DNA of 64,000 bases from Gemmatimonadota bacterium (lineage in GTDB: Bacteria > Gemmatimonadota > Gemmatimonadetes > Gemmatimonadales > Gemmatimonadaceae). The stretch spans positions 248,001 to 312,000 of the forward strand of contig JAQBQB010000025.1 in assembly GCA_028287235.1 (NCBI GenBank), in the 5' to 3' direction. The translations under genes were made by a program, and so were the position numbers. How positions within the stretch are numbered: the first letter of the stretch is position 1; every line of letters begins with the position of its first letter. Below, one piece after another: positions 1 through 64,000 of the stretch. The notes beneath the pieces were generated by a model. The model saw only the letters and a program-made list of their open reading frames with translations. It was not told where the DNA came from and made no database searches.

Positions 1-1627
1 GGATGAAGTTGTACGGCGGCGGAGGAGACGCGGTTGCCCACTCGAGGCCCGCTGCCTCCCACGGATTCTCCTTCGCCAGCTCGCCACCGAACCAGCTCTT
101 CGCGGCGTTGACGACGAAGATGAGCACCGAGAGCGCGATGGTCAGCGCGCCGGCCGTCGCGAGCAGGTTGAGCGGGCCCCATCCGGTGGGCGCGAGGTAG
201 GTGTAGATGCGCCGGGGCATGCCGTTCAGCCCGAGGACGTGCATCGGGAAGAACGTGACGTTCGTGCCGATGAGAAAGAGCCAGAAGTGGAGCTTGCCCC
301 ACGACTCCTTCAACAGGCGTCCGGTGATCTTGGGGAACCAGTAGTAGAATGCACCGAACAACGGCATGAGGCCGCCGCCGATCAGCACGTAATGCAGGTG
401 GGCGACGACGAAGAACGTGTCGTGCGCCTGTTTGTCGAAGGCCACCGAGGCGAGCATCACGCCGGTGATGCCGCCGTTGATGAAGGTGAAGAGAAACCCG
501 AGCACGAAGAGCATCGGCACGGTGAGCCGCGGGCGTCCGGCCCACATCGTCGCGATCCAGCAGAAGATCTGCAGACCGGTGGGAATGGCGATGACCATGC
601 TCGCCGCCGTGAAGAGACTCTGCCCGAGCTCGGGAATGGGCGTGGCGAACATGTGGTGCACCCAGAGGCCGAACGCGAAGAAGGCCGTGGTGATGTTCGC
701 CATCACGATTGCCGTGTAGCCGAAGACCTGTCGCCGGCAGAAGGTCTCGATGATCGGCGTGACCATGCCGACGGCCGGCAGGAAGATGATGTAGACCTCG
801 GGGTGTCCGAAGAACCAGAAGATGTGCTGCCACAGCAGCGCGTCGCCGCCTTCCGCGGGATTGAACCAATGCATGTTCACCGCGCGATCGGTGGCGAGCA
901 TGAGCGTGCTGCCGGTGGCCACCGCGGGCATCGCGAAGACGATCATGAATGCGACCACGAGCTGCGCCCAGACGAACAGCGGAATGCGATTCAGCGACAT
1001 GCCGGGCGCGCGCATCTTGAAGACGGTCGCGATGATGTTCACCGCGCCGCAGAGCGCGGCAATCTCGGTGAACGTCACGACCTGTGCCCAGACGTCCACG
1101 CGGTGCCCGGGCGAGTACGCCGGCCCCGAGAGCGGCACGTACGCGAACCAGCCGGTGTCCGGTCCCGTGTTGGCGAAGAGCGAGACGTAGAGAAAGACGA
1201 CGCCGACGAAGTAATTCCAGAAACCGAAGGCGTTCAGGCGTGGAAAGGCGATGCTCCGTGCGCCGATCATGAGCGGCACGAAGTAGAGGCCCATTGCGGT
1301 CATGATGGGCACGGCGAAGAGGAACATCATCGTCGTGCCGTGGGTCGTGAACAGCTGGTTGTACCGATCGGGACCGATGAGGTTGTTTTCCGGCCGCGCG
1401 AGTTGCAGACGCATCAACGCCGCCTCGATGCCGCCGGCGATGAACATCAAGAACGCCGTGATGATGTACCGCTTCGCTGTCGTCTTGTGGTCGACGGCAG
1501 ATAACCAGCCCCATACGCCGGGTTTGTCGCGCCATGTCGTGTCGAGCGCCATCGCCTCGCGGAGCAGTTCGTCCGGCGACAGCGTCACGTCGGCGGGCAG
1601 CTTCTCGTTCACCGGCAGCGTCGTCAC
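1..1627 (-). CDS. ctaD: Cytochrome c oxidase subunit I (caa3-type), C-terminus beyond window
   Basis: This is the catalytic, multi-spanning membrane subunit of an aa3/caa3 haem-copper oxidase, which reduces O2 to water and pumps protons. Reading the minus strand, THGTTMMF appears near residue 90, HPEVYI of the Cu-B/haem a3 site is encoded at about 791-808, and the AHLHY haem-ligand motif at about 390-410. The last visible residues, LEWATASPPPPYNFI, are typical of the end of the subunit I core, so about 542 codons are visible. The rest, possibly a fused subunit III, lies outside the window. The start is GTG at 1627, overlapping the TGA of subunit II as GTGA, which implies translational coupling. 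It is the last visible gene of the xox/cox run. Confidence 0.95.
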   Translation of the reverse strand, partial: MTTLPVNEKLPADVTLSPDELLREAMALDTTWRDKPGVWGWLSAVDHKTTAKRYIITAFLMFIAGGIEAALMRLQLARPENNLIGPDRYNQLFTTHGTTMMFLFAVPIMTAMGLYFVPLMIGARSIAFPRLNAFGFWNYFVGVVFLYVSLFANTGPDTGWFAYVPLSGPAYSPGHRVDVWAQVVTFTEIAALCGAVNIIATVFKMRAPGMSLNRIPLFVWAQLVVAFMIVFAMPAVATGSTLMLATDRAVNMHWFNPAEGGDALLWQHIFWFFGHPEVYIIFLPAVGMVTPIIETFCRRQVFGYTAIVMANITTAFFAFGLWVHHMFATPIPELGQSLFTAASMVIAIPTGLQIFCWIATMWAGRPRLTVPMLFVLGFLFTFINGGITGVMLASVAFDKQAHDTFFVVAHLHYVLIGGGLMPLFGAFYYWFPKITGRLLKESWGKLHFWLFLIGTNVTFFPMHVLGLNGMPRRIYTYLAPTGWGPLNLLATAGALTIALSVLIFVVNAAKSWFGGELAKENPWEAAGLEWATASPPPPYNFI

Positions 1628-2574
1628 TTGAGCGTCTCCAGATAGGACACCAGTGCGTTCAGCTCGGCGGGCTTGAACGGCAGCGCGGGCATCCGCACGC
1701 CCGGCTTGATCGCCGACGGATTCTGAATCCACCGCGTGAGATTCGCGCGCGTGTTGGCGAGCGAGCCCGCGGCGATCGACGAGCGTCCCTTGAAATGCGT
1801 GAGATCGGGTCCGACCGTGGCTTTCGCTTCGGTGCCGCCGATCGCGTGGCACACCGCGCACCCGCTGCTCATGAAGACGCGCTGGCCATAGAGCAGCGTG
1901 GAATCCGTCGGCGGCTCGGGCGGCGCCGACCCGGCGGCGAGCCACGCGGCGAACTTCACCGGCGGCTCGGCCACGATGTAAAACGCCATCTGCGCATGTT
2001 GCAGCCCGCAGAACTCGGCGCACTGTCCGCGGTAGACGCCCGCCGTGTCGGCCTTGAACCAGAGCGTGCTCACATACCCTGGGATGAGGTCGCGCTTTCC
2101 ATTCATGTTCGGCGCCCAGAAGCTGTGGATCACGTCGGCGGCCCGCAGCTTGAATTGCACCGTCTCGCCCACGGGCACGTGGATCTCGTTCGCCGTGCCG
2201 ACTCGCTTGCTCGGATTCGGATCCTCGTACTGCACTTCCCACCACCACTGGTGTCCCACGACGTCGATCGTGAGCGCACGTTGTGGATGCTGCGCGAGCA
2301 GACGGCCGACCGAAAAGTCGTAGACGAGAAACACCGCGAGAACCAATACCGTCGCGAACACGCTCGCGGAGACGATCCGTTCGATGCGCCGTCGGGTTTC
2401 CGGCGGTACGTGCATCAGATCGTCGGACTCCCGCTGTCCATGGCCGGCGTTGGCGACGTAGACCGCGAGCGCCGCGACGCCCAGCCAAATGACGAAGCCC
2501 ACGCCGAACATCCACCACCAGAGACCGGCGACGGCCCTCGCTTGCGGCGACGCGGGATCGAAGAACGAGTGCAT
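1624..2574 (-). CDS. ctaC: Cytochrome c oxidase subunit II with fused cytochrome c domain
   Basis: This 316-residue subunit carries the CuA electron-entry site of the oxidase. There are two N-terminal membrane segments (about 18-42 and 68-86), then a cupredoxin domain with CuA ligands H150, C185, E187, C189, H193 and M196 (GQCAEFCGLQHAQM). The C-terminus holds a covalent haem site, CAVCH at 239-243, with a later Met in GVRMPALPF, which defines the caa3 type. The fused haem removes the need for a separate soluble cytochrome at this step. It sits 3 nt downstream of a cytochrome c gene and overlaps subunit I by 4 nt, so all are probably one operon with the dehydrogenase. Confidence 0.95.
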   Translation of the reverse strand: MHSFFDPASPQARAVAGLWWWMFGVGFVIWLGVAALAVYVANAGHGQRESDDLMHVPPETRRRIERIVSASVFATVLVLAVFLVYDFSVGRLLAQHPQRALTIDVVGHQWWWEVQYEDPNPSKRVGTANEIHVPVGETVQFKLRAADVIHSFWAPNMNGKRDLIPGYVSTLWFKADTAGVYRGQCAEFCGLQHAQMAFYIVAEPPVKFAAWLAAGSAPPEPPTDSTLLYGQRVFMSSGCAVCHAIGGTEAKATVGPDLTHFKGRSSIAAGSLANTRANLTRWIQNPSAIKPGVRMPALPFKPAELNALVSYLETLK

Positions 2575-2577
2575 GGC

Positions 2578-3129
2578 TCAGGGCCGCTGCGCGGAACCCG
2601 GCAGTCCGGAGTTCTTCGGCTTGGCGTTCGGCGTCTGCGCCGGCGCCGGCTTCACCATCATGTGGTCTTCGCGCGACGGGCGTGCGCCCTTGGGCGTGAG
2701 CCCGCTCAACGAGCGCACGTACGCGACGAGCTGCCAGATCTGCTGATTGTTGAGACGATACTTCCACGTCGGCATGCCGTTGGGCCGTCCCTCGGCGATG
2801 CTGGCGAAGATCTGATCGGGCTTGCTGCCATAGACCCATTCGTCGTCCATCAGCGGCGGTCCCATTCCGCCGCCACCGTTGGCGTGGCACCCGCTGCAGT
2901 TCATCTGCTCGAACAGCACCTGCCCTTCGGTGGTGCCGTAGGCGTTGTCGTCGTACGGCCCTTCCGTCGTATCGCTGATCAGTGTGGGACCCGGCTGTAG
3001 CCGAACCTCGGGCACCATCTGGGTGGGCGCGGCGGGCTGTTGCGAATTGAGCCGGCGGTCTTCGCGCTCACAACTCGTCACGATGACGAGGAGCGCGGCG
3101 GTGGTGGCGATCCGTCGAATGAACATCAT
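2578..3129 (-). CDS. Lipoprotein-like mono-haem cytochrome c, candidate electron acceptor of the PQQ dehydrogenase
   Basis: The protein has 183 residues. It begins with a short hydrophobic signal ending in a plausible lipobox (VIVTSC, Cys20), suggesting a membrane-tethered periplasmic protein. One haem-binding motif, CSGCH, is at 79-83. A candidate axial Met is in the GMPTWKYRL segment, followed by the closing helix QIWQLVAYVRSLSG typical of class I cytochromes. I chose ATG at 3129 because the upstream extension has no signal peptide and reads into the neighbouring gene; the chosen start overlaps that gene's stop by 4 nt. Between xoxF/xoxJ and the caa3 oxidase it is the natural XoxG-like relay. 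That role is inferred from position. Confidence 0.85.
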   Translation of the reverse strand: MMFIRRIATTAALLVIVTSCEREDRRLNSQQPAAPTQMVPEVRLQPGPTLISDTTEGPYDDNAYGTTEGQVLFEQMNCSGCHANGGGGMGPPLMDDEWVYGSKPDQIFASIAEGRPNGMPTWKYRLNNQQIWQLVAYVRSLSGLTPKGARPSREDHMMVKPAPAQTPNAKPKNSGLPGSAQRP

Positions 3130-3953
3130 GGCTCTACTCCCGCCTTCGCCGTGCCGATGCCGACGAGCGGCACGCCGTACGCCGTGAGAATACTGTCGAT
3201 CGACGGCTTCCGCCGCTCGATGATCTCGTCCAGCTGTTTGCGGAAGGTCGAGTCGCCGCGCCGCACGCCCATCGCGATGTCGAAGACGAAGGGCAGATAG
3301 GGCAGATCGAGCCGCGGGCTCACGGGCACGACGTCGAGCGGCACGGACGATTGCTTCGCGAAATATCCGGCGAGCGGGCCCCACACCACCGCCAGGTCGA
3401 CGTTGCGCTTCACGACGGCGTCGACGATGCGCGCCGCGGGATTCGCCTCGCGGTAGTCGCCGTACACCGTGTAGCCGACGACGTTGTTGATCATGCCGCG
3501 GTTCGCGAGTGCGTGTGCCGGTGGCGTGTTGGCAAAGTCGTCGCCGATCAACTGCACGCCGACTTTGAGCCTTTTCAGCGCGGGATCGTCAAAGGAGCGA
3601 ATACCGACGTGCCGATCGCGGCGCGACAGGAATACGTAGCTCGACTTGTAGTACGGCCGCGTCGTGGCGAGCATCTCCATGCCAGACGACGTGCCCATGA
3701 CGAGATCGCAGCTGCCGGCGTTCAGCGTGTTGCGCACGAAGCCGCGCCGCTGCGCCCACCACGTGTACGCCACGGGCCGCCGCAGCTCTCGTCCCACCAG
3801 CTCGGCGATCTTGTTCTCGAAGCCCTGTTGCGCGCTGTTCGAGAAGGGGAGGTTGTTCGGATCGGAACAGACGCGCAGCGTGGCCGGCGGTTCGCGATGC
3901 GATGCGAACAGCAGCGCGCCGAGCGGCAGCAGGAGCGCGAGCGTGGTCTTCAT
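3126..3953 (-). CDS. xoxJ: XoxJ/MoxJ-like periplasmic substrate-binding protein
   Basis: This is a 275-residue periplasmic binding-protein fold (SBP family 3 type) with a signal peptide (MKTTLALLLPLGALLFAS). The N-terminal LRVCSDPNNLPFSN is characteristic of the quinoprotein-dehydrogenase-associated family (MoxJ/XoxJ; TIGR03871 as I recall). CDLVMGTSSGMEML and the inter-domain region around VGVQLIGDDFANTP fit the same family. XoxJ proteins are thought to help activate or mature XoxF rather than to import a solute, and no ABC permease or ATPase is adjacent. ATG at 3953 overlaps the xoxF TGA as ATGA. A longer upstream reading lacks a signal peptide and was rejected. Confidence 0.9.
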   Translation of the reverse strand: MKTTLALLLPLGALLFASHREPPATLRVCSDPNNLPFSNSAQQGFENKIAELVGRELRRPVAYTWWAQRRGFVRNTLNAGSCDLVMGTSSGMEMLATTRPYYKSSYVFLSRRDRHVGIRSFDDPALKRLKVGVQLIGDDFANTPPAHALANRGMINNVVGYTVYGDYREANPAARIVDAVVKRNVDLAVVWGPLAGYFAKQSSVPLDVVPVSPRLDLPYLPFVFDIAMGVRRGDSTFRKQLDEIIERRKPSIDSILTAYGVPLVGIGTAKAGVEP

Positions 3954-5812
3954 AGTCCGAAGACGTAGAGCATTCCGCCCTTCGTGGTCTTCGACGGCAG
4001 GTCGCGCATCGCGTTCACCATGCCCAGCGCGGCGGACGAGTCGCGCGCGTCGAGACCGCCGGCGACGATGGCCCCGGACCATCCGCCGACGCCGGAGAGC
4101 ACCGCGACGTACTGGTGGCCGTCGGGACCCTTGTAGGTGATGGGTTGTCCGATGATGCCCGAGCCCGTCTTGAACTGCCAGAGCACCGCGCCGTTCCGCG
4201 CGTCGACAGCCTTGAACCATCCGTCCATCGTGCCGTAGAACGCGACGTCACCCGCGGTGACCACCGTGCCGCTCCACACCGGCAAATCTTCCTTGATCGC
4301 CCACACCTGCTTGCCGGTCACGGGGTTCCACGCTTCGAACTCGCCGCGGTTACCGCCCGGTCCGGGGTACATCTTCACATTCATTCCGACGTAGGGTGTG
4401 CCGGCGATGTAGTTGGCCGAGACACCCTCTTCGTCCATGCACAAATTCTGATGCGGGATGTAGAGCATGCCGGTACGCGGCGAGTACGCCGTGGGCTGCC
4501 AGTCTTTCATTCCCGGTGCAGCCGGACAGATCTCGCGAACGACCTTGCCGACTTTCGTCTCCTTCTCGGGATTGTACTGCAGCGCACCCGTCTTGAGGTC
4601 GACGCCCGTGGACGCGTTCACGAAGCCGTAGGCGTTCGCCGAGATCACCTCGCCGGTCGCGCGGTCCATGACGTAGATGTAGCCGTTGCGCTCAGGGCGA
4701 ATGAGCACCTTGCGTGTCACGCCGCCGATGGGGAGGTCGACGAGAATCTGCTCGTTGACGCCGTCGTAGTCGTGCAGGTCGTGTTGGGACAGTTGATACG
4801 CCCACACGGCCTCGCCGGTCTCAGGGCGGCGCGCGAACAGCGTCGACGCCCATTTGTTGTCGCCGGGACGGACCTCCGGGTTCCACGGCCCCGGATTGCC
4901 CGAGCCGTAGAAGATCAGGTCCGCGGTGGAGTCGTAGGAGATCCAGCCCCACATGGTGCCGCCGCCGATCTTCCACATGTCGGGCGGCCAGGAGCTCACG
5001 CCGAGATCCTTCCCCTGATCCTTCGCGTAAAATGCCTTGAAGCCGGGGCCGATGAGCACGTCCTTGTCGGGTCCCGTGTGGTACGCGGTCCACACGACCT
5101 TTCCAGAATTCTCATCGAGACCCTTCAGCCAGCCGCGCACGCCCATCTCGCCGCCGGAGTCGCCGACGAGCACGTGCCCCTTCACGACGAGCGGCGCCAT
5201 CGTCATCGTCTCGCCGAGGTTGATGTCGCCCACCTTCGTGTCCCACACGACCTTTCCCGACTCGGCGTCGAGCGCGATGGTGTGATCGTCGAGCGTATTG
5301 AAGAACAGCTTTCCCGCGTCGTAGACGAGGCCTCGGTTCACCAGATCGCAGCACGCCACGCCCTGCGCGGCCAACTCGGGTTTCGGATTGAACGTCCACT
5401 TCACCGAAAGACCCGGTTTCGTGAGATCGAGCGCGTAGACGTAGTTCGGAAAGGGCGTGATCACGTACATCGTGCTGCCCACGACGATCGGCGCCGCTTC
5501 GTGGCCCCGCAGCACGCCGGTCGAGAACGTGGCGACCAGACGCAGGTTCTTCACGTTCGCCGTGTTGATCTCGGAAAGCGCGCTGAATCGGGTCGAGGCG
5601 TAGTCCTTCGCCGGACGCACCCACTGCCCGTCATCCGCCGCCAAGTGGCCGGTGTCGCCGGCCGGGGCGGCGCCGGTCTGTGCGCTCGTTGTCCCCAGGG
5701 ATTGCGATACTTCGGGCTTGCACGCCGCTGCCGCCGTGAGTCCGGCGCATGCGAGAATCCCAAGAAGGCGTCGCACCAGCTGGCTGCTTGCCCCAGTGTG
5801 CCTGCGTTCCAT
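3950..5812 (-). CDS. xoxF: XoxF-type lanthanide-dependent PQQ alcohol (methanol) dehydrogenase
   Basis: This is a 620-residue eight-bladed quinoprotein that oxidises methanol or related primary alcohols in the periplasm with PQQ. Visible signatures are the vicinal disulfide pair C154-C155 (GVACCDL), metal ligands E201 (LGETMTMAP) and N306 (GSGNPGPWN), catalytic D348, and D350 in HDYDGVNE. The DYD pattern, with Asp two residues after the catalytic Asp, marks lanthanide-using XoxF enzymes; calcium MxaF has Ala there. The N-terminus ends in a lipobox-like TAAAAC (Cys31), so the enzyme may be lipid-anchored. A strong Shine-Dalgarno GGAGG precedes ATG 5812. No small MxaI-like subunit is nearby. 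Substrate preference cannot be read from sequence. Confidence 0.93.
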   Translation of the reverse strand: MERRHTGASSQLVRRLLGILACAGLTAAAACKPEVSQSLGTTSAQTGAAPAGDTGHLAADDGQWVRPAKDYASTRFSALSEINTANVKNLRLVATFSTGVLRGHEAAPIVVGSTMYVITPFPNYVYALDLTKPGLSVKWTFNPKPELAAQGVACCDLVNRGLVYDAGKLFFNTLDDHTIALDAESGKVVWDTKVGDINLGETMTMAPLVVKGHVLVGDSGGEMGVRGWLKGLDENSGKVVWTAYHTGPDKDVLIGPGFKAFYAKDQGKDLGVSSWPPDMWKIGGGTMWGWISYDSTADLIFYGSGNPGPWNPEVRPGDNKWASTLFARRPETGEAVWAYQLSQHDLHDYDGVNEQILVDLPIGGVTRKVLIRPERNGYIYVMDRATGEVISANAYGFVNASTGVDLKTGALQYNPEKETKVGKVVREICPAAPGMKDWQPTAYSPRTGMLYIPHQNLCMDEEGVSANYIAGTPYVGMNVKMYPGPGGNRGEFEAWNPVTGKQVWAIKEDLPVWSGTVVTAGDVAFYGTMDGWFKAVDARNGAVLWQFKTGSGIIGQPITYKGPDGHQYVAVLSGVGGWSGAIVAGGLDARDSSAALGMVNAMRDLPSKTTKGGMLYVFGL

Positions 5813-5816
5813 GACA

Positions 5817-5821
5817 CCTCC
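5817..5821 (-). promoter_or_regulatory. Shine-Dalgarno of xoxF
   Basis: GGAGG on the minus strand lies 4 nt upstream of ATG 5812. It fixes the xoxF start and is the strongest ribosome-binding site in this block; the downstream genes rely on overlapping stop/start codons. Confidence 0.7.
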
Positions 5822-5916
5822 AAAAGTGATTGGGGGCCAACGCAGAAAGCGTTCCTATGTGCGTCCGCGGCCGCAATTATTTCTTGCGTCTCCAGCGCTG
5901 CGGGGCGCCACCTCCG

Positions 5917-6654
5917 CTATGGGTCGTTCCGCTTTCCATAGCACACGCACGCCGCGGCGCGCAGTTGCGCGCGGTCGTGAATCGCGATGCGTCCGCGCCC
6001 GGTGCGTATGACACCGAGGCGCTTGAGGTCACCGGCCGCCTCGCTGATCGTCGCACGCCGGACGCCGAACAGACTTGCGACGGAATCGTGCGTGAGCGCG
6101 AAGTCGTCTCGGCCGACACGATCGGCGCTGTAGAGTATCCAGCTCGCGAACTGTTGCGGAATCGTGTGGAATCGCGTGCAGACGACGGCGCGTTCCACGT
6201 CCGCGAGGAGGAGCGCCGCGTAGCGGCGCAGCGCGACGCTCAGCAAGCCGTCTTCGTTCGACGCGGCGATGAAGTCGGCCCGCGCCATGCGAATCGCCGT
6301 TCCCGCCGTCCGTACGCGCGACCGGCTCGGCATCCGGTCCGCGCCGAGGAAGAGCGGCAGTGCATTCATGCCTTCGTGGCCGATCGATGCCACTTCCATA
6401 TAACTTTCGTCGCCCAAGCTGCGCAGCACCGACAGCACCGCGGTGTTCGGGAAATACACGAACGCCGGCGCAACCTCCGCCTCTCCGAGCAGCTCGTTCG
6501 CCTGAACGTCGACGGTATGAAGCGCTGGCCGTAGTCGCTCGAACGCGGCGGCTTTCATCGATGAAAGCAGCTTGTTCCTCGGAACTGCGCGATCATCGCT
6601 GACGAGACTCACGGCACCACCGGTGTGGGACACATAGGGCTGCGCGTAGTCCAT
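5917..6654 (-). CDS. Crp/Fnr-family transcriptional regulator
   Basis: This 245-residue protein has an N-terminal cyclic-nucleotide-binding-like beta barrel (about 25-135, including SIGHEGMNALPLFLGAD), a dimerisation helix, and a C-terminal Crp-type winged helix (about 185-232: LTHDSVASLFGVRRATISEA then a wing, GVIRTGRGRIAIHD). There is no FNR-like Cys cluster, so direct Fe-S oxygen sensing is unlikely. The cNMP phosphate-binding signature is weak, so the ligand is unknown. It lies 104 nt upstream of xoxF on the same strand. It could control the xox/cox operon or be its first gene; that link is positional only. Confidence 0.85.
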   Translation of the reverse strand: MDYAQPYVSHTGGAVSLVSDDRAVPRNKLLSSMKAAAFERLRPALHTVDVQANELLGEAEVAPAFVYFPNTAVLSVLRSLGDESYMEVASIGHEGMNALPLFLGADRMPSRSRVRTAGTAIRMARADFIAASNEDGLLSVALRRYAALLLADVERAVVCTRFHTIPQQFASWILYSADRVGRDDFALTHDSVASLFGVRRATISEAAGDLKRLGVIRTGRGRIAIHDRAQLRAAACVCYGKRNDP

Positions 6655-7011
6655 GTGAAGGTCCCGCGTGTTCCAACCTACCGGCGCGGCGACGGCTGCG
6701 CGAGCAAGCGCGACGGCGTCGATCGGTGCGCTTCGTACGGCGGGCGCACGACGCGGTCGGAACCAACGCTGGCCGCGTTTCTCGTTTTACCCAGTTATCT
6801 CGCATCTGTGTTGTCGTACGACGAAATGTTGGTATCAAGCCGGCGACCGCCCGACTAATGAGAACGACAGCGTGAACGACATCGTGCCTTGGGATGCGTG
6901 CGAAAATGCACACCGCGCGCCGGGGAGTCCCATGCGTACGACAACGTACGGCGTCGGCCTCGGCAGGCCGGGTGACCCGGGCGAGTCCAAGACTTGCCAC
7001 GGTCCCCGCCC
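6655..7011. promoter_or_regulatory. Divergent intergenic region with two GTACG-type inverted repeats
   Basis: These 357 bases separate the minus-strand Crp-family gene from the plus-strand membrane-protein gene. I see no convincing coding frame. Two symmetrical sites stand out: a perfect 10-bp palindrome GTCGTACGAC at 6813-6822, and CGTACG-ACAA-CGTACG at 6935-6950. The segment around 6781-6850 is AT-richer than its surroundings and could hold the two promoters. Operator function is a guess. Confidence 0.35.
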
Positions 7012-7881
7012 ATGAGCACCGACGATCGTGCCGAGCGCTCGCCGCCGATTGACAACGCGCCGCGCTCGGAGGCCCGGAAAATCGCCATCGGCTATGCGCG
7101 CGGTCTGATGGGCGGAATGCTCGTGGGCGTACCGGTCATGATGACGATGGAGATGTGGTGGGAAGGATTCTTCGTTCCTGCGTGGCGACTCGTTTTGCTC
7201 TACTGCGTGAACTTCGTCGTGCTGCTTATTCTCCAGCACTTCAGCGGACTCACACACGAGAAGACGGCGCGCGCCCAAGCCCGGGCGGCGGTCGTCGCCT
7301 ATGGAATTGGCATCGTCGCGTCGTTGGTCGTCCTGTTTGCCCTCGGGGTGTTGCACGGCGACTTCCAGCTGCGCGAGCTCGCCGGCAAGCTGCTGCTGCA
7401 ATCGGTGCCGGTGAGCATCGGTGCGTCCGTCGCGATGAGCGAGTTCGGCGAGGCGCATCGCGTGGCCGAGGAGCGAAGAGCGCACGCGGGCTACTTTGGA
7501 ACGTTGGGCATGGCGCTGGCGGGCGCGATGCTATTCGGCTTTGGGGTCTCCGGCACAGAGGAGCTGCTGACGATCGCCGATCAGCTCACGGCATTCCGCG
7601 CTATCCTGCTCATGCTTCTGTCGCTCCTGCAAGTGCATGCGATCGTCTACGCGGTGGACTTCAAGCAGCGGCCTGAAGACGCAGGCACCCGCAAGCACAA
7701 GTTGGAGGTCGTGCGTGAAGGGCTCTCGACGTACGCGCTCTCGCTTGCCGTTGGCGCCTATCTGCTATGGACGTTTCGCACCATCGGCCCGGGTCTGGGT
7801 ATCGTTCCGACGGTGTACGCCGTGATCGCGCTCGGCTTCGTCACGAGCCTGGGCGCCGCTGCAGCGGAGCTGTTGATATGA
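7012..7881 (+). CDS. TIGR02587-like integral membrane protein
   Basis: The product is a 289-residue polytopic membrane protein with six to seven hydrophobic segments beginning with GGMLVGVPVMMTMEMWWEGF. The charged N-terminus and the arrangement with a small partner match the TIGR02587/TIGR02588 pair of unknown function, as I remember it. ATG 7012 is preferred over TTG 6994 because it starts the recognisable N-terminus. It overlaps the next gene by 4 nt (ATGA), so the two are co-translated. No transport or catalytic motif is visible. Confidence 0.75.
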   Translation: MSTDDRAERSPPIDNAPRSEARKIAIGYARGLMGGMLVGVPVMMTMEMWWEGFFVPAWRLVLLYCVNFVVLLILQHFSGLTHEKTARAQARAAVVAYGIGIVASLVVLFALGVLHGDFQLRELAGKLLLQSVPVSIGASVAMSEFGEAHRVAEERRAHAGYFGTLGMALAGAMLFGFGVSGTEELLTIADQLTAFRAILLMLLSLLQVHAIVYAVDFKQRPEDAGTRKHKLEVVREGLSTYALSLAVGAYLLWTFRTIGPGLGIVPTVYAVIALGFVTSLGAAAAELLI

Positions 7882-8282
7882 GCGGCGGCGAGATGGAGAG
7901 CCAGCCGATCGGCACGCTCGAGAAAATGGCGACGGCGGTGAGCGGACTGCTCATCGCGGCGCTTTTGGGCGTCTTGCTTTGGGACTCCGTGCACCCGAAC
8001 ACCGAGCCGTCGTTCACGACACGGCCGGGCGCAGTCGCGATCGTGTCCGGATCGTATCGCGCCCGGGTGACGGTGCGGAATTCCGGCGACGAAGCCGCGA
8101 AGGCCGTCGTCGTCCACATGGAGCTCGTGGCCTCCGACAGCGTGCTCGCCGAGTCCGACGTCACGATCGACTGGCTTCCCGGCAACTCGACGCGAGAGGT
8201 CGTGGGCTTGTTCGCCCAACCGTCGTCGGGACAGCGACCGACCGCGGTGCGAGCGGAGGTGCGAGGGTATACGGCTCCGTAG
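7878..8282 (+). CDS. TIGR02588-like single-pass membrane protein
   Basis: This 134-residue protein has one N-terminal transmembrane helix (about 16-36, AVSGLLIAALLGVLLWDSV) and an exported beta-rich domain. That domain resembles the small Ig-like partner of TIGR02587 proteins (VTVRNSGDEAAKAVVVHMEL). It is translationally coupled to the preceding membrane protein by an ATGA overlap. The two probably form a complex; function is unknown. Confidence 0.75.
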   Translation: MSGGEMESQPIGTLEKMATAVSGLLIAALLGVLLWDSVHPNTEPSFTTRPGAVAIVSGSYRARVTVRNSGDEAAKAVVVHMELVASDSVLAESDVTIDWLPGNSTREVVGLFAQPSSGQRPTAVRAEVRGYTAP

Positions 8283-8327
8283 CGCCGCCGCGCGCGAGGT
8301 CCGGCGCTTGCATCGCGCTTTCGTCCG

Positions 8328-9227
8328 ATGACAGAACGTCTGAACCGACGCGATTTTCTTCACCGGGCCGTTCTCGCGGCCGTCGCGGGGCGTGGCGTCA
8401 CGCCGTTGCAGTGGCGCACGCCGGTGCCCCTGCGCATCGGTGTGAGCGACGCGGCAGGCAGCAGTCCGCAAGGCGCGGCGCGGCGCGCGGGGATCGAGCT
8501 TGGCCTCGACGAGGCGCGACACGCGGCCACGTTGTTCGGCGGCGAGGTCGTCCTCGTTCCGGTCGCGCCGCGCGACATTCGACGCGGTGCGGTCGCCGCC
8601 GTGATTGGCGGTCACCAGACGGACGACGCAGAGGAGCTGTCAACAAATACCGAACGCGCCGGAGTGATCTTCATGAACATCGGCAGCCCGTCGGATTCGT
8701 TGCGCAGCAACGGCTGCCGTCCGTCGGTCTTTCACGTTGTTCCGAGCGACGCGATGTGCCGCGACGCCGTGGCGCAGGCGAATGCCCCAACGGGCGCGTG
8801 GGCCGCGGCCTGGGATCCGTCGCTCGAGCGGTTCGGCGCCGACACGCTCAACACACGTTTCCAGTCGCGCTTCGGCCGGCCGATGACGTCGGACGCTTGG
8901 TGCGGGTGGTTCGCGGTGAAGGTGCTCTGGGAAGCGTCGCTTCGAGCTCGCGCGACGACTGCCGCACCCATGGCCGCGTATCTGCGGCGTGAGTCGACGC
9001 AGTTCGACGGGCACAAGGGACGTGCATTGAGCTTTCGCGCGTGGGACGGGCAGTTGCGCCAGCCGGTGTACGTCCTGACGCGCGACGGGTCCGGCACGGC
9101 GCGAGTGATCGGCGAATGTCCCGCGGCGCCGACCGGCGACGAGAGCTCGCGCGACGTGCTCGATCGGATTGGTGTGCGCGCCGGTGGCGTAGCAGGGGCA
9201 ACAGGGGCGGCATGCAAACCGTCGTGA
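8328..9227 (+). CDS. Tat-exported PQQ-system-associated substrate-binding protein
   Basis: The protein has 299 residues and a twin-arginine signal (NRRDFLHRAVLAAVAG) at the N-terminus. It has a periplasmic-binding-protein type I fold of the branched-chain amino acid kind (LRIGVSDAAGSSPQGAARR; VAAVIGGHQTDDAEELS; RFGRPMTSDAWCGWFAVKVL). The best family match I recall is TIGR03863, binding proteins found with PQQ-dependent alcohol dehydrogenases. The usual ABC ATPase and permease genes are missing here, so transport is not established. It overlaps the next gene by 16 nt, and its location opposite xoxF supports a role in the same pathway. Confidence 0.7.
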   Translation: MTERLNRRDFLHRAVLAAVAGRGVTPLQWRTPVPLRIGVSDAAGSSPQGAARRAGIELGLDEARHAATLFGGEVVLVPVAPRDIRRGAVAAVIGGHQTDDAEELSTNTERAGVIFMNIGSPSDSLRSNGCRPSVFHVVPSDAMCRDAVAQANAPTGAWAAAWDPSLERFGADTLNTRFQSRFGRPMTSDAWCGWFAVKVLWEASLRARATTAAPMAAYLRRESTQFDGHKGRALSFRAWDGQLRQPVYVLTRDGSGTARVIGECPAAPTGDESSRDVLDRIGVRAGGVAGATGAACKPS

Positions 9228-10207
9228 TGCCCGCCGCGATGCGGTCGGCTGCGATCCTCGCGCTCTGCGCATCGACCGCGGCAGCGCAGTCGGTCGGGCT
9301 TGCGTTCGTGAGCAACGAGCTGTCGCACGACATCACGGTGATCAACACGGCCACGAACACCGTCGTCGCCACGATCCCGGTCACCGGACGGGCGCGCGGT
9401 ATCCAGGTGAGCCCGGATCAGAAGCGCGTCTACGTTGCGTTGAGCGACGACAAGCCGCAGACGGAAAGCAGTGCGGACGCGATCGCGGTGATCGACGTGG
9501 CGACGAAGAAGATCGTGGCGACGTACCGGGTGGGCTCCGATCCCGAGCAGTTCGCGGTGATGCCGGACGGAAGCCGGATTTATGCCTCCAACGAGGACGG
9601 AGGCACCGCGACGGCAATCGATGCGCGCACCGGCAAACACGTCGCGACGCTCGTCGTGGGCATCGAGCCGGAAGGCGTCGGCATCACTCCCGATGCGCGC
9701 TGGGTGTACGTGACGAGCGAGACGAGCAACAGCGTGTCGGTGATCGATGCGCGGTCGAACAAGGTCGTGAGCAACCTGCTCGTCGATCTTCGCCCGCGCG
9801 CCGTGGCGTTCACCCCCGACGGCAAGCGCGCCTTCGTCACCGCGGAAGTGGGCGGCACCGTGACGGTGATCGACACGAAGACGCGCGACATCATCACGAC
9901 TTTTCCGATCGACCGCGGCGAAGGGAAGCCGGTGGGGGTCGCGGTATCGCCAAACGGCACGCGAGTCTACGTAGCGAGCGGCCGTACGGGCACGCTCTCG
10001 GTGATCGATGCGGCGACGTACAAGACTCTCGCGATCATTCCGGTCGGCAAGCGCCCATGGGGAGTCGCGGTGACGCGCGATGGGCGTTTCGTCTACACGG
10101 CGAATGGCCTGTCGAACGACGTGTCGGTCGTGGACACGGGAACGAACAAAGTCGTGGCCACGATCAAGGTGGGACAGCGGCCCTGGGGCGTCGCCATCGC
10201 CCGGTGA
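9212..10207 (+). CDS. PQQ-catabolism-associated YVTN beta-propeller protein
   Basis: This is a 331-residue secreted protein: a signal peptide (AAILALCASTAAAQ) followed by seven YVTN-type blades with repeats such as DKRVYVAL, DGSRIYAS, DARWVYVTS and NGTRVYVAS. It resembles the TIGR03866 propellers that accompany PQQ alcohol dehydrogenases. It probably binds a protein or cofactor partner in the periplasm; no enzymatic residues are evident. ATG 9212 has an AGGGG sequence just upstream. An alternative ATG at 9227 overlaps the previous stop as TGATG and would also give a signal peptide. Confidence 0.8.
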   Translation: MQTVVMPAAMRSAAILALCASTAAAQSVGLAFVSNELSHDITVINTATNTVVATIPVTGRARGIQVSPDQKRVYVALSDDKPQTESSADAIAVIDVATKKIVATYRVGSDPEQFAVMPDGSRIYASNEDGGTATAIDARTGKHVATLVVGIEPEGVGITPDARWVYVTSETSNSVSVIDARSNKVVSNLLVDLRPRAVAFTPDGKRAFVTAEVGGTVTVIDTKTRDIITTFPIDRGEGKPVGVAVSPNGTRVYVASGRTGTLSVIDAATYKTLAIIPVGKRPWGVAVTRDGRFVYTANGLSNDVSVVDTGTNKVVATIKVGQRPWGVAIAR

Positions 10208-10376
10208 GCGGCGGTCTGTCGTTTTGAACGACTGCGCTGTCTTGCATTTGCCAAATCGGCCGATTCACGTGGCACGCGCGCTGCTGTCTACTCGCATCGC
10301 GCGCCGGCGCTGGGCCGACGCGCATTACCATATGACCGCCCCGAGGAGGCGGCGAACCAACCTGGAGGATTTTCCC

Positions 10377-10841
10377 ATGCATACGACCCGTTCCCTCAAC
10401 TCCACTCTCGACCGCATGCTCACGCTGAATCGTGCGATCGATCAGGCCTTCAATGCCGGATGGACGGGGGAGTCTCGCGCCTGGGTCCCGGCCATCGACG
10501 TCGTCGAAACGAAGGACGCATACGTCATGTATGCCGAGTTGCCGGGTGTGGATGCATCCAAGGCCGAAATTACCTTCGAGCAGAACGTTTTGACGATTCG
10601 CGGTGCGAAGCCGTCGCTCATCGCGTCGAGCAATCAGGCCGAGCTCCGCGTGTTCGCCGCCGAACGTGCCATCGGCAGCTTCGAGCGGGCGATTCGGCTG
10701 CCTGAGTTCGTCGACGGCGACAACATCGAGGCCGAGTTCAGCAACGGGTTGCTGATCGTGCGGGTGCCGAAAGCCCAGGCCGCGCAGGTGCGCCGGATCG
10801 AGATCAAGCAAGGCGCTCGCCGAAACGCCGAGATCAACTAG
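10377..10841 (+). CDS. Small heat-shock protein, Hsp20/alpha-crystallin family
   Basis: This 154-residue ATP-independent chaperone binds unfolding proteins in the cytoplasm. The alpha-crystallin domain runs from about residue 38 to 140: WVPAIDVVETKDAYVMYAEL, the VDASKAEITFEQNVLTI strand pair, and the terminal signature AEFSNGLLIVRVPK. GGAGG at 10364-10368 is well placed before ATG 10377, so the much longer upstream reading is rejected. The family's C-terminal I-x-I/V anchor is only loosely present (RRIEIKQ). It appears to be monocistronic. Confidence 0.92.
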   Translation: MHTTRSLNSTLDRMLTLNRAIDQAFNAGWTGESRAWVPAIDVVETKDAYVMYAELPGVDASKAEITFEQNVLTIRGAKPSLIASSNQAELRVFAAERAIGSFERAIRLPEFVDGDNIEAEFSNGLLIVRVPKAQAAQVRRIEIKQGARRNAEIN

Positions 10842-10846
10842 AGACA

Positions 10847-10877
10847 GGGTTTAGGGTTTGGGGGTTAGGGTATAGGG
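10847..10877 (+). repeat. Telomere-like G-rich tract (potential G-quadruplex)
   Basis: Five G runs (10847-10849, 10854-10856, 10860-10864, 10868-10870, 10875-10877) are separated by 3-4 nt spacers TTTA, TTT, TTA and TATA. This gives a TTAGGG-like pattern just after the hsp20 stop. Runs and loops of this length could fold into a G-quadruplex. A C-rich counterpart (CCC at 10968, 10983, 10990 and 10997) lies on the other side of the hairpins, giving the intergenic region approximate mirror symmetry. Confidence 0.6.
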
Positions 10878-10884
10878 AAGGTAC

Positions 10885-10903
10885 GTCGCGCCTGCGGCGC
10901 GAC
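10885..10903. terminator. Perfect hairpin downstream of hsp20
   Basis: GTCGCGCC-TGC-GGCGCGAC is an 8-bp perfect stem with a 3-nt loop, 44 nt after the hsp20 stop. It lacks a clear T tract, so it may be a weak terminator or a 3' end stabiliser. Confidence 0.4.
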
Positions 10904-10931
10904 TCCATGGATGGACCGAGAAAGCCCTAAC

Positions 10932-10961
10932 AAAAAGCGGGCGCGCCCACGGCGCGCCCGC
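10932..10961 (-). terminator. Rho-independent terminator for the AsnC-type gene
   Basis: On the minus strand an 11-bp perfect GC stem (10937-10947 pairing with 10951-10961, 3-nt loop) is followed by TTTTT (10936-10932). It lies 31 nt beyond the stop of the minus-strand gene at 10992, in the right orientation to terminate it. Confidence 0.8.
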
Positions 10962-10991
10962 ACACCACCCTTAAACCTTACACCCAATGCC

Positions 10992-12131
10992 CTACACCCT
11001 CATGTGTCGAGGATCTATCCCCGTCGCTCGGCACCATTCCGCGTATGCGGACGGCGAGATTTCCGAGGGCTTGATCTCGCTCCGTCCGCCCCAAAACACA
11101 TTCGTGTAGCTGACCGGCATCCCGATCGCCTCGAGATGCGCGTCGATCGCCGCCTTGTGCTCGAGCACCACCGCTTTGTCCGTTCCGTGCGCGACCGCCA
11201 TGATGTTCACGTTCGCGAACTCCGGCCCGCCCTCGCGCCAATAGGCGTGCGTGAGGATGTGATGACGGCCGATCTCGCGCCCCGCCTCGATCTCGCGGCC
11301 CTCGGGCACACGCCAGTGAAAGAGAGCGTTGTACCGCGTCACACGGGTGCCGCCGGTCGAGGGCTTCACATGCTCGAGGAATGTCGAGAAGCGTCCGATC
11401 ACCTTTCGCTCATTGAGCGACTGCGCGACGCGCGCGAACTCGTCGAGCGACAGGCCGGCCTCGGCGGCTCGGCCTTCCCACGGATTCGCCGTGATCTCAT
11501 CGACGGTGAACTCGCGCTTGAGTGGCTCGAGCACACGCCAATCGAGGTCGCTCAGCGCCACGATGTTCGTGTCCATCACCGCGCCGAGCTCCTCGGTCTT
11601 GCTGCCGGGCTCCATGCCGCGCCGCCGCACGTGGCCCACGCCGAGCGCGAACAGGCGCTTCGCCGGCATCACGCGATAGCCGTCGGCGCCGATGCGCTGC
11701 ATGAGCAGATCGCAGTGCTTCGTCATCGAGAAGCCCTGCGGCACCTTGAGCGTGGTCCACAGCCGGTAGCCCGATCCCGGCGTCTCCGCGTCGGTCGAGC
11801 GGATCACCACGTGACCGGAGAACGGCTCCTCCTTCGACAGGTAGTCGAAGCCCGCGTCGAGCTTGTCGGCGGGGATGCGCCACGCGACGAGCGCGCCCGG
11901 CGCGAGATTGGTCGCCATCAACGTTTGGCGAATGCGGCGGATCGTTCCCGCGGCGAGCATGGCGCGCAGCCGTTCGTGCACGACCGCCTCGTCGAGCTCG
12001 GCCAAGCGCGCGATCTCGGCGAACGGATCGAGAAGAAAGCCCGAGATGCGGTCCTCCGACACCGCGAGAATGCGCGCGTTGGTCGGATCGGTTATCTCGA
12101 TGGGTACAGGAGGTACAGTGGTGTCCAGCAT
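10992..12131 (-). CDS. Fused Lrp/AsnC-type siroheme decarboxylase-like protein (AhbA/AhbB, NirDL family)
   Basis: The 379-residue protein is made of two AsnC-like halves, each a winged helix plus an alpha/beta sandwich. The N-half (1 to about 180) includes the HTH-like AELDEAVVHERLRAMLAAG and then TIRRIRQTLMATNLAPGALV. The C-half (about 190-379) includes LSLDEFARVAQSLNERKVIG and GTRVTRYNALFHWRVPEG. The family normally occurs as two separate 150-175-residue subunits removing acetate side chains of siroheme (alternative haem or haem d1 synthesis). Here both are in one chain. No other haem d1 or alternative-haem genes are visible, so a purely regulatory Lrp role remains possible. Confidence 0.65.
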   Translation of the reverse strand: MLDTTVPPVPIEITDPTNARILAVSEDRISGFLLDPFAEIARLAELDEAVVHERLRAMLAAGTIRRIRQTLMATNLAPGALVAWRIPADKLDAGFDYLSKEEPFSGHVVIRSTDAETPGSGYRLWTTLKVPQGFSMTKHCDLLMQRIGADGYRVMPAKRLFALGVGHVRRRGMEPGSKTEELGAVMDTNIVALSDLDWRVLEPLKREFTVDEITANPWEGRAAEAGLSLDEFARVAQSLNERKVIGRFSTFLEHVKPSTGGTRVTRYNALFHWRVPEGREIEAGREIGRHHILTHAYWREGGPEFANVNIMAVAHGTDKAVVLEHKAAIDAHLEAIGMPVSYTNVFWGGRSEIKPSEISPSAYAEWCRATGIDPRHMRV

Positions 12132-12888
12132 CGGTGGGATTTGGTGAATGCGTCAGTGGAATTATAGCGACAGGACGCCGCTGTGCTCGCTCGTGGCTCG
12201 GCGCCTGCATTCATGGCCCGCGTGCAACATTCAAAACTGACAAAACGCCGCCCCTCCGTTCGCCGCCCGTCACGCGAGGCGGCGCCACAGATCCTCGCCG
12301 CGGTCGCCGCCGCGGGCGGCATGGCGCTGCTCGCGCGCGGACTACGATTCGACGAGCCCACCGCGCTCGATCACCGCGTGCGCTCCTTCGCCGACACGCG
12401 CGTGCCCCGTGAGGCGCGAACGATCCTGCGACCGCTCTACCCGCTCGGCCTACCTGGCGGCTACATCACGCTCGCGTACGGAATGGCGCACTGGCTCCAT
12501 CGGACGCGTCGCGCGGGCGGACCGGCGATCGTGACGTCCGCCTGGATGGGCTGGCTCGTGCATCGCGGCGCCAAGCTGATCTTCACGCGCGAGCGTCCGC
12601 GCCGGCCAGGCGTTCGTCGCCGCACCGACAGCTATCCGAGCGGGCACACGACGGGAGCCACGGCGCTCGCGCTCACGACTGCCTACGTGCTGCAACGGCA
12701 GGGAGTGGTCTCGAAACGCGGAGCGGCCGCGATCGCCATTGGCGTGCCGGTGCTCATGGGAAGCTATCGCGTCATCGCCGACGATCATTGGGCCACGGAC
12801 GTCTTCGGCGGCTGGTTGCTCGGCGGCGCCGTGGGGCTGACCTGCAACGCGGTGCTCGCCGATTCGGTCGGCGGCACCGCGCACCGGC

Positions 12889-15350
<2,462 letters not shown>

Positions 15351-15351
<1 letters not shown>

Positions 15352-16157
15352 TAGGATATAAGACGACTCACATAGTGGCGTGTATCGGCGTCGAACCAGG
15401 GACCGGTGCCCGCCTCGGCGTTCTCTCGCATGCGTTCGGGCCGGCTCGTGGCCGGAATCACCGCGTGGACCCGTGGGTCGCTCAAGATCCACTTCAAGAG
15501 CGCCTGCGGCCAGGTGCGGACTCCGAATGGCGCGAGGCGCTCCAGCTTCTCGGGCGCGGGCGACCGCCGGACCAACGCGCCCTCGCCGAGGGGACGCATG
15601 ACGATCACGCCGATTCCGAGGTCGGCCGCGGCAGGAAGAATCTCCTTCTCCGCCACCCTGTCTTGGGCGTTGTACGGAATCTGGATTTGGGCGATTCGGC
15701 CCGTGCGCATGAGGGCGATGAGGTCGCCGAATGCCGAATGCTGATAATGCGTGGCGCCGACGACGCGAACGTGTCCGTCGTCACGCAGCTTCTCGAGCAC
15801 CGGCAAGTGTGTCTGCCAAGCGACGAGGTTGTGTATCTGGTAGATGTCGACACGGCCGCCGAACCAGCCGAGGGCGCGGGCGATCTGCTCGCGCCCCTCC
15901 TCTGCGCTGGGTGTCCAGACTTTATCGGCGATGAGAACACCGTCGCGCCGTCCGCCGATGGCCCCAGCCAGCACGTCCTCGGCCTCGCCGTACATGGGCG
16001 ACGTGTCGAACAGGTTGGCGCCCGAGTCGATCGCAACGTCGACGATCTTTTTTCGCTCGGCTTCGAGCGCGGTGCCATTCACGTCGAAGGTGCGCCAGGT
16101 GCCCATGCCGACGACGGGCACCGACAGTCCGGACTTACCCAGGTCGCGATGTTCCAT
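15351..16157 (-). CDS. Aldo/keto reductase
   Basis: This is a 268-residue NADPH-type TIM-barrel oxidoreductase. The catalytic tetrad is complete: D51 and Y56 (FDTSPMYGEAE), K79 (IADKVW) and H109 (YQIHN). The C-terminal cofactor-binding part includes HAVIPATSRPERMRENAEA. Size and motifs are normal for the family; the physiological carbonyl substrate is unknown. It lies 4 nt downstream of the AlkA-type glycosylase gene and is stop/start coupled to the histidine kinase. Confidence 0.9.
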
Positions 16158-16161
16158 GGCG

Positions 16162-16794
16162 TCAGTCGGCGCCGAGCTGGCCGTCGCCGTTTTCGAGCGA
16201 GCGCCAGAGATACCAGGACGCGACCGTGGCGTGCGGGCTCCACTTGGCTCCGATCTTCTTCACCTGTTTCGGCGTCGGACGTTTGCGCATGCGATACGCC
16301 TTCTTGACCGCGTTCTGGATTCCGAGGTCCAGCTCCGGCAGCACGTCGAGCCGGCCGAGCCGGAACATTAGGAACATCTGTGCCGTCCAGCGGCCGATGC
16401 CCTTCACCTGAACGAGGTGGGCGATCAGATCGTCGTCGTCCATTGCCTCGACGGCGTCGAGCGGCAGCTCTCCGCTCGCCACTTTCGATGAAAGATCTCG
16501 CATGTAGCCGATCTTCTGGCGCGACAGGCCCACGCTTCGCAGCTGCTCGTCGCTCGTGGCGAGCACCTGCTCCGGCGTTGGTACCCGATTGGGATACAAA
16601 TCGTTGAAGCGGCCGAGAATCGTTCCCGCGGCCTTTCCCGAGAGCTGCTGAAAGACGATCGAGCGAGTCAGCGCCTGAAAGTGTGAGCCGTCGGTGCTGA
16701 TTTGGATGCGGCACGGGCCCACGGCCGCGATCACTTTCGCGAGGACTGGGTCGATGCTCTTGAGGTGGGTGACCGAGCGGCGGTAGTTGGCCAT
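16162..16794 (-). CDS. DNA-3-methyladenine glycosylase II-like protein (AlkA type, HhH-GPD)
   Basis: This 210-residue base-excision enzyme removes alkylated bases. FQALTRSIVFQQLSGKAAGTI opens the HhH-GPD fold. The helix-hairpin-helix is LVQVKGIGRWTAQMFLMF (about 127-144), followed by the catalytic Asp156 in LPELDLGIQ. It lacks the extra N-terminal domain of E. coli AlkA, as in many compact homologues, and no Fe-S Cys motif is present. Its start lies 64 nt inside the 3' end of the UdgX-type gene in another frame, which ties it to that repair gene. Confidence 0.88.
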   Translation of the reverse strand: MANYRRSVTHLKSIDPVLAKVIAAVGPCRIQISTDGSHFQALTRSIVFQQLSGKAAGTILGRFNDLYPNRVPTPEQVLATSDEQLRSVGLSRQKIGYMRDLSSKVASGELPLDAVEAMDDDDLIAHLVQVKGIGRWTAQMFLMFRLGRLDVLPELDLGIQNAVKKAYRMRKRPTPKQVKKIGAKWSPHATVASWYLWRSLENGDGQLGAD

Positions 16795-17507
16795 GCGGAA
16801 AATCTACGTGCTGGGGCCGCCGTCCGCTTCGCCGCCCGCTGCGCGGCCGGTTTCGCCTTGGCGATGTAGCGTCCGACTTTTTTCATGTCGGCGATGAACT
16901 GCGCTTCGGCGCGTGCTCGATCCTCGCGCGGCGCCCGGAGCACGGCCGACGGATGCACCGTCGCGAACACCGCCGGCGCCCACTCGGATTTGACGGCGAC
17001 GCCGCGCGACTTCATGACGCTGAACGTGCGTCCGAGCAGCGCCTTCGCCGCGGTGGCGCCGAGGCAGACGATGACCTCGGGCTTGACGAGTGCGATCTCG
17101 GCTTCGAGCCACGGAAAGCAGGCGCGGATCTCGCCGGCGTTTGGTGTTTTGTGAATGCGCCGTTCGCTGCGAGCGTCCTTCGCCCATTTGAAATGCTTCA
17201 CGGCGTTGGTGACGTAGACGTCGTCGCGATCGATGCCCCCTTCTTCGAACGCGCGGTCGAGGAGCTTGCCTGACGGACCGACGAACGGCCGACCCGCTTT
17301 GTCCTCGGCGTCTCCCGGCTGCTCGCCCACGACCATGACGCGTGCGTGCGCCGGACCCTCCCCGAACACCGTCTGGGTGCCGAGCTTGTAGAGGTGACAT
17401 CCGCGGCACCCTTTCGCCGCGGCGCGAAGCTTCGAGAGCGTCGGCCGCGGCGGGATGAAGTCAGCCGCCGAGTCGGTTGGCTTCACTGTTCTTTTCCGCG
17501 GGATCAT
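16731..17507 (-). CDS. UdgX-type uracil-DNA glycosylase (Fe-S, uracil-DNA-crosslinking family)
   Basis: The 258-residue protein belongs to the uracil-DNA glycosylase superfamily. Motif A is GEQPGDAED (61-69) instead of the GEAPG of family 4, and the loop SERRIHK contains the RRIH signature (His119). In described UdgX proteins this His captures the excised-sugar intermediate and stays covalently bound to DNA. Motif B is HPSAVLRAP (His183). Four Cys suitable for a 4Fe-4S cluster are C34, C37, C130 and C148. The C-terminal 35 residues are low-complexity and overlap the glycosylase downstream. The first residues also overlap the end of a small upstream gene, so the exact start is uncertain (GTG at 17486 is an alternative). 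Confidence 0.87.
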   Translation of the reverse strand: MIPRKRTVKPTDSAADFIPPRPTLSKLRAAAKGCRGCHLYKLGTQTVFGEGPAHARVMVVGEQPGDAEDKAGRPFVGPSGKLLDRAFEEGGIDRDDVYVTNAVKHFKWAKDARSERRIHKTPNAGEIRACFPWLEAEIALVKPEVIVCLGATAAKALLGRTFSVMKSRGVAVKSEWAPAVFATVHPSAVLRAPREDRARAEAQFIADMKKVGRYIAKAKPAAQRAAKRTAAPARRFSAWPTTAARSPTSRASTQSSRK

Positions 17508-17721
17508 GCTGTTGGCGATCCTCGGTCAGGCGGTGGCGGCCGGGCTTGGGCTGCCCGAACTCGTCGAAGTCGTTGGAGCCCTGCGGCGCCGCGTCCGATT
17601 CGTCACCGCCTGTCTGCTTGCCGTGCAAGCCTTCGATGAAGGCCGCCCGCGTCTTGTCGCCGTGCTGGCCTTCGGCATGGGTCTGCGCGCCCTGAGGCCG
17701 ATCGTCCTGCGTCTTCGCCAT
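17461..17721 (-). CDS. Small, highly hydrophilic hypothetical protein
   Basis: The product is 86 residues of charged, Gly/Gln/Asp-rich, low-hydrophobicity sequence beginning MAKTQDDRPQGAQTHAEGQH, probably intrinsically disordered, reminiscent of small stress or desiccation proteins. GGAGG sits 9 nt before ATG 17721, which makes this start more credible than the longer reading. It overlaps the 5' end of the UdgX-type gene by 47 nt. Function is not recognised. Confidence 0.55.
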   Translation of the reverse strand: MAKTQDDRPQGAQTHAEGQHGDKTRAAFIEGLHGKQTGGDESDAAPQGSNDFDEFGQPKPGRHRLTEDRQQHDPAEKNSEANRLGG

Positions 17722-17839
17722 CTCAAAGTCCTCCGTGAGCAGTGATGTCGTGCGGGGCGGAACCACCGCGCCGCGGACCGGATAGCCATTCGGGCAAACG
17801 TAGGGCCATCGCATCGACCTCTCTCCACTTCGAGCACGC

Positions 17840-19195
17840 GTGAATCGATTTCCAACCCTTGTCGCGCTCGTGCTCGCCTCGGCCCTGGCGGCACGACCTG
17901 TCGCGGCGCAACACGACATGTCCGCCATGCCCGGGATGGCCGGTTCCATGCCGGCGCTTCCACTGGGAATTCCGCTGTCGCGACTCGGGTCGGGAACGTC
18001 GTGGCTTCCCGACGCGTCGCCGATGTTCGCGGCGCACCACGCGGCGAGCGGCTGGATGCTGATGCTGCACGGAGCCGCGTTCGGGCAGTACGACCATCAG
18101 GGGAGCGTCCAAGGGGACACGCAGCTCGGCCTCACCGATTGGGAGATGCTAATGGCGCTCCACGGGCTGGCCGGCGGCCGCGTTCGTGTGAACGTGATGA
18201 CGAGTCTCCAGCCGCTCGTCGACGGACCGCGCGGCTATCCCGAGCTCCTGCAGACGGGCGGGGCGTACAACGGCGGGCGCATCGTGAACCGGCAGCATCC
18301 GCACGAGCTGTTCACCGAGCTGGCGGTGGGCTATGATCATTCATTAATGAGCAATCTGGCGACGTCGCTCTACGTCGCGGCGTCGGGGGAGCCGGCGCTC
18401 GGGCCGGTGGCGTACATGCACCGGCCGTCGGCCGCCGAGGATCCCTTCGCGCCGCTCGGGCATCACTGGCAGGATGCGTCGCACGAGAGCTTTGGCGTCG
18501 TCACCGCCGGTTTCTACTCGCGGCAGGCCAAGCTCGAGGGATCGGTGTTCAACGGACGCGACCCGGATTCATATCATCTCAACCTCGACTACGCCGGAGC
18601 GAAGCTCGATTCGTACTCCGGGCGGCTGACCGTGCTGCCCACGGCGAACGTGAGCGTTTCCGCGTGGGGCGGCTATCTCTTCGATCACGACCGCCTCGAC
18701 ACGCCGGTGGGAATGCAGCGCTATGGCGCGTCGGTTCTCACGGGTACCGGGACGTGGTCCGACGCGCTGGTCTGGGGGCTCAACATCCACCATCACGGAA
18801 CGCGCGAGCACAACCACGATCCGAACGCCGTGCCCAAGTCGTACCATCTGTCGTCGAGCGTGCTCCTCGAGCACACGGTCGACGTCTCGCCGCGGCTCGC
18901 CGTCTACGGGCGGGTGGAACAGGTGCAGAAGACGGCCGACGATCTTGGCTTCCTCGGCGGCGACGCCCTGCAACAGTTCACCGTCCGCGCGCTGTCGCTC
19001 GGCGTCACGCGCGACGTGATCGCGCGAGGGAACGCATCGCTCGGTGTGGGCGCGCGCGGTACGGTGAACCTGCTTCCCGAGACGCTCCGCCATGTGTACG
19101 GCACCGCTACGCCGGCCGGATTCGCGGTGTTCCTTCGGCTCCGGCCCACGCAGATGCGGACCCAACCGGGAACGCTCGCCGCGATGCCGGATTAG
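17840..19195 (+). CDS. Outer-membrane beta-barrel-like protein with His/Met-rich N-terminus
   Basis: The 451-residue secreted protein has a signal peptide (VALVLASALAARPVAAQ), a Met/His-rich mature N-terminus (HDMSAMPGMAGSM) and then alternating beta strands typical of a porin-like barrel. His-rich spots such as NIHHHGTREHNHDPN and RQHPHEL could bind metal; the N-terminal pattern is common in copper-handling proteins. It ends in aromatic/hydrophobic strands (FAVFLRLRP). The start is GTG 17840. I recognise the general class but no named family member. Confidence 0.65.
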   Translation: MNRFPTLVALVLASALAARPVAAQHDMSAMPGMAGSMPALPLGIPLSRLGSGTSWLPDASPMFAAHHAASGWMLMLHGAAFGQYDHQGSVQGDTQLGLTDWEMLMALHGLAGGRVRVNVMTSLQPLVDGPRGYPELLQTGGAYNGGRIVNRQHPHELFTELAVGYDHSLMSNLATSLYVAASGEPALGPVAYMHRPSAAEDPFAPLGHHWQDASHESFGVVTAGFYSRQAKLEGSVFNGRDPDSYHLNLDYAGAKLDSYSGRLTVLPTANVSVSAWGGYLFDHDRLDTPVGMQRYGASVLTGTGTWSDALVWGLNIHHHGTREHNHDPNAVPKSYHLSSSVLLEHTVDVSPRLAVYGRVEQVQKTADDLGFLGGDALQQFTVRALSLGVTRDVIARGNASLGVGARGTVNLLPETLRHVYGTATPAGFAVFLRLRPTQMRTQPGTLAAMPD

Positions 19196-19349
19196 TCGGA
19201 AAGGGAGGCACTTGGGCCTCTCAGGGTATCAGTAGTGCAGCGGTAGTAGGTCGTTGGACGTGGAAGGGGGCGCAGGCGCCGCGAGCCGGGTCAGCACCGG
19301 CGCGCGGCGTTTGTGTTTGTGGATAGGAGGCCCTTACGTTTCACGCGCA

Positions 19350-19910
19350 ATGTCCCGCCTCCTCGCATACTTCCTCCGCGGCCTCGTCGTCGTGGTACCG
19401 CTGGCGCTGACGATCTACGTCTGCGTGGTCATTTTCACGACGATCGACAGCTGGCTGGGCCTGCCCGTGCGCGGCGTGGGTTTCGTTCTCGCGCTGGTGA
19501 TGATCACGGTGGTGGGGTTCCTGGCCTCGAGCATCGTGACACGCACGCTCCTCGCGGCGCTGGATCGCCTGCTCGACCGGCTGCCCTTCGTGCGGCTGCT
19601 GTACTCCTCGGCGAAGGACATGCTGAACGCATTCGTGGGCGAGAAGCGGCGGTTCGACAAGCCGGTGCTCGTGTCGATCTCCGGCGACGGCGCGGTGAAG
19701 GTGCTCGCCTTTTTGACGTCGGATTCGCTCGCGTCGCTCGGCGTGGCCGATCAGGTGGCGGTGTACATGCCGCAGTCCTACGGATTCGCGGGACACATTC
19801 TGGTCGTGCCGGTGGATCGCGTACAGCGCATCGATGCCGACGCGGCGGAGGTGATGGCGTTCATCATCTCCGGCGGCGTGACGACGGTGGAGAGTCGCGC
19901 GGGGCATTAG
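19350..19910 (+). CDS. DUF502 family membrane protein
   Basis: This is a 186-residue protein with two N-terminal transmembrane helices (GLVVVVPLALTIYVCVVIF and GVGFVLALVMITVVGFLASSI) and the conserved DUF502 core: LPFVRLLYSSAKDMLNAF, FDKPVLVSI, and YMPQSYGFAGHILVVP near the C-terminus. Size is normal for the family, whose function is unknown. ATG 19350 follows a GGAGG at 19326-19330 at a rather long distance; an upstream alternative start at 19254 gives unrelated sequence and is rejected. Confidence 0.9.
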   Translation: MSRLLAYFLRGLVVVVPLALTIYVCVVIFTTIDSWLGLPVRGVGFVLALVMITVVGFLASSIVTRTLLAALDRLLDRLPFVRLLYSSAKDMLNAFVGEKRRFDKPVLVSISGDGAVKVLAFLTSDSLASLGVADQVAVYMPQSYGFAGHILVVPVDRVQRIDADAAEVMAFIISGGVTTVESRAGH

Positions 19911-19949
19911 CCCGCCGGGCAAGCGCGTGTCGCTCGCTAATTTTCGGCC

Positions 19950-20405
19950 ATGTCCCACGACGATCCCCCGTTCGAGATTCGCACGTCCCCCATTCAGGGT
20001 CGGGGTGCCTTTGCGACGCGCCACATTCCGGCCGGCACGCGGCTCATCGAGTACGCCGGCCAGCGGCTGACGCCCGAGCAGGCCGACGCTCGCTATCCCG
20101 ACGTGGACGGCGAGCGGCACCACACCTACCTATTCGCGATCGACGACGACATCGTGATCGACGCCGCGTTCGAGAACAACGATGCGCGGTTCATCAATCA
20201 CTCGTGCGATCCGAATTGCGACGCCGTCGTAGAGGACGGGCGGATCTGGATCGACACGATCCGCGACGTCGAAGCCGGGGAAGAGCTGGCGTACGACTAT
20301 GCATACGTCCTCGAGGAGCGGCACTCGCCGGCGGCGAAGCGGCGGTATCCGTGTTCGTGCGGCGCCGCCGGGTGCCGGGGGACGATCTTAGCGAAAAAGC
20401 GGTGA
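19950..20405 (+). CDS. SET-domain lysine methyltransferase-like protein
   Basis: This 151-residue stand-alone SET domain protein has the N-terminal strand GRGAFATRHIPAGTRLIEYAG, the pseudoknot motif NDARFINHSCDPNCDAV, the catalytic YDYAY segment, and a post-SET Cys cluster (CSCGAAGCRGTI) that would bind zinc with the Cys in NHSC. SET proteins transfer methyl from S-adenosylmethionine to protein lysines. Bacterial examples resemble eukaryotic enzymes and their substrates are mostly unknown. It follows the DUF502 gene by 39 nt and is probably co-transcribed. All core catalytic elements look intact. Confidence 0.9.
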   Translation: MSHDDPPFEIRTSPIQGRGAFATRHIPAGTRLIEYAGQRLTPEQADARYPDVDGERHHTYLFAIDDDIVIDAAFENNDARFINHSCDPNCDAVVEDGRIWIDTIRDVEAGEELAYDYAYVLEERHSPAAKRRYPCSCGAAGCRGTILAKKR

Positions 20406-20440
20406 CCGTTCGGGTTGGCGATGCGCGTGGATGATCGGTA

Positions 20441-22420
20441 CTACGGCGTCACACTTCCTCGAGGCCAGACGTTGTTCGCCCGATCGAGATCCGGCAATCT
20501 GTTGTCGGGATCGAGCACGATCTTCGACAGCGTTTTTCCCTTGAACTCGTACGTCCGCACGTAGAACGTCGTGTTGGTGCTCCACACTTCGGCGGGGTAA
20601 TCGAAGTTCTGCGTCGTGCCGTCGGTGAAGACGAAGCGGGCGTGGATCGGAAGCACGCCGCGCGCGTGGTTGGCGTAGACGACGGTGTCCGACTCGACGT
20701 CGGCGGTTCGCTTCCTCGCCACGGTGTCGATCGCCTGGTCGAAGTGCGGATTCTCGATGAACCACTCGCGGAAGAACCAGTCGAGCCGGCGGCCGCCCGC
20801 GTCTTCCATGGTCTTGAAGAAGTCCGTTGGGCTCGGGTGCTTGAATGCCCAGCGGCGCGTATACTCGCGGAACGCGTCGTCGAACGCCGCCGGGCCCATG
20901 ATCTCGTCGCGCAGGAGCGCGAGCCCCACTGCCGTCTTCACATAGGCGTTCTCGCCCAGGAGCTGCGGGTTGATGCGGTCCGGGTTGATCTCGAGCGGCT
21001 CGTCGACGCCGTGCTGCATGAAGTTCACGACCTGATCGCGGTCGTGCTGCACGCGCTGCGCGTAGGTGCCCTTCTCGGGGAAGCGGCGCGCCTCGGAGAA
21101 ATAGTTGATGAAGGTGTTGAAGCCTTCGTCCTGCCACATGTGCATGCGCTCGTTCGAGCCGACGATCATCGGGAACCACATGTGCCCGATCTCGTGGGTG
21201 ATCACGTTGTACAACGCGTACTTGTCGGGGTTCTTGTCTTCCATCGCGAGCATGGGGTACTCCATGCCGCTGATCGGCCCTTCCACCGCGCTGATCTGCG
21301 GGTACGGATACGGGAACCAGCGCTCCGAGTATTCCATGATCGACATGCGCGACATATCGGCGGCGTCCTTCCACGTCTCGGTCGCCGATGGACGGTAGTA
21401 GGCGAAGGCCATGCGGCCCTGCCAGCTCGACGCGTCCCAGAGGTAGTCGGGCGAGGCGGCCCACACCGCGTCGCGCACGTTCTTCGCCGCGAAGCGCCAG
21501 GTCATCATGCCCGTCTTGCGCGGACGCGCCGCGCCGCTGGTCAGATCCGCCGGTGTGACGATGTGCACCGTCGTGTCCGACTTCGCCGCCTTGGCGAGCC
21601 GGGCGATCTCCGCGGGCGTCAGCACTTCGGCGGCGTTCTGCAGCGCGCCGGTCGCGGCAACGATGTAGCCGGCGGGTACGGTGACCGAAAGGTTGTAGTC
21701 GCCGTACTCGAGATAGAATTCGCCCTGTCCGAGATAGGGCTCGGTGTTCCAGCCGCGCAGGTCGTCGTAGACGCAGAGGCGCGGGTACCACTGGGCGAGC
21801 TCGTACAGCGCGCCGTCGCGGCCCATCCGGTCGGCGCCGTGCTCGGGAATGTTGAAGTGCCAGGCGACGTCGAACGTCGCCGTCTGCCCCGGGGCCAACG
21901 GAGCGGCGAGATCGACCTTCATCACGGTGCCCTCCACGCGCGTCTTGAGCGCGGTCTTTTTGCCGGCCGACACCTGGTTGAAGCGGTCGAAGACGTCGCC
22001 GCCCTCGAAGTTGCGCGCGCCGAAGCGCGAGTCGGCCGGGAAGACGAAGGAATTCAGCGAGCCGTTCTTGAACGCATTCTGTTCCGTCTGGAACCAGAGG
22101 TAGCGCAGCGTGTCGGGCGAGTTGTTCGTGTACTTCAACGTCATCTCGCCGTTGAGCGCTTTGGCCGCGGTGTCGAGCGTTCCGTGAAGATCGTAGTCGG
22201 CGCGCTGTTGGAAGTAGCGCGGACCCGGGGCGCCGTCGCCGCTGCGGTAGATCGTACCGGCCGGCAGGTTGAGCGGCGCGAACAGCGACGTGTCGGCGAC
22301 GCCGGTGGGATCGAACGCGGGACGCGGCGGGCGTTGCGCACCGGGCGCCTGCGCCACGAGCGGGGCCGTCAACGCCGACAGCAGCAGCGCCACGGCGGAA
22401 ATGCGCGAAGTATTGAGCAT
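20441..22420 (-). CDS. Secreted M1-family metallopeptidase
   Basis: The protein has 659 residues and a cleavable signal peptide (AVALLLSALTAPLVAQ). The gluzincin motif HEIGH is at 409-413 with the third zinc ligand Glu432 (WQDEGFNTF). The exopeptidase GxMEN motif is replaced by GMEYP (385-389), as in several periplasmic M1-like peptidases, so aminopeptidase specificity is not certain. The N-terminal domain (30-300) is beta-rich. ATG 22420 is selected because it starts the signal peptide; upstream in-frame sequence is not signal-like. Likely periplasmic peptide degradation. Confidence 0.9.
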   Translation of the reverse strand: MLNTSRISAVALLLSALTAPLVAQAPGAQRPPRPAFDPTGVADTSLFAPLNLPAGTIYRSGDGAPGPRYFQQRADYDLHGTLDTAAKALNGEMTLKYTNNSPDTLRYLWFQTEQNAFKNGSLNSFVFPADSRFGARNFEGGDVFDRFNQVSAGKKTALKTRVEGTVMKVDLAAPLAPGQTATFDVAWHFNIPEHGADRMGRDGALYELAQWYPRLCVYDDLRGWNTEPYLGQGEFYLEYGDYNLSVTVPAGYIVAATGALQNAAEVLTPAEIARLAKAAKSDTTVHIVTPADLTSGAARPRKTGMMTWRFAAKNVRDAVWAASPDYLWDASSWQGRMAFAYYRPSATETWKDAADMSRMSIMEYSERWFPYPYPQISAVEGPISGMEYPMLAMEDKNPDKYALYNVITHEIGHMWFPMIVGSNERMHMWQDEGFNTFINYFSEARRFPEKGTYAQRVQHDRDQVVNFMQHGVDEPLEINPDRINPQLLGENAYVKTAVGLALLRDEIMGPAAFDDAFREYTRRWAFKHPSPTDFFKTMEDAGGRRLDWFFREWFIENPHFDQAIDTVARKRTADVESDTVVYANHARGVLPIHARFVFTDGTTQNFDYPAEVWSTNTTFYVRTYEFKGKTLSKIVLDPDNRLPDLDRANNVWPRGSVTP

Positions 22421-22539
22421 GGACGTTCTGGCTAAAGAAGGACCACAATGACCACGAGGCTGCCGAATGGAATCAAGCAGCCTCGATGACGCGAGCAAGA
22501 AGGGCGCCCGCTAACGATTTGTAAGCGGCGAGCGCAGGC

Positions 22540-22986
22540 TCATCGCTTGGCGTAGACGCGGGACTTTCCGTCCCGCTCGAAGGCCACGACGTCGTAGTGC
22601 TCGCTGCGGGCCCCTTCCATCCCGGGCGAGCCGGTCACCATGCCCGGCACGGAGAGACCGAGCGACGAGGACTGTTCGGCGAGAAATTTCTTGATGACGT
22701 CGGCCGGAACGTGGCCTTCGATCACGTACCGTCCCACGACCGCGGTATGACAGGACTGTAGCGCGGCCGGGACGTTCATGGTCTTCTTGACCTCGTCCAT
22801 GTTGCCGACGTCTCGCACCATGGCCACGAATCCGTTGGCGTTCAGGTGCTTGACCCACTTCGCGCAGCACTCGCACCCCGGATCCTTGTAGATCGTGATG
22901 ACCGGAGGAGGCGTTTGGGCGAACGCAGCGCGCCGCGCGACGAGCGTGGCAGCTGAAGCAACGAGAAAGTGTCGTCGAGAGAGCAT
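22540..22986 (-). CDS. DUF411 metal-binding protein with Tat signal
   Basis: This is a 148-residue exported protein. The N-terminus has a twin-arginine motif (LSRRHFLVASAATLVARRAAFAQ). The mature part has a thioredoxin-like fold with CECCAKWVKHLNANGF carrying the Cys cluster, and LQSCHTAVVGRYVIEGHVP, both hallmarks of DUF411. These proteins are linked to copper and other metals. ATG 22986 directly precedes the Tat signal. It is divergent from the O-antigen-ligase-like gene. Confidence 0.9.
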   Translation of the reverse strand: MLSRRHFLVASAATLVARRAAFAQTPPPVITIYKDPGCECCAKWVKHLNANGFVAMVRDVGNMDEVKKTMNVPAALQSCHTAVVGRYVIEGHVPADVIKKFLAEQSSSLGLSVPGMVTGSPGMEGARSEHYDVVAFERDGKSRVYAKR

Positions 22987-23043
22987 GGCGGAATATACCC
23001 AGCCTGGCGCCGCCGGGTCCTCACCCGTTTGATTCCCGTCATC

Positions 23044-24651
23044 ATGGCTGCCCAGTCGGCTCCCACCGTCCGCGACCGCCTCGCGCTGCACGTGCTCCAG
23101 TTCGGGACCATCGCCATCGTGCTGGCGTCCCTCCCGTACAAGGCGTTCGACCTCGACCGCTACTTCGTTCCGAAAGAGCTGGTGCTGCACGTGTGTGCGG
23201 CCGTGGCGGCGCTGCTGTGCATCAGCCACCGCAAACGCGTCTCGGTGACCGTGGTCGACGCGCTGCTGGCGGCCTTTCTGTTGAGCAGCCTCGTCTCGAC
23301 GGTGCTCGCGACGAACGGTTGGGCGGCGGAGCGCGCCCTCGCGATCTCGATGTCGGGCGTGCTGCTCTTCTGGGCAGCGTCCTCGTTGCGAAAGGCGGGG
23401 CTGGTCCGCCCGCTGCTCGTCGCGCTCGCCTTCGGCGTCGTGCTTGCCGCGGCCACGTCGCTCGCGCAGGCGTACGGGGTGCAGACCGAGTACTTCAGTC
23501 TCAATCGCGCACCCGGCGGCACGTTCGGGAACCGCAATTTCATCGCGCACCTGGCGGCAATCGGGACGCCGGTCGTGGTGCTCGTCGCGTTGACGGCGCG
23601 CCGCGGGTTCGGCAGCCTGTTCGGCGGCATCGGAATGGCGGTGATCGGCGCGGCGCTCGTGATGTCCCGCAGCCGCGGTGCCTGGCTCGCGGTGGTGGCG
23701 CTGGCGATTCCCGTGGGCCTGCTCGCGTTCGCGACGCGGCGTCGCTGGGCCGAGCCGCGAACGAAGCGGCGCGCCGTCGTGTTGGCCCTGACCACGGCGG
23801 CCGGCGCGCTCGCGGCGGTGGTTCTGCCGAACCGTCTCGAGTGGAAAAGCGATTCGCCCTACCTCGACTCCGCGGCGGGATTAGTAAATTATAAAGAAGG
23901 CAGCGGCAAGGGGCGGCTCGTCCAGTACGGCAACTCGCTGCGGATGACGGCGGCGCATCCGCTCTTCGGCGTGGGGCCGGGGAACTGGCCGGTGGTGTAT
24001 CCCAAGTTCGCGTCGCGGAACGATCCGTCGATGTCGCAGGACGACGGGCTGACGTCCAATCCGTGGCCGAGCAGCGACTGGGTGGCGTATCTGTCGGAGC
24101 GCGGCGGAATCGGCTTTGGCTTGGTGCTGCTCGCGATGCTCGGGCTGCTCGGGCGGGCGGTTCGCGATCTGCGCTCGGGCACGTCGCGCGACCCGGAGCG
24201 CGTGCTCACGGCGATCGCGCTGGTCGGCACGCTGGTCGCCACCGCCGTGGTCGGGGCGTTCGACGCCGTGCTGCTCGTGGGGGCGCCGGCGTACTTCGTG
24301 TGGGTGCTCGCGGGCGCGCTCGCACCGCCGGGGGCCGGCGGCATCGAGTTGGAAGCGGGCGTCCATCAGCTCGGCCCGGCGCTCGTGCTCGGCGTCGGCG
24401 TGATCACCGTGGGGCGCAGCGCCGCGCAGCTCGCGGCGATGGCGACGTACAGCGCGAGCACGCGCACCGCGGCGCTCGAGCAGGCCGTGAAGCTCGATCC
24501 GGGCAGCTACCGCATTCGCGTGCGGCTCGCGCAGGCGTATCTCGCCCGCGGGGACTGCGCGCACGCGCGCGTGCAGGCGCACGCGGCGCACGATCTCTTT
24601 CCCAGCGCCGGAGAGCCGAAGCGCGACATCGCCGCCTGCGGCGGGAAGTAG
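23044..24651 (+). CDS. O-antigen ligase/polymerase-like membrane protein with C-terminal TPR
   Basis: The 535-residue protein has about eleven transmembrane segments and the Wzy/WaaL-like periplasmic loop (SDSPYLDSAAGLVNYKEGSG; GNSLRMTAAHPLFGVGPGNW; a YPKF segment), followed by a short soluble tail with one TPR-like helical pair (ALEQAVKLDPGSYRIRVRLA). O-antigen ligase-family proteins join or polymerise surface glycans. ATG 23044 is preferred over upstream non-ATG starts that overlap the divergent DUF411 gene. No other glycan genes are nearby. Confidence 0.8.
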   Translation: MAAQSAPTVRDRLALHVLQFGTIAIVLASLPYKAFDLDRYFVPKELVLHVCAAVAALLCISHRKRVSVTVVDALLAAFLLSSLVSTVLATNGWAAERALAISMSGVLLFWAASSLRKAGLVRPLLVALAFGVVLAAATSLAQAYGVQTEYFSLNRAPGGTFGNRNFIAHLAAIGTPVVVLVALTARRGFGSLFGGIGMAVIGAALVMSRSRGAWLAVVALAIPVGLLAFATRRRWAEPRTKRRAVVLALTTAAGALAAVVLPNRLEWKSDSPYLDSAAGLVNYKEGSGKGRLVQYGNSLRMTAAHPLFGVGPGNWPVVYPKFASRNDPSMSQDDGLTSNPWPSSDWVAYLSERGGIGFGLVLLAMLGLLGRAVRDLRSGTSRDPERVLTAIALVGTLVATAVVGAFDAVLLVGAPAYFVWVLAGALAPPGAGGIELEAGVHQLGPALVLGVGVITVGRSAAQLAAMATYSASTRTAALEQAVKLDPGSYRIRVRLAQAYLARGDCAHARVQAHAAHDLFPSAGEPKRDIAACGGK

Positions 24652-24656
24652 GCGGC

Positions 24657-25028
24657 ATGATGAGCGAGCGGCGCGCCGGCAACATCGCCAACATCGGCGA
24701 GGGCGGTGCGCGGCGCCGGCGACTTGGCGGCTTCGTGTGGCTCGGGCTCGCGGTCGCGGCGCTCATCGTCATGGTTGCCGTGGGCGTGCCGCGACCGTAT
24801 CGGCTCGTGCTGCTGCTGCCGTTCGGCGCGGCCGCCGCCGGCTTTCTTCAGGCGCGCGAGAAAACCTGAATCGTCCTCGGCGCGCTCGGGAAGCGCGAAG
24901 TCGACGGTGCCGGCACGTGCGCGCTCGCCGAACACGAGCGCGGCGCGGTGCGACGGCAGGCGATCAAGGTGGTCGTGCAGTCGGCCATCATCGCCGCGAT
25001 CGCCACGACAATTGGTTGGTTCATCTAA
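24657..25028 (+). pseudogene. Small membrane protein gene interrupted by in-frame TGA at a Cys-like position
   Basis: ATG 24657 opens a two-helix protein (FVWLGLAVAALIVMVAVGV; LVLLLPFGAAAAGFLQAREKT). It meets TGA at 24867-24869, then continues in the same frame for 52 codons to TAA 25026: IVLGALGKREVDG, then HERGAVRRQAIKVVVQSAI and a final hydrophobic segment. Similar small membrane proteins that I recall continue FQAR..TCV.LA.RG after the second helix, so the TGA replaces a Cys codon. A 6-bp hairpin (24881-24897) starts 12 nt after the TGA. Simplest reading: a point mutation or sequencing error; selenocysteine is a less likely alternative. If read as stopped, the product is 70 residues. Confidence 0.6.
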
Positions 25029-25037
25029 GAACCAATT
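25010..25037 (+). terminator. Hairpin overlapping the end of the interrupted membrane gene
   Basis: AATTGGTT (25010-25017) pairs perfectly with AACCAATT (25030-25037) across the TAA stop. It is AT-rich and lacks a T tract. It could be a 3' end structure. Confidence 0.35.
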
Positions 25038-25049
25038 CGTAACTCAACT

Positions 25050-25086
25050 CAATCCAACCCTCCCGGCGCCGAGGTGGGTTGGATTG
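25050..25086. terminator. Bidirectional hairpin between convergent genes
   Basis: An 11-bp perfect stem, CAATCCAACCC (25050-25060) with GGGTTGGATTG (25076-25086), lies between the convergent membrane-protein gene and cytochrome gene. It is well placed to end both transcripts, though neither side has a long T run. Confidence 0.55.
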
Positions 25087-25100
25087 GATGTAACGGATCT

Positions 25101-25757
25101 CTAACGCGCCGATTTCGTGGCCGGTGGTGGTGCCGCGGGCCGCGCGCCCGGAGGCGGCAGCACCGGCAAGCCGCCCGGCTTTCCGCGCTCGGGGATCAGA
25201 TAGTCCGGCGGCGCCGGCTCGTTGTAGCCGCGGTGGCAGGTCGCGCAGCTCACCTTCGGCGTGTCCTTGGGGTAGAGCTTCGGCAGCTGCACGAGGTTGA
25301 TGTCGTTCTGCATCTGCTGCATGAAGCGCGCGCGCTTTTTGTCGGTCGACGTGTCGCTCGCGAAGTTGCCCTGCGGCGCGAGCCGATGGCAGTTCGTGCA
25401 ATTCCAGCTCATCGCCGTCGCGTACTCCTTGTCCATCTTCTGGACGAGCTCCGCCGCCGTGATGCCCTTGAGCACCTGCACGTTCTTGAACACCTGCTCG
25501 GCCGGCTGATTCTCGCGTCCGGCGATGTCCTGCATGACCTTGGCGACGAATACCGCGCGCAGCTTGGCGAGACTGTCGCGCGACGGCGGCACGCGGCGAA
25601 CCGGTGCGGTCGCGGCCTGCCCAGCCGGTGCGGCAGCGGTTGTCGGACCGCTGCCCGGTTTGGGCGATGACGTCGCGGGTGCACGCGAGCAGGAGAGAAT
25701 CGCCACGGTGGTACAGAGAAGTGCCATCGCCTGGCGTACGGTCATGATCTTCCTCAT
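25101..25757 (-). CDS. Reaction-centre-type c cytochrome (CytoC_RC family), lipoprotein
   Basis: The protein has 218 residues. A signal with a lipobox-like VAILSC suggests outer or inner membrane anchoring, followed by a Pro/Ala-rich linker and a compact domain with two haem motifs, CTNCH and CATCH. VFKNVQVLKGITAAELVQKM and the spacing match the photosynthetic reaction-centre cytochrome subunit family. That family is widespread in non-phototrophic Acidobacteria- and Gemmatimonadota-type bacteria, and only two of the four classical haems are present. The C-terminus is Pro-rich. No reaction-centre genes are nearby, so a respiratory or unknown redox role is more likely. Confidence 0.85.
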   Translation of the reverse strand: MRKIMTVRQAMALLCTTVAILSCSRAPATSSPKPGSGPTTAAAPAGQAATAPVRRVPPSRDSLAKLRAVFVAKVMQDIAGRENQPAEQVFKNVQVLKGITAAELVQKMDKEYATAMSWNCTNCHRLAPQGNFASDTSTDKKRARFMQQMQNDINLVQLPKLYPKDTPKVSCATCHRGYNEPAPPDYLIPERGKPGGLPVLPPPGARPAAPPPATKSAR

Positions 25758-25788
25758 TGAATGGTGCGCAACGAATTTCTCAACATGA

Positions 25789-26853
25789 TTACGGTTTCGC
25801 GGCCTGCGCTGTTGACGGTGTCCACCTCGCGATGCGTCCGCCCGGCCCCGCCGCCCAGCCGTCGTCGCGCGTCGCGAACGCTACGCTATTGTACGCAACG
25901 CTGTCGACCATGGCCCAGCTTTGCCCGCCGTCGCTCGACCGCGCGGTGCCGCCGAGTCCCACGGCGACGAGCGAGCGGCCGCTGGTGCCGGGAAGATAGG
26001 CCACACCCGACATGTACCCTTTGGGGAGCGCTCCCGAAGCGAGGCGCCAGCTTTCGCCGCCGTCGTCGGTGAGGGCGACGTTGTCGGACGGCTCCTTCGG
26101 CTTGGTGTAGTCGCCGCCCACCACCACGCCATGCCGCGCGTCGCGGAACGCGACGGAGAAGATCCCCGACGCCGAGCCGCCGGCGTGTACCGGTGTATCC
26201 GCCACGCGCCACGTACGTCCGCGGTCCGTCGAGCGAAAGACGCGAGCGCGGGCACTGCCTCCCGTGCCGATCCAGACGTTCGACCGCCCCTGCACTGTGA
26301 GACAGGTTCCGCTCGCCGCGAACGCCGCCTCGCCGGGGAGGACCGGCGGCGCGCTCTCGGTTGGCACGTGACTCCACGTGGCGCCGCCGTCGTCGGTCGT
26401 AAGAATGAACAGTTTGCCGTCGACGGGATCGCTCATCGCGATGCCGTGTTTCTCGTCCCAGAAAGCGATAGCGTCGAGGAACACGCCCTTCTGCATGGTC
26501 TCGAATTGCTTCGTCCAGTGCGTGCCGTCGGCGGTGTGGTAGATCTGTGCCTGACCGCTGTCGGCCAGCCCCGCGCTCATCGCCCATGCTCGCGTGGCGC
26601 CAGAGGTGCCGAGGGCGGCGATGCCGCGAAGGTCGAGCTTCGTCGCGCCGGGGATGGTGTCGACTCGCCACGTTTTTCCGCCGTCGGTCGTGCGCGCGAC
26701 GCGGCCTCGGGTGCCGCTCGCCCAGACCACGGACGGGCTCACCGCCACCAGGCCGCGGAATTCGGCGGTCGTGCCGCTCGACTGCGGGGTCCACTGGGCG
26801 CGCACCACCGAAGGCGCGAGTGCGAGCGCGAGTAAGAATGCCAATTTGCTCAT
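25789..26853 (-). CDS. Secreted YCF48/BNR-repeat beta-propeller
   Basis: This 354-residue protein has a signal peptide (LAFLLALALAPSVVRAQ) and repeated blades with the BNR/YCF48 Asp-box style: TTDGGKTWRVD, TTDDGGATWSHV, STDRGRTWRVAD, LTDDGGESWRLA, SSDGGQSWAMV. It probably folds as a seven-bladed propeller in the periplasm or at the surface. YCF48 proteins assist photosystem II assembly in phototrophs, but bacterial homologues are broadly distributed and of unknown role. It lies 31 nt upstream of the cytochrome gene on the same strand, so they may be one operon. Confidence 0.85.
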   Translation of the reverse strand: MSKLAFLLALALAPSVVRAQWTPQSSGTTAEFRGLVAVSPSVVWASGTRGRVARTTDGGKTWRVDTIPGATKLDLRGIAALGTSGATRAWAMSAGLADSGQAQIYHTADGTHWTKQFETMQKGVFLDAIAFWDEKHGIAMSDPVDGKLFILTTDDGGATWSHVPTESAPPVLPGEAAFAASGTCLTVQGRSNVWIGTGGSARARVFRSTDRGRTWRVADTPVHAGGSASGIFSVAFRDARHGVVVGGDYTKPKEPSDNVALTDDGGESWRLASGALPKGYMSGVAYLPGTSGRSLVAVGLGGTARSSDGGQSWAMVDSVAYNSVAFATRDDGWAAGPGGRIARWTPSTAQAAKP

Positions 26854-26866
26854 TAAATGATCCTCA

Positions 26867-27079
26867 TTATTTCTGTGTGCGCTCGCCCAGCTCGTCGATC
26901 GCCGCCAGCCACGAGTCTTCGTCGCGCGACAGCCCGAGCTTCAGGAACGCCGCGGAGACGAGTAGCAACGCGACGGCCTGGCCCCAGAACCGGCGCCACG
27001 CGAACCAGAGGGCGAGCGGAAGAAAGAGTACGCCGAAAGTCACGAGCGCGCCTCGAACCAGGCAGCCCGGGCGCGTCAT
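26867..27079 (-). CDS. Small membrane protein of unknown function
   Basis: The protein has 70 residues with one or two hydrophobic helices (GALVTFGVLFLPLALWFAWR and FWGQAVALLLVSAAFLKLGL) and an acidic tail. It begins 1 nt after the antiporter stop and ends 13 nt before the YCF48-type gene, so it is probably co-transcribed. I do not recognise a family. Confidence 0.6.
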   Translation of the reverse strand: MTRPGCLVRGALVTFGVLFLPLALWFAWRRFWGQAVALLLVSAAFLKLGLSRDEDSWLAAIDELGERTQK

Positions 27080-27080
27080 G

Positions 27081-28217
27081 TCAGCCCCACCAGAACGCCG
27101 CGGCGATGATCACGTACAACCCGATCAGCGCCACGCCCTCCAGCCAGATCGCCTCGCCGTCGTTCACGACGATCGCCGAGATCAACGTCGTCAGCAGCAG
27201 CGCCGCAATCAGCAGCGGTGGCATGACGAGCGTGAGGATCGCCCCGCCGAGCACGAAGGACAACAGCACCAGTGCCGGCGCCACCACGAGCGCGATCATC
27301 AGCGAGCTGTTGAGGATCACGCTCATCGCGTAGTCGGGCCGGTTCTTGGCCATGAGACGAATGCCCGCAACATTCTCCACGGCATTGCCCGCGATCGCCA
27401 CGACCACGATGCCGGCGAACGCCTGCGAGATGTGCAACGCTTCGATCGCCGGCTCCAGCGCCGACACGAACCATTCCGACACGACCGCCGCACCGATCGA
27501 CGCCGCGACGAGCACCGCGATCGCGAGCGACAACGGCCAGCCGTCGGGCACGCCGGCCACACGCTCGGCGTGGCGCACCGACCGCTCCGGATCGGAGCTC
27601 AGCGAGAAGCGCAGGCTGGCGACGAAGATGATCAGGAGCAACACGGCACTCACGGCGCTCAGCTGGCGCTCGTGCGACGCCGCCGGCGTGTGCAGTTGGT
27701 GCGCGAGCGTCGGCATCGCCAGCGCGGCCACGGCCACGACCATGAGCGACATGATCATCCGCGGCGCCTCGGCGTCGAAGTGCATGCGGCCGTGCTTCAC
27801 GCCGCCGACGAGAATCGCCAGGCCGAGCACGAGCAGCGAGTTCGCGAGCATGGAGCCGATCAACGCACCCTGGACGACCTGCACGAGGCCCGCGCGCAGA
27901 CTGAACGCGCAGACGAGCACTTCGGGCAGATTGCCGAGCGCGGACTGAAGAATGCCCGTGGCGCCGGGGCTCAGGTGCGCGCCCGCGTGCTCGGTGCCGC
28001 TCGAGACGTTCAGCGCGAGCAGCGACAGGGCAATGGCCGACGACGCGAACTGGAGGATCGCGCTCGCGCCGCTGAAGTGCAGCACCGCGGCGGCGATGAG
28101 CGCCACGCCGGTGACGCCGAATACGACGATCTCGTTTCGCTTGAGCACGTGCAGTGTCGACCAGCCCGGGTGGGGGACGGCGGCGAATCTAACGCCGCAC
28201 CGTGGCATGGGCACCAT
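27081..28217 (-). CDS. Ca2+/cation:H+ antiporter (CaCA superfamily)
   Basis: The 378-residue protein has about eleven transmembrane helices and the two inverted alpha repeats of CaCA exchangers: LQSALGNLPEVLVCAFSLRAG in the first half and GIVVVAIAGNAVENVAGIRL in the second. Each contributes the acidic residue of the ion path (the Glu of LPEV and the Glu of AVEN). It is most like CaxA-type Ca2+/H+ antiporters exporting calcium. The N-terminus is uncertain: GTG 28148 would begin right at the first conserved residues (VLKRNEIVVFGV), whereas ATG 28217 adds a non-conserved stretch. Confidence 0.88.
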   Translation of the reverse strand: MVPMPRCGVRFAAVPHPGWSTLHVLKRNEIVVFGVTGVALIAAAVLHFSGASAILQFASSAIALSLLALNVSSGTEHAGAHLSPGATGILQSALGNLPEVLVCAFSLRAGLVQVVQGALIGSMLANSLLVLGLAILVGGVKHGRMHFDAEAPRMIMSLMVVAVAALAMPTLAHQLHTPAASHERQLSAVSAVLLLIIFVASLRFSLSSDPERSVRHAERVAGVPDGWPLSLAIAVLVAASIGAAVVSEWFVSALEPAIEALHISQAFAGIVVVAIAGNAVENVAGIRLMAKNRPDYAMSVILNSSLMIALVVAPALVLLSFVLGGAILTLVMPPLLIAALLLTTLISAIVVNDGEAIWLEGVALIGLYVIIAAAFWWG

Positions 28218-28269
28218 TGCCCGGCGCGCGGCACGTGTATAGGGTTCCGCGACCTTCTACCATTCAGAC

Positions 28270-29223
28270 ATGCTCCAACTTTCCGACGTTCGTGCCGCGC
28301 GCAAGCGCATTGCCGGTCAGGTGCATCTGACGCCGGTGCTCTCGTCGCTGCGCCTCGGCGAGCGCGCCGGCGTGCGGCTGTTGCTCAAGTGCGAGAATTT
28401 GCAGAAGACCGGTTCGTTCAAGGCGCGCGGCGCGCTGAACAAGGTCGGCCAGCTCGATGCCGCCGCGCGCGAGCGTGGGGTCGTCACCTTTTCGGCCGGG
28501 AACCACGCGCAGTCGTTGGCCTGGGCAGCGCACGCCGCGGGCGTGCACGCCGTGGTCGTGATGCCGACGTTTGCGTCGCCCGCCAAGGTCGAAGCGAGCC
28601 GTGGATATGGCGCCGAGGTGTTGGTGCACGGCGCGAACGGCATGGCGGCGCTGGCGCGCGCACGCGAGCTCGAAGCGGAGCGCGGGCTCACCTTCGTGCA
28701 TCCGTTCGACGACGAGCTCGTAGCGGCAGGCGCGGGTACGGTGGGGCTGGAACTGCTCGAGCAGGCGAACGACCTCGACGTGGTCGTCGTGCCGATCGGC
28801 GGCGGCGGGTTGATCGCCGGCATCCTCGTCGCGCTCAAGGAGTCGAATCCCAAGATTCGCGTCTACGGTGTCGAGCCAGTGGGCGCGGCGTCCATGCGCA
28901 AGAGCCTCGACGCTGGCCACGCCGAGCGCCTCGAGGTCGTCGACACGATTGCCGACGGTTTGGCGGCGCCAATGGCGGGCGAGATGAACTACGAGATCGT
29001 GAAGCGGTATGCCGACGACGTCGTGCTCATCGACGATGCGGCCATCGCCGAGGCGGTGCGCGAGCTGTTGCTCAATACGAAGCTGCTCGCTGAGACGGCG
29101 GGGGCAACGGCGACGGCGGCCATCCTCTCGGGCGTGATTCCGCTGAAGAAAGGAGAGCGTGTCGCGGCGATCGTCAGCGGCGGGAACGTCGATGTGGCGA
29201 AACTCGTCAAGACGATCAGCTGA
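28270..29223 (+). CDS. PLP-dependent threonine/serine dehydratase
   Basis: This 317-residue fold-type II PLP enzyme shows the Schiff-base lysine in GSFKARGA (about residue 51), the Asn loop SAGNHAQS, the phosphate-binding glycine loop PIGGGGLIAG and the C-terminal SGGNVD motif. It deaminates threonine to 2-oxobutyrate and ammonia (or serine to pyruvate). There is no C-terminal ACT-like regulatory domain, so it resembles short catabolic threonine dehydratases or serine racemase-like enzymes rather than full-length IlvA. Confidence 0.9.
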   Translation: MLQLSDVRAARKRIAGQVHLTPVLSSLRLGERAGVRLLLKCENLQKTGSFKARGALNKVGQLDAAARERGVVTFSAGNHAQSLAWAAHAAGVHAVVVMPTFASPAKVEASRGYGAEVLVHGANGMAALARARELEAERGLTFVHPFDDELVAAGAGTVGLELLEQANDLDVVVVPIGGGGLIAGILVALKESNPKIRVYGVEPVGAASMRKSLDAGHAERLEVVDTIADGLAAPMAGEMNYEIVKRYADDVVLIDDAAIAEAVRELLLNTKLLAETAGATATAAILSGVIPLKKGERVAAIVSGGNVDVAKLVKTIS

Positions 29224-29848
29224 CAGCGCGCTGGGCTCGCATCCCGTCGATCCCCACCGGATCGGGCGATTGGCGAAAGGCCCAGATCGTCACCGCGAGC
29301 CACATCAAGCCCACCACGGCGCCCGCGATCACGTCGGTGGGCCAATGAACGGCCAGGTAGATCCGCGAGTACATGCTCGCCAGCATGATCGGGATGAAGA
29401 CGAAGAACGGCCACGTCCATCCCTTCTCCTGCCGCAGGATGATCGCGAGGGTGAGCAGCACGGAGATGCTCGCGATGGCGTGGCCGCTGGGATACGAGCT
29501 CCAACCGTACCAGCCGCGGCGCTCGAACAAGTCGGGCCGCGCGCGGTCGAACAGTGCCTTGAGCGACGGGTTCAGTAGATAGCTGCCGACCTGCACGATC
29601 GCGAGACGCATGGCGAGACGCGGCTTGCCGACTTTCACCCACAGCCACCAACACACCAAGCCGATCGCCGGGATCAGGGAGATGTTCGTCCCGAACCAGG
29701 GACAGATGATCATGAAATCGTCGAGCAGCTTGGGCAGCGGCTGGTGCATGCGAATCATCAGCGCACGCTCCCAGCCGTAGCCGCGATTCCAGTCGCCGAA
29801 CGATTTCGTGATCTCGGCGCACAGCATGCCGAGCAGAAAGGTCAGCAC
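29216..29848 (-). CDS. PAP2-family membrane phosphatase
   Basis: The protein has 210 residues and five to six transmembrane segments. PAP2 motifs are KALFDRARPDLF, SYPSGHAIAS and SRIYLAVHWPTDVIAG. It likely dephosphorylates lipid phosphates (phosphatidate, phosphatidylglycerophosphate or undecaprenyl pyrophosphate) on the periplasmic side. Its end overlaps the convergent dehydratase gene by 8 nt. It is only distantly similar to the other PAP2 protein in this window. The start could lie a little further upstream. Confidence 0.88.
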   Translation of the reverse strand: MLTFLLGMLCAEITKSFGDWNRGYGWERALMIRMHQPLPKLLDDFMIICPWFGTNISLIPAIGLVCWWLWVKVGKPRLAMRLAIVQVGSYLLNPSLKALFDRARPDLFERRGWYGWSSYPSGHAIASISVLLTLAIILRQEKGWTWPFFVFIPIMLASMYSRIYLAVHWPTDVIAGAVVGLMWLAVTIWAFRQSPDPVGIDGMRAQRAVS

Positions 29849-29909
29849 ATAGCCGGTGAGGATGGGGCGCCACCGATGGTGCCACCAACGACGCCGGTCT
29901 ATTGGAGCG

Positions 29910-30362
29910 CTAATCCGTCAGTCCTCGATCGCGAACGGTCATCATGGTCGCGACCATCGTCGCCACGAGTCGCTCGCTGCTGCCGGCATACGCGGTGACG
30001 TCGCCGCGGCAGACGGTGATCGTCTTACCGGCACGCAACACCCGTCCGGCCGCCACCACGCGCTCGCCCGATGCCGGCGCGAGGAGATTGATCTTGAACT
30101 CGATGCTCAACACCGCTGCACCGGTGGGCATGAGGCTCAGCGCGGCGTAGCCGCACGCGCTGTCGGCGGCCGACGCGAGCACGCCCGCGTGGAGAAAGCC
30201 GTGCTGCTGCACGAGGTCGGGGCGCATGGCGACCTCGATGTCCACTTCGCCCGCGGCAACGCGCGTGAGGCGCGCGCCGATCGTCGCCATGAACGTCTGC
30301 TTGTCGAAGCTCGCGCGAACGCGCGATTCGTACGCGGGATCCTGGGGCTCCTGCGCCGTCAC
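29910..30362 (-). CDS. PaaI-type hotdog-fold thioesterase
   Basis: The 150-residue hotdog-fold protein has the PaaI/YdiI-type segment RPDLVQQHGFLHAGVLASAADSACGYAA, whose HGFLHAGV supplies the usual catalytic region, and later strands MPTGAAVLSIEFKINLLAPA. It probably hydrolyses an acyl-CoA. GTG 30362 is chosen because it overlaps the stop of the upstream zinc-ribbon gene as GTGA; the longer reading duplicates that gene in another frame. Confidence 0.82.
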   Translation of the reverse strand: MTAQEPQDPAYESRVRASFDKQTFMATIGARLTRVAAGEVDIEVAMRPDLVQQHGFLHAGVLASAADSACGYAALSLMPTGAAVLSIEFKINLLAPASGERVVAAGRVLRAGKTITVCRGDVTAYAGSSERLVATMVATMMTVRDRGLTD

Positions 30363-30568
30363 GCCGCTTGGCGGCAGGCGACACACAGGGGCTCGGAGCC
30401 GAAGTCGACCATCAGCCGGCGCACCCACGAGCCATGCAGATGCCGGGAGCAATACACTTTGCGGCAGCGCATACAAGCGCCGCCCGCGACGAGGTCGAAG
30501 CGCTGCCCGCAGGCGTCACATTCGGTGGCCATCTCGGAATGCATGAAGACTCGAAAGGGACGGGTCAT
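30359..30568 (-). CDS. Small zinc-binding protein (CxxC/His treble-clef-like)
   Basis: The 69-residue protein has Cys pairs CDACGQRF, CMRCRKVYCSRHLHGSW and CVAC, with nearby His residues. This is enough to bind two zinc ions in a RING/FYVE-like or AN1-like arrangement. An internal Met (MATEC) offers a shorter start. It is coupled to the thioesterase by a 4-nt overlap. Function is unknown. Confidence 0.6.
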   Translation of the reverse strand: MTRPFRVFMHSEMATECDACGQRFDLVAGGACMRCRKVYCSRHLHGSWVRRLMVDFGSEPLCVACRQAA

Positions 30569-30593
30569 ACGCCGCCGCGGGACGCCAGCGCGA

Positions 30594-32072
30594 TCACGGC
30601 TTCTTGCTGTTGTTGGGTCTCACCTTGGCCACGGTCCACGCGACGATCGTCGCGCATCCGCTCTGGCCCGGCGGCGCATACTGCGGCGGCGTGGTCGAGC
30701 CGTGATACACTTCGATCGCCACCAGCTCCGACGGACGCACGTAGTCGTCGATGTCGCCCGCGGACATCGTCTGCCAGAGCGTGCCGTCGACGTAGTAGTT
30801 CACGCAGCCGCCGCTCGAGCTGCGCGAGTCGGTGATGACGTACGTGCGCCCGTCGCCCGTGGGCGATACGCGCAGGCCCGGCGCCGTGCGCATCACGTCG
30901 CTGAACGAGATCGATTCGTGGTTGATCTGCTTGCCGTCCATGTAGAATCCCTGGCCGGTCTGCTTGCGGCTGAGGTAGCCGATGTCGGCGAGTGCCTTGT
31001 CCTGCACCGCCTCGATGCGCATGGCGGCGAGCGTGGGCACGAAGTCGCTCATGGTGATCGTCGCGCGCGCCGGCTCGTTCGACGAGAGCTCCACGGCTTG
31101 CTCCGTAGCCGAGTAGCCGAGCTTGCGTATGTCGAGCGCCTGCGTGCCCGAGGGCAGACTGTCGAGCGTGAAGTCGCCGTTGGCGCGCGTGATGGCCACC
31201 GTTCCGCCGCCCTGTAGCGCGACGCGTGCACCGGCGAGCGGCTTCCCGGTCTTATCCACCACCTTGCCGGTGATCCGCGCCGAGCCCTTGGCCACGCGCT
31301 TCACCTTGCCGCTGTCGTTCGTCACCTCGACCACGGCTTGGTGCTGCGCCACGATGCTGAAGCCGCGCAGCGCCACGAAGCCGTCGGTCACGTCGGCCGG
31401 CACCTCGCCCGAGCTCACGCCATTGCGGAACACCTGCACCTTGCCGCTCATGTCGGCCGGAATGCCGCAGATGCGATACAAGCCGGACGAATCCGACATC
31501 GCCGAGCGAACGGTCGTCGACTTTCTGCCGATCGGATCGCTCACTTGATACACCAGCTCGACCTTCGCTCCGATGGACGGACCTTTGGTGTCGGCGTCGC
31601 GCACGAAGCCGAGCATCACCGCGGGGCCGCGTGACAGCTGCGCGGGTGTGCAGAGGGCTTTCGCCAGCCGCTCCCCGCCGGGCACGGCGAGATCGAGATC
31701 ATGAGCAGTGCCCACGACGAATGGATAGGCAGGCGTGCGCATCTGAACGCCGATCGTGTCGAGCAGCGGGTGCATCACCGCAACGCGATGCGACCCCGGC
31801 GCGATGCTGTCGATGCGGTAGTGACCGTCCTTGTCGGTCAGCGTGGAGCGGCCCGTCGTCTCGACGATCACGACGGCGTTCGCGAGCGGCACGTTGTGCA
31901 CGCTGTCGAGCACCGAGCCTTGCAGCGCCGAGAATCCGGCGGCGGGAGCTGGAAGGCGCGCGGCCTGGGCGTGAAGTGCGTGGCTCGATGCCGTTGCGAG
32001 AGTGGCAACGGTCACGGCCAGCGTCCAACGCGCCCGGCGAACGGCGGGGGAGGGAGAGGTCGTCTGCATCAT
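30594..32072 (-). CDS. Secreted protein with two carboxypeptidase-regulatory-like domains and a TonB-plug domain, no barrel
   Basis: The 492-residue protein has a signal peptide, a CarboxypepD_reg-like beta sandwich near 45-110 (VLDSVHNVPLANAVVIVETT), a middle domain, and a second such sandwich (GKVVDKTGKPLAGARVALQG). It ends in a plug-like domain (SFSDVMRTAPGLRVSPTGDG ... GGCVNYYVDGTLWQTM ... RPSELVAIEVYHGSTTPPQY). The C-terminus stops where a TonB-dependent receptor would start its 22-strand barrel, so it cannot be a transporter alone. ATG 32072 begins the signal peptide. Such truncated SusC-like proteins are frequent in Gemmatimonadota-type genomes as I recall. Confidence 0.75.
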   Translation of the reverse strand: MMQTTSPSPAVRRARWTLAVTVATLATASSHALHAQAARLPAPAAGFSALQGSVLDSVHNVPLANAVVIVETTGRSTLTDKDGHYRIDSIAPGSHRVAVMHPLLDTIGVQMRTPAYPFVVGTAHDLDLAVPGGERLAKALCTPAQLSRGPAVMLGFVRDADTKGPSIGAKVELVYQVSDPIGRKSTTVRSAMSDSSGLYRICGIPADMSGKVQVFRNGVSSGEVPADVTDGFVALRGFSIVAQHQAVVEVTNDSGKVKRVAKGSARITGKVVDKTGKPLAGARVALQGGGTVAITRANGDFTLDSLPSGTQALDIRKLGYSATEQAVELSSNEPARATITMSDFVPTLAAMRIEAVQDKALADIGYLSRKQTGQGFYMDGKQINHESISFSDVMRTAPGLRVSPTGDGRTYVITDSRSSSGGCVNYYVDGTLWQTMSAGDIDDYVRPSELVAIEVYHGSTTPPQYAPPGQSGCATIVAWTVAKVRPNNSKKP

Positions 32073-32311
32073 GGGCACTGCGGTATGGGGAGATCTCCCT
32101 CCCAAACTACGGTCGGGGCGGCGCACGTTCTACCCCCGGCAACCTGCCAGGTTCGTAGGCCGGGCGCAATTGCGTCCAAAGCCAAGCCGGACAATATCTT
32201 AGAGACGCCTGGCTTTGGCAGGCTGCCGGTTCTTGAACGACTGTCGATTTCCGGACGTCCCGTTCGACTAGATGTGCGGCAGAAACCCTTCACTCTACAG
32301 CGGAGCTCGTG

Positions 32312-32668
32312 ATGCAATACCTACTGCTCATCTACGTCAACGAACAGAACTCGACTACCTCCACCGATGCCGACCGGGGCACGATGTCGAACGACTACCG
32401 CGTCTTCACCGATGGAATCGCCAAAAGCGGCCACTACAAGGGCGGCAACGCGCTCCAATCCACGAAGACGGCGACCACCGTGCGCGTGCGCGACGGCAAG
32501 CGCCAGACGACCGACGGTCCCTTTGCCGAAACGCGCGAGCAGCTCGGCGGCTACTACCTCGTCGACGCGAAGGACCTCGATGAAGCGATCGGCATCGCCG
32601 AGCGCATCCCGGGCGCGAAGACGGGCTCGGTCGAAGTTCGTCCGATCCAGTCGATGACTGCGGCGTAG
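32312..32668 (+). CDS. DGPF/YCII-related protein, partner of ECF42 sigma factor
   Basis: This 118-residue ferredoxin-like fold protein of the YCII superfamily has [11 protein letters not shown] at the start and the signature [20 protein letters not shown] that names the DGPF family. DGPF proteins are nearly always encoded beside ECF42 sigma factors and are thought to be part of, or targets of, that regulon. Here the stop overlaps the sigma-factor GTG as TAGTG, so the two are translationally coupled. A GTG at 32309 is an alternative start. Confidence 0.88.
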
Positions 32669-33960
32669 TGGTGCGGGTGAGCGGGAATCAGGAGCTCATC
32701 GCCAGCGTCTATCGCGAGGAATCCTCCCGCGTGCTCGCGACACTCATCCGTCTCCTCGGCGACTTCGACAGCGCCGAGGAGGCGATGCAGGACGCGTTCG
32801 CCGCGGCCGTGGTGCAATGGGAGCGCGACGGCCCGCCGGCGAACCCACGCACCTGGCTCGTGAGCGCCGGACGGCACAGAGCGATCGATCGCATTCGGCG
32901 CGACACGCGTCACGCAGCCAATGTCGAGATCATCGCCGCGTCGTCGGACGCGTTCGCCGCCGATGCAACGGACTTGTTCGACGACGAGAGCGGCGTCGAG
33001 GACGACCGGCTGCGACTCATCTTCACCTGCTGCCATCCGGCGCTCGCTCGCGACGCACAGGTCGCGCTGACGCTGCGCACCATCTGCGGACTCACGACCG
33101 AAGAGATCGCGCGGGCCTTTCTCGTTCCGGCGCCGACGATGGCGCAGCGGCTCGTGCGCGCCACGGGAAAGATTCGCGACGCGCGCATTCCCTATCGCGT
33201 GCCCCCGGCGAGCGAGCTGCCCGAACGGCTCGACGCGGTGCTGGCGGTGATCTATCTCGTCTTCACCGAAGGCTACGCCGCGACGACCGGCGACGCGCTC
33301 GTGCGCCGCGAGCTGTGCGGCGAGGCGATTCGTCTCGCGCGACTGGCAGCCGAGCTGATGCCGGCGGCGAATGAAGTCGATGGGCTGCTGGCGCTCATGC
33401 TGCTGCACGATGCGCGTCGCACCGCGCGCACGACCGCAGCGGGCGAGATCGTGCTGCTCGAGGAACAGGATCGCAACGCGTGGGACCGCGCGCAGATCGA
33501 GGAAGGGTTGGCGCGCGTGGACGCCGCGCTGCAGCGCGGACGGGCCGGCGCGTACACCATCCAGGCGGCGATCGCGGCGCTGCATGCCCGTGCGCCGGCG
33601 GCGGCCGATACGGACTGGCGACAGATCGCGGCGCTCTACGCGCTGCTATTGGATCGCGAGCCGAGCGCCGTGGTGGAGCTCAATCACGCGGTGGCGGTCG
33701 CGATGGTGGACGGGCCGTACGATGCGCTACTGCTCGTCGACGCGATCGCCGCGCGCGGCGAGCTGCGCGGCTATCACCTGCTGCACGCCGCGCGCGCCGA
33801 CCTGCTGCGCCGGCTCGAGCGATTCGACGAGGCCGCGCGCGAATATGACACGGCGCTCGGGCTCGCGACTCTCGAGCCCGAGCGCCGCTTTCTGCGGGGG
33901 CGGCTCAGCGAACTACGAGCGCGCGACTCTGATCGAGCGCCGGCTGCACCGAAAAATTGA
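32668..33960 (+). CDS. ECF42-type RNA polymerase sigma factor with C-terminal TPR-like extension
   Basis: The protein has 430 residues. The sigma2 region (about 10-80) includes [20 protein letters not shown] and [20 protein letters not shown]; sigma4 (about 115-165) includes [16 protein letters not shown] and [20 protein letters not shown]. The long C-terminal domain (DUF6596 and helical TPR-like repeats, about 185-420) replaces an anti-sigma factor in this family and is needed for activity in studied members. No anti-sigma gene is nearby. Start GTG 32668 overlaps the DGPF stop. Confidence 0.92.
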
Positions 33961-34306
33961 TCTTGTCGCCCTTGGCCGCGGCCAGCGGTCCGGCGATGGC
34001 GCGTCCTCGTCCGTCGGCCGGGATCGCCGCGACGTAGAGGAAGCCAGTGGGGAACCACGACGGATCGAGCAGGATGCTCGTGCTGTCCTGTCCGCCCACG
34101 GAGCCGATGAACTTCGACTGTCCGTTCATGATTGCCCGAAGCTCCATGGGCTGGGTGTTCATGTTGTCGACGTGCAGCACGACCGTGGTCGCGGCGTCGG
34201 CCGGATCGATGACGTTGCCGGCCGCCGAAGCCTGACCAAAGCGGGCGCAGGCCGTACCGAGCGCGGCGGCCGTAGCCAGAACGAACAGCGTGCGGAATTT
34301 CAACAT
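33905..34306 (-). CDS. Putative lipoprotein of unknown function
   Basis: The 133-residue protein has a lipobox-type signal ([10 protein letters not shown], Cys20) and a single beta-rich domain ([20 protein letters not shown]; then [14 protein letters not shown]). The rest of its sequence gives no family assignment. ATG 34306 begins the signal. Its 3' end overlaps the convergent sigma-factor gene by 56 nt. Confidence 0.7.
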
Positions 34307-34394
34307 TGTAATTCGCTCCTCGACTCGCCGGGGACGCGCGCGGTTGCGCACCCCTGATGCGCGGAGAAAAAGCAGGTTCGGTGCCGAACGCCGC

Positions 34395-34991
34395 TCAGGC
34401 CGACAGAAGCTCGAAGGTCGTAGCGTTGAGCTCGTCCGCGTTCGCGAAGCAGTACGGACCACACTGCGTGAGGCGCGCGCGCCGGAACAACCGTCGATAC
34501 TCGGCCGCCGTGCGCTCGTGCCAATCGGCGTGATCGCCTTCCATCGCGTCTTCGGTCGTGAACGCTTCGATGTATGCCACGCCGCCCACGAGGCGGCGAA
34601 TGGTGCGCAGGCCGCGCTCGACGTTGCGCGTGTCGACGTACTGCAGCACGTCGGCGCACACGATCAGATCGATACCGCGGTCGAAGCCGAGCGTCGAGAG
34701 TTTTCCGAGGGTGCCGTGCACGATGTTGCGCGATTTGCCGAAGCGCTCGATCGCGTAGTCGCTCGAGTCGACACCAACGTAGTAGGCCTCGGGCCGCAGC
34801 CGCTTGAGCACCGGTTGCCAGGGTGCTTCGCCGCAGCCGACGTCGAGGACGGAGCGGATCTGCCGTCCGATGAGAAATTCGGTGACGGAGAGGGCCATGC
34901 GCACTTTGCGGTCGAGGCTGTCGCGTGTGGAAACGCGGTCTTCGGGGTGGCGGTACCAGCGCTCGAAGTAGGCTCGGTCGTACGCTTTCAT
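34395..34991 (-). CDS. Class I SAM-dependent methyltransferase
   Basis: The 198-residue Rossmann-like methyltransferase has motif I VLDVGCGEAPWQPVL, an acidic residue in YYVGVDSSDYAIERF for ribose binding, and motif IV-like LIVCADVLQYVDTRN. The N-terminus YDRAYFERWYR resembles small-molecule methyltransferases of the Methyltransf_11/23 type. The acceptor is unknown. It lies 88 nt downstream of nothing co-directional except the lipoprotein that follows it, and could share a transcript with it. Confidence 0.85.
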   Translation of the reverse strand: MKAYDRAYFERWYRHPEDRVSTRDSLDRKVRMALSVTEFLIGRQIRSVLDVGCGEAPWQPVLKRLRPEAYYVGVDSSDYAIERFGKSRNIVHGTLGKLSTLGFDRGIDLIVCADVLQYVDTRNVERGLRTIRRLVGGVAYIEAFTTEDAMEGDHADWHERTAAEYRRLFRRARLTQCGPYCFANADELNATTFELLSA

Positions 34992-35100
34992 GGCTTGGTG
35001 CGGAGGATTTGAGGGCTGGCGGATACAAACATTTGAAGATCGTGCGCGCGATGCTTCACCGGCATGGCGCCTGCGCGTCTTTCCCGGTCCACCCTGTGCT

Positions 35101-35107
35101 GGAGGGA
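35101..35107 (+). promoter_or_regulatory. Shine-Dalgarno of small hydrophilic gene
   Basis: GGAGGGA is placed 3 nt before ATG 35111, close but consistent with a ribosome-binding site. It is the main reason for preferring this plus-strand frame over the opposing frame. Confidence 0.5.
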
Positions 35108-35110
35108 CCG

Positions 35111-35278
35111 ATGGACGAGAACAATCGCCGGGACAAGGATAACGAAGGCAACCGGCGGCGGGCATCGAACAACCATGATGACGAACAGCGGGACGAGCTC
35201 GCGCGCCGGCGCGAGCAGAAGCCAGACCAATCCGGCCTTACCAAGCGCGAGCGCGAAGAACAGTGGCCCGTTGGGTGA
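35111..35278 (+). CDS. Small charged hypothetical protein
   Basis: The product is 55 residues, strongly hydrophilic, rich in Asp, Glu, Arg, Asn and Gln (MDENNRRDKDNEGNRRR then NHDDEQRDELARRREQKP), and probably disordered or a single helix. Support comes from the Shine-Dalgarno and the amino-acid bias. It resembles the other small hydrophilic protein at 17461-17721 in style, not sequence. Function unknown. Confidence 0.45.
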   Translation: MDENNRRDKDNEGNRRRASNNHDDEQRDELARRREQKPDQSGLTKREREEQWPVG

Positions 35279-35284
35279 GCGGCG

Positions 35285-35743
35285 CTACTGATTCCGTCGC
35301 ATGAACTGGATGTAGTCCACGTAAGGCGGTTCCTGGCCAGACGCGCGAAGACGCAGCGCGATCTGGCCGCGGTGATGCGAGCCGTGCATCGCAACGTGTG
35401 TCACGATCTCCTCCACCGTGTTGGTGAACTCACGGCCGGCGCTGTTGCGATACGACGCGACGCGGGCGAGTGCCGTGGCCTTCGCACCGCGCACGAGCTG
35501 CTCGAACAGCTCTCCGTGCTCCGCCGCCAGCGCGCGCGCCTCGGCCACCGAGAGCGCGGGCCAAACTGCATGCGCGGGTGCAGCCCCCTGAATGCGCGAA
35601 TACCACAAGTGCTCCACCGACGCAATGTGCGCGAACAGCCGCGCCGCGTCGGGTTCGGGAGACGTGTCGCGCTCCAGAGCGTCGGCGACGAGGGAGTCGG
35701 CCCAACGCATGTGGGCAACGAGATCGCGGAGAACGTGGGTCAC
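35285..35743 (-). CDS. DinB-family four-helix protein
   Basis: The 152-residue protein is of the DinB/YfiT type: VLRDLVAHMRWADSLVADAL, HIASVEHLWYSRIQGA with the first metal His, and VEEIVTHVAMHGSHHRGQIA with the His pair. The triad would bind a divalent metal. Members include thiol-dependent S-transferases; the name comes from damage induction in Bacillus. GTG 35743 starts the conserved region, and the longer reading adds unrelated residues. Confidence 0.85.
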   Translation of the reverse strand: MTHVLRDLVAHMRWADSLVADALERDTSPEPDAARLFAHIASVEHLWYSRIQGAAPAHAVWPALSVAEARALAAEHGELFEQLVRGAKATALARVASYRNSAGREFTNTVEEIVTHVAMHGSHHRGQIALRLRASGQEPPYVDYIQFMRRNQ

Positions 35744-35823
35744 GAGAAAAAGATGACCGCAACGCGGCGCAATCGTAACGGCTGGCGATTGCAATCGCAC
35801 CAGCACGCTGGTATAACACTACA

Positions 35824-36225
35824 ATGCTGCCGTTCGTCATTCGCGCGGAACAAATGCGCACGCTCCGCGCTCCGTTTCTCGCCGGTTTCGTCGACGACGC
35901 GCGTCAGCATGCCCAACGCCGGCATCCCGATGTCGTCGCGACCATGGGCGACGACGGTCTGGACACCCATGTCCGCGACGCGATCGCCGAAGCCGTGAAC
36001 TATGATCTGGTGAGCAAGCGCGACGTGCTGCGGTACCTCAGCCTGACGCTGACCTTTGGTCTGCGGTGGCGCGACTCACCCGATCGACGCTGGATGCACG
36101 AAGCGATGTCCGCCGGCGCGCCAACGCCGTCGGTGCGAGGCGGAAGCGCACGGTTGCACGCGCTGTATCGGGAGGTGCTCGCGCGGCTGTCGCGGAACGA
36201 GATCGCGGATAGAGCCGGCGCGTGA
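35824..36225 (+). CDS. Small alpha-helical protein heading the NTase-caspase operon
   Basis: The 133-residue, mostly helical, soluble protein begins MLPFVIRAEQMRTLRAPFLAG and contains VRDAIAEAVNYDLVSKRDVLRYLSL. This layout (IR.eqm..L...F...., then I..a..Y.l.S.rDv..yl.l...lG) is like small proteins I recall encoded beside secreted or type VI-type effectors, but I cannot name a domain with certainty. Its TGA overlaps the GTG of the next gene as GTGA, so it is co-translated with it. An adaptor or chaperone role is speculation. Confidence 0.6.
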   Translation: MLPFVIRAEQMRTLRAPFLAGFVDDARQHAQRRHPDVVATMGDDGLDTHVRDAIAEAVNYDLVSKRDVLRYLSLTLTFGLRWRDSPDRRWMHEAMSAGAPTPSVRGGSARLHALYREVLARLSRNEIADRAGA

Positions 36226-37511
36226 AGCTCGGACAGGAAACGGATGTCGATCCGCGGCTCGCGTCGCTGGTCGCCGCCGACGATGCCACGGCCGAAGAAA
36301 GCGCGGCCGATGCGATCGTCCTGCCGTGCGGCGCCGCCGTGCCGCAGCTCGAGCTCAAACTGCTCGTCTGGAACGTGCGCGAGCTGGGAGGCGGCTTTCA
36401 CATGCCGCGCGTTCGACCAGACCATTGCATCGACGGGTATGCGGCGTTGATCGCGGCGCTCGGCGCCGACGTCTGCGTCGTCACCGGGCTGCGTGCCGCG
36501 CCGGCGCGGCTCGTCACGTCGGAAGGCGGCGTGTTGAAATACGCCGACGAAGACGTTGACACCGGTGTGGCGGAGGCGAAGCGATTGCTCGCGTCGCTCA
36601 AGAAGGCGGCCGCCGCGGGCGACTGGGCCATGGGTGTGCCTTCCGACGCCAAGGATGCCATCGTCTACGAAGGAGGCACGACGACGGCCGTGCTCTATCA
36701 AAGAGCAGGCGGACGCAAGCTGCTCTCCCTCGACGTGGTGAACGGGCGCGCCGATGCGACGCTCGGCGTGGGCGGCCATCTCGTGCGTCTGTCGCTCGAG
36801 CTGCCGCTCGAGGGCGAGAGTCCCCTGACGCTCGATCTCCTCGCGCCGCTTGGCGCGTCCGCCGTGACGGGCGAGAAGGCACCGGCCGTTACGGCGACGC
36901 TACCGGCGTCGTTCGTGCTCGCGTTTTCCGCGGACGACGACCTGGCGTCCAATCGCGGTCCGCTCGACGCCGTGCAGTCCGCCGTGAGCGCGGACTCGCG
37001 TCCGTTGCTCGGTCACGGCTCGGTGCTGGGCGATTCGTTCTGGCAGACGACGACGCGAGAGCGAGGTTCGCTGCTCACCGACTATACGGCGGTGAGCGCG
37101 GCCGACGTCGATCAACAGGACGACGAGATGCACTGGGAAGCGTTGCCCGACCCAAAGCATCCGAAGGCAGCCAGCGACGTCGCGGGATCGCTCGGCGACG
37201 CGGTGCTGGTGCGCAATGCGGAGCCGCGGGCGCGCTATGCGGTGCGGGAGCTGCGCGTCGTCGACATGATGCGCGCGGCGCTGACGGCCGACGAGATTGC
37301 CGATGCCGGCGGCGAAGGCGCCGCGGCCGATGAGGACAATTCGCTGGCCGGCCTGCGCGCCGCACATCGGGCGGCGACGCCGTATCTGAGCGATACCGCG
37401 CCAACGACTCCGCAGAACATCGTCGCGGAGTGCGCCGATTTTCTGCATCTTCTCTCCGACCACTGGCCGGTGCTGGCCACGTTCGTGGTTCGCGCACCAG
37501 CCGAGCATTGA
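36222..37511 (+). CDS. Degenerate endonuclease/exonuclease/phosphatase (DNase I-like) fold protein
   Basis: The 429-residue protein begins with a short acidic leader, then the strand LKLLVWNVRELGGG (WN at 50-51), a helix DGYAALIAALGADVCVVTGL, a strand TTTAVLYQR, the strand FVLAFSADDDLASNRG (231-246), and SDHWPVLATF (412-421). The order matches the EEP superfamily. WN and SDH are kept, but the catalytic Glu of the usual LQE motif is replaced (VVTGL) and the usual GDFN reads FSAD. It is therefore probably catalytically impaired or has a changed metal site. It starts with GTG overlapping the previous stop and lies 10 nt before the 1250-residue gene, so it likely acts with that protein. Confidence 0.6.
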   Translation: MKLGQETDVDPRLASLVAADDATAEESAADAIVLPCGAAVPQLELKLLVWNVRELGGGFHMPRVRPDHCIDGYAALIAALGADVCVVTGLRAAPARLVTSEGGVLKYADEDVDTGVAEAKRLLASLKKAAAAGDWAMGVPSDAKDAIVYEGGTTTAVLYQRAGGRKLLSLDVVNGRADATLGVGGHLVRLSLELPLEGESPLTLDLLAPLGASAVTGEKAPAVTATLPASFVLAFSADDDLASNRGPLDAVQSAVSADSRPLLGHGSVLGDSFWQTTTRERGSLLTDYTAVSAADVDQQDDEMHWEALPDPKHPKAASDVAGSLGDAVLVRNAEPRARYAVRELRVVDMMRAALTADEIADAGGEGAAADEDNSLAGLRAAHRAATPYLSDTAPTTPQNIVAECADFLHLLSDHWPVLATFVVRAPAEH

Positions 37512-37521
37512 TGACTGACGT

Positions 37522-40500
37522 ATGCCTGTAGAAGATCCGTTCAATCGCATGGCGATCATCGCCGGGCGTCGCAAGGCGCAATCGGTGGTGTTCCCGACGC
37601 AGGGCGACGGCGCGATGATGTGGAAGGCGACCGCGGTGCATCCACTGCAGCCGATGCAGAACGTCCATCAGCGGTTGGTGCGCGACGCGCTCGGCAGCAT
37701 GACCGCGGTGGACCTTCGCGACGAAGACAAGAGGCAGGCCGCGGAGACCGCCGTCCTCGAGAGGTATTTCGTCGCGGATTCCGTGGAGCCGGCGCTGTAC
37801 GGCGAGGCGAAGAATGCGCCGCCGGTGTACGTCGATCAGGACTTGGACGTCGCCAAGCAGAAGCTCAAGAAGTTGGTCGCGCTCGCCGCGGCCGCCGTGG
37901 CGCACGCGCCGCCGGCCGATCCGGTGCCGGGTTTTCAGACGGAGTTGAACGCGGTCGTCGCCGCGTTGGAGACGGTGCGTGCCCATTTTACGCGGGCCGA
38001 GCCGGTGCTTCCGGACAACGTGGTGCGCGTGGTGCCGCCTACGCTCATCGCCATCGACACGGTGGTCGCCGCGGAAAAGGCGAAGATTGCCGGGCTCACC
38101 ACCGCCGCCGGCGTCGACACGATGGCGAAGAAGCTCGCCAAGGACGCGGCGAAAGCGTACGACGAAGTGCTGATCGGGTTCTGCTCGATCCAGATGATGC
38201 ACAACATCGAGCCGTTCTATCTCTTTCGGCTGATGGTCAAGTTCCGCATCGATTCGAACAACGTGCTCCTTCCGCGAATCCGCAAGGAAGTGAGCGGCGA
38301 GCTGACCGGTCTGCTCAACAACGCGCAGCAGTGGACCTTCGACTGGCTGAGCGCGCAGATCAAGGATCTCGACGCCGCGCTCAAGGTCATCGATCCGGGC
38401 GCGAAGAACCTGTTGTTCTTTCTGAAGGGCGGACGGGCGCTCAAGTATCTCGAGGGCGATGCGTTCGCCGGCGAGAACGACTGGGACACGCAGGTGGTGA
38501 TCAATCCGGAGCTGCCGCTCGACGAGTGGTACGAGATGCTACGCAAGGTGCACAACGTGGTCATCGCGAAACTCAAGTTCTACAAGTTGGGTTTCTACCA
38601 GCTCGTGCACCAATACTCGGCTGCGTTTCACGTCGATCTGAATACGCCGCTCTCCGTCGCGACGCTCCCCGCGGCGGTCGCGGTGCCGGCCGATCCGGCG
38701 TACAAGATGAACTGCAAGGCCGAGCTGATCGACATCGGCATTCCGCGTTGCGACACGGTCGAAGCCTTCGAGCAGTGGGTGCAGATGAAAGGCAAGATCG
38801 AGACGATGGAAGGCGTTCCACTGCCCGGATTCATCTACTACATCAATGAGTATGTGCTGATGATCCGCGAAGCGTTTGCCGAAACGTCGATCTCGATCGG
38901 CAAAACGCCGAAGCGGACGGCGCGACTCTTCGGCATTCTGGGTATCGACGACATTGCCGAAGTGGCGACGGCGGAGCGGGGGCGTATTCCAGCCGCCGCG
39001 GTGCCGAAGGCGTTGGCGGCGATCGGCACCCTGGCGGCCGACACGTCGAAGCGCGTGTTCACGGTGCTCGTGCGCCAGTTCGCCACGGGTTACGACTTGG
39101 CGAACGATCCGGGATTTGCCGCGGCGTTCGACGGGGTCGTCCATGCCGAAAAGGGGAACATGGCGACGAAGGCCTCGTACCCCGCGGCGCTCACCGACGC
39201 GATCACCGCCGACAAGCGCAAGGCGGATACGAAGTGGATCGACGCGGACCACCAGCCGCTCTGCGACGTGATCGGCTTCGGGAACTATCTCTCGCAGCAG
39301 TGCGAGGCGCATCTGAAGGCACGCAGCGCGTTCTTTCTGAAGCAGCGCAAGGTCATCGGCGGATTGATCAAGGCCGTGTACACCGCGTCGGTGGTCAACC
39401 CCGACGAAGAGTTGCAGATCCAGCTCGCCGTCACGGGCAATTTCGCCGCGTTTCTCCACGCGCACTATCTCGGCAAGCTCACGGACGATCCGGACGAAAC
39501 CTCGACCGCGAAGCGATTGGGGTACGACGCGATGCAGGATTCGATCATCAAGGCCTTTCACGACAAGGTCGGGCTGGTCGACGTGATCGACGTGACGATC
39601 TATTGCTGGAAGAAGGAGTACCTGCCGGACGTCGTGCTCGAGGCGGTCGTGCTTCCGCACCTGCATGCCTACGCCGCCAATCCGAAAACGCCGCTGTTCG
39701 ACATCCAACCAGGCCCCGAGGGATCGGGGTCGGTGTACGTCTTCTGGCCGCAGGCCGAGGCGCTCGCACCGTTCAACTACAAGCCGGTCGTCGTGCGGTT
39801 CACCGTCGACCGGCATCCGGCGCGCTGGCCGCAGCTATCGTTCATCTGGGGCTATCCGGTGTTGGGGATGAGAGATCTCATCAACGACTTTCACCGGCGC
39901 TGCGCGCACGTCGACGAGTTCGGTGCTCAGCAGCGGCTGAAGAAGACGTCCGCCGCGCTCGTCGAGATGATGACGCACTACGAGTATCCGGTGTCGGGCG
40001 GCCACGCCGCCGACGCCGGCGCCCCCGCGACGGTGCTGGCGATGCCGCCGGACCGGGCGGTCGCGACGAACGCGACGATCGCCGCCATCACGGCGGGCAC
40101 CTGCCACCACCTGATGATCAGCAGCGTGCAGCAAGCCAACGGCGACGCGGGTGTCTATCCAGTGGCGATGGCCGCCGACCGCCAACACCTCGTCACGCTT
40201 CCGAAGCCGGCCAAGGCGTCGGACATCAAGGGCACGCTCACGATTGCCGCCGACGTGAGCAAGAATCGCACGCTCGATCTGCTCGTCGTCAACCAGGGTC
40301 ATGGCGACCTGAATGATTTCGCCGGCTGGTCCAGCGCAACGCTCAAAGCGAACGTCGTCGATCCGCTGGTGGCCGCCGGCGTCAAGGCGAGCACGATCGT
40401 GCTCGACACCTGCCTATCCGCCTCGCTCGTCTCGGCGTTCGCGCCCCTCTGTGCCGACGGAGGCAAGATCTATTGCACCGCGTACAGCACGACGGGGCTC

Positions 40501-41274
40501 ATCGTCACGCCCGATGTGTGGACGAGCATCGACGGGGAGCTCACGGCGCGCGATGTGCCTGCGATCCGTGCGAAGCTCGTTGCGCGAATGACGTGGCTCT
40601 CGCGCGACGCCACGGCGTTCGTGAACGTGCCGGCGCTCCAGGTGCCGGGCGCTCCGGGGTCGATCTACGCGAGCGACGTGGTGGGAACTCGGGCCGGCGC
40701 GAGGGACCGGATCTCCATCGTGCGGTACCTCCCGCAGATCGCGGCGGCGCTCGATATGGACGACGACGCGCTCCCCGCCGCGTACTGGCCGGCGCTCAAC
40801 GAGGTGAAAGGCCTGCCACTCCTCGGCGATGCCGAGACGTGGGTTCTCGGAAGCCTCACGCCGACGGCCCGGATGTTTGGATTTCCGCAGCTCGACGGAG
40901 TCAAGCGCGAGTTTCGGAAGCGCGTCGTCGACATTCTCACGAATCCGACGTACGGAATCTCGCTCGCCCCAGGTACGCTGACCGACAAAAGCAACGTGGG
41001 TCGCGACAGCGTCTGGACGGAGCTTGCCTCGCGCCTCCGCACGGTGTTGCACGGTGTCGCCGGCTTTGCGATCTGTCCTACCTGTTTCGCCGCCTACGAC
41101 CCGGCGACGAAGAAGCTCGACGTCGACTCGCTTCTCACCGCCGACCTGCCGCCCCGCAACAAGAAGTTCGTCGACGCCATCTTTCCAAACTCCAGCGCCG
41201 AGCTCGCGCCGATGCGCGCCGCCCTCGCGAAGGATTCGATCACGCTGGATCCGAAAGCCAACTACCTGCAGTGA
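37522..41274 (+). CDS. Large multidomain protein: nucleotidyltransferase-like plus caspase-like (clan CD) domains
   Basis: The 1250-residue protein has no signal peptide or membrane helices. An N-terminal helical part (1-290) is followed by a Pol-beta/MNT-type nucleotidyltransferase signature: LLFFLKGGRALKYLEGD with GG at 303-304, DWDTQV with acids at 320 and 322, and a third candidate acid Asp404 in AELIDIGIP. A middle alpha/beta region (about 600-860) is unassigned. At 918-970 a caspase-like core appears: LLVVNQGHGD (His927) and STIVLDTCLSAS (Asp962, Cys964), with a following strand KIYCTAYST. The C-terminus (970-1250) is helical and contains CPTC (1185-1188). I know of no named family. Activity of both domains is inference from motifs. 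Confidence 0.65.
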   Translation: MPVEDPFNRMAIIAGRRKAQSVVFPTQGDGAMMWKATAVHPLQPMQNVHQRLVRDALGSMTAVDLRDEDKRQAAETAVLERYFVADSVEPALYGEAKNAPPVYVDQDLDVAKQKLKKLVALAAAAVAHAPPADPVPGFQTELNAVVAALETVRAHFTRAEPVLPDNVVRVVPPTLIAIDTVVAAEKAKIAGLTTAAGVDTMAKKLAKDAAKAYDEVLIGFCSIQMMHNIEPFYLFRLMVKFRIDSNNVLLPRIRKEVSGELTGLLNNAQQWTFDWLSAQIKDLDAALKVIDPGAKNLLFFLKGGRALKYLEGDAFAGENDWDTQVVINPELPLDEWYEMLRKVHNVVIAKLKFYKLGFYQLVHQYSAAFHVDLNTPLSVATLPAAVAVPADPAYKMNCKAELIDIGIPRCDTVEAFEQWVQMKGKIETMEGVPLPGFIYYINEYVLMIREAFAETSISIGKTPKRTARLFGILGIDDIAEVATAERGRIPAAAVPKALAAIGTLAADTSKRVFTVLVRQFATGYDLANDPGFAAAFDGVVHAEKGNMATKASYPAALTDAITADKRKADTKWIDADHQPLCDVIGFGNYLSQQCEAHLKARSAFFLKQRKVIGGLIKAVYTASVVNPDEELQIQLAVTGNFAAFLHAHYLGKLTDDPDETSTAKRLGYDAMQDSIIKAFHDKVGLVDVIDVTIYCWKKEYLPDVVLEAVVLPHLHAYAANPKTPLFDIQPGPEGSGSVYVFWPQAEALAPFNYKPVVVRFTVDRHPARWPQLSFIWGYPVLGMRDLINDFHRRCAHVDEFGAQQRLKKTSAALVEMMTHYEYPVSGGHAADAGAPATVLAMPPDRAVATNATIAAITAGTCHHLMISSVQQANGDAGVYPVAMAADRQHLVTLPKPAKASDIKGTLTIAADVSKNRTLDLLVVNQGHGDLNDFAGWSSATLKANVVDPLVAAGVKASTIVLDTCLSASLVSAFAPLCADGGKIYCTAYSTTGLIVTPDVWTSIDGELTARDVPAIRAKLVARMTWLSRDATAFVNVPALQVPGAPGSIYASDVVGTRAGARDRISIVRYLPQIAAALDMDDDALPAAYWPALNEVKGLPLLGDAETWVLGSLTPTARMFGFPQLDGVKREFRKRVVDILTNPTYGISLAPGTLTDKSNVGRDSVWTELASRLRTVLHGVAGFAICPTCFAAYDPATKKLDVDSLLTADLPPRNKKFVDAIFPNSSAELAPMRAALAKDSITLDPKANYLQ

Positions 41275-41281
41275 GGGTGTC

Positions 41282-41482
41282 ATGGACATCGCCGCCCGCC
41301 CCGACGATCCCGCCGTCGAAGAGATGGCCCGCTCGATCTTCGCGCTCTTTCCGCGGTGCATGCGCTGCGGGGAGCCCATCGCGCGGTACGAAGACGCAGA
41401 CGTACGGATTCTGAGTCATCGCGTGGTGCATCGTACACCGTGCGGCACTGGGAACGAGCCACCCGAGACCGTACACTCATAG
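41282..41482 (+). CDS. Small Cys/His protein, last gene of the NTase-caspase operon
   Basis: The 66-residue protein has CMRCGEPIARYED and HRVVHRTPCG, a possible single zinc site (Cys, Cys, His, Cys). ATG 41282 starts 7 nt after the stop of the 1250-residue gene. It may be an accessory or a zinc-binding inhibitor, but nothing beyond position supports this. Confidence 0.5.
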   Translation: MDIAARPDDPAVEEMARSIFALFPRCMRCGEPIARYEDADVRILSHRVVHRTPCGTGNEPPETVHS

Positions 41483-41523
41483 CGTTGCAGCTGTCCTCTC
41501 CCGCCTCACACTCAGGTTCTGCC

Positions 41524-44500
41524 GTGCACTCTCTTCGCCCCTCGCTCGTTCTCGTCGCGCTTGGATTGCTGGCCGCGCCCAGGCTCCACGCGCAGCAGGT
41601 CGACCCGCGCGCCTATTCCGAGATGCGCTGGCGAATGATCGGGCCGTTCCGCGCCAGCCGCACGAAGGCCGCGGTCGGAATTCCCGAGCAGCCGAACGTC
41701 TTCTACATCGGGGCCGTGGACGGCGGCGTGTGGAAGACGACCGACTACGGGCGGACCTGGAATCCGATCTTCGACGACCAGCCGTCGGGATCCATCGGCG
41801 CCATCGCGATCGCGCCGTCGAATGCGAACGTGATCTACGTGGGCAGCGGGGAAGGGCTGCAGCGTCCCGACCTGTCGACGGGCGACGGGATCTACAAATC
41901 CACGGACGCCGGCAAGAGCTGGACGCACCTCGGCCTGCGCGACGGGCAGCAGATCCCGCAGATCGTCGTCGATCCGCGCGATCCGAACCGGCTCTTCGTC
42001 GCGGTGATGGGCCATCCGTACGGCCCGAACGCCGAGCGCGGGCTGTTCCGCTCGACCGACGGCGGTGCATCGTTTCAAAAAGTATTATTCAAGGATGAGA
42101 ATACCGGCGCGATCGACGTCGTGATGGACCCAGCCGATCCCAAGACCATCTACTGCGTGCTCTGGGAGGCGCGGCAGGGGCCGTGGGAGAATGGGCAGTT
42201 CTCGGGACCGGGCAGTGGTCTGTTCAAGTCCATCGACGGCGGCGACACATGGCGCAAAGTCGGCAAGGGGCTGCCCACGTTCGAGCAGGACGGGCTGGGG
42301 CGCATCGGCATCACCGTGGCGCCGAGCATGCCGTCGCGGATGTTCGCCACGGTCGGCGCCACGCGGAACCTTGGGCTCTACCGTTCCGACGACGCCGGCG
42401 AGAACTGGTACAAGTCCACGCCCGACGACCGCGTGTCGTCGCGCGAGTCCGACTTCGCCGAGGTGAAGGTCGATCCGAAGAACGCCGACATCGTGTACAC
42501 GGCGAGCGTCGTCACGTGGAAATCCATCGACGGCGGCAAGACGTTCAAGGCCCTGCGCGGCGCGCCCGGCGGCGACGACTATCATCGCATCTGGATCAAC
42601 CCGCTCAATCCGAACATCATCCTCATCGCCAGCGACCAGGGCGCGATCGTGTCGGTGAACGACGGCGAGACGTGGAGCTCCTGGTACAATCAGCCGACCG
42701 CGGCGTTCTATCACGTCATCACGGACAACGCCTTTCCGTATCGCGTCTGCAGCGGACAGCAGGAGTCCGGCTCGGCGTGCGTGCGCAGCCGCGGCGACGA
42801 CGGGCGCATCATGGCGTGGGATTGGCACCCGGCCGGCGTCGAGGAGTACGGCTATGCCGCCCCGGATCCGCTCGACCCGGAGATCGTGTACGGCGGCAAG
42901 GTGTCGCGCTACGATCGCCGCACGGGCGACATTCAGCAGGTTGGTCCGCGCGTGGGGCGCGGCGGCGGCGCGGATTACCGCACGCTGCGCACCGCGCCGC
43001 TCGTGTTCTCGACGGTGGATCCGCACGCGCTCTTCTTCGCGTCGAACGTCGTGTGGAAGACGACGACCGGCGGCAAGAGCTGGACGCAGATCAGCTCCGA
43101 CCTCACGCGCACCGATTCGGTGGTACCGCCAAACGTCGGCACGTACTCCACGCAGCCCGCGGCCACGGCCCGGCATGGCGGCGTGATCTACACCGTCGCT
43201 CCGTCGTACGTGAACATCAATCGGATCTGGGCGGGCACCGACGACGGGTTGATTCACACGACCGCCGACGGCGGCGCGCACTGGACCGACGTCACGCCGG
43301 CCGATCTGCGTGCGCGGCCGTGGAGCAAGATCTCCATCATGGACGCCGGCCGCTTCGATGCGGGCACGGCGTACGCCGCGGTGAACACCCTGCGGCTCGA
43401 CGATCTTAACCCGCACGTCTACCGCACCCACGACGGCGGGACGAGCTGGAAGCAGATCGTTGCCGGGCTGCCGGCCGGCGCGGTGATCAACGTCGTGCGC
43501 GAAGATCCCAAGCGGCGCGGGCTGCTCTACGCCGGCTCCGAGACGCAGGTCTGGGTCTCGTTCGACGATGGCGACCACTGGTCGTCGCTCCGCCTCAACC
43601 TGCCGGCGACGTCGATTAGAGATCTGGTAATCAAGGACGATGACATCGTCGTCGGCACGCACGGACGTTCGTTCTGGATCCTCGACGACGTCGCCCCCCT
43701 ACGGCAGCTGACGGCGTCGACGGCTTCCGGCGGTACGACGCTGTTCAAGCCGGCGGCGGCGTATCGCTTCCGCTGGAGCAAGTATCCCGATACGCCGTTT
43801 CCTCCCGACGAGCCGTCCGGCCAGAACCCGCCCGACGGTGCGATCCTCGACTACTTTGTCGCGGCGAACGCGAGCGGCGACGCGAAGCTCGAGATCGTGG
43901 AGGCCAACGGGCGCGTGATCCGCACGTACTCGAGCCGCGATACCTCCATGGCGCCCGCCGACCTCGGCAACACACCCTCCTACTGGATTCGCCCCACGCA
44001 GGTGCTCTCCGCGGCGCCCGGCTTTCATCGCTTCGTCTGGGACGTCCACTACGCGCCGCCGGCCGGCACGAGCTCGCAGCCCGGGCAGTATCCCATCTCC
44101 GCGACGCCGTACGATACGCCGCGCGAGCCGCGCGGACCCTGGGCGCTGCCGGGCCAGTACATGGTTCGGCTCACCGTGGGCACGCAGTCGCTCACGCAGC
44201 CACTCACGATCAAGATGGATCCGCGCGTGAAGACTCCGTCCGCCGCGCTCGCGCAGGCGCACGTGCTGTCGGTGTCGCTGTACGACGCCATCGCGCGCGA
44301 CTCGGCGATCACGGCGCAGGTGCGCGCGTTGCGCAATCAGCTTCGCGACGCGAGCCGCCGCGCGAACAACTCGTCGGTCACGGAGTCGATCGATACGTAC
44401 GATGCGGCGCTCGTGGCGCTCGCCGGCCAGGGTGGCGGCGGTCGCCGAGGTGGCGGTGGCGGCCGCGGACGGGGTGGCGCGGGAGCTCAGCCGAGCTTTG

Positions 44501-44712
44501 CGTCGATCAACGGGGACCTCTCCACGCTGCTCGCGCTGCTCGAGGAGGCCGATGCCGAGCCGACGACGCAGGCGGTTGCCGCCGCGCGAGCGACGCAGCG
44601 GGACTTCGATGCGCTGGTGGGGCGGTGGAACACCCTGCGAACGACGGATCTCGCGGCGCTCAACGCTAAGTTGCGCGCCGCGGGGTTACAGGCTGTGTCG
44701 CTGGTGCCGTGA
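41524..44712 (+). CDS. Giant secreted BNR/sortilin-type beta-propeller protein
   Basis: The 1062-residue protein has a signal peptide (LVLVALGLLAAPRLHAQ) and then repeated Asp-box blades: VWKTTDYGRTWNPI, IYKSTDAGKSWTHL, LFRSTDGGASFQKV, LFKSIDGGDTWRKV, LYRSDDAGENWYKS, VWKTTTGGKSWTQI and others, implying tandem propellers up to about residue 720. The C-terminal third holds an Ig-like domain and a Gly-rich stretch near 985. It resembles the VPS10/sortilin-like 'glycosyl hydrolase' annotation common in Gemmatimonadota, but no glycosidase residues are evident. GTG 41524 gives a clean signal peptide. Confidence 0.85.
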   Translation: MHSLRPSLVLVALGLLAAPRLHAQQVDPRAYSEMRWRMIGPFRASRTKAAVGIPEQPNVFYIGAVDGGVWKTTDYGRTWNPIFDDQPSGSIGAIAIAPSNANVIYVGSGEGLQRPDLSTGDGIYKSTDAGKSWTHLGLRDGQQIPQIVVDPRDPNRLFVAVMGHPYGPNAERGLFRSTDGGASFQKVLFKDENTGAIDVVMDPADPKTIYCVLWEARQGPWENGQFSGPGSGLFKSIDGGDTWRKVGKGLPTFEQDGLGRIGITVAPSMPSRMFATVGATRNLGLYRSDDAGENWYKSTPDDRVSSRESDFAEVKVDPKNADIVYTASVVTWKSIDGGKTFKALRGAPGGDDYHRIWINPLNPNIILIASDQGAIVSVNDGETWSSWYNQPTAAFYHVITDNAFPYRVCSGQQESGSACVRSRGDDGRIMAWDWHPAGVEEYGYAAPDPLDPEIVYGGKVSRYDRRTGDIQQVGPRVGRGGGADYRTLRTAPLVFSTVDPHALFFASNVVWKTTTGGKSWTQISSDLTRTDSVVPPNVGTYSTQPAATARHGGVIYTVAPSYVNINRIWAGTDDGLIHTTADGGAHWTDVTPADLRARPWSKISIMDAGRFDAGTAYAAVNTLRLDDLNPHVYRTHDGGTSWKQIVAGLPAGAVINVVREDPKRRGLLYAGSETQVWVSFDDGDHWSSLRLNLPATSIRDLVIKDDDIVVGTHGRSFWILDDVAPLRQLTASTASGGTTLFKPAAAYRFRWSKYPDTPFPPDEPSGQNPPDGAILDYFVAANASGDAKLEIVEANGRVIRTYSSRDTSMAPADLGNTPSYWIRPTQVLSAAPGFHRFVWDVHYAPPAGTSSQPGQYPISATPYDTPREPRGPWALPGQYMVRLTVGTQSLTQPLTIKMDPRVKTPSAALAQAHVLSVSLYDAIARDSAITAQVRALRNQLRDASRRANNSSVTESIDTYDAALVALAGQGGGGRRGGGGGRGRGGAGAQPSFASINGDLSTLLALLEEADAEPTTQAVAAARATQRDFDALVGRWNTLRTTDLAALNAKLRAAGLQAVSLVP

Positions 44713-46015
44713 TGACTGCACTGACGCGGGGACTGCGCTGAGTGCCGTTCACCACCGCCCACAAAATCGCCAACGCCGGCGGCAGCGCGAGACCCACGAG
44801 CGCGAGGTTGCTCTGCCGCGACAGCGTCACCAGGTGCGCCAGTAGCGCAACCGCGCACAGTCCCGCGAGCACGAGCGCCACGGCGCGCGTGGCCCGCGTA
44901 GCGCGGCCCGACAGATAGTACACCGGCAACAACACCGCGAGCACCAACCAGAGTGGGTTGAACAACAGCAGATTCTCGTTCGCGTGCGCGAAGATGTGAT
45001 CGGTCACGGTCCAGAGAATCGTCAGCACCACGCCGAGCAGGCCGGCGAGGAAGGACCAGAGTCCCATCGCGATTGCCGCCGCGACCCGCGCCCCACGTGC
45101 GCCGGAGCCGGCGCGCGTGCCGAGCCAGGCGAAGAGCGCTGCGACGACCACGCCGATCGCCGTGAGCCACGGCGCGAGGTGAGGCGGCGCGGTGGGCTCC
45201 GCGGGGCGCGTCGATTGATACAGCACCTGCTCATTCGCCACGAGCGGATGTGTCGCGCCCGTGCTGTCGCGCACCTGAAGCGTGGCGACCGCATCGTGCA
45301 GCTCCTTTGGCAGAAACATCTCCTGCCATCGCGTCGCCGGCCGGTCCGACGGCTCGCCGAGCCCAACGTCGACGCCGACCACGAGCGGCTTGCCGCCCTG
45401 CATCAGCCGCAGCGCATGCCAACGGTACGATCGCTCCGACACAGTCATCGACGCCGCGTGCAACTGTCCGCCGAGCACTTGGTCGAGCAGGTCGCGTGGT
45501 CGCGTGGAGCAGTTGTTCTGGAAGTAGTCGTACAAGTACTGCCGGTTCTGCGGGAGGGCGTTGATCTGGATGAGGTGCAGCAGGGAATCTTTTTGCGCCG
45601 TCGTGAGGTCGAGCTGCTGCGAGCTAACCGTGCGATTGAAGTACCGATAGGCGTAAAGGAGCTGGTTCATCGAGTCGCCGCCCATCTGGTACAGCATGCG
45701 GCCTTTCAGAAAGTGCAGAATGAAGTTCGGCTGGCGCGGGTCGAACACGCCCCAGTTGAAGACCGTGTCGCGGCCGGTGGTGTTGTCGTGAATCCAGATG
45801 GCCGCGTGGCCGAACAGCTCCCACACCTGCTCGCCGTTGCCCATCGTCAGCAGCGAGATGGTGACGCTCCGGCCGGCGGCGTGAAGTGGATCGCTCGCTA
45901 CGGCTGCGGAGGGAGCCGCGTTCGATCCCGGCGGTCGCGACGCGGGCACCTGCGCGCCAAGCGTCGCGGCGGCGATGAGCGCCAGCACGGCGCGCGATAC
46001 GGTGCGGAGAAGCAT
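44666..46015 (-). CDS. DUF4105 (Lnb N-terminal domain) exported membrane protein
   Basis: The 449-residue protein has a signal peptide and an exported domain typical of DUF4105: SLLTMGNGEQVWELFGHAAIW and DTVFNWGVFDP early, and YLYDYFQNNCSTRPRDLLDQ later, containing the Cys and His that suggest a papain-like active site. Five C-terminal transmembrane helices follow (from about residue 285). Homologues include the N-terminal part of lacto-N-biosidase LnbX-type proteins; the role is unknown. Its 3' end overlaps the convergent BNR gene by 47 nt. Confidence 0.82.
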   Translation of the reverse strand: MLLRTVSRAVLALIAAATLGAQVPASRPPGSNAAPSAAVASDPLHAAGRSVTISLLTMGNGEQVWELFGHAAIWIHDNTTGRDTVFNWGVFDPRQPNFILHFLKGRMLYQMGGDSMNQLLYAYRYFNRTVSSQQLDLTTAQKDSLLHLIQINALPQNRQYLYDYFQNNCSTRPRDLLDQVLGGQLHAASMTVSERSYRWHALRLMQGGKPLVVGVDVGLGEPSDRPATRWQEMFLPKELHDAVATLQVRDSTGATHPLVANEQVLYQSTRPAEPTAPPHLAPWLTAIGVVVAALFAWLGTRAGSGARGARVAAAIAMGLWSFLAGLLGVVLTILWTVTDHIFAHANENLLLFNPLWLVLAVLLPVYYLSGRATRATRAVALVLAGLCAVALLAHLVTLSRQSNLALVGLALPPALAILWAVVNGTQRSPRVSAVITAPATQPVTPRRAT

Positions 46016-46127
46016 GACTCGAAGTTAATACTCGGGGGCTTTTTCCGTCGGCGCGGGCCTTGCCAAAGGGAGACAGGTTACGGTCCGCGAACACCCCCTG
46101 CCATGAAATTCGGAGACTCCCGGTTGC

Positions 46128-48836
46128 ATGCTTGATCGCATCAAGTCGTCGCGCGCGTCCGATACGCAGGATCAGCGGACGTCGCTGTTCGTCGGTCCGG
46201 GAGAGATGAAGGGCCGCTGCCGCACGTTCGACTGGGCGGCGAGCGCGCTCGGACCCGTGGAAGGCTGGCCGCAGAGTCTTCGAACGATCGTCACGACGAT
46301 CCTGGATTCCGCGTTCCCGAACATCGTACTGTGGGGACCGGAGCTGATTCAGATCTACAACGACGGCTACCGCGAGGTGATGGGCGCCAAACACCCATTG
46401 GGCCTCGGGATTCCGACGCGCGACTGCTGGCCGGAGGCGTGGGGGTTCAACCAGCCGATCTACGAGCGGGTGTTGCGCGGTGAGACGGTGTTCTTCGAGG
46501 ACGTGCTGATCCCGCTCATGCGGTATGGCGCGCTCGAAGACGTCTATTTCACGTTGTCCTACAGCCCGCTCCGCGCCGAATCGCATGCCGTTGCCGGCGT
46601 CCTCGTCACGCTGCTCGAGACGACGGCGCGCGTCGCGGCGCGCCAACTCGAGGCGGAGCGCGCGCTCCTTCTCCAGCGCGTGGAGGTGGAGCGAAACCGG
46701 CTCAGCGAGATCTTTCGGCAGTCGCCCGGTTTTTTTGCGTTGCTTCGTGGCCCTGCGCATGTGTTCGAGCTCGCCAACGATGCGTACTTCCAGCTCGTGG
46801 GACACCGGCACATTCTCGGGCGGCCAGTCGCCGAGGCGTTGCCGGAGGTGAAGGAGCAGGGGTTCATCGACCTGCTCGACCAAGTGCTCGCGACCGGTGA
46901 ATCGGTCTCGGGACAAGAAGTGCCCGTCCTGCTCACCCGCACGCCCGGCGCGGAGCCCGAGCAGCGCTTCGTGAACTTCCTCTATCAGGCGATCGACGAG
47001 GCCGACGCGACTCGATCGGGCGTCCTCGCCCACGGCGCCGACGTGACGGAGCAGGTGCTCGCGCGCCGCGAGGTGGAGCGGCTGCTGAAGGCGAGCGAGG
47101 AATCGCGGCGCAGCCTCGACACGTTGAACGCGGAGCTCGCCGAGAGCCGGCAGCGGTTGAGCGACGTGTTCCAGCAGGCGCCCGTGGCGGTCGCCGTGCT
47201 CACCGGTCCCACGCACGTCTACACGATCGCGAGCCCGGCCTATGCGCGCTACCTCGGCGGACGTCCGCTTCTCGGGCGAGCGTTCCGCGAAGCGGTGCCG
47301 GAGATCGGCGGCCAACGCGTGGCTGAGCTGATGGATCTCGTGTACGAGACTGGAGAGCCGGTGACGCGCACCCAGCAGGTCGTTCCACTCGACCGCGACG
47401 GCGACGGCGTGCTGGAGGAGTATCTGTTCGACGTCTCGTACCAGCCGCTACGCAACGCTGCCGGCGAGGTGTACGCGATCACGAGCTCGTCGCTCGACGT
47501 CACTGACCAGGTCCGCGCGCGCCGGCTCGCCGACGAGGCCGCGCAGGCGATTGCCGACGCGCGGCAGCAGCTCGAGCGCGTTTTCTCACAGGCACCGGTG
47601 GCGATCGCCGTGCTCGAGGGCGGCGAACACCGATTCCGGTTGGCGAATGCGCACTATCAGGCGCTCGTCGGCCGCACCAATCTCTTGGGCCGCACCGCGC
47701 GCGACGTGTTCCCCGAGCTGGCGGGACAAGGAATCTTTGAAATTCTCGACGACGTGTTTCGCACCGGCAAGGCGTTTGTCGCGAACGAGCTTTCGTTGTC
47801 GATCCGGCGAGGGCCGGACACGCCGCCCGAGCAGGCCTTTTTCAATTTTACGTACCAGCCGCTCCATTCCGTCGACGGGGAAGTGTACGGCATCGGCGCC
47901 GTGGCGGTGGACGTCAGCGATCAGGTGCGCGCGCGGCAGTACGTCGAACAGCTTCTGCGCGAGAGCGAGGCGTCGCGCGCCGCGCTGCAGAGCGCGAACG
48001 CGCAACTGGAGGAGCAGCAGATCGAGCTCGAGCTGGCGAACCAACAGCTTCAGGACAACGCGGCGGAGATGGAAGCGCAGACCGCCGAGCTGGAAACGCA
48101 GACGGAGGAGCTGGAGGAGCAGACCAGGGTGGCGCGCGAGGCCAATCGAGCGAAGAGCGACTTTCTCGCGACGATGAGCCACGAGCTTCGCACGCCGCTC
48201 AACGCGATCGGCGGCTATGCCGATCTGCTGCTCGGCGGCGTGCGCGGCGAACTATCCGACATCCAGCGCCTCGACGTGGAGCGCATGCGGCGCAGCGGAC
48301 AGCACCTGCTCGGGCTGATCAACAGTCTTCTGAACTTCACGAAGTTGGACGCCGGCGAGATCAACTTCGACGTGCGGCCTGTGGCGCTGAACGCGCTCCT
48401 CGACGGAGTGCCGGATCTCGTCGCGCCGCAGCTCGCGAGCAAGTCGCTGCGGTTCACCATCAGCGGATGCGCCAGCGATACGATGGTGATGGCGGACGTC
48501 GACAAGACCCGGCAAGTGCTGCTCAACCTCTTGAGCAACGCTGTGAAGTTCACGAGCGAGGGCGGAGCCATCACGCTGTCGTGCACCACCGATTCCGACT
48601 GGGTGCAGGTGCGCGTCGACGACACGGGGCGGGGAATTGCCCCGGAAAACATTCAGCGGGTCTTCGACGCGTTCGTGCAGGTGGACCGCCATCTCACGCC
48701 GCACAGCCAGCAAGGCGTGGGACTCGGCCTCGCGATCAGCCGCGACCTCGCGGTGGGAATGGGAGGTCAGCTCTCGGTCGCCAGCACGCTCGGCGTCGGC
48801 AGCACGTTTACGCTGTCGCTGCGCCGCGCGCAGTGA
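46128..48836 (+). CDS. Cytoplasmic multi-PAS sensor histidine kinase
   Basis: The 902-residue protein has no membrane segment. Four PAS-like domains follow one another: one at 40-165 with NIVLWGPELIQIYNDGYREVMG, and three similar ones starting LSEIFRQSPGFFALLRGPAH, LSDVFQQAPVAVAVLTGPTH and LERVFSQAPVAIAVLEGGEH. A Gln/Glu-rich coiled coil (about 610-670) leads to HisKA SHELRTPLNAIGGYADLL (His685) and an HATPase with NLLSNAVKFTSEGG, DTGRGI and GVGLGLAISRDL. There is no receiver, and no response regulator lies beside it. The three adjacent PAS domains look like internal duplications. The sensed ligand is unknown. Confidence 0.9.
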   Translation: MLDRIKSSRASDTQDQRTSLFVGPGEMKGRCRTFDWAASALGPVEGWPQSLRTIVTTILDSAFPNIVLWGPELIQIYNDGYREVMGAKHPLGLGIPTRDCWPEAWGFNQPIYERVLRGETVFFEDVLIPLMRYGALEDVYFTLSYSPLRAESHAVAGVLVTLLETTARVAARQLEAERALLLQRVEVERNRLSEIFRQSPGFFALLRGPAHVFELANDAYFQLVGHRHILGRPVAEALPEVKEQGFIDLLDQVLATGESVSGQEVPVLLTRTPGAEPEQRFVNFLYQAIDEADATRSGVLAHGADVTEQVLARREVERLLKASEESRRSLDTLNAELAESRQRLSDVFQQAPVAVAVLTGPTHVYTIASPAYARYLGGRPLLGRAFREAVPEIGGQRVAELMDLVYETGEPVTRTQQVVPLDRDGDGVLEEYLFDVSYQPLRNAAGEVYAITSSSLDVTDQVRARRLADEAAQAIADARQQLERVFSQAPVAIAVLEGGEHRFRLANAHYQALVGRTNLLGRTARDVFPELAGQGIFEILDDVFRTGKAFVANELSLSIRRGPDTPPEQAFFNFTYQPLHSVDGEVYGIGAVAVDVSDQVRARQYVEQLLRESEASRAALQSANAQLEEQQIELELANQQLQDNAAEMEAQTAELETQTEELEEQTRVAREANRAKSDFLATMSHELRTPLNAIGGYADLLLGGVRGELSDIQRLDVERMRRSGQHLLGLINSLLNFTKLDAGEINFDVRPVALNALLDGVPDLVAPQLASKSLRFTISGCASDTMVMADVDKTRQVLLNLLSNAVKFTSEGGAITLSCTTDSDWVQVRVDDTGRGIAPENIQRVFDAFVQVDRHLTPHSQQGVGLGLAISRDLAVGMGGQLSVASTLGVGSTFTLSLRRAQ

Positions 48837-48845
48837 GCGCGCCGG

Positions 48846-50504
48846 TCAGCGTTTGTTCAACGCCGGCCGGCCCGGCGACTGCGCCAGCTCCCAGCTCGTC
48901 TCGTGCACCAGCCGCGCGATACGCTCCATCTTCGGATAGTTGATCCGGTCGGCGCGATCGCTCGTGAGGTGGTAGTCGGGATGCAGCCCGGTGTGAAACC
49001 AGATCGCCGGAACCGAATGCTGGAGAAACGGCCAGCTATCGCTCCGCCGCAGGAGTTGTGAGACGTTGTTGTCGTAATTCTTCTTGAGTGTGAGCCCGTA
49101 ACCCGCGTTGGCGCGTTCAACCGCCGCCGTGAGTTGGGTGCTGCGGCTCCAACCGAGCAGCGTCACGGCATTCTTGTTCGATTCGGAGGTCTGCACGGGT
49201 AGGCCGCGAAAGCGCGCGCCGCCGTTCTCCGGCACCTCTTCGTTGCGCCCGATCATGTCCATGTTCAACATCGCCGCGGTTTTCTCGAGCGGAACCGCGG
49301 GCGTCTCGACGTAGCCCCACGAGCCCATGAGCGGACCGCGCTCCTCGGAGTTGAACGCCGCGAACAGCACGGAGCGCTTCGGGCGCTGGCCCGCCGCCGC
49401 GGCTTTCGCGTACGCTTCGGCGATTGCGAGCAGCGCCACGGCCCCGGAGCCGTTGTCGTCGGCGCCGTTGAAGATCTGATCGCCGTCGGCGCCGTTGTGA
49501 TCGACGTGCCCGCTGATCACGATCCACTCATCCTTGAGCCGCGGATCGCTCCCTTCGATGGCGGCGAGCACGTTCCGGTCGGGCACCGCCTTTCGCACGA
49601 CGGCGGTCGTCATGGCGACCCGTACCCCTGGGATGGCCAGGGGAGAGGAGCCGCGAGCCGATTCCGCCGTGCGCGCCAGCTCGAGGAGCGACTTTCCCGT
49701 GCCGTGCACGAGACTGTCGGCGAGCGGAACGGAGATTTGTCCCACGGGAATCGTGAGCTTGTCCGCCCACGCGGCGAGGGTGTAGGGCAGGAGCCGCGGC
49801 GGTTGGTCGGGCCAGTAGGCGTGGGACGACGCCTCGAAGCTCTGCGGCGCCTGATGGTTCTGAACGTCGGTGACGAACAACAGGCCGGCGGCGCCGCGCG
49901 CCTGCGCGGCGAGCGCCTTCTTGAGCGGATTGGCGTACTCCGACGTCACCACGCCGTCGAAGGCGCTGGTGCTGTCCGCCTCGCCCGGCTCGTGATCGAG
50001 CACGAGGAGAATCTTTCCATGCAGATCGCCGCCAAGATCCTCGTAGCCGAGCGACGGCGCGCTGATGCCGAAATGGGCGAAGACGAGATCGCCGGTCGCG
50101 GCGGCGGCCGGGCTGAAGCGATGCGGATAGAAGCCGTTCGCGAGCGTGTAGTGCGCGGTCGCGCCGTCGCGCGTCACGGCGAGGTCGTTGCCGCCGGCGA
50201 GCGCGCCGATCGACAGATTGTACGGCTGAAAGTACGAGCCGTCCGCGCCCATGGGCTTGAGGCCGAGCCACTGAAAGCGCGCCTTCATCCACTCGAGCGC
50301 CAGCGCGTTTTCCGGCGTGTTCGTCAGGCGCCCACGGAAGCCGTCGCCGGCGAGGAACTCGAGATCGGCGCGCATCTTCGCGGCGGTGATCGCGTTGTTG
50401 GCCGGCGCGCGGACCGGCTTCGCGGATTGGGCAACGGCGAGCGACGGAATGAGGGCGGTCGCGAATGCCGCGCGCCGCAGGCGAGGAAGCGTGGTCGTAC
50501 GCAT
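48846..50504 (-). CDS. Secreted M28-family aminopeptidase
   Basis: The 552-residue protein has a signal peptide (FATALIPSLAVAQ) and an inserted PA domain (about 120-290, IGALAGGNDLAVTRDG to VGQISVPLADSL). The two-zinc peptidase core follows: SGHVDHNGADGDQIFNGADDNGSG with His and Asp ligands, AFNSEERG with the catalytic Glu pair, NMDMIGRNE with Asp, and HTGLHPDYHLTSD near the end. It releases N-terminal amino acids in the periplasm or outside the cell. ATG 50504 starts the signal peptide. Confidence 0.92.
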   Translation of the reverse strand: MRTTTLPRLRRAAFATALIPSLAVAQSAKPVRAPANNAITAAKMRADLEFLAGDGFRGRLTNTPENALALEWMKARFQWLGLKPMGADGSYFQPYNLSIGALAGGNDLAVTRDGATAHYTLANGFYPHRFSPAAAATGDLVFAHFGISAPSLGYEDLGGDLHGKILLVLDHEPGEADSTSAFDGVVTSEYANPLKKALAAQARGAAGLLFVTDVQNHQAPQSFEASSHAYWPDQPPRLLPYTLAAWADKLTIPVGQISVPLADSLVHGTGKSLLELARTAESARGSSPLAIPGVRVAMTTAVVRKAVPDRNVLAAIEGSDPRLKDEWIVISGHVDHNGADGDQIFNGADDNGSGAVALLAIAEAYAKAAAAGQRPKRSVLFAAFNSEERGPLMGSWGYVETPAVPLEKTAAMLNMDMIGRNEEVPENGGARFRGLPVQTSESNKNAVTLLGWSRSTQLTAAVERANAGYGLTLKKNYDNNVSQLLRRSDSWPFLQHSVPAIWFHTGLHPDYHLTSDRADRINYPKMERIARLVHETSWELAQSPGRPALNKR

Positions 50505-50565
50505 GTCGCGATCTCCGAGGGGAAAAATCGTCAGGATGATGCCGGGGTAATCATACGCGACAGCG

Positions 50566-53500
50566 CTACGCGCGGGATGACAGCCCAGCGAGGAAAGCCT
50601 TCGCGGCGCGCGTGTCGGCCACGTCGGCGCCGACGGGAAACTTGGCAAGTGCCCTTGCCACGGTCTCTCTCGCCTCGGCGCCGTTCCCTTCCGCCTCGAG
50701 CAACCGTCCGAGCGCAATCGCCGCGCGCATCTCGAACGGCACCAGCTCACGCTCTGCCGCGAACGCAATTGCCTCGCGATAGAGCACGGCGGCGCGTTGA
50801 ACGACGGCGTCCGCCGGCTCTCCAGGTTGCGCCGCGAGCATCACATTGGCGCGCAGCGTACGCAGATCGGCGTCCCACAAGTGTTCGCCCGTCCGCTCGC
50901 CGATGCGCATCGCCTCGTCGATCGACGCCAGCGCGTCGTCGTAGCGGCCTAGAGCCGCGAGTCCTTCGGCCACGTAGCTGAGAAAGCGCGGCATGACGAT
51001 GAGCCCCTGAATCGCGTTCATTGTCCCCACCGCCTGCTCGAGCTCCGCGAGCCCTTCCTGCGCACGGCCGAGCCGCACCAACGCCGCGCCGTGATACGAC
51101 GCGTTCCAGAAGCGTTCCGACACGATGCCGTACTCCTCGCACAGTCGCAGCGCCTCGCCGGTGATGCGCTCGGCTTCGACTGGATCATCGAGCTCGAGGG
51201 CGAGCTCACCGGCGAAGAGCGCGGCGAAGGCGCGGTCGCGCGGATCGCGCGTGATTCGCGCGAGCTCCGACGCGTACGCCATCGCCTGGCGCGCGTCGTC
51301 GAAATCGCCGGTCACCCAGCGGCCGCGCACCGAAACGCAGGCGGCCATCAGGTACGGGTCGGAGAGAAAACGCGCGCGGTCGGCCATGCGACGCGCCGGA
51401 TCGAATGTCTCTGTCCCGATCACGAAGTGCTCGAGCCCGCGGCGCGGCCATCCGGTGTACGCCCACGAGCCGGCCGACGCGGTGTAGGCGACCATGCGGT
51501 CGGCGGGGTCGCCGGTGATCTCCGACAGGCGGATCAAACGGTTGGTGTCGTCGAAGCCGAGATCGAGGTTGCTGCCGGCGATGTGGTAGAGACAGAGGCC
51601 GAAGAGCACGGGCACGAGCGCCGGCACGTCGCCGAGCTGATGACAGATCTCGCGCGCGCGGTTCATGTTCACCGCCGTGTCGGCGTGCGCGTAGCCGCGG
51701 CGCGTCAGGCTCGTGAACCCCAGCGACGTGCGCAGCGCGAGCTCGAGCCCGATGCGCTCCGGACTTTCCGGCAAGAGCTCGACCTGCGCGAGCCCCTTCT
51801 GTCCGAGCCGCTCCGCCTCCTCGAAGGCGAACACTTGCGACGCACGCTGAGCGGCGACGACGTAGTACCCCGCGGCGCGCGCCGGCTCGCGCGCCGACTC
51901 GAGCAGCACGGCCAACTCCGACGCCACCTCGCCGACGCGCGCGCCGTAGTGCTGCTCGAGCGCTCCGGCGACGCGCGTGCCGTAGCTCACGCGCCGGCTC
52001 GCGCTGAGCGACCGGTGCAACGCGTTCTGGTAGAGCACATGGACGAAGCGATAACGAACGGTCAGCGTGCGGTCGGGTAGCTCGACTTCCTCGACGCGAT
52101 GCACGAACACGTACACGCGCTCGAGCGTGAGGAGCGAGTCCTCGACGTCGGCCGGATCGAGGTCGAGCACCGCGGCGACGACCGCCGAGTCGAACTGATG
52201 GCCCTGCACGCTCGCCGCGGCCAGCAGCCGCCGATCGCTCTCGCCGAGCTGCTCGATCTTGCGCTCGATCATGCTGCGCACCGACTGCGGCAGCTCGCGC
52301 TCGATCTCGGGCACGCTGCGCACGAGCGTCCAATGGCCGTCGGCCACGGCGATCACGCCCTGGGCGCCCAGATAGCGCACGACGTCCACCATGAAGAGCG
52401 GGCTGCCCTCTGTCTTGTCGTGGATGGCGCGCGCGAAGTCGTCGGGAAACCGGTTGCCGGGATACTGCAGCGCCAGAAACTCGGCGACGTTCTCGCGTGT
52501 GAGAAAGTCGACCGCCAGCTCCTGGGCGATGCCGCGCTGCTGCAGGTCGAGCTGCACCCCGAGAAAGGGGTGTTTGACGACGCGCATGTCCGACGGGCGG
52601 TACGTGATCAGCACGAGCACCCGCAGCTCCGGAAGCCGCGCGCCCATGTAGGCGAGGAGATCGACCGTCGACGCGTCCGCCCAGTGCACGTCGTCGATGA
52701 AGAGCACGAGCGGCGCGACCTTGCTCGACTCCACGAGCAGGGCGACGATCTCGCGCTTCATCTTCTCCTGCGACACCGCGCGCAGATCGGTCGACTCTTC
52801 CGCGATACGCTCGGCCGACACGTCGCGGACGTTCGCGTACCAGGTCGGAGCGACGCGCGCCATCACCGTGCGCACCGCCCCTTCGCGATCGCGCTGCAGC
52901 ACGCCGTCGAGCGCCTCGAGGATCGGAAGATAGGCCTCCGTTCCGGCCAGTCGTTCCGAGCACCGGCCGCGGGCGAGCGTGCACGGTGTCGCGCTCCCGG
53001 TGAATTGCGCGATGCATTCCTCGACGAGCGTCGTCTTGCCGATGCCCGCCTCCCCGGCAATGCAGATCATGGAGCCGTGTCCGTGCACCGCGCGGCCGTA
53101 CGCCTCGGTGATGCGCTGCCGGTCGCGCTCGTGACCCACGAAGCGCGGTCCTTCGACGACGGCCGACGGACTGCCGGCCGAAGCGACGGCCGCGCCGTCA
53201 CCGGATCGCCCACCGGCGCGGATCGCCGCGTCGCGCACCGATCGCAGCAGCGCGCTCACCTCGCGCGCCGACGGCCGCGCGGCCGGCTGCTTGGCGAGCA
53301 TGCGGAGCATCGTCTCGTCGAGCGCAGCCGGAATGCCCGGCATGTGTGTGGATGGCGGCGCCGCGGGACGCGCGATGATTGCGCCAAGCATCGCCACGGT
53401 GCTCGACGCGCCGAATGGATGCACGCCGGTGAGCAGCTCGTACAGCACGATGCCCAGCGAGAAGACGTCGCTCGCGCCTCCGGCCGGTTCCCCGCACGCC

Positions 53501-54066
53501 TGTTCCGGCGAGAGATAGCGCATGGTGCCCACGATCATGCCCGCGCCGGTGAGCGACGTGTCTGCGCCGGCGTTCAATCCCCCGAACGCATCGGGCCGCG
53601 TCAGTCGCGCGAGCCCGAAGTCGAGCACCTTGGCGTAGCCGTCGTCGCGCACCATCACGTTCTCGGGCTTGATGTCGCGATGGACGATGCCCGCGTCGTG
53701 CGCCACGGCGAGCGCTTCCGCGCACTGCGCCACGATCTCGACGGCGAAGCCCGGCTGTGTGCGCGCATCCATGAGCTCGGCGAGCGTGCGGCCGCGGACG
53801 AGTTCCATGGCGATGTACCGTCCGCGCTCCGATTCGCCGATGTCGTAGATCGTGACGATGTTCGGATGGTTGAGCGCCGACGCCGCGCGGGCTTCTCGCG
53901 TGAAGCGCTCCACCGCGCGGTCGTCGCTGACGAACGCGGCGGACAGCACCTTTACCGCCACGTCGCGATGCAGCCGCGTGTCGCGCGCACGAAAGACCTC
54001 ACCCATTCCGCCGACGCCCAGCGGGGCGACGATCTCGAACGGTCCGACGGAACTTCCTGGCTGCAT
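50566..54066 (-). CDS. Ser/Thr protein kinase fused to AAA-type ATPase and TPR region
   Basis: The 1166-residue protein has a Hanks-type kinase domain (10-275): glycine loop GVGGMGEV (17-24), Lys39, HRDIKPEN (129-136), DFG (149-151), with an activation loop ending GTMRYLSPEQ. A predicted NTPase domain follows with Walker A GEAGIGKTT (338-346) and Walker B VLFIDDVHWAD, of the STAND/adenylate-cyclase-associated kind, and then about 500 residues of TPR-like helices. No transmembrane segment is evident. The architecture matches large regulatory kinases in Acidobacteria/Gemmatimonadota-type genomes. ATG 54066 starts the kinase domain; the longer upstream reading is rejected. Confidence 0.9.
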   Translation of the reverse strand: MQPGSSVGPFEIVAPLGVGGMGEVFRARDTRLHRDVAVKVLSAAFVSDDRAVERFTREARAASALNHPNIVTIYDIGESERGRYIAMELVRGRTLAELMDARTQPGFAVEIVAQCAEALAVAHDAGIVHRDIKPENVMVRDDGYAKVLDFGLARLTRPDAFGGLNAGADTSLTGAGMIVGTMRYLSPEQACGEPAGGASDVFSLGIVLYELLTGVHPFGASSTVAMLGAIIARPAAPPSTHMPGIPAALDETMLRMLAKQPAARPSAREVSALLRSVRDAAIRAGGRSGDGAAVASAGSPSAVVEGPRFVGHERDRQRITEAYGRAVHGHGSMICIAGEAGIGKTTLVEECIAQFTGSATPCTLARGRCSERLAGTEAYLPILEALDGVLQRDREGAVRTVMARVAPTWYANVRDVSAERIAEESTDLRAVSQEKMKREIVALLVESSKVAPLVLFIDDVHWADASTVDLLAYMGARLPELRVLVLITYRPSDMRVVKHPFLGVQLDLQQRGIAQELAVDFLTRENVAEFLALQYPGNRFPDDFARAIHDKTEGSPLFMVDVVRYLGAQGVIAVADGHWTLVRSVPEIERELPQSVRSMIERKIEQLGESDRRLLAAASVQGHQFDSAVVAAVLDLDPADVEDSLLTLERVYVFVHRVEEVELPDRTLTVRYRFVHVLYQNALHRSLSASRRVSYGTRVAGALEQHYGARVGEVASELAVLLESAREPARAAGYYVVAAQRASQVFAFEEAERLGQKGLAQVELLPESPERIGLELALRTSLGFTSLTRRGYAHADTAVNMNRAREICHQLGDVPALVPVLFGLCLYHIAGSNLDLGFDDTNRLIRLSEITGDPADRMVAYTASAGSWAYTGWPRRGLEHFVIGTETFDPARRMADRARFLSDPYLMAACVSVRGRWVTGDFDDARQAMAYASELARITRDPRDRAFAALFAGELALELDDPVEAERITGEALRLCEEYGIVSERFWNASYHGAALVRLGRAQEGLAELEQAVGTMNAIQGLIVMPRFLSYVAEGLAALGRYDDALASIDEAMRIGERTGEHLWDADLRTLRANVMLAAQPGEPADAVVQRAAVLYREAIAFAAERELVPFEMRAAIALGRLLEAEGNGAEARETVARALAKFPVGADVADTRAAKAFLAGLSSRA

Positions 54067-54305
54067 CGTACGCTGTCGCTCTGGAGTTGGGCCCTGCAAA
54101 CGTATGAGACGAATGGCGTTACGGCTAGACGGGTGGCCTCGGCGATCGGTCGCGGCCGCTTCCTTGCGGTATATTGATAATCTCCGCACGTCGGCCGCTG
54201 GCCAATTGCCCCTGACAAACGCTCCGACGCACTCTTGTCATCTCCAATTGATCTTGTGTTTACCGCGCGCGTTTGAGCGTCAAGATCATTTGGACCAAGG
54301 GACAT

Positions 54306-57300
54306 ATGCTTTCGGCCAACAAGGGCACGGCTGACGCGATCGATCTGAATCTGGATCGCCGTCACACGGAGACGCTGCTCAAGACCGGGGCGCTCCAGAG
54401 CGCCATCTTCAATAGCGCCAACTTCTCGAGCATCGCCACCGACGCCAGGGGCGTGATCCAGATCTTCAACGTCGGCGCCGAGCGCATGCTGGGCTACACG
54501 GCGGCCGACGTGATGAACAAGATCACGCCGGCCGACATCTCGGATCCGCAGGAAGTCATTTCGCGCGCGAAGGCGCTGAGCGTGGAGCTCGGGACGCCGA
54601 TCACGCCGGGGTTCGAGGCGCTGGTGTTCAAAGCCTCGCGCGGCATCGAGGACATCTACGAGCTGACCTACATCCGCAAGGATGGAAGCCGGTTTCCGGC
54701 AGTGGTATCCGTCACGGCGCTGCGCGACGCGAAGGATGCCATCATCGGCTACCTCCTGATCGGCACCGACAACACCGCGCGCAAGCTGGCGGAAGAGGCG
54801 CTGCGCGAAAACTACGCTCTGCTGCGCACCATCCACTTGCACTCCATCGTTTCGGTCACCGACCGGGCGGGCCGCATCGTCGACGCCAACGACGGCTTCT
54901 GCAAAATATCAGGGTACAGCCGGGAAGAACTGCTGGGTCAGACGCATCGCATCGTCAACTCGGGTGTGCAGGCCCGCGCGTTCTGGACCGAGATGTGGCG
55001 CAACATTGCCGCCGGCCTCCCCTGGCGGGGTGAGATTTGCAACCGCACCAAGCAAGGGGCCCTGTACTGGGTGGACAGCATCATCGCGCCTTTCATGGGC
55101 GAAGATGGGCGCACGAAAAGGTACATCTCGGTCCGCACCGACATCACGGCTCGCAAGCAGGCGGAAGAGGCGCTGCTGAAGGCAGGGGCGCTGCAAAGCG
55201 CGATTTTCAACAGCGCCAATTTCTCGAGCATCGCCACCGACGCGAAGGGCGTCATCCAGATCTTCAACGTCGGCGCGGAAAGGATGCTGGGGTACACGGC
55301 CGCCGAGGTGATGAACAAGATCACCCCGGCGGACATTTCCGATCCGCAGGAGGTGATCGCTCGCGCCAAAGCGCTCACCGTCGAACTGGGCACGCCAATT
55401 ACCCCGGGTTTCGAGGCATTGGTGTTCAAGGCCTCGCGCGGGATCGAGGATATTTATGAGCTGACCTACGTTCGCAAGGACGGCAGCCGGTTCCCGGCGG
55501 TGGTATCGGTCACGGCGTTGCGCGACGCGCAAAACGCCATCATCGGCTATCTGTTGATCGGCACCGACAATACTGCGCGCAAGCGGGCGGAGGAAGACCG
55601 CAAACGTTTCTTCGAACTCTCGCAGGACGTACTGTGCACCCTCGGCTTTGACGGCTACTTCAAGGATCTGAACCCGGCCTGGGAGAAAACGCTCGGCTAC
55701 ACGAAGGCAGAGCTTCTCGCCACGCCGTTCATCGAGTTCATCCACCCCGACGACCGTCACCTCACGCTGGCGCACGCGGAGATGGTTTCCGAGGGCAAAG
55801 CGCTGCTCGCCTTTGAGAATCGCTACCGTTGCAAGGACGGCTCCTACCGATGGCTTCAATGGAGCGTCACGCCGGTCGTTGAAGACCGGGTAATGTATGG
55901 AGTCGCCCGCGATGTCACCGAGCAAAAGCAGGAGGAAGCAGCGCTGCTCAAGGCAGGAGCTCTTCAGAGCGCGATTTTCAACAGTGCCAACTTCTCGAGC
56001 ATCGCCACCGACGCGAAGGGCGTCATCCAGATCTTCAACGTCGGCGCCGAGCGCATGTTGGGCTACACGGCCGCCGAAGTGATGAATAAGATCACCCCGG
56101 CCGACATTTCCGATCCGCAGGAGGTGATCGCGCGCGCCAAGGCGCTCACTGTCGAACTGGGCACCCCGATCACGCCGGGATTCGAAGCCCTGGTCTTCAA
56201 AGCCTCGCGCGGCATCGAGGATATTTATGAGCTGACTTACATCCGCAAGGATGGGAGTCGGTTTCCGGCGGTGGTGTCGGTCACGGCGTTGCGCGATGCG
56301 CAAAACGCCATCATCGGCTATCTGTTGATCGGCACTGATAACACCGCGCGCAAGCTGGTCGAGGCCGAGCAACAAAAGCTCGATCAGCGCTTGCGCGATC
56401 AGCAGTTCTACACGCGCTCGCTGATCGAATCGAACATCGACGCGCTGATGACCACCGACCCCTCCGGCATCATCACGGATGTGAACAAGCAGATGGAGGC
56501 GCTCACCGGCTGCACCCGCGACGAGCTGATCGGCGCGCCGTTCAAGAACTATTTTACCGATCCGGAGCGGGCCGAAGCGGGCATCAAGCTGGTGCTGAGC
56601 CGAAAGAAGGTCAGCAACTACGAACTCACCGCGTGCGCCAGAGACGGCAAGAGGACGGACGTCTCTTACAACGCGACCACCTTCTACGACCGGGACAGGA
56701 AGCTGCAGGGCGTGTTCGCCGCCGCGCGTGATGTCACCGAGCGCAAGCGATTCGAGCAGACGCTGCAGGAGAAGAACGCAGAAATGGAAAATGCCAATCT
56801 GGCTAAGGACAGGTTCCTGGCCAGCATGTCCCATGAACTGCGTACGCCATTGAACGCGATCATCGGCTTTACCGGAACGTTGCTGATGAAACTGCCCGGG
56901 CCGCTGACCATCGACCAGGACAAGCAGCTTCGGACGGTGCAAACCAGCGGCAGACATCTGCTCTCGCTGATCAACGACCTGCTCGACCTGGCCAAGATCG
57001 AATCAGGTAAGGTCGAGCTGAACCCTGAGCCAGTGGTCTGCCAGAGTGTGCTGGAAGAGGTCAGAACGGCCTTGCAGCCGCTGGCGGAAGCCAAGAACCT
57101 GTTATTTGAGGTGACTCATCCCGAAGCGGACCGCACGATTCGCACGGATCGCCGCGCCTTTACGCAGATTCTGCTCAACTTGGTCAATAACGCGATCAAG
57201 TTCACGGAAACGGGCCGGGTGCTGCTTGATTTGGACCACCAGGGCCAAAACGGGAGTTCCTCGATCGTGGTCAGGGTCGCGGACACCGGGACCGGGATTC

Positions 57301-57488
57301 GGCTGGAGGACCAAACGAGGCTGTTCCAGGCCTTCGAACAAGTGACGGCCGGCGGGCGGCGTCAGGAGGGCACGGGATTGGGTCTGCACCTCAGCCAGAA
57401 GCTGGCTAACCTGCTCGGCGGCAATATTGAATTCGAGAGCGAATACGGCAAAGGAAGTACGTTCACGTTGACGCTGAAGGAGCACTAG
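54306..57488 (+). CDS. Six-PAS sensor histidine kinase
   Basis: The 1060-residue soluble kinase has six PAS domains. Domains 1, 3 and 5 are almost identical 133-residue copies (GALQSAIFNSANFSSIATDA ... GYLLIGTDNTARK); domains 2 (LLRTIHLHSIVSVTDRAGRI), 4 (RFFELSQDVLCTLGFDGYF) and 6 (YTRSLIESNIDALMTTDPSG) are different. A coiled coil leads to HisKA SMSHELRTPLNAIIGF (His843) and an HATPase with NLVNNAIKFTETG, ADTGTGI and GTGLGLHLSQKL. There is no receiver; the next gene supplies two. ATG 54306 is preferred over TTG 54273. It is first in a unidirectional signalling array. Confidence 0.93.
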   Translation: MLSANKGTADAIDLNLDRRHTETLLKTGALQSAIFNSANFSSIATDARGVIQIFNVGAERMLGYTAADVMNKITPADISDPQEVISRAKALSVELGTPITPGFEALVFKASRGIEDIYELTYIRKDGSRFPAVVSVTALRDAKDAIIGYLLIGTDNTARKLAEEALRENYALLRTIHLHSIVSVTDRAGRIVDANDGFCKISGYSREELLGQTHRIVNSGVQARAFWTEMWRNIAAGLPWRGEICNRTKQGALYWVDSIIAPFMGEDGRTKRYISVRTDITARKQAEEALLKAGALQSAIFNSANFSSIATDAKGVIQIFNVGAERMLGYTAAEVMNKITPADISDPQEVIARAKALTVELGTPITPGFEALVFKASRGIEDIYELTYVRKDGSRFPAVVSVTALRDAQNAIIGYLLIGTDNTARKRAEEDRKRFFELSQDVLCTLGFDGYFKDLNPAWEKTLGYTKAELLATPFIEFIHPDDRHLTLAHAEMVSEGKALLAFENRYRCKDGSYRWLQWSVTPVVEDRVMYGVARDVTEQKQEEAALLKAGALQSAIFNSANFSSIATDAKGVIQIFNVGAERMLGYTAAEVMNKITPADISDPQEVIARAKALTVELGTPITPGFEALVFKASRGIEDIYELTYIRKDGSRFPAVVSVTALRDAQNAIIGYLLIGTDNTARKLVEAEQQKLDQRLRDQQFYTRSLIESNIDALMTTDPSGIITDVNKQMEALTGCTRDELIGAPFKNYFTDPERAEAGIKLVLSRKKVSNYELTACARDGKRTDVSYNATTFYDRDRKLQGVFAAARDVTERKRFEQTLQEKNAEMENANLAKDRFLASMSHELRTPLNAIIGFTGTLLMKLPGPLTIDQDKQLRTVQTSGRHLLSLINDLLDLAKIESGKVELNPEPVVCQSVLEEVRTALQPLAEAKNLLFEVTHPEADRTIRTDRRAFTQILLNLVNNAIKFTETGRVLLDLDHQGQNGSSSIVVRVADTGTGIRLEDQTRLFQAFEQVTAGGRRQEGTGLGLHLSQKLANLLGGNIEFESEYGKGSTFTLTLKEH
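54387..54785 (+). repeat. PAS-encoding direct repeat, copy 1 (399 nt)
   Basis: This copy encodes 133 residues. It differs from copies 2 and 3 at only a handful of residues (for example DARG for DAKG, AADV for AAEV, DAKDAI for DAQNAI), while many third-codon positions differ. Confidence 0.9.
55185..55583 (+). repeat. PAS-encoding direct repeat, copy 2 (399 nt)
   Basis: It starts exactly 798 nt (twice the repeat length) after copy 1. The protein differs from copy 3 by what I read as one residue (TYVRKDG versus TYIRKDG), with many synonymous changes. Confidence 0.9.
55956..56354 (+). repeat. PAS-encoding direct repeat, copy 3 (399 nt)
   Basis: It starts 771 nt after copy 2. It is separated from copy 2 by a PAS domain of a different type. 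Confidence 0.9.
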
Positions 57489-57491
57489 ACG

Positions 57492-58310
57492 ATGGCCCCC
57501 AACATCCTGATCATTGAAGACAATCCCGCCAACCTGGAGTTGATGTGCTATCTGCTCCAGGCGAGCGGCTACACACCGCTCTCGGCGGTGGATGGCCAAC
57601 AGGGGCTGGAAATGATCCGGGCACATCGGCCAGATCTGATCCTCTGCGACGTGCAAATGCCCAGGTTGAACGGATACCAGGTCGCGGCCATTCTGAAAGC
57701 CGATCCCGCTCAGTGCACGATCCCGCTGATCGCCGTTACCGCCTTCGCCATGGTCGGCGATCGCGAGAAGATTCGATCCACGGGCTTCGACGGTTATCTT
57801 GCCAAGCCCATCAATCCCGAACGGTTTGTCAGCGAAGTTCTGGAATTTCTCCCACACGACCAGCGGATTGCTCCCCTGGTTCCCGCCTGGGCGCCTACAG
57901 CGGCGGCCGCCGGACCAGTGCCGGATCAGGGCGTTACGGTCCTGGTATTGGACAACATGGAAGTGAACCTGGAGCTGGTGCGCTGGACGCTGGAACCGGC
58001 GGGATACCGCGTCCTGGCCGCTAACAGTATCGAAAAGGCGATGATCCTGGCTGAACGGGAACATATTGACCTCTTCGTTTCCGACATTCACCTTGACGGC
58101 GAGAGCGGACACGACTTCATCGAAGTGCTGAGAGGACGTCCAACGCTGCGCTCGATTCCCTTTGTCTTTCTTTCATCCACCGCCGCGTCAGAGACCGATT
58201 CCGCCAGGGCGCTTGCGGCGGGCGCGACCCGGTTCATTACGCGGCCGATCGAGCCGAGTGAGTTGCTCGGCCAAATCAAAGCGTGCCTTTCCCAACGTAA
58301 AGCGAGTTAG
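57492..58310 (+). CDS. Double receiver-domain response regulator without output domain
   Basis: The 272-residue protein is two CheY-like receivers joined by a linker of about 20 residues. The first is canonical: ILIIEDNPANLE, phospho-Asp in LILCDVQMPRLNGY, and Lys in GYLAKPINPE. The second is altered: VLVLDNMEVNLE has only one of the acidic pair, the phospho-Asp is present (LFVSDIHLDGESG), but the invariant Lys is replaced by Arg (FITRPIEPSE). The second domain may be a pseudo-receiver. It starts 3 nt after the kinase gene and is a natural first partner for it. Confidence 0.9.
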   Translation: MAPNILIIEDNPANLELMCYLLQASGYTPLSAVDGQQGLEMIRAHRPDLILCDVQMPRLNGYQVAAILKADPAQCTIPLIAVTAFAMVGDREKIRSTGFDGYLAKPINPERFVSEVLEFLPHDQRIAPLVPAWAPTAAAAGPVPDQGVTVLVLDNMEVNLELVRWTLEPAGYRVLAANSIEKAMILAEREHIDLFVSDIHLDGESGHDFIEVLRGRPTLRSIPFVFLSSTAASETDSARALAAGATRFITRPIEPSELLGQIKACLSQRKAS

Positions 58311-58312
58311 CC

Positions 58313-59371
58313 GTGGCCACCATCCTCGTCGTAGACGACCAGCGGACCAACCGGGAATTCCTGGTCACACTTCTCGGATACGCACGGCATGAGGTGCTGG
58401 ACGCCGGCGATGGGATTCAGGCGCTACAAGTCATGCGTGATCGGCGTCCGGACCTCGTGATTACCGACGTGCGCATGCCGACGTTAGACGGATACGAGCT
58501 GGTTAAGCGGATGCAGGCCGACCCCTCGCTAGCCGGCATCCCGGTCATTTTCTATACCGCGGGCTCTTACGAGCGTGAAGGGCGCGCTTTGGCGGAGAGC
58601 TGCGGCGTCGTCCACGTTCTTATTAAACCTTCTGAGCCGCAGGTCATCCTCCAAACCGTGAGCGCCGTCCTGGGTGTCGTTCCACCGCCCGTCGTGCCAG
58701 ACACGGCTAAGGAATTCGGCCGCCATCTCCTGGACCTCCCCAAAGACAGCATCGACCCCGACGCGACGGTTTTCATCGTGGACGACGACCCTGGCGTACG
58801 CCGGTTGCTGTCTTTCGTGATGGAGTCCGCGTCGCTCCGCGTAAAGGCCTACGCCTCTGCAGAGGAGTTCCTGGACGAGTTCGTTTTGGACGCGGTCGCC
58901 TGCCTTGTCGTTGACATCTGCATGCCGGGCATGAGCGGAATCGAACTGCTGGAAACCCTGCGGTCGCGGGCTGCTGACCTTCCGGCGATCGTCCTGAGCG
59001 GGCACGGGGACGTGCCGGCCGTGGTGCGCAGCATGAAGCTTGGGGTGCTCGACTTTCTGGAAAAGCCTGTGGCTAACCACATTCTGCTGGCGAAAGTTTA
59101 TCAAGCATTGCGAGAGGACACGGCCCGGTGGCGCAAGCGCCGGGAGACGGAAGTAATCCGCCGGCGGATCGCGACGCTTTCATCCCGCGAAGGGGAACTG
59201 TTGAAATTGGTAATTGGTGGAAATGCCAATAAACAAATTGCTTACGCGCTGAACATTTCCATTAAGACGGTAGCCAACCATCGGGCCAACGTCATGGCAA
59301 AGACGCAGGCGATCAATGCCGCGGATCTCGTCCGCATGAGCATCGTCGCCGGAATTTGCCCTGCAACTTGA
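58313..59371 (+). CDS. Two receivers plus LuxR/FixJ-type HTH response regulator
   Basis: The 352-residue protein has receiver 1 (ILVVDDQRTNREFLVTLLGY; DLVITDVRMPTLDGYE; HVLIKPSEPQ), receiver 2 of FixJ type (VFIVDDDPGVRRLLSF; LVVDICMPGMSGIELL; FLEKPVANH) and a C-terminal LuxR HTH (LSSREGELLKLVIGGNANKQ then IAYALNISIKTVANHRANVM). It is the only visible DNA-binding output in the array. Receiver 1 is closely similar to the N-terminal receiver of the kinase at 59561. Start GTG 58313 directly follows the previous stop. Confidence 0.92.
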   Translation: MATILVVDDQRTNREFLVTLLGYARHEVLDAGDGIQALQVMRDRRPDLVITDVRMPTLDGYELVKRMQADPSLAGIPVIFYTAGSYEREGRALAESCGVVHVLIKPSEPQVILQTVSAVLGVVPPPVVPDTAKEFGRHLLDLPKDSIDPDATVFIVDDDPGVRRLLSFVMESASLRVKAYASAEEFLDEFVLDAVACLVVDICMPGMSGIELLETLRSRAADLPAIVLSGHGDVPAVVRSMKLGVLDFLEKPVANHILLAKVYQALREDTARWRKRRETEVIRRRIATLSSREGELLKLVIGGNANKQIAYALNISIKTVANHRANVMAKTQAINAADLVRMSIVAGICPAT

Positions 59372-59560
59372 GCCGCATGGGCACAAAGCCCCATTGCCCG
59401 ACCCCTCGCGGAATCCGATTATCTTGACAGTGGCGTGGCCACTGAACGGCAGCACGAACAAGCAGCCGCGGCGCGTCCTCCGGACGGGAAACGCGCCTTG
59501 GAATCAACAGAACGGGTTGCCATTTCTGATGTGGCAGCCGGGGGTCACGAGGGTGATAAA

Positions 59561-61096
59561 ATGGCTTTGATCTTGATCGTTGATGATCGGGCGACGAACC
59601 GCGAATTCCTGGTAACACTTCTGGGGTACTCAGGTCACCGGTTGCTCGAGGCGGCGGATGGCGCCGAAGCTCTGCAGATCGCGCACGCGGAAAAGCCCGA
59701 CCTGATCATCACGGACATTCTGATGCCGCACATGGACGGCTTTGAGTTCGTCGGGCGATTAAGACGAGACCCCGTTATTTCGGCAACGCGCGTCATCTTT
59801 TACACGGGAAATTACGCCGCCCACGAGTCCGAAGCCCTGGCACTACGTTGTGGCGCCATCCGCATATTGAGCAAGCCCTGTGAGCCCCAGGCGATCCTGT
59901 CCGCGGTACACGACGCGCTGGAGTCGGGTGGTGGCTATGAGCCACGCCCGTTGCCCGAACATTTCGACCGCGACCACCTTTACCTGGTGACCGAGAAGCT
60001 CTCGACCAAGGTCAGCGAGAATGAGCAGCTTACCGAGTTATGCGAGACCGCCGAGCGCTTCGTTGACGACGTCTCGCACGAGTTCCGCACCCCGCTGACG
60101 GTGATCCAGGGTTACTGCGCCGCCCTGAACGATGGCCTCGCCGGCCCGGTCAATTCGCAGCAGCAGGAGTTCCTGCACATCGTGCTCGACCGGACCCGGG
60201 ACCTGGCGCAAATGGTCGATGACCTGCTTGACAGCAGCAAGCTCCGCGCCGGGTCGCTCCGCGTGGACAGGCGCGAGCATGACGTGGAGTCAATCCTGGC
60301 GCCCGTGCGAGTCACGCTCGATGCGAAGGCGATGGCAAACAGGGTTCGTTTCCACGAGGAGATCGAACCGGGCGTCCCGCACGTTTTTGCCGACGCGGAG
60401 AAGGCCGGGCGGGTCATCCTCAACCTGGTGATCAATGCCATAAAGTTCTCGCCCGAAGGCGGCGACGTCACGCTGAGCGTTCGCGCCGGCGAGAGCGGCG
60501 ACATCCGGTTTTCCGTCAGCGATCACGGGCCGGGGATTGCCGCCGAGAACCTCAGCCTCATCTTCGAGCGCTTCAAGCAGGTTGGCGATCAGCGCCGATC
60601 CAGCACCAATGGATTTGGGCTGGGGCTCAGCATTGTCAAGGAACTGGTCGCCCTCAACCTGGGCCGCGTGGATGTTCACAGCGAGGTCGGCAAGGGGAGC
60701 ACATTTTCCTTCACCCTGCCGATCATGGACTGGGAATCAATCCTGTCTCGGTTCATCGAGAATAACGCTGGGGGAGTTGATTCGGACAATTCAATCTCGA
60801 TTCTGCGGGTGGTCCCCAAGCGCGGCGTTCCTGACGACATCCGCTCATTAATCGTCTGCAGTAGCCTTCCACGCGATCTGGTGCTCGAAATCGCCGCCGA
60901 CGACTCATTCCTCGTGCTGGGACTTTCGAGCGACCCGGTGCAGTGGGTGCAGCGCCTGCGCCAACCCGGAAGCTATCCGGGACAGGACGCCATCGAATTC
61001 GATCTGGAAACGATCGGTTCCTGGGCATATCCGGCGGAACTGGAAGCTGCCCGCGCCGTCATTCTCGAAAATCTCCAGGAGGCGCAGCATGCGTAA
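59561..61096 (+). CDS. Receiver-histidine kinase hybrid
   Basis: The 511-residue protein has an N-terminal receiver (LILIVDDRATNREFLVTLLG; LIITDILMPHMDGFEF; ILSKPCEPQ), HisKA DVSHEFRTPLTVIQGY (His173) and an HATPase with NLVINAIKFSPEGG, DHGPGIA and GFGLGLSIVKEL. A C-terminal extension of about 100 residues has no recognised domain. A receiver placed before the kinase core suggests it is controlled by another kinase. ATG 59561 begins directly at the receiver; an upstream GTG at 59435 adds 42 residues lacking a fold. Confidence 0.92.
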   Translation: MALILIVDDRATNREFLVTLLGYSGHRLLEAADGAEALQIAHAEKPDLIITDILMPHMDGFEFVGRLRRDPVISATRVIFYTGNYAAHESEALALRCGAIRILSKPCEPQAILSAVHDALESGGGYEPRPLPEHFDRDHLYLVTEKLSTKVSENEQLTELCETAERFVDDVSHEFRTPLTVIQGYCAALNDGLAGPVNSQQQEFLHIVLDRTRDLAQMVDDLLDSSKLRAGSLRVDRREHDVESILAPVRVTLDAKAMANRVRFHEEIEPGVPHVFADAEKAGRVILNLVINAIKFSPEGGDVTLSVRAGESGDIRFSVSDHGPGIAAENLSLIFERFKQVGDQRRSSTNGFGLGLSIVKELVALNLGRVDVHSEVGKGSTFSFTLPIMDWESILSRFIENNAGGVDSDNSISILRVVPKRGVPDDIRSLIVCSSLPRDLVLEIAADDSFLVLGLSSDPVQWVQRLRQPGSYPGQDAIEFDLETIGSWAYPAELEAARAVILENLQEAQHA

Positions 61097-61481
61097 CAAA
61101 GTTCTCATCGTCGATGACGACCGAGCCATCGCCGAGCTCACCGCGATGTGGCTCAACAACTCGGGATGGGAGTCCGTCATCGCCGGCGATGGAGGTTCCG
61201 GGCTCGCTGCCGCCGCGCGGCATCGCCCCGAGGTCATCGTGCTGGACATCCGCATGCCGGACTTCGATGGGTTTGAATTCCACCGGAGGCTCAAGGAAAA
61301 TCGCGAGCTGGCAGCCATTCCGGTAATCTTCCTGACCGCAAACGTTCATGAGAGTGCGCGCAGCCAGGCAATGTCTTCCGGCGCAGCCGCATTTCTACGC
61401 AAGCCCTATCTACCGGATCAACTGCTACAAACGGTTTCCTCCGCGCTGCGGCAAGCGCAGAAGAGCGGGGAATGCCCATGA
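61089..61481 (+). CDS. Single-domain response regulator
   Basis: The 130-residue CheY-like protein has a complete active site: VLIVDDDRAI, phospho-Asp in VIVLDIRMPDFDG, Thr in FLTANVHES and Lys in FLRKPYLPD. ATG 61089 overlaps the end of the kinase gene by 8 nt, so it is probably the dedicated partner of that kinase. Confidence 0.93.
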   Translation: MRNKVLIVDDDRAIAELTAMWLNNSGWESVIAGDGGSGLAAAARHRPEVIVLDIRMPDFDGFEFHRRLKENRELAAIPVIFLTANVHESARSQAMSSGAAAFLRKPYLPDQLLQTVSSALRQAQKSGECP

Positions 61482-61900
61482 CCAAGTCGCCACCAATGGT
61501 GCTTGTCGTGGATGACAACGAGCACGTCGTACGCCTCATCTCGATGCTGCTGAGAGACGCGGGCTACCGCTGCGTGACGGCGCTTACGGGTGCTCAGGGG
61601 CTCTTTCGCTTTCGAGAGGAAAGGCCGGCGGTGGTGATCACAGACCTGAACATGCCCGTCGGTGATGGCGCCATCCTCCTCGCCGAACTTCACCGCATCA
61701 GTCGGGTGCCCGTCATCATCCTGAGTGGTTATGCCGCGGACTACACCGACCGGCTGCGATACCTCGGAGACGTGCTGGTGCTGACCAAGCCGTTCGAGCC
61801 GCAGATTCTCCTGAAACACGTTCGCGCTCGCTGCTCGCCGACGTGGCAGGCGCGGGCGCAGACGCCGCCCGATCGAGCCCCGATGCCTGGCCCCGCATAG
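61472..61900 (+). CDS. Single-domain response regulator
   Basis: The 142-residue receiver has VLVVDDNEHVVRL, phospho-Asp in VVITDLNMPVGDGA, Ser in IILSGYAADY and Lys in VLTKPFEPQ. A short Pro-rich tail follows. It overlaps the preceding regulator by 10 nt; an ATG at 61478 would instead give an ATGA overlap. No output domain. Confidence 0.92.
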   Translation: MPMTKSPPMVLVVDDNEHVVRLISMLLRDAGYRCVTALTGAQGLFRFREERPAVVITDLNMPVGDGAILLAELHRISRVPVIILSGYAADYTDRLRYLGDVLVLTKPFEPQILLKHVRARCSPTWQARAQTPPDRAPMPGPA

Positions 61901-61921
61901 CGACAATGAAAAGGATGTGAC

Positions 61922-62338
61922 ATGAACCCGACTCAACCTACTGTGTTGCTCGTGGATGATGACCACGCACTGACCGATCTGTTGGGACTTGCGCTGCAGG
62001 AATGCGGCTTTGAGACGACCGCGGCGCACCACGCGATTCAGGCTTTGAATCTCCAGCATGAGAGCCCGCGCGATCTGGTGATCATGGACGTCAACATGCC
62101 GGGAGGCAACGGCTTGAACGTCTGCGAATTGCTGGCTTCGAATCTGCAGAACCAAACGACCCCGATCATCATCTTCACCGGCAGTTCGGACCAATCGACG
62201 TGGCTGCGCTGCCAAACCCTGGGCGCGCACTACATCCAAAAGGGAGATGCGGCAGTGAGCAGGGTGTGCGAACTCGCCCGTCATTTACTCACGCCATCTG
62301 CTCAGGTCCATACCCAGACGTGCATGTACTACGGCTAA
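61922..62338 (+). CDS. Single-domain response regulator (KG-type)
   Basis: The 138-residue receiver has VLLVDDDHALTDL, phospho-Asp in LVIMDVNMPGGNGLNV and Thr in IIFTGSSDQS. The usual Lys-Pro is Lys-Gly (YIQKGDAAV). It shares this feature and a GGNGL motif with the regulator at 62804, so the two are paralogues. No output domain. Confidence 0.9.
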   Translation: MNPTQPTVLLVDDDHALTDLLGLALQECGFETTAAHHAIQALNLQHESPRDLVIMDVNMPGGNGLNVCELLASNLQNQTTPIIIFTGSSDQSTWLRCQTLGAHYIQKGDAAVSRVCELARHLLTPSAQVHTQTCMYYG

Positions 62339-62349
62339 AGGAACAATTT

Positions 62350-62829
62350 ATGGCTGGCAAGAAAATCTTAGTTGCAGACGACGATCCGAAGATCCTGAAC
62401 CTCCTCCTGCTTTGCTTGGCGAAGGAAGGATATGAGGTCACCGGCGCTTCCGACGCGTATCAGGCATTGCAGGCCGCCGTTGAACAGATGCCCGACCTTC
62501 TGCTGCTGGACATCAATATGCCGGCGGGCAATGGGCTCAGCGTCCAGGAGCGCCTGCAGAAGGTGGGATCTCTGTGCGCCAAGCCAGTCATCTACCTGAC
62601 CGGAAATAAGTCACAATCTGTTCAGGTGGCTGCCAATCGCATGGGAGCATTCGCATTGCTCTACAAGCCATTTGAGATTGACCACCTTCGCCGCACCGTT
62701 CGCGCTGCCTTGCATATCCCAGACGGTCGACGCGACGACACGGAGCAAAGCGCGAGCACCGAATGGGTCATTCCTGCAGAAACATTTACCGAGAGAGGTT
62801 TCGATGAGAGGCAGAATACTGATCGCTGA
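62350..62829 (+). CDS. Single-domain response regulator with C-terminal tail
   Basis: The 159-residue protein has ILVADDDPKILNL, phospho-Asp in LLLLDINMPAGNGLSV, Thr in IYLTGNKSQS and Lys in LLYKPFEID. A charged 35-residue tail follows. AAAGGAAC just upstream of ATG 62350 acts as ribosome-binding site and supports this start over the longer reading that begins inside the previous gene. Its end overlaps the next gene by 26 nt. Confidence 0.9.
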   Translation: MAGKKILVADDDPKILNLLLLCLAKEGYEVTGASDAYQALQAAVEQMPDLLLLDINMPAGNGLSVQERLQKVGSLCAKPVIYLTGNKSQSVQVAANRMGAFALLYKPFEIDHLRRTVRAALHIPDGRRDDTEQSASTEWVIPAETFTERGFDERQNTDR

Positions 62830-63217
62830 TGATGATCTGGGACTGATTCGCCTTCTGCGAATGTCGCTCGAGCCGTTGGATGTAATAATCAGAGAGACCT
62901 ACGACGCCATTTCAGCGTTGACTCTCATTCAGCGGGAACCGCCCGATATTGTAATCCTCGACATCGGCATGCCTGGAGGCAACGGACTGAGCGCGTGCGA
63001 AATGCTCGCGTCGGATCGGTGGCTGTCGCGGCTGCCGGTGATCATCCTGACCGGTCGCTCTGACGCTTCGGTACAGGATCGCTGCCGGCAGATGGGATCG
63101 CATTACGTACGCAAGGGACCTGAGGCAATAGCAGAAGTGAAGCGATTGGTTCGACAACTACTCCCACCGCTTGACGGCGCCGAATTCGGGATTGCACCTG
63201 CCGCCCGCGCGGCGTGA
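62804..63217 (+). CDS. Single-domain response regulator (KG-type)
   Basis: The 137-residue receiver has ILIADDDLGLIRL, phospho-Asp in IVILDIGMPGGNGLSA, Thr in IILTGRSDAS and Lys-Gly in YVRKGPEAI. It is preceded by GAGAGAGG, which supports ATG 62804. It is paralogous to the regulator at 61922. Confidence 0.9.
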   Translation: MRGRILIADDDLGLIRLLRMSLEPLDVIIRETYDAISALTLIQREPPDIVILDIGMPGGNGLSACEMLASDRWLSRLPVIILTGRSDASVQDRCRQMGSHYVRKGPEAIAEVKRLVRQLLPPLDGAEFGIAPAARAA

Positions 63218-63248
63218 GCAGGGATTACGCGAAAGAGAGCGGGATCAA

Positions 63249-64000
63249 ATGAACATCGATACTGATTGGCCTGTATCCGCCCGGGACCTCGCGCTGCGCG
63301 AGCCTCGCCATGCTCGCACGATCCTGGCCGGGCTTGCCCTGAGCCTGTTGGGCATTTCCGCTGCAGTTGTCCTGTTTGGCCGAAACGCGCCCACCGTGGT
63401 TGCCGAAGGCCGCTCGCGCGAGGCAGAAACATATCCTCTGGCCTTTCTGGGGTTGTCCACCCTCACCTTTGTCGTCGTGTTTGCCGTTTTTTTGATCGCC
63501 AGGCGATACATCACCGTCCACCAACGAAAGGAACGGGAACTGGAATCTGCCGGGGTCTGCGCCGAGGCCGCCGATTCGCAAAAGGCGGCACTGCTCGCAT
63601 GGGCAACCCGCGAGATCCGCGGCCCATTGACGACGATACTCGGCCAATGCGACGCGGAGAACTGGGGAGAATCGGCCCGCGAGATCATCCGGGGCAACGC
63701 AGTCAAAATCGTTGAGGTGCTCGATGCGATGCTGGGCTCGGACTCACCCGGCGGTGCAGTTCTGGCTCACCACACACCCACGAGCGAATCCGATGCGCGT
63801 CCGGCGATCAAAGGTCGCGTCCTGTTGGCCGACGATAGTTCCGACAATCGGACCGTGATTGAGCATTACCTCCGCGAGGCAGGCATCGAGGTGACCACCG
63901 TCGGTGACGGAAACGCCGCCTATCTTGCAGCCATACGGACCGCCGCGCGCCGCGAACCATTTGATCTGATCTTGATGGACATGCGGATGCCCCACCCCGA
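63249..64000 (+). CDS. Membrane protein with H-box lacking histidine fused to receiver, cut by window edge
   Basis: About 250 residues are visible. Two transmembrane helices (ILAGLALSLLGISAAVVLF; LGLSTLTFVVVFAVFLIARR) bracket a short periplasmic loop. A HisKA-like segment then reads WATREIRGPLTTILGQ where a working kinase would read SHEIRTPL: the phospho-acceptor His is Arg121 (codon CGC at 63609). No HATPase follows. About 75 residues later a receiver begins (RVLLADDSSDNRTVIEHYLR; LILMDMRMPHP) and continues past 64000, where more domains such as Hpt or another kinase core may lie. Confidence 0.85.
   Translation, partial: MNIDTDWPVSARDLALREPRHARTILAGLALSLLGISAAVVLFGRNAPTVVAEGRSREAETYPLAFLGLSTLTFVVVFAVFLIARRYITVHQRKERELESAGVCAEAADSQKAALLAWATREIRGPLTTILGQCDAENWGESAREIIRGNAVKIVEVLDAMLGSDSPGGAVLAHHTPTSESDARPAIKGRVLLADDSSDNRTVIEHYLREAGIEVTTVGDGNAAYLAAIRTAARREPFDLILMDMRMPHP

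What the first reader, a model, noticed from the sequence alone, without database searches (positions are those of the whole stretch)
40280..40430. Caspase-like His-Cys core in the same chain
LLVVNQGHGD (His927) and 35 residues later STIVLDTCLSAS (Cys964 after Asp962) fit the clan CD pattern (beta-strand, HG; beta-strand, DxC). A protease in the same polypeptide as a nucleotidyltransferase would be a strong hint of a signal-activated or self-processing enzyme.
Basis: partly seen in the sequence, partly recalled or inferred. Interest (0 to 1): 0.7.

Follow-up and report, generated by a model that had tools for sequence, protein, structure and literature searches.

The report
T6SS-linked caspase-like plus nucleotidyltransferase protein
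A large, previously unclassified bacterial protein carries both a nucleotide-transferring active site and a caspase-type cysteine-protease active site, and in a sister genome its genes sit beside a type VI secretion (molecular syringe) cluster, so it is probably an injected weapon that cuts itself or its target, although no activity has been shown.

Summary
ORF 37522-41274 (+, 1250 aa) carries LLVVNQGH927G and, 37 residues on, TIVLD962TC964; the strict pattern appears in 10 of 20,000 shuffles. A GG-x15-DxD nucleotidyltransferase core lies in the same chain. The catalytic letters are kept in the only orthologue of the phylum sample (64%, G003). In five Azospirillum homologues both active sites are lost, yet the caspase core stays the best conserved part. 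No Pfam, NCBIfam, PHROGs, PADLOC or PDB sequence match exists. Low-confidence two-sequence AlphaFold models give the clan-CD order (strand-His-helix-strand-Cys); their best but weak structural matches are C80/CHAT/C11 proteases and, for a smaller crop, the T6SS cysteine-protease effector Tce1 (Z 5-6, inconclusive). The gene ends a three-gene cassette that in G003 follows TssF-TssG-ClpV-VgrG-DUF4280-DUF4123. Among six same-genus genomes only the two with T6SS carry it. Best reading: a T6SS-associated two-enzyme effector with a caspase-like autoprocessing or toxic domain. Protease core and context are supported; signal activation and self-cleavage are not shown. New variant of a known kind; interest moderate to high.

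The parts
35824..36225 (+). Gene A, 133 aa, small protein of a family that accompanies other putative effectors
   Evidence: Conserved in G003 (55%); relatives in G300, G325 and G003 contig C15; one directly upstream of a CarboxypepD_reg + PAD protein
36222..37511 (+). Gene B, 429 aa, EEP-like (endonuclease/exonuclease/phosphatase) by motif only, with the usual Glu replaced
   Evidence: LLVWNVREL and SDHWPVLATF motifs; 72% identical in G003; no profile or PDB match. Start overlaps the stop of A
37522..41274 (+). Gene C, 1250 aa: nucleotidyltransferase plus caspase-like protein
   Evidence: Full-length orthologue in G003 and homologues in Azospirillum
38413..38511 (+). Nucleotidyltransferase core, aa 298-330 (G303 G304 ... 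D320 x D322)
   Evidence: Kept in G003 and Sinorhizobium, lost in Azospirillum
38731..38733 (+). D404, likely third acid of the nucleotidyltransferase (ELIDIG)
   Evidence: Asp in all members but one Glu; role inferred
40072..40551 (+). Caspase-like domain, about aa 851-1010
   Evidence: Best conserved stretch with Azospirillum (aa 915-970 54%); predicted strand-His-helix-strand-Cys-helix-strand
40300..40302 (+). His927
   Evidence: His in G003, Ser in five Azospirillum homologues
40411..40413 (+). Cys964
   Evidence: Cys in G003, Pro in five Azospirillum homologues
40552..41271 (+). C-terminal region, aa 1011-1250, fastest evolving part
   Evidence: dN 0.51, dS 1.11 versus 0.20-0.32 and 0.82-0.89 elsewhere

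Best explanation
Gene C is a large two-enzyme protein that belongs to a type VI secretion effector cassette (A-B-C). Its N-terminal half holds a nucleotidyltransferase that would attach a nucleotide to a target molecule or make a nucleotide product. Its internal caspase-like domain is a His/Cys peptidase of the clan CD kind, working like the C80-type autoprocessing domains and the T6SS effector Tce1. Proposed mechanism: A is a loading or partner protein; C is carried by the VgrG/PAAR-like/DUF4123 spike; in the target cell the caspase-like domain becomes active and cuts the chain, releasing the nucleotidyltransferase half and/or the variable C-terminus, or cleaves target proteins itself. Shown: the two cores, their conservation in the one orthologue, the cassette, the T6SS neighbourhood in G003 and the co-occurrence. 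Inferred: the fold, secretion, activation, cleavage and the target.
For: His/Cys motif beyond chance and kept in the orthologue. Cassette directly downstream of TssF-TssG-ClpV-VgrG-DUF4280-SPOR-FCEECE-DUF4123 in G003. TssC and DUF4123 in exactly the two cassette carriers of six same-genus genomes, TssC in 51 of 390 phylum genomes. Relatives of gene A precede other putative effectors. Caspase-like domains are known as releasing peptidases or toxins in polymorphic toxins including T6SS ones (PMC3482391).
Against: Models have mean pLDDT 39 and 47 and Z under 8, within the range the tool calls common; the second model's other rows are unrelated folds. No profile matches. In the window itself the cassette is an orphan, on another contig than the T6SS core. 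Co-occurrence rests on two genomes (1 in 15 by chance). No recognised immunity gene. Azospirillum homologues lack both active sites and lie beside R-body genes, not T6SS genes.
Confidence: 0.5

Rival explanations
1. It is an intracellular conflict or defence system and not a secreted effector. The nucleotidyltransferase makes a nucleotide signal when triggered, the caspase-like domain in the same chain is the signal-activated executioner, and the EEP-like protein B controls or degrades the signal.
For: Nucleotidyltransferase and caspase-like cores in one chain; weak structural neighbours include SAVED-CHAT and TPR-CHAT, which act downstream of nucleic-acid or nucleotide signals; orphan location in the window; sparse distribution as for defence genes.
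Against: No PADLOC match; T6SS adjacency in G003 and co-occurrence; no sensor or phage-defence neighbours seen.
Confidence: 0.18
2. The domain is an alpha/beta (Rossmann-like) domain with no protease activity, and the His-Gly and Asp-x-Cys letters are incidental. The protein acts as a nucleotidyltransferase with a structural C-terminal half.
For: Five Azospirillum homologues keep the core (54% identity over aa 915-970) without His or Cys; Foldseek finds no significant clan CD match; most rows of the second VIA-align list are other alpha/beta folds. Retention in one orthologue at 64% identity is weak evidence.
Against: Strict motif in 10 of 20,000 shuffles; both letters lie at the ends of consecutive predicted strands; clan CD rows dominate the top of the first VIA-align list; in Azospirillum the nucleotidyltransferase acids are lost too, as expected if a whole enzyme pair was switched off.
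Confidence: 0.22
3. The family's basic role is tied to R-bodies, as an assembly partner or payload, and the T6SS neighbourhood in G003 is a coincidence.
For: Five of five Azospirillum plasmid homologues lie just downstream of six RebB genes and genes whose sizes fit HP1.2 and HP1.1 of R-body synteny group 1 (PMC3583457).
Against: No RebB found in the window's genus, though that search had no positive control. Gene A relatives accompany other putative effectors. The Azospirillum copies have lost both active sites.
Confidence: 0.08

Closest known systems
Tce1 of Pseudomonas aeruginosa (H3-T6SS putative cysteine protease effector, PDB 9qpe; PMC13323088)
   Same: T6SS association, His/Cys dyad of the TcdB-CPD kind as described in the paper; first structural row for the 176-aa crop, Z 5.9, rmsd 4.3, 139 aligned
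   Different: Tce1 is 310 aa with no nucleotidyltransferase; 9% identity; Z is within the noise range; here the protein is 1250 aa
Peptidase family C80 (autoprocessing cysteine protease domains of MARTX and large clostridial toxins)
   Same: Internal His/Cys peptidase next to a transferase-type enzyme in a large protein; top rows of the first structural list (3eeb Z 5.6, 7d5y 5.5, 3gcd 5.2, 8yjc 5.2)
   Different: No Pfam match; inositol hexakisphosphate site not examined; a nucleotidyltransferase in place of a glucosyltransferase
CHAT proteases (TPR-CHAT/Craspase, SAVED-CHAT)
   Same: Clan CD; weak structural neighbours (8tl0 Z 5.5, 8d9f 4.9); SAVED-CHAT couples nucleotide signalling to a caspase-like enzyme
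   Different: No TPR, SAVED or CRISPR partner found; nucleotidyltransferase in the same chain; no profile match
Caspase-like releasing peptidases of polymorphic toxins (PMC3482391)
   Same: Internal caspase-like domain, variable C-terminus, secretion-system context; catalytically dead versions are known there
   Different: No recognised toxin domain, repeats or immunity gene; a nucleotidyltransferase lies N-terminal to the peptidase

Membership tests
Clan CD (caspase-like) peptidases | Hydrophobic strand followed by His-Gly, then hydrophobic strand followed by x-Cys | tested here: met
   LLVVNQGHG and TIVLDTC; 10 of 20,000 shuffles
Clan CD (caspase-like) peptidases | Strand-His-helix-strand-Cys order in consecutive strands | tested here: met
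   DSSP on both models, core blocks at pLDDT about 52-73, overall low confidence
Clan CD (caspase-like) peptidases | Overall fold match to solved clan CD structures | tested here: inconclusive
   10 of top 12 rows for model 1 but Z 4.8-5.6; model 2 gives Tce1 first, then unrelated folds; Foldseek not significant
Clan CD (caspase-like) peptidases | Conservation of the His/Cys dyad among homologues | tested here: inconclusive
   Kept in G003; Ser and Pro in five Azospirillum homologues; domain absent in Sinorhizobium
Clan CD (caspase-like) peptidases | Cys-dependent proteolysis | not testable with these tools
   Needs expression and a C964A control
Named clan CD peptidase families with Pfam or NCBIfam models (C80, C14, C11, CHAT and others) | Match to the family's profile HMM | tested here: not met
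   No such match for P0001, P0003 or the isolated domain
Peptidase family C80 | Inositol hexakisphosphate-binding basic site and beta-flap | not tested
   No reliable model
Nucleotidyltransferase superfamily | G[GS] ... DxD motif and a third acid | tested here: met
   G303 G304 D320 D322 D404 kept in G003 and Sinorhizobium
Nucleotidyltransferase superfamily | Match to a known nucleotidyltransferase profile or structure | tested here: not met
   No profile match and no PDB sequence match; fold not predicted
Type VI secretion effector | Encoded within or next to T6SS genes | tested here: met
   Met in G003; in the window itself the cassette is an orphan
Type VI secretion effector | Presence limited to T6SS-positive genomes | tested here: inconclusive
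   2 of 2 carriers positive, 4 of 4 same-genus non-carriers negative; only two genomes
Type VI secretion effector | T6SS-dependent secretion, cognate immunity | not testable with these tools
   No recognised immunity protein; secretion needs an experiment
Known anti-phage defence systems | Match to a PADLOC protein model | tested here: not met
   Only a chance-level hit of B to BrxA, E 0.019

The most novel reading that the evidence does not exclude
A new family of delivery-linked proteins in which a nucleotidyltransferase and a caspase-like protease share one chain, used by two unrelated delivery devices (type VI secretion and R-bodies), with a catalytically intact form beside the one and a doubly dead pseudo-enzyme form beside the other; the Azospirillum gene would then be a candidate for the missing R-body partner.
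Probability: 0.2. Interest if true: 0.85.

Novelty: new variant of a known kind. Interest (0 to 1): 0.6.

Why it matters
If true, it adds a protein family without a profile in four libraries to the arsenal of secreted effectors, and couples a nucleotide-transferring enzyme to a caspase-like peptidase in one chain. The homologues beside R-body genes give a concrete partner hypothesis for R-bodies, whose accompanying toxin is still unknown (PMC3583457). It also offers a natural comparison of an intact and a doubly dead version of the same protein.

Tried and rejected
Two genome-contig scans and three viral-contig scans found no relatives; phage records none. P0002 and gene A have no plasmid relatives. 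The NPCBM hit at the caspase region (E 0.013-0.049, below its cut-off) and the carrier-protein, antibody and phage-lysin hits of the profiles in the PDB are chance level. Foldseek hits to dehydrogenases, hydroxymethyltransferases and the like are generic alpha/beta matches to low-confidence models. Metacaspases, gingipains and separase do not appear in the VIA-align lists; that does not exclude them. The Sinorhizobium upstream gene and the Azospirillum 358-aa gene are unrelated. No long repeats were found within either flank of the cassette in the window (the two flanks were not compared with each other).

Full report
Observation. The frame 37522-41274 (+) encodes 1250 aa without a break. The strict motif occurs in 10 of 20,000 shuffles and once in the six frames of the window.

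The gene is real and under selection. One other genome of the genus, G003, holds a full-length orthologue at 64% identity, with dN and dS of 0.29 and 0.90. The part after the caspase-like domain evolves fastest (0.51 and 1.11). Only these two have it among 395 phylum genomes and among 179 family genomes.

Cassette. A (133 aa), B (429 aa) and C are tightly packed: B starts inside the stop codon of A, and C starts 10 bases after B. All three are conserved in the same order in G003, at about 75% nucleotide identity over the alignable blocks, and the surroundings differ. B has motifs of the endonuclease/exonuclease/phosphatase fold, but with the usual Glu replaced; this reading rests on motifs only.

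Type VI context. In G003 the genes before the cassette are TssF, TssG, ClpV, VgrG, a DUF4280 (PAAR-like) protein, a SPOR protein, a small FCEECE protein and DUF4123, then one antisense gene. TssC and DUF4123 occur in exactly the two cassette carriers among six same-genus genomes, and TssC in 51 of 390 genomes of the phylum. In the window's genome the VgrG-DUF4280-SPOR string lies at the end of contig C8, FCEECE and DUF4123 lie on C11 beside transposase-like and integrase-like fragments, and the cassette lies on C30; it is an orphan module there. Relatives of A occur in other T6SS-positive genomes: in G325 one directly precedes a CarboxypepD_reg plus protein-arginine deiminase protein (PF03068, E 2.8e-72), and in G003 contig C15 one precedes a prealbumin-like protein and a LysM-like protein with an HExxH motif (LysM and HExxH read by eye).

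Distant relatives. tblastn of plasmids found five Azospirillum homologues, three of them over at least 80% of the query, at 26-28% identity, and two Sinorhizobium americanum homologues of the nucleotidyltransferase half only. The Azospirillum genes lie downstream of six RebB R-body genes and of genes whose sizes fit HP1.2 and HP1.1 of R-body synteny group 1, which the literature reports on the A. brasilense plasmid. In all five, D320 and D322 of the nucleotidyltransferase are lost, His927 is Ser and Cys964 is Pro. Yet aa 915-970 is 54% identical in the TSH58 copy, well above the whole-protein level. These five are one lineage, so the joint loss is a single observation.

Structure. With only two sequences allowed, AlphaFold gave mean pLDDT 39 (413 aa) and 47 (176 aa), but the same core order: strand, His, helix, strand, Cys, helix, strand, with blocks mostly at 52-73. 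By the tool's own note, Z under 8 may be only a common arrangement, so this is suggestive and not proof. Tce1 is described as a T6SS putative cysteine protease with a TcdB-like dyad.

Mechanism. The best-supported picture is a T6SS-associated effector with two catalytic modules. In polymorphic toxins an internal caspase-like domain is usually a releasing peptidase and a C-terminal one a toxin. Here it is internal, with about 240 fast-evolving residues behind it, which favours processing. Activation, cut site and target are unknown. The main rivals are a signal-activated intracellular conflict system and a non-catalytic alpha/beta domain.

Known or new. No profile library recognises any part of C. 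Its parts work like known things, so it is called a new variant of a known kind. Membership in C80, CHAT or another named peptidase family is not claimed, because no family profile matches.

Noticed in passing
L005-L009 (Azospirillum plasmids), e.g. L005 7857-11378: Homologues of gene C with both active sites lost lie directly downstream of six RebB R-body genes on five plasmids, a possible undescribed R-body partner.
   Followed up: partly
L006 7872-12995: One Azospirillum homologue carries about 530 extra C-terminal residues with no family match, where other strains have a separate opposite-strand gene; this could mean C-terminal module exchange.
   Followed up: no
L004 9208-10260 (-): Between DUF4123 and the cassette in G003 lies an antisense gene with zinc-ribbon-like and endonuclease-like motifs (by eye) and no family match, perhaps another effector.
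   Followed up: no
L037 8631-11160 (G325): A gene A relative directly precedes a CarboxypepD_reg plus protein-arginine deiminase (PF03068) protein in a T6SS-positive genome, a possible deiminase effector.
   Followed up: partly
L039 6141-8814 (-) (G003 contig C15): A second gene A relative precedes a prealbumin-like protein and a 647-aa protein with a LysM-like start and an HExxH motif, which looks like another effector module.
   Followed up: partly
L010 6092-9872 (Sinorhizobium americanum plasmid C): A nucleotidyltransferase-only relative (876 aa, motif intact) follows a 392-aa protein with no family match; its context is unexplained.
   Followed up: no
window 36222-37511: The EEP-like protein B lacks the usual metal-binding Glu but keeps the SDH motif, so it may be a pseudo-enzyme or a regulator.
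   Followed up: no
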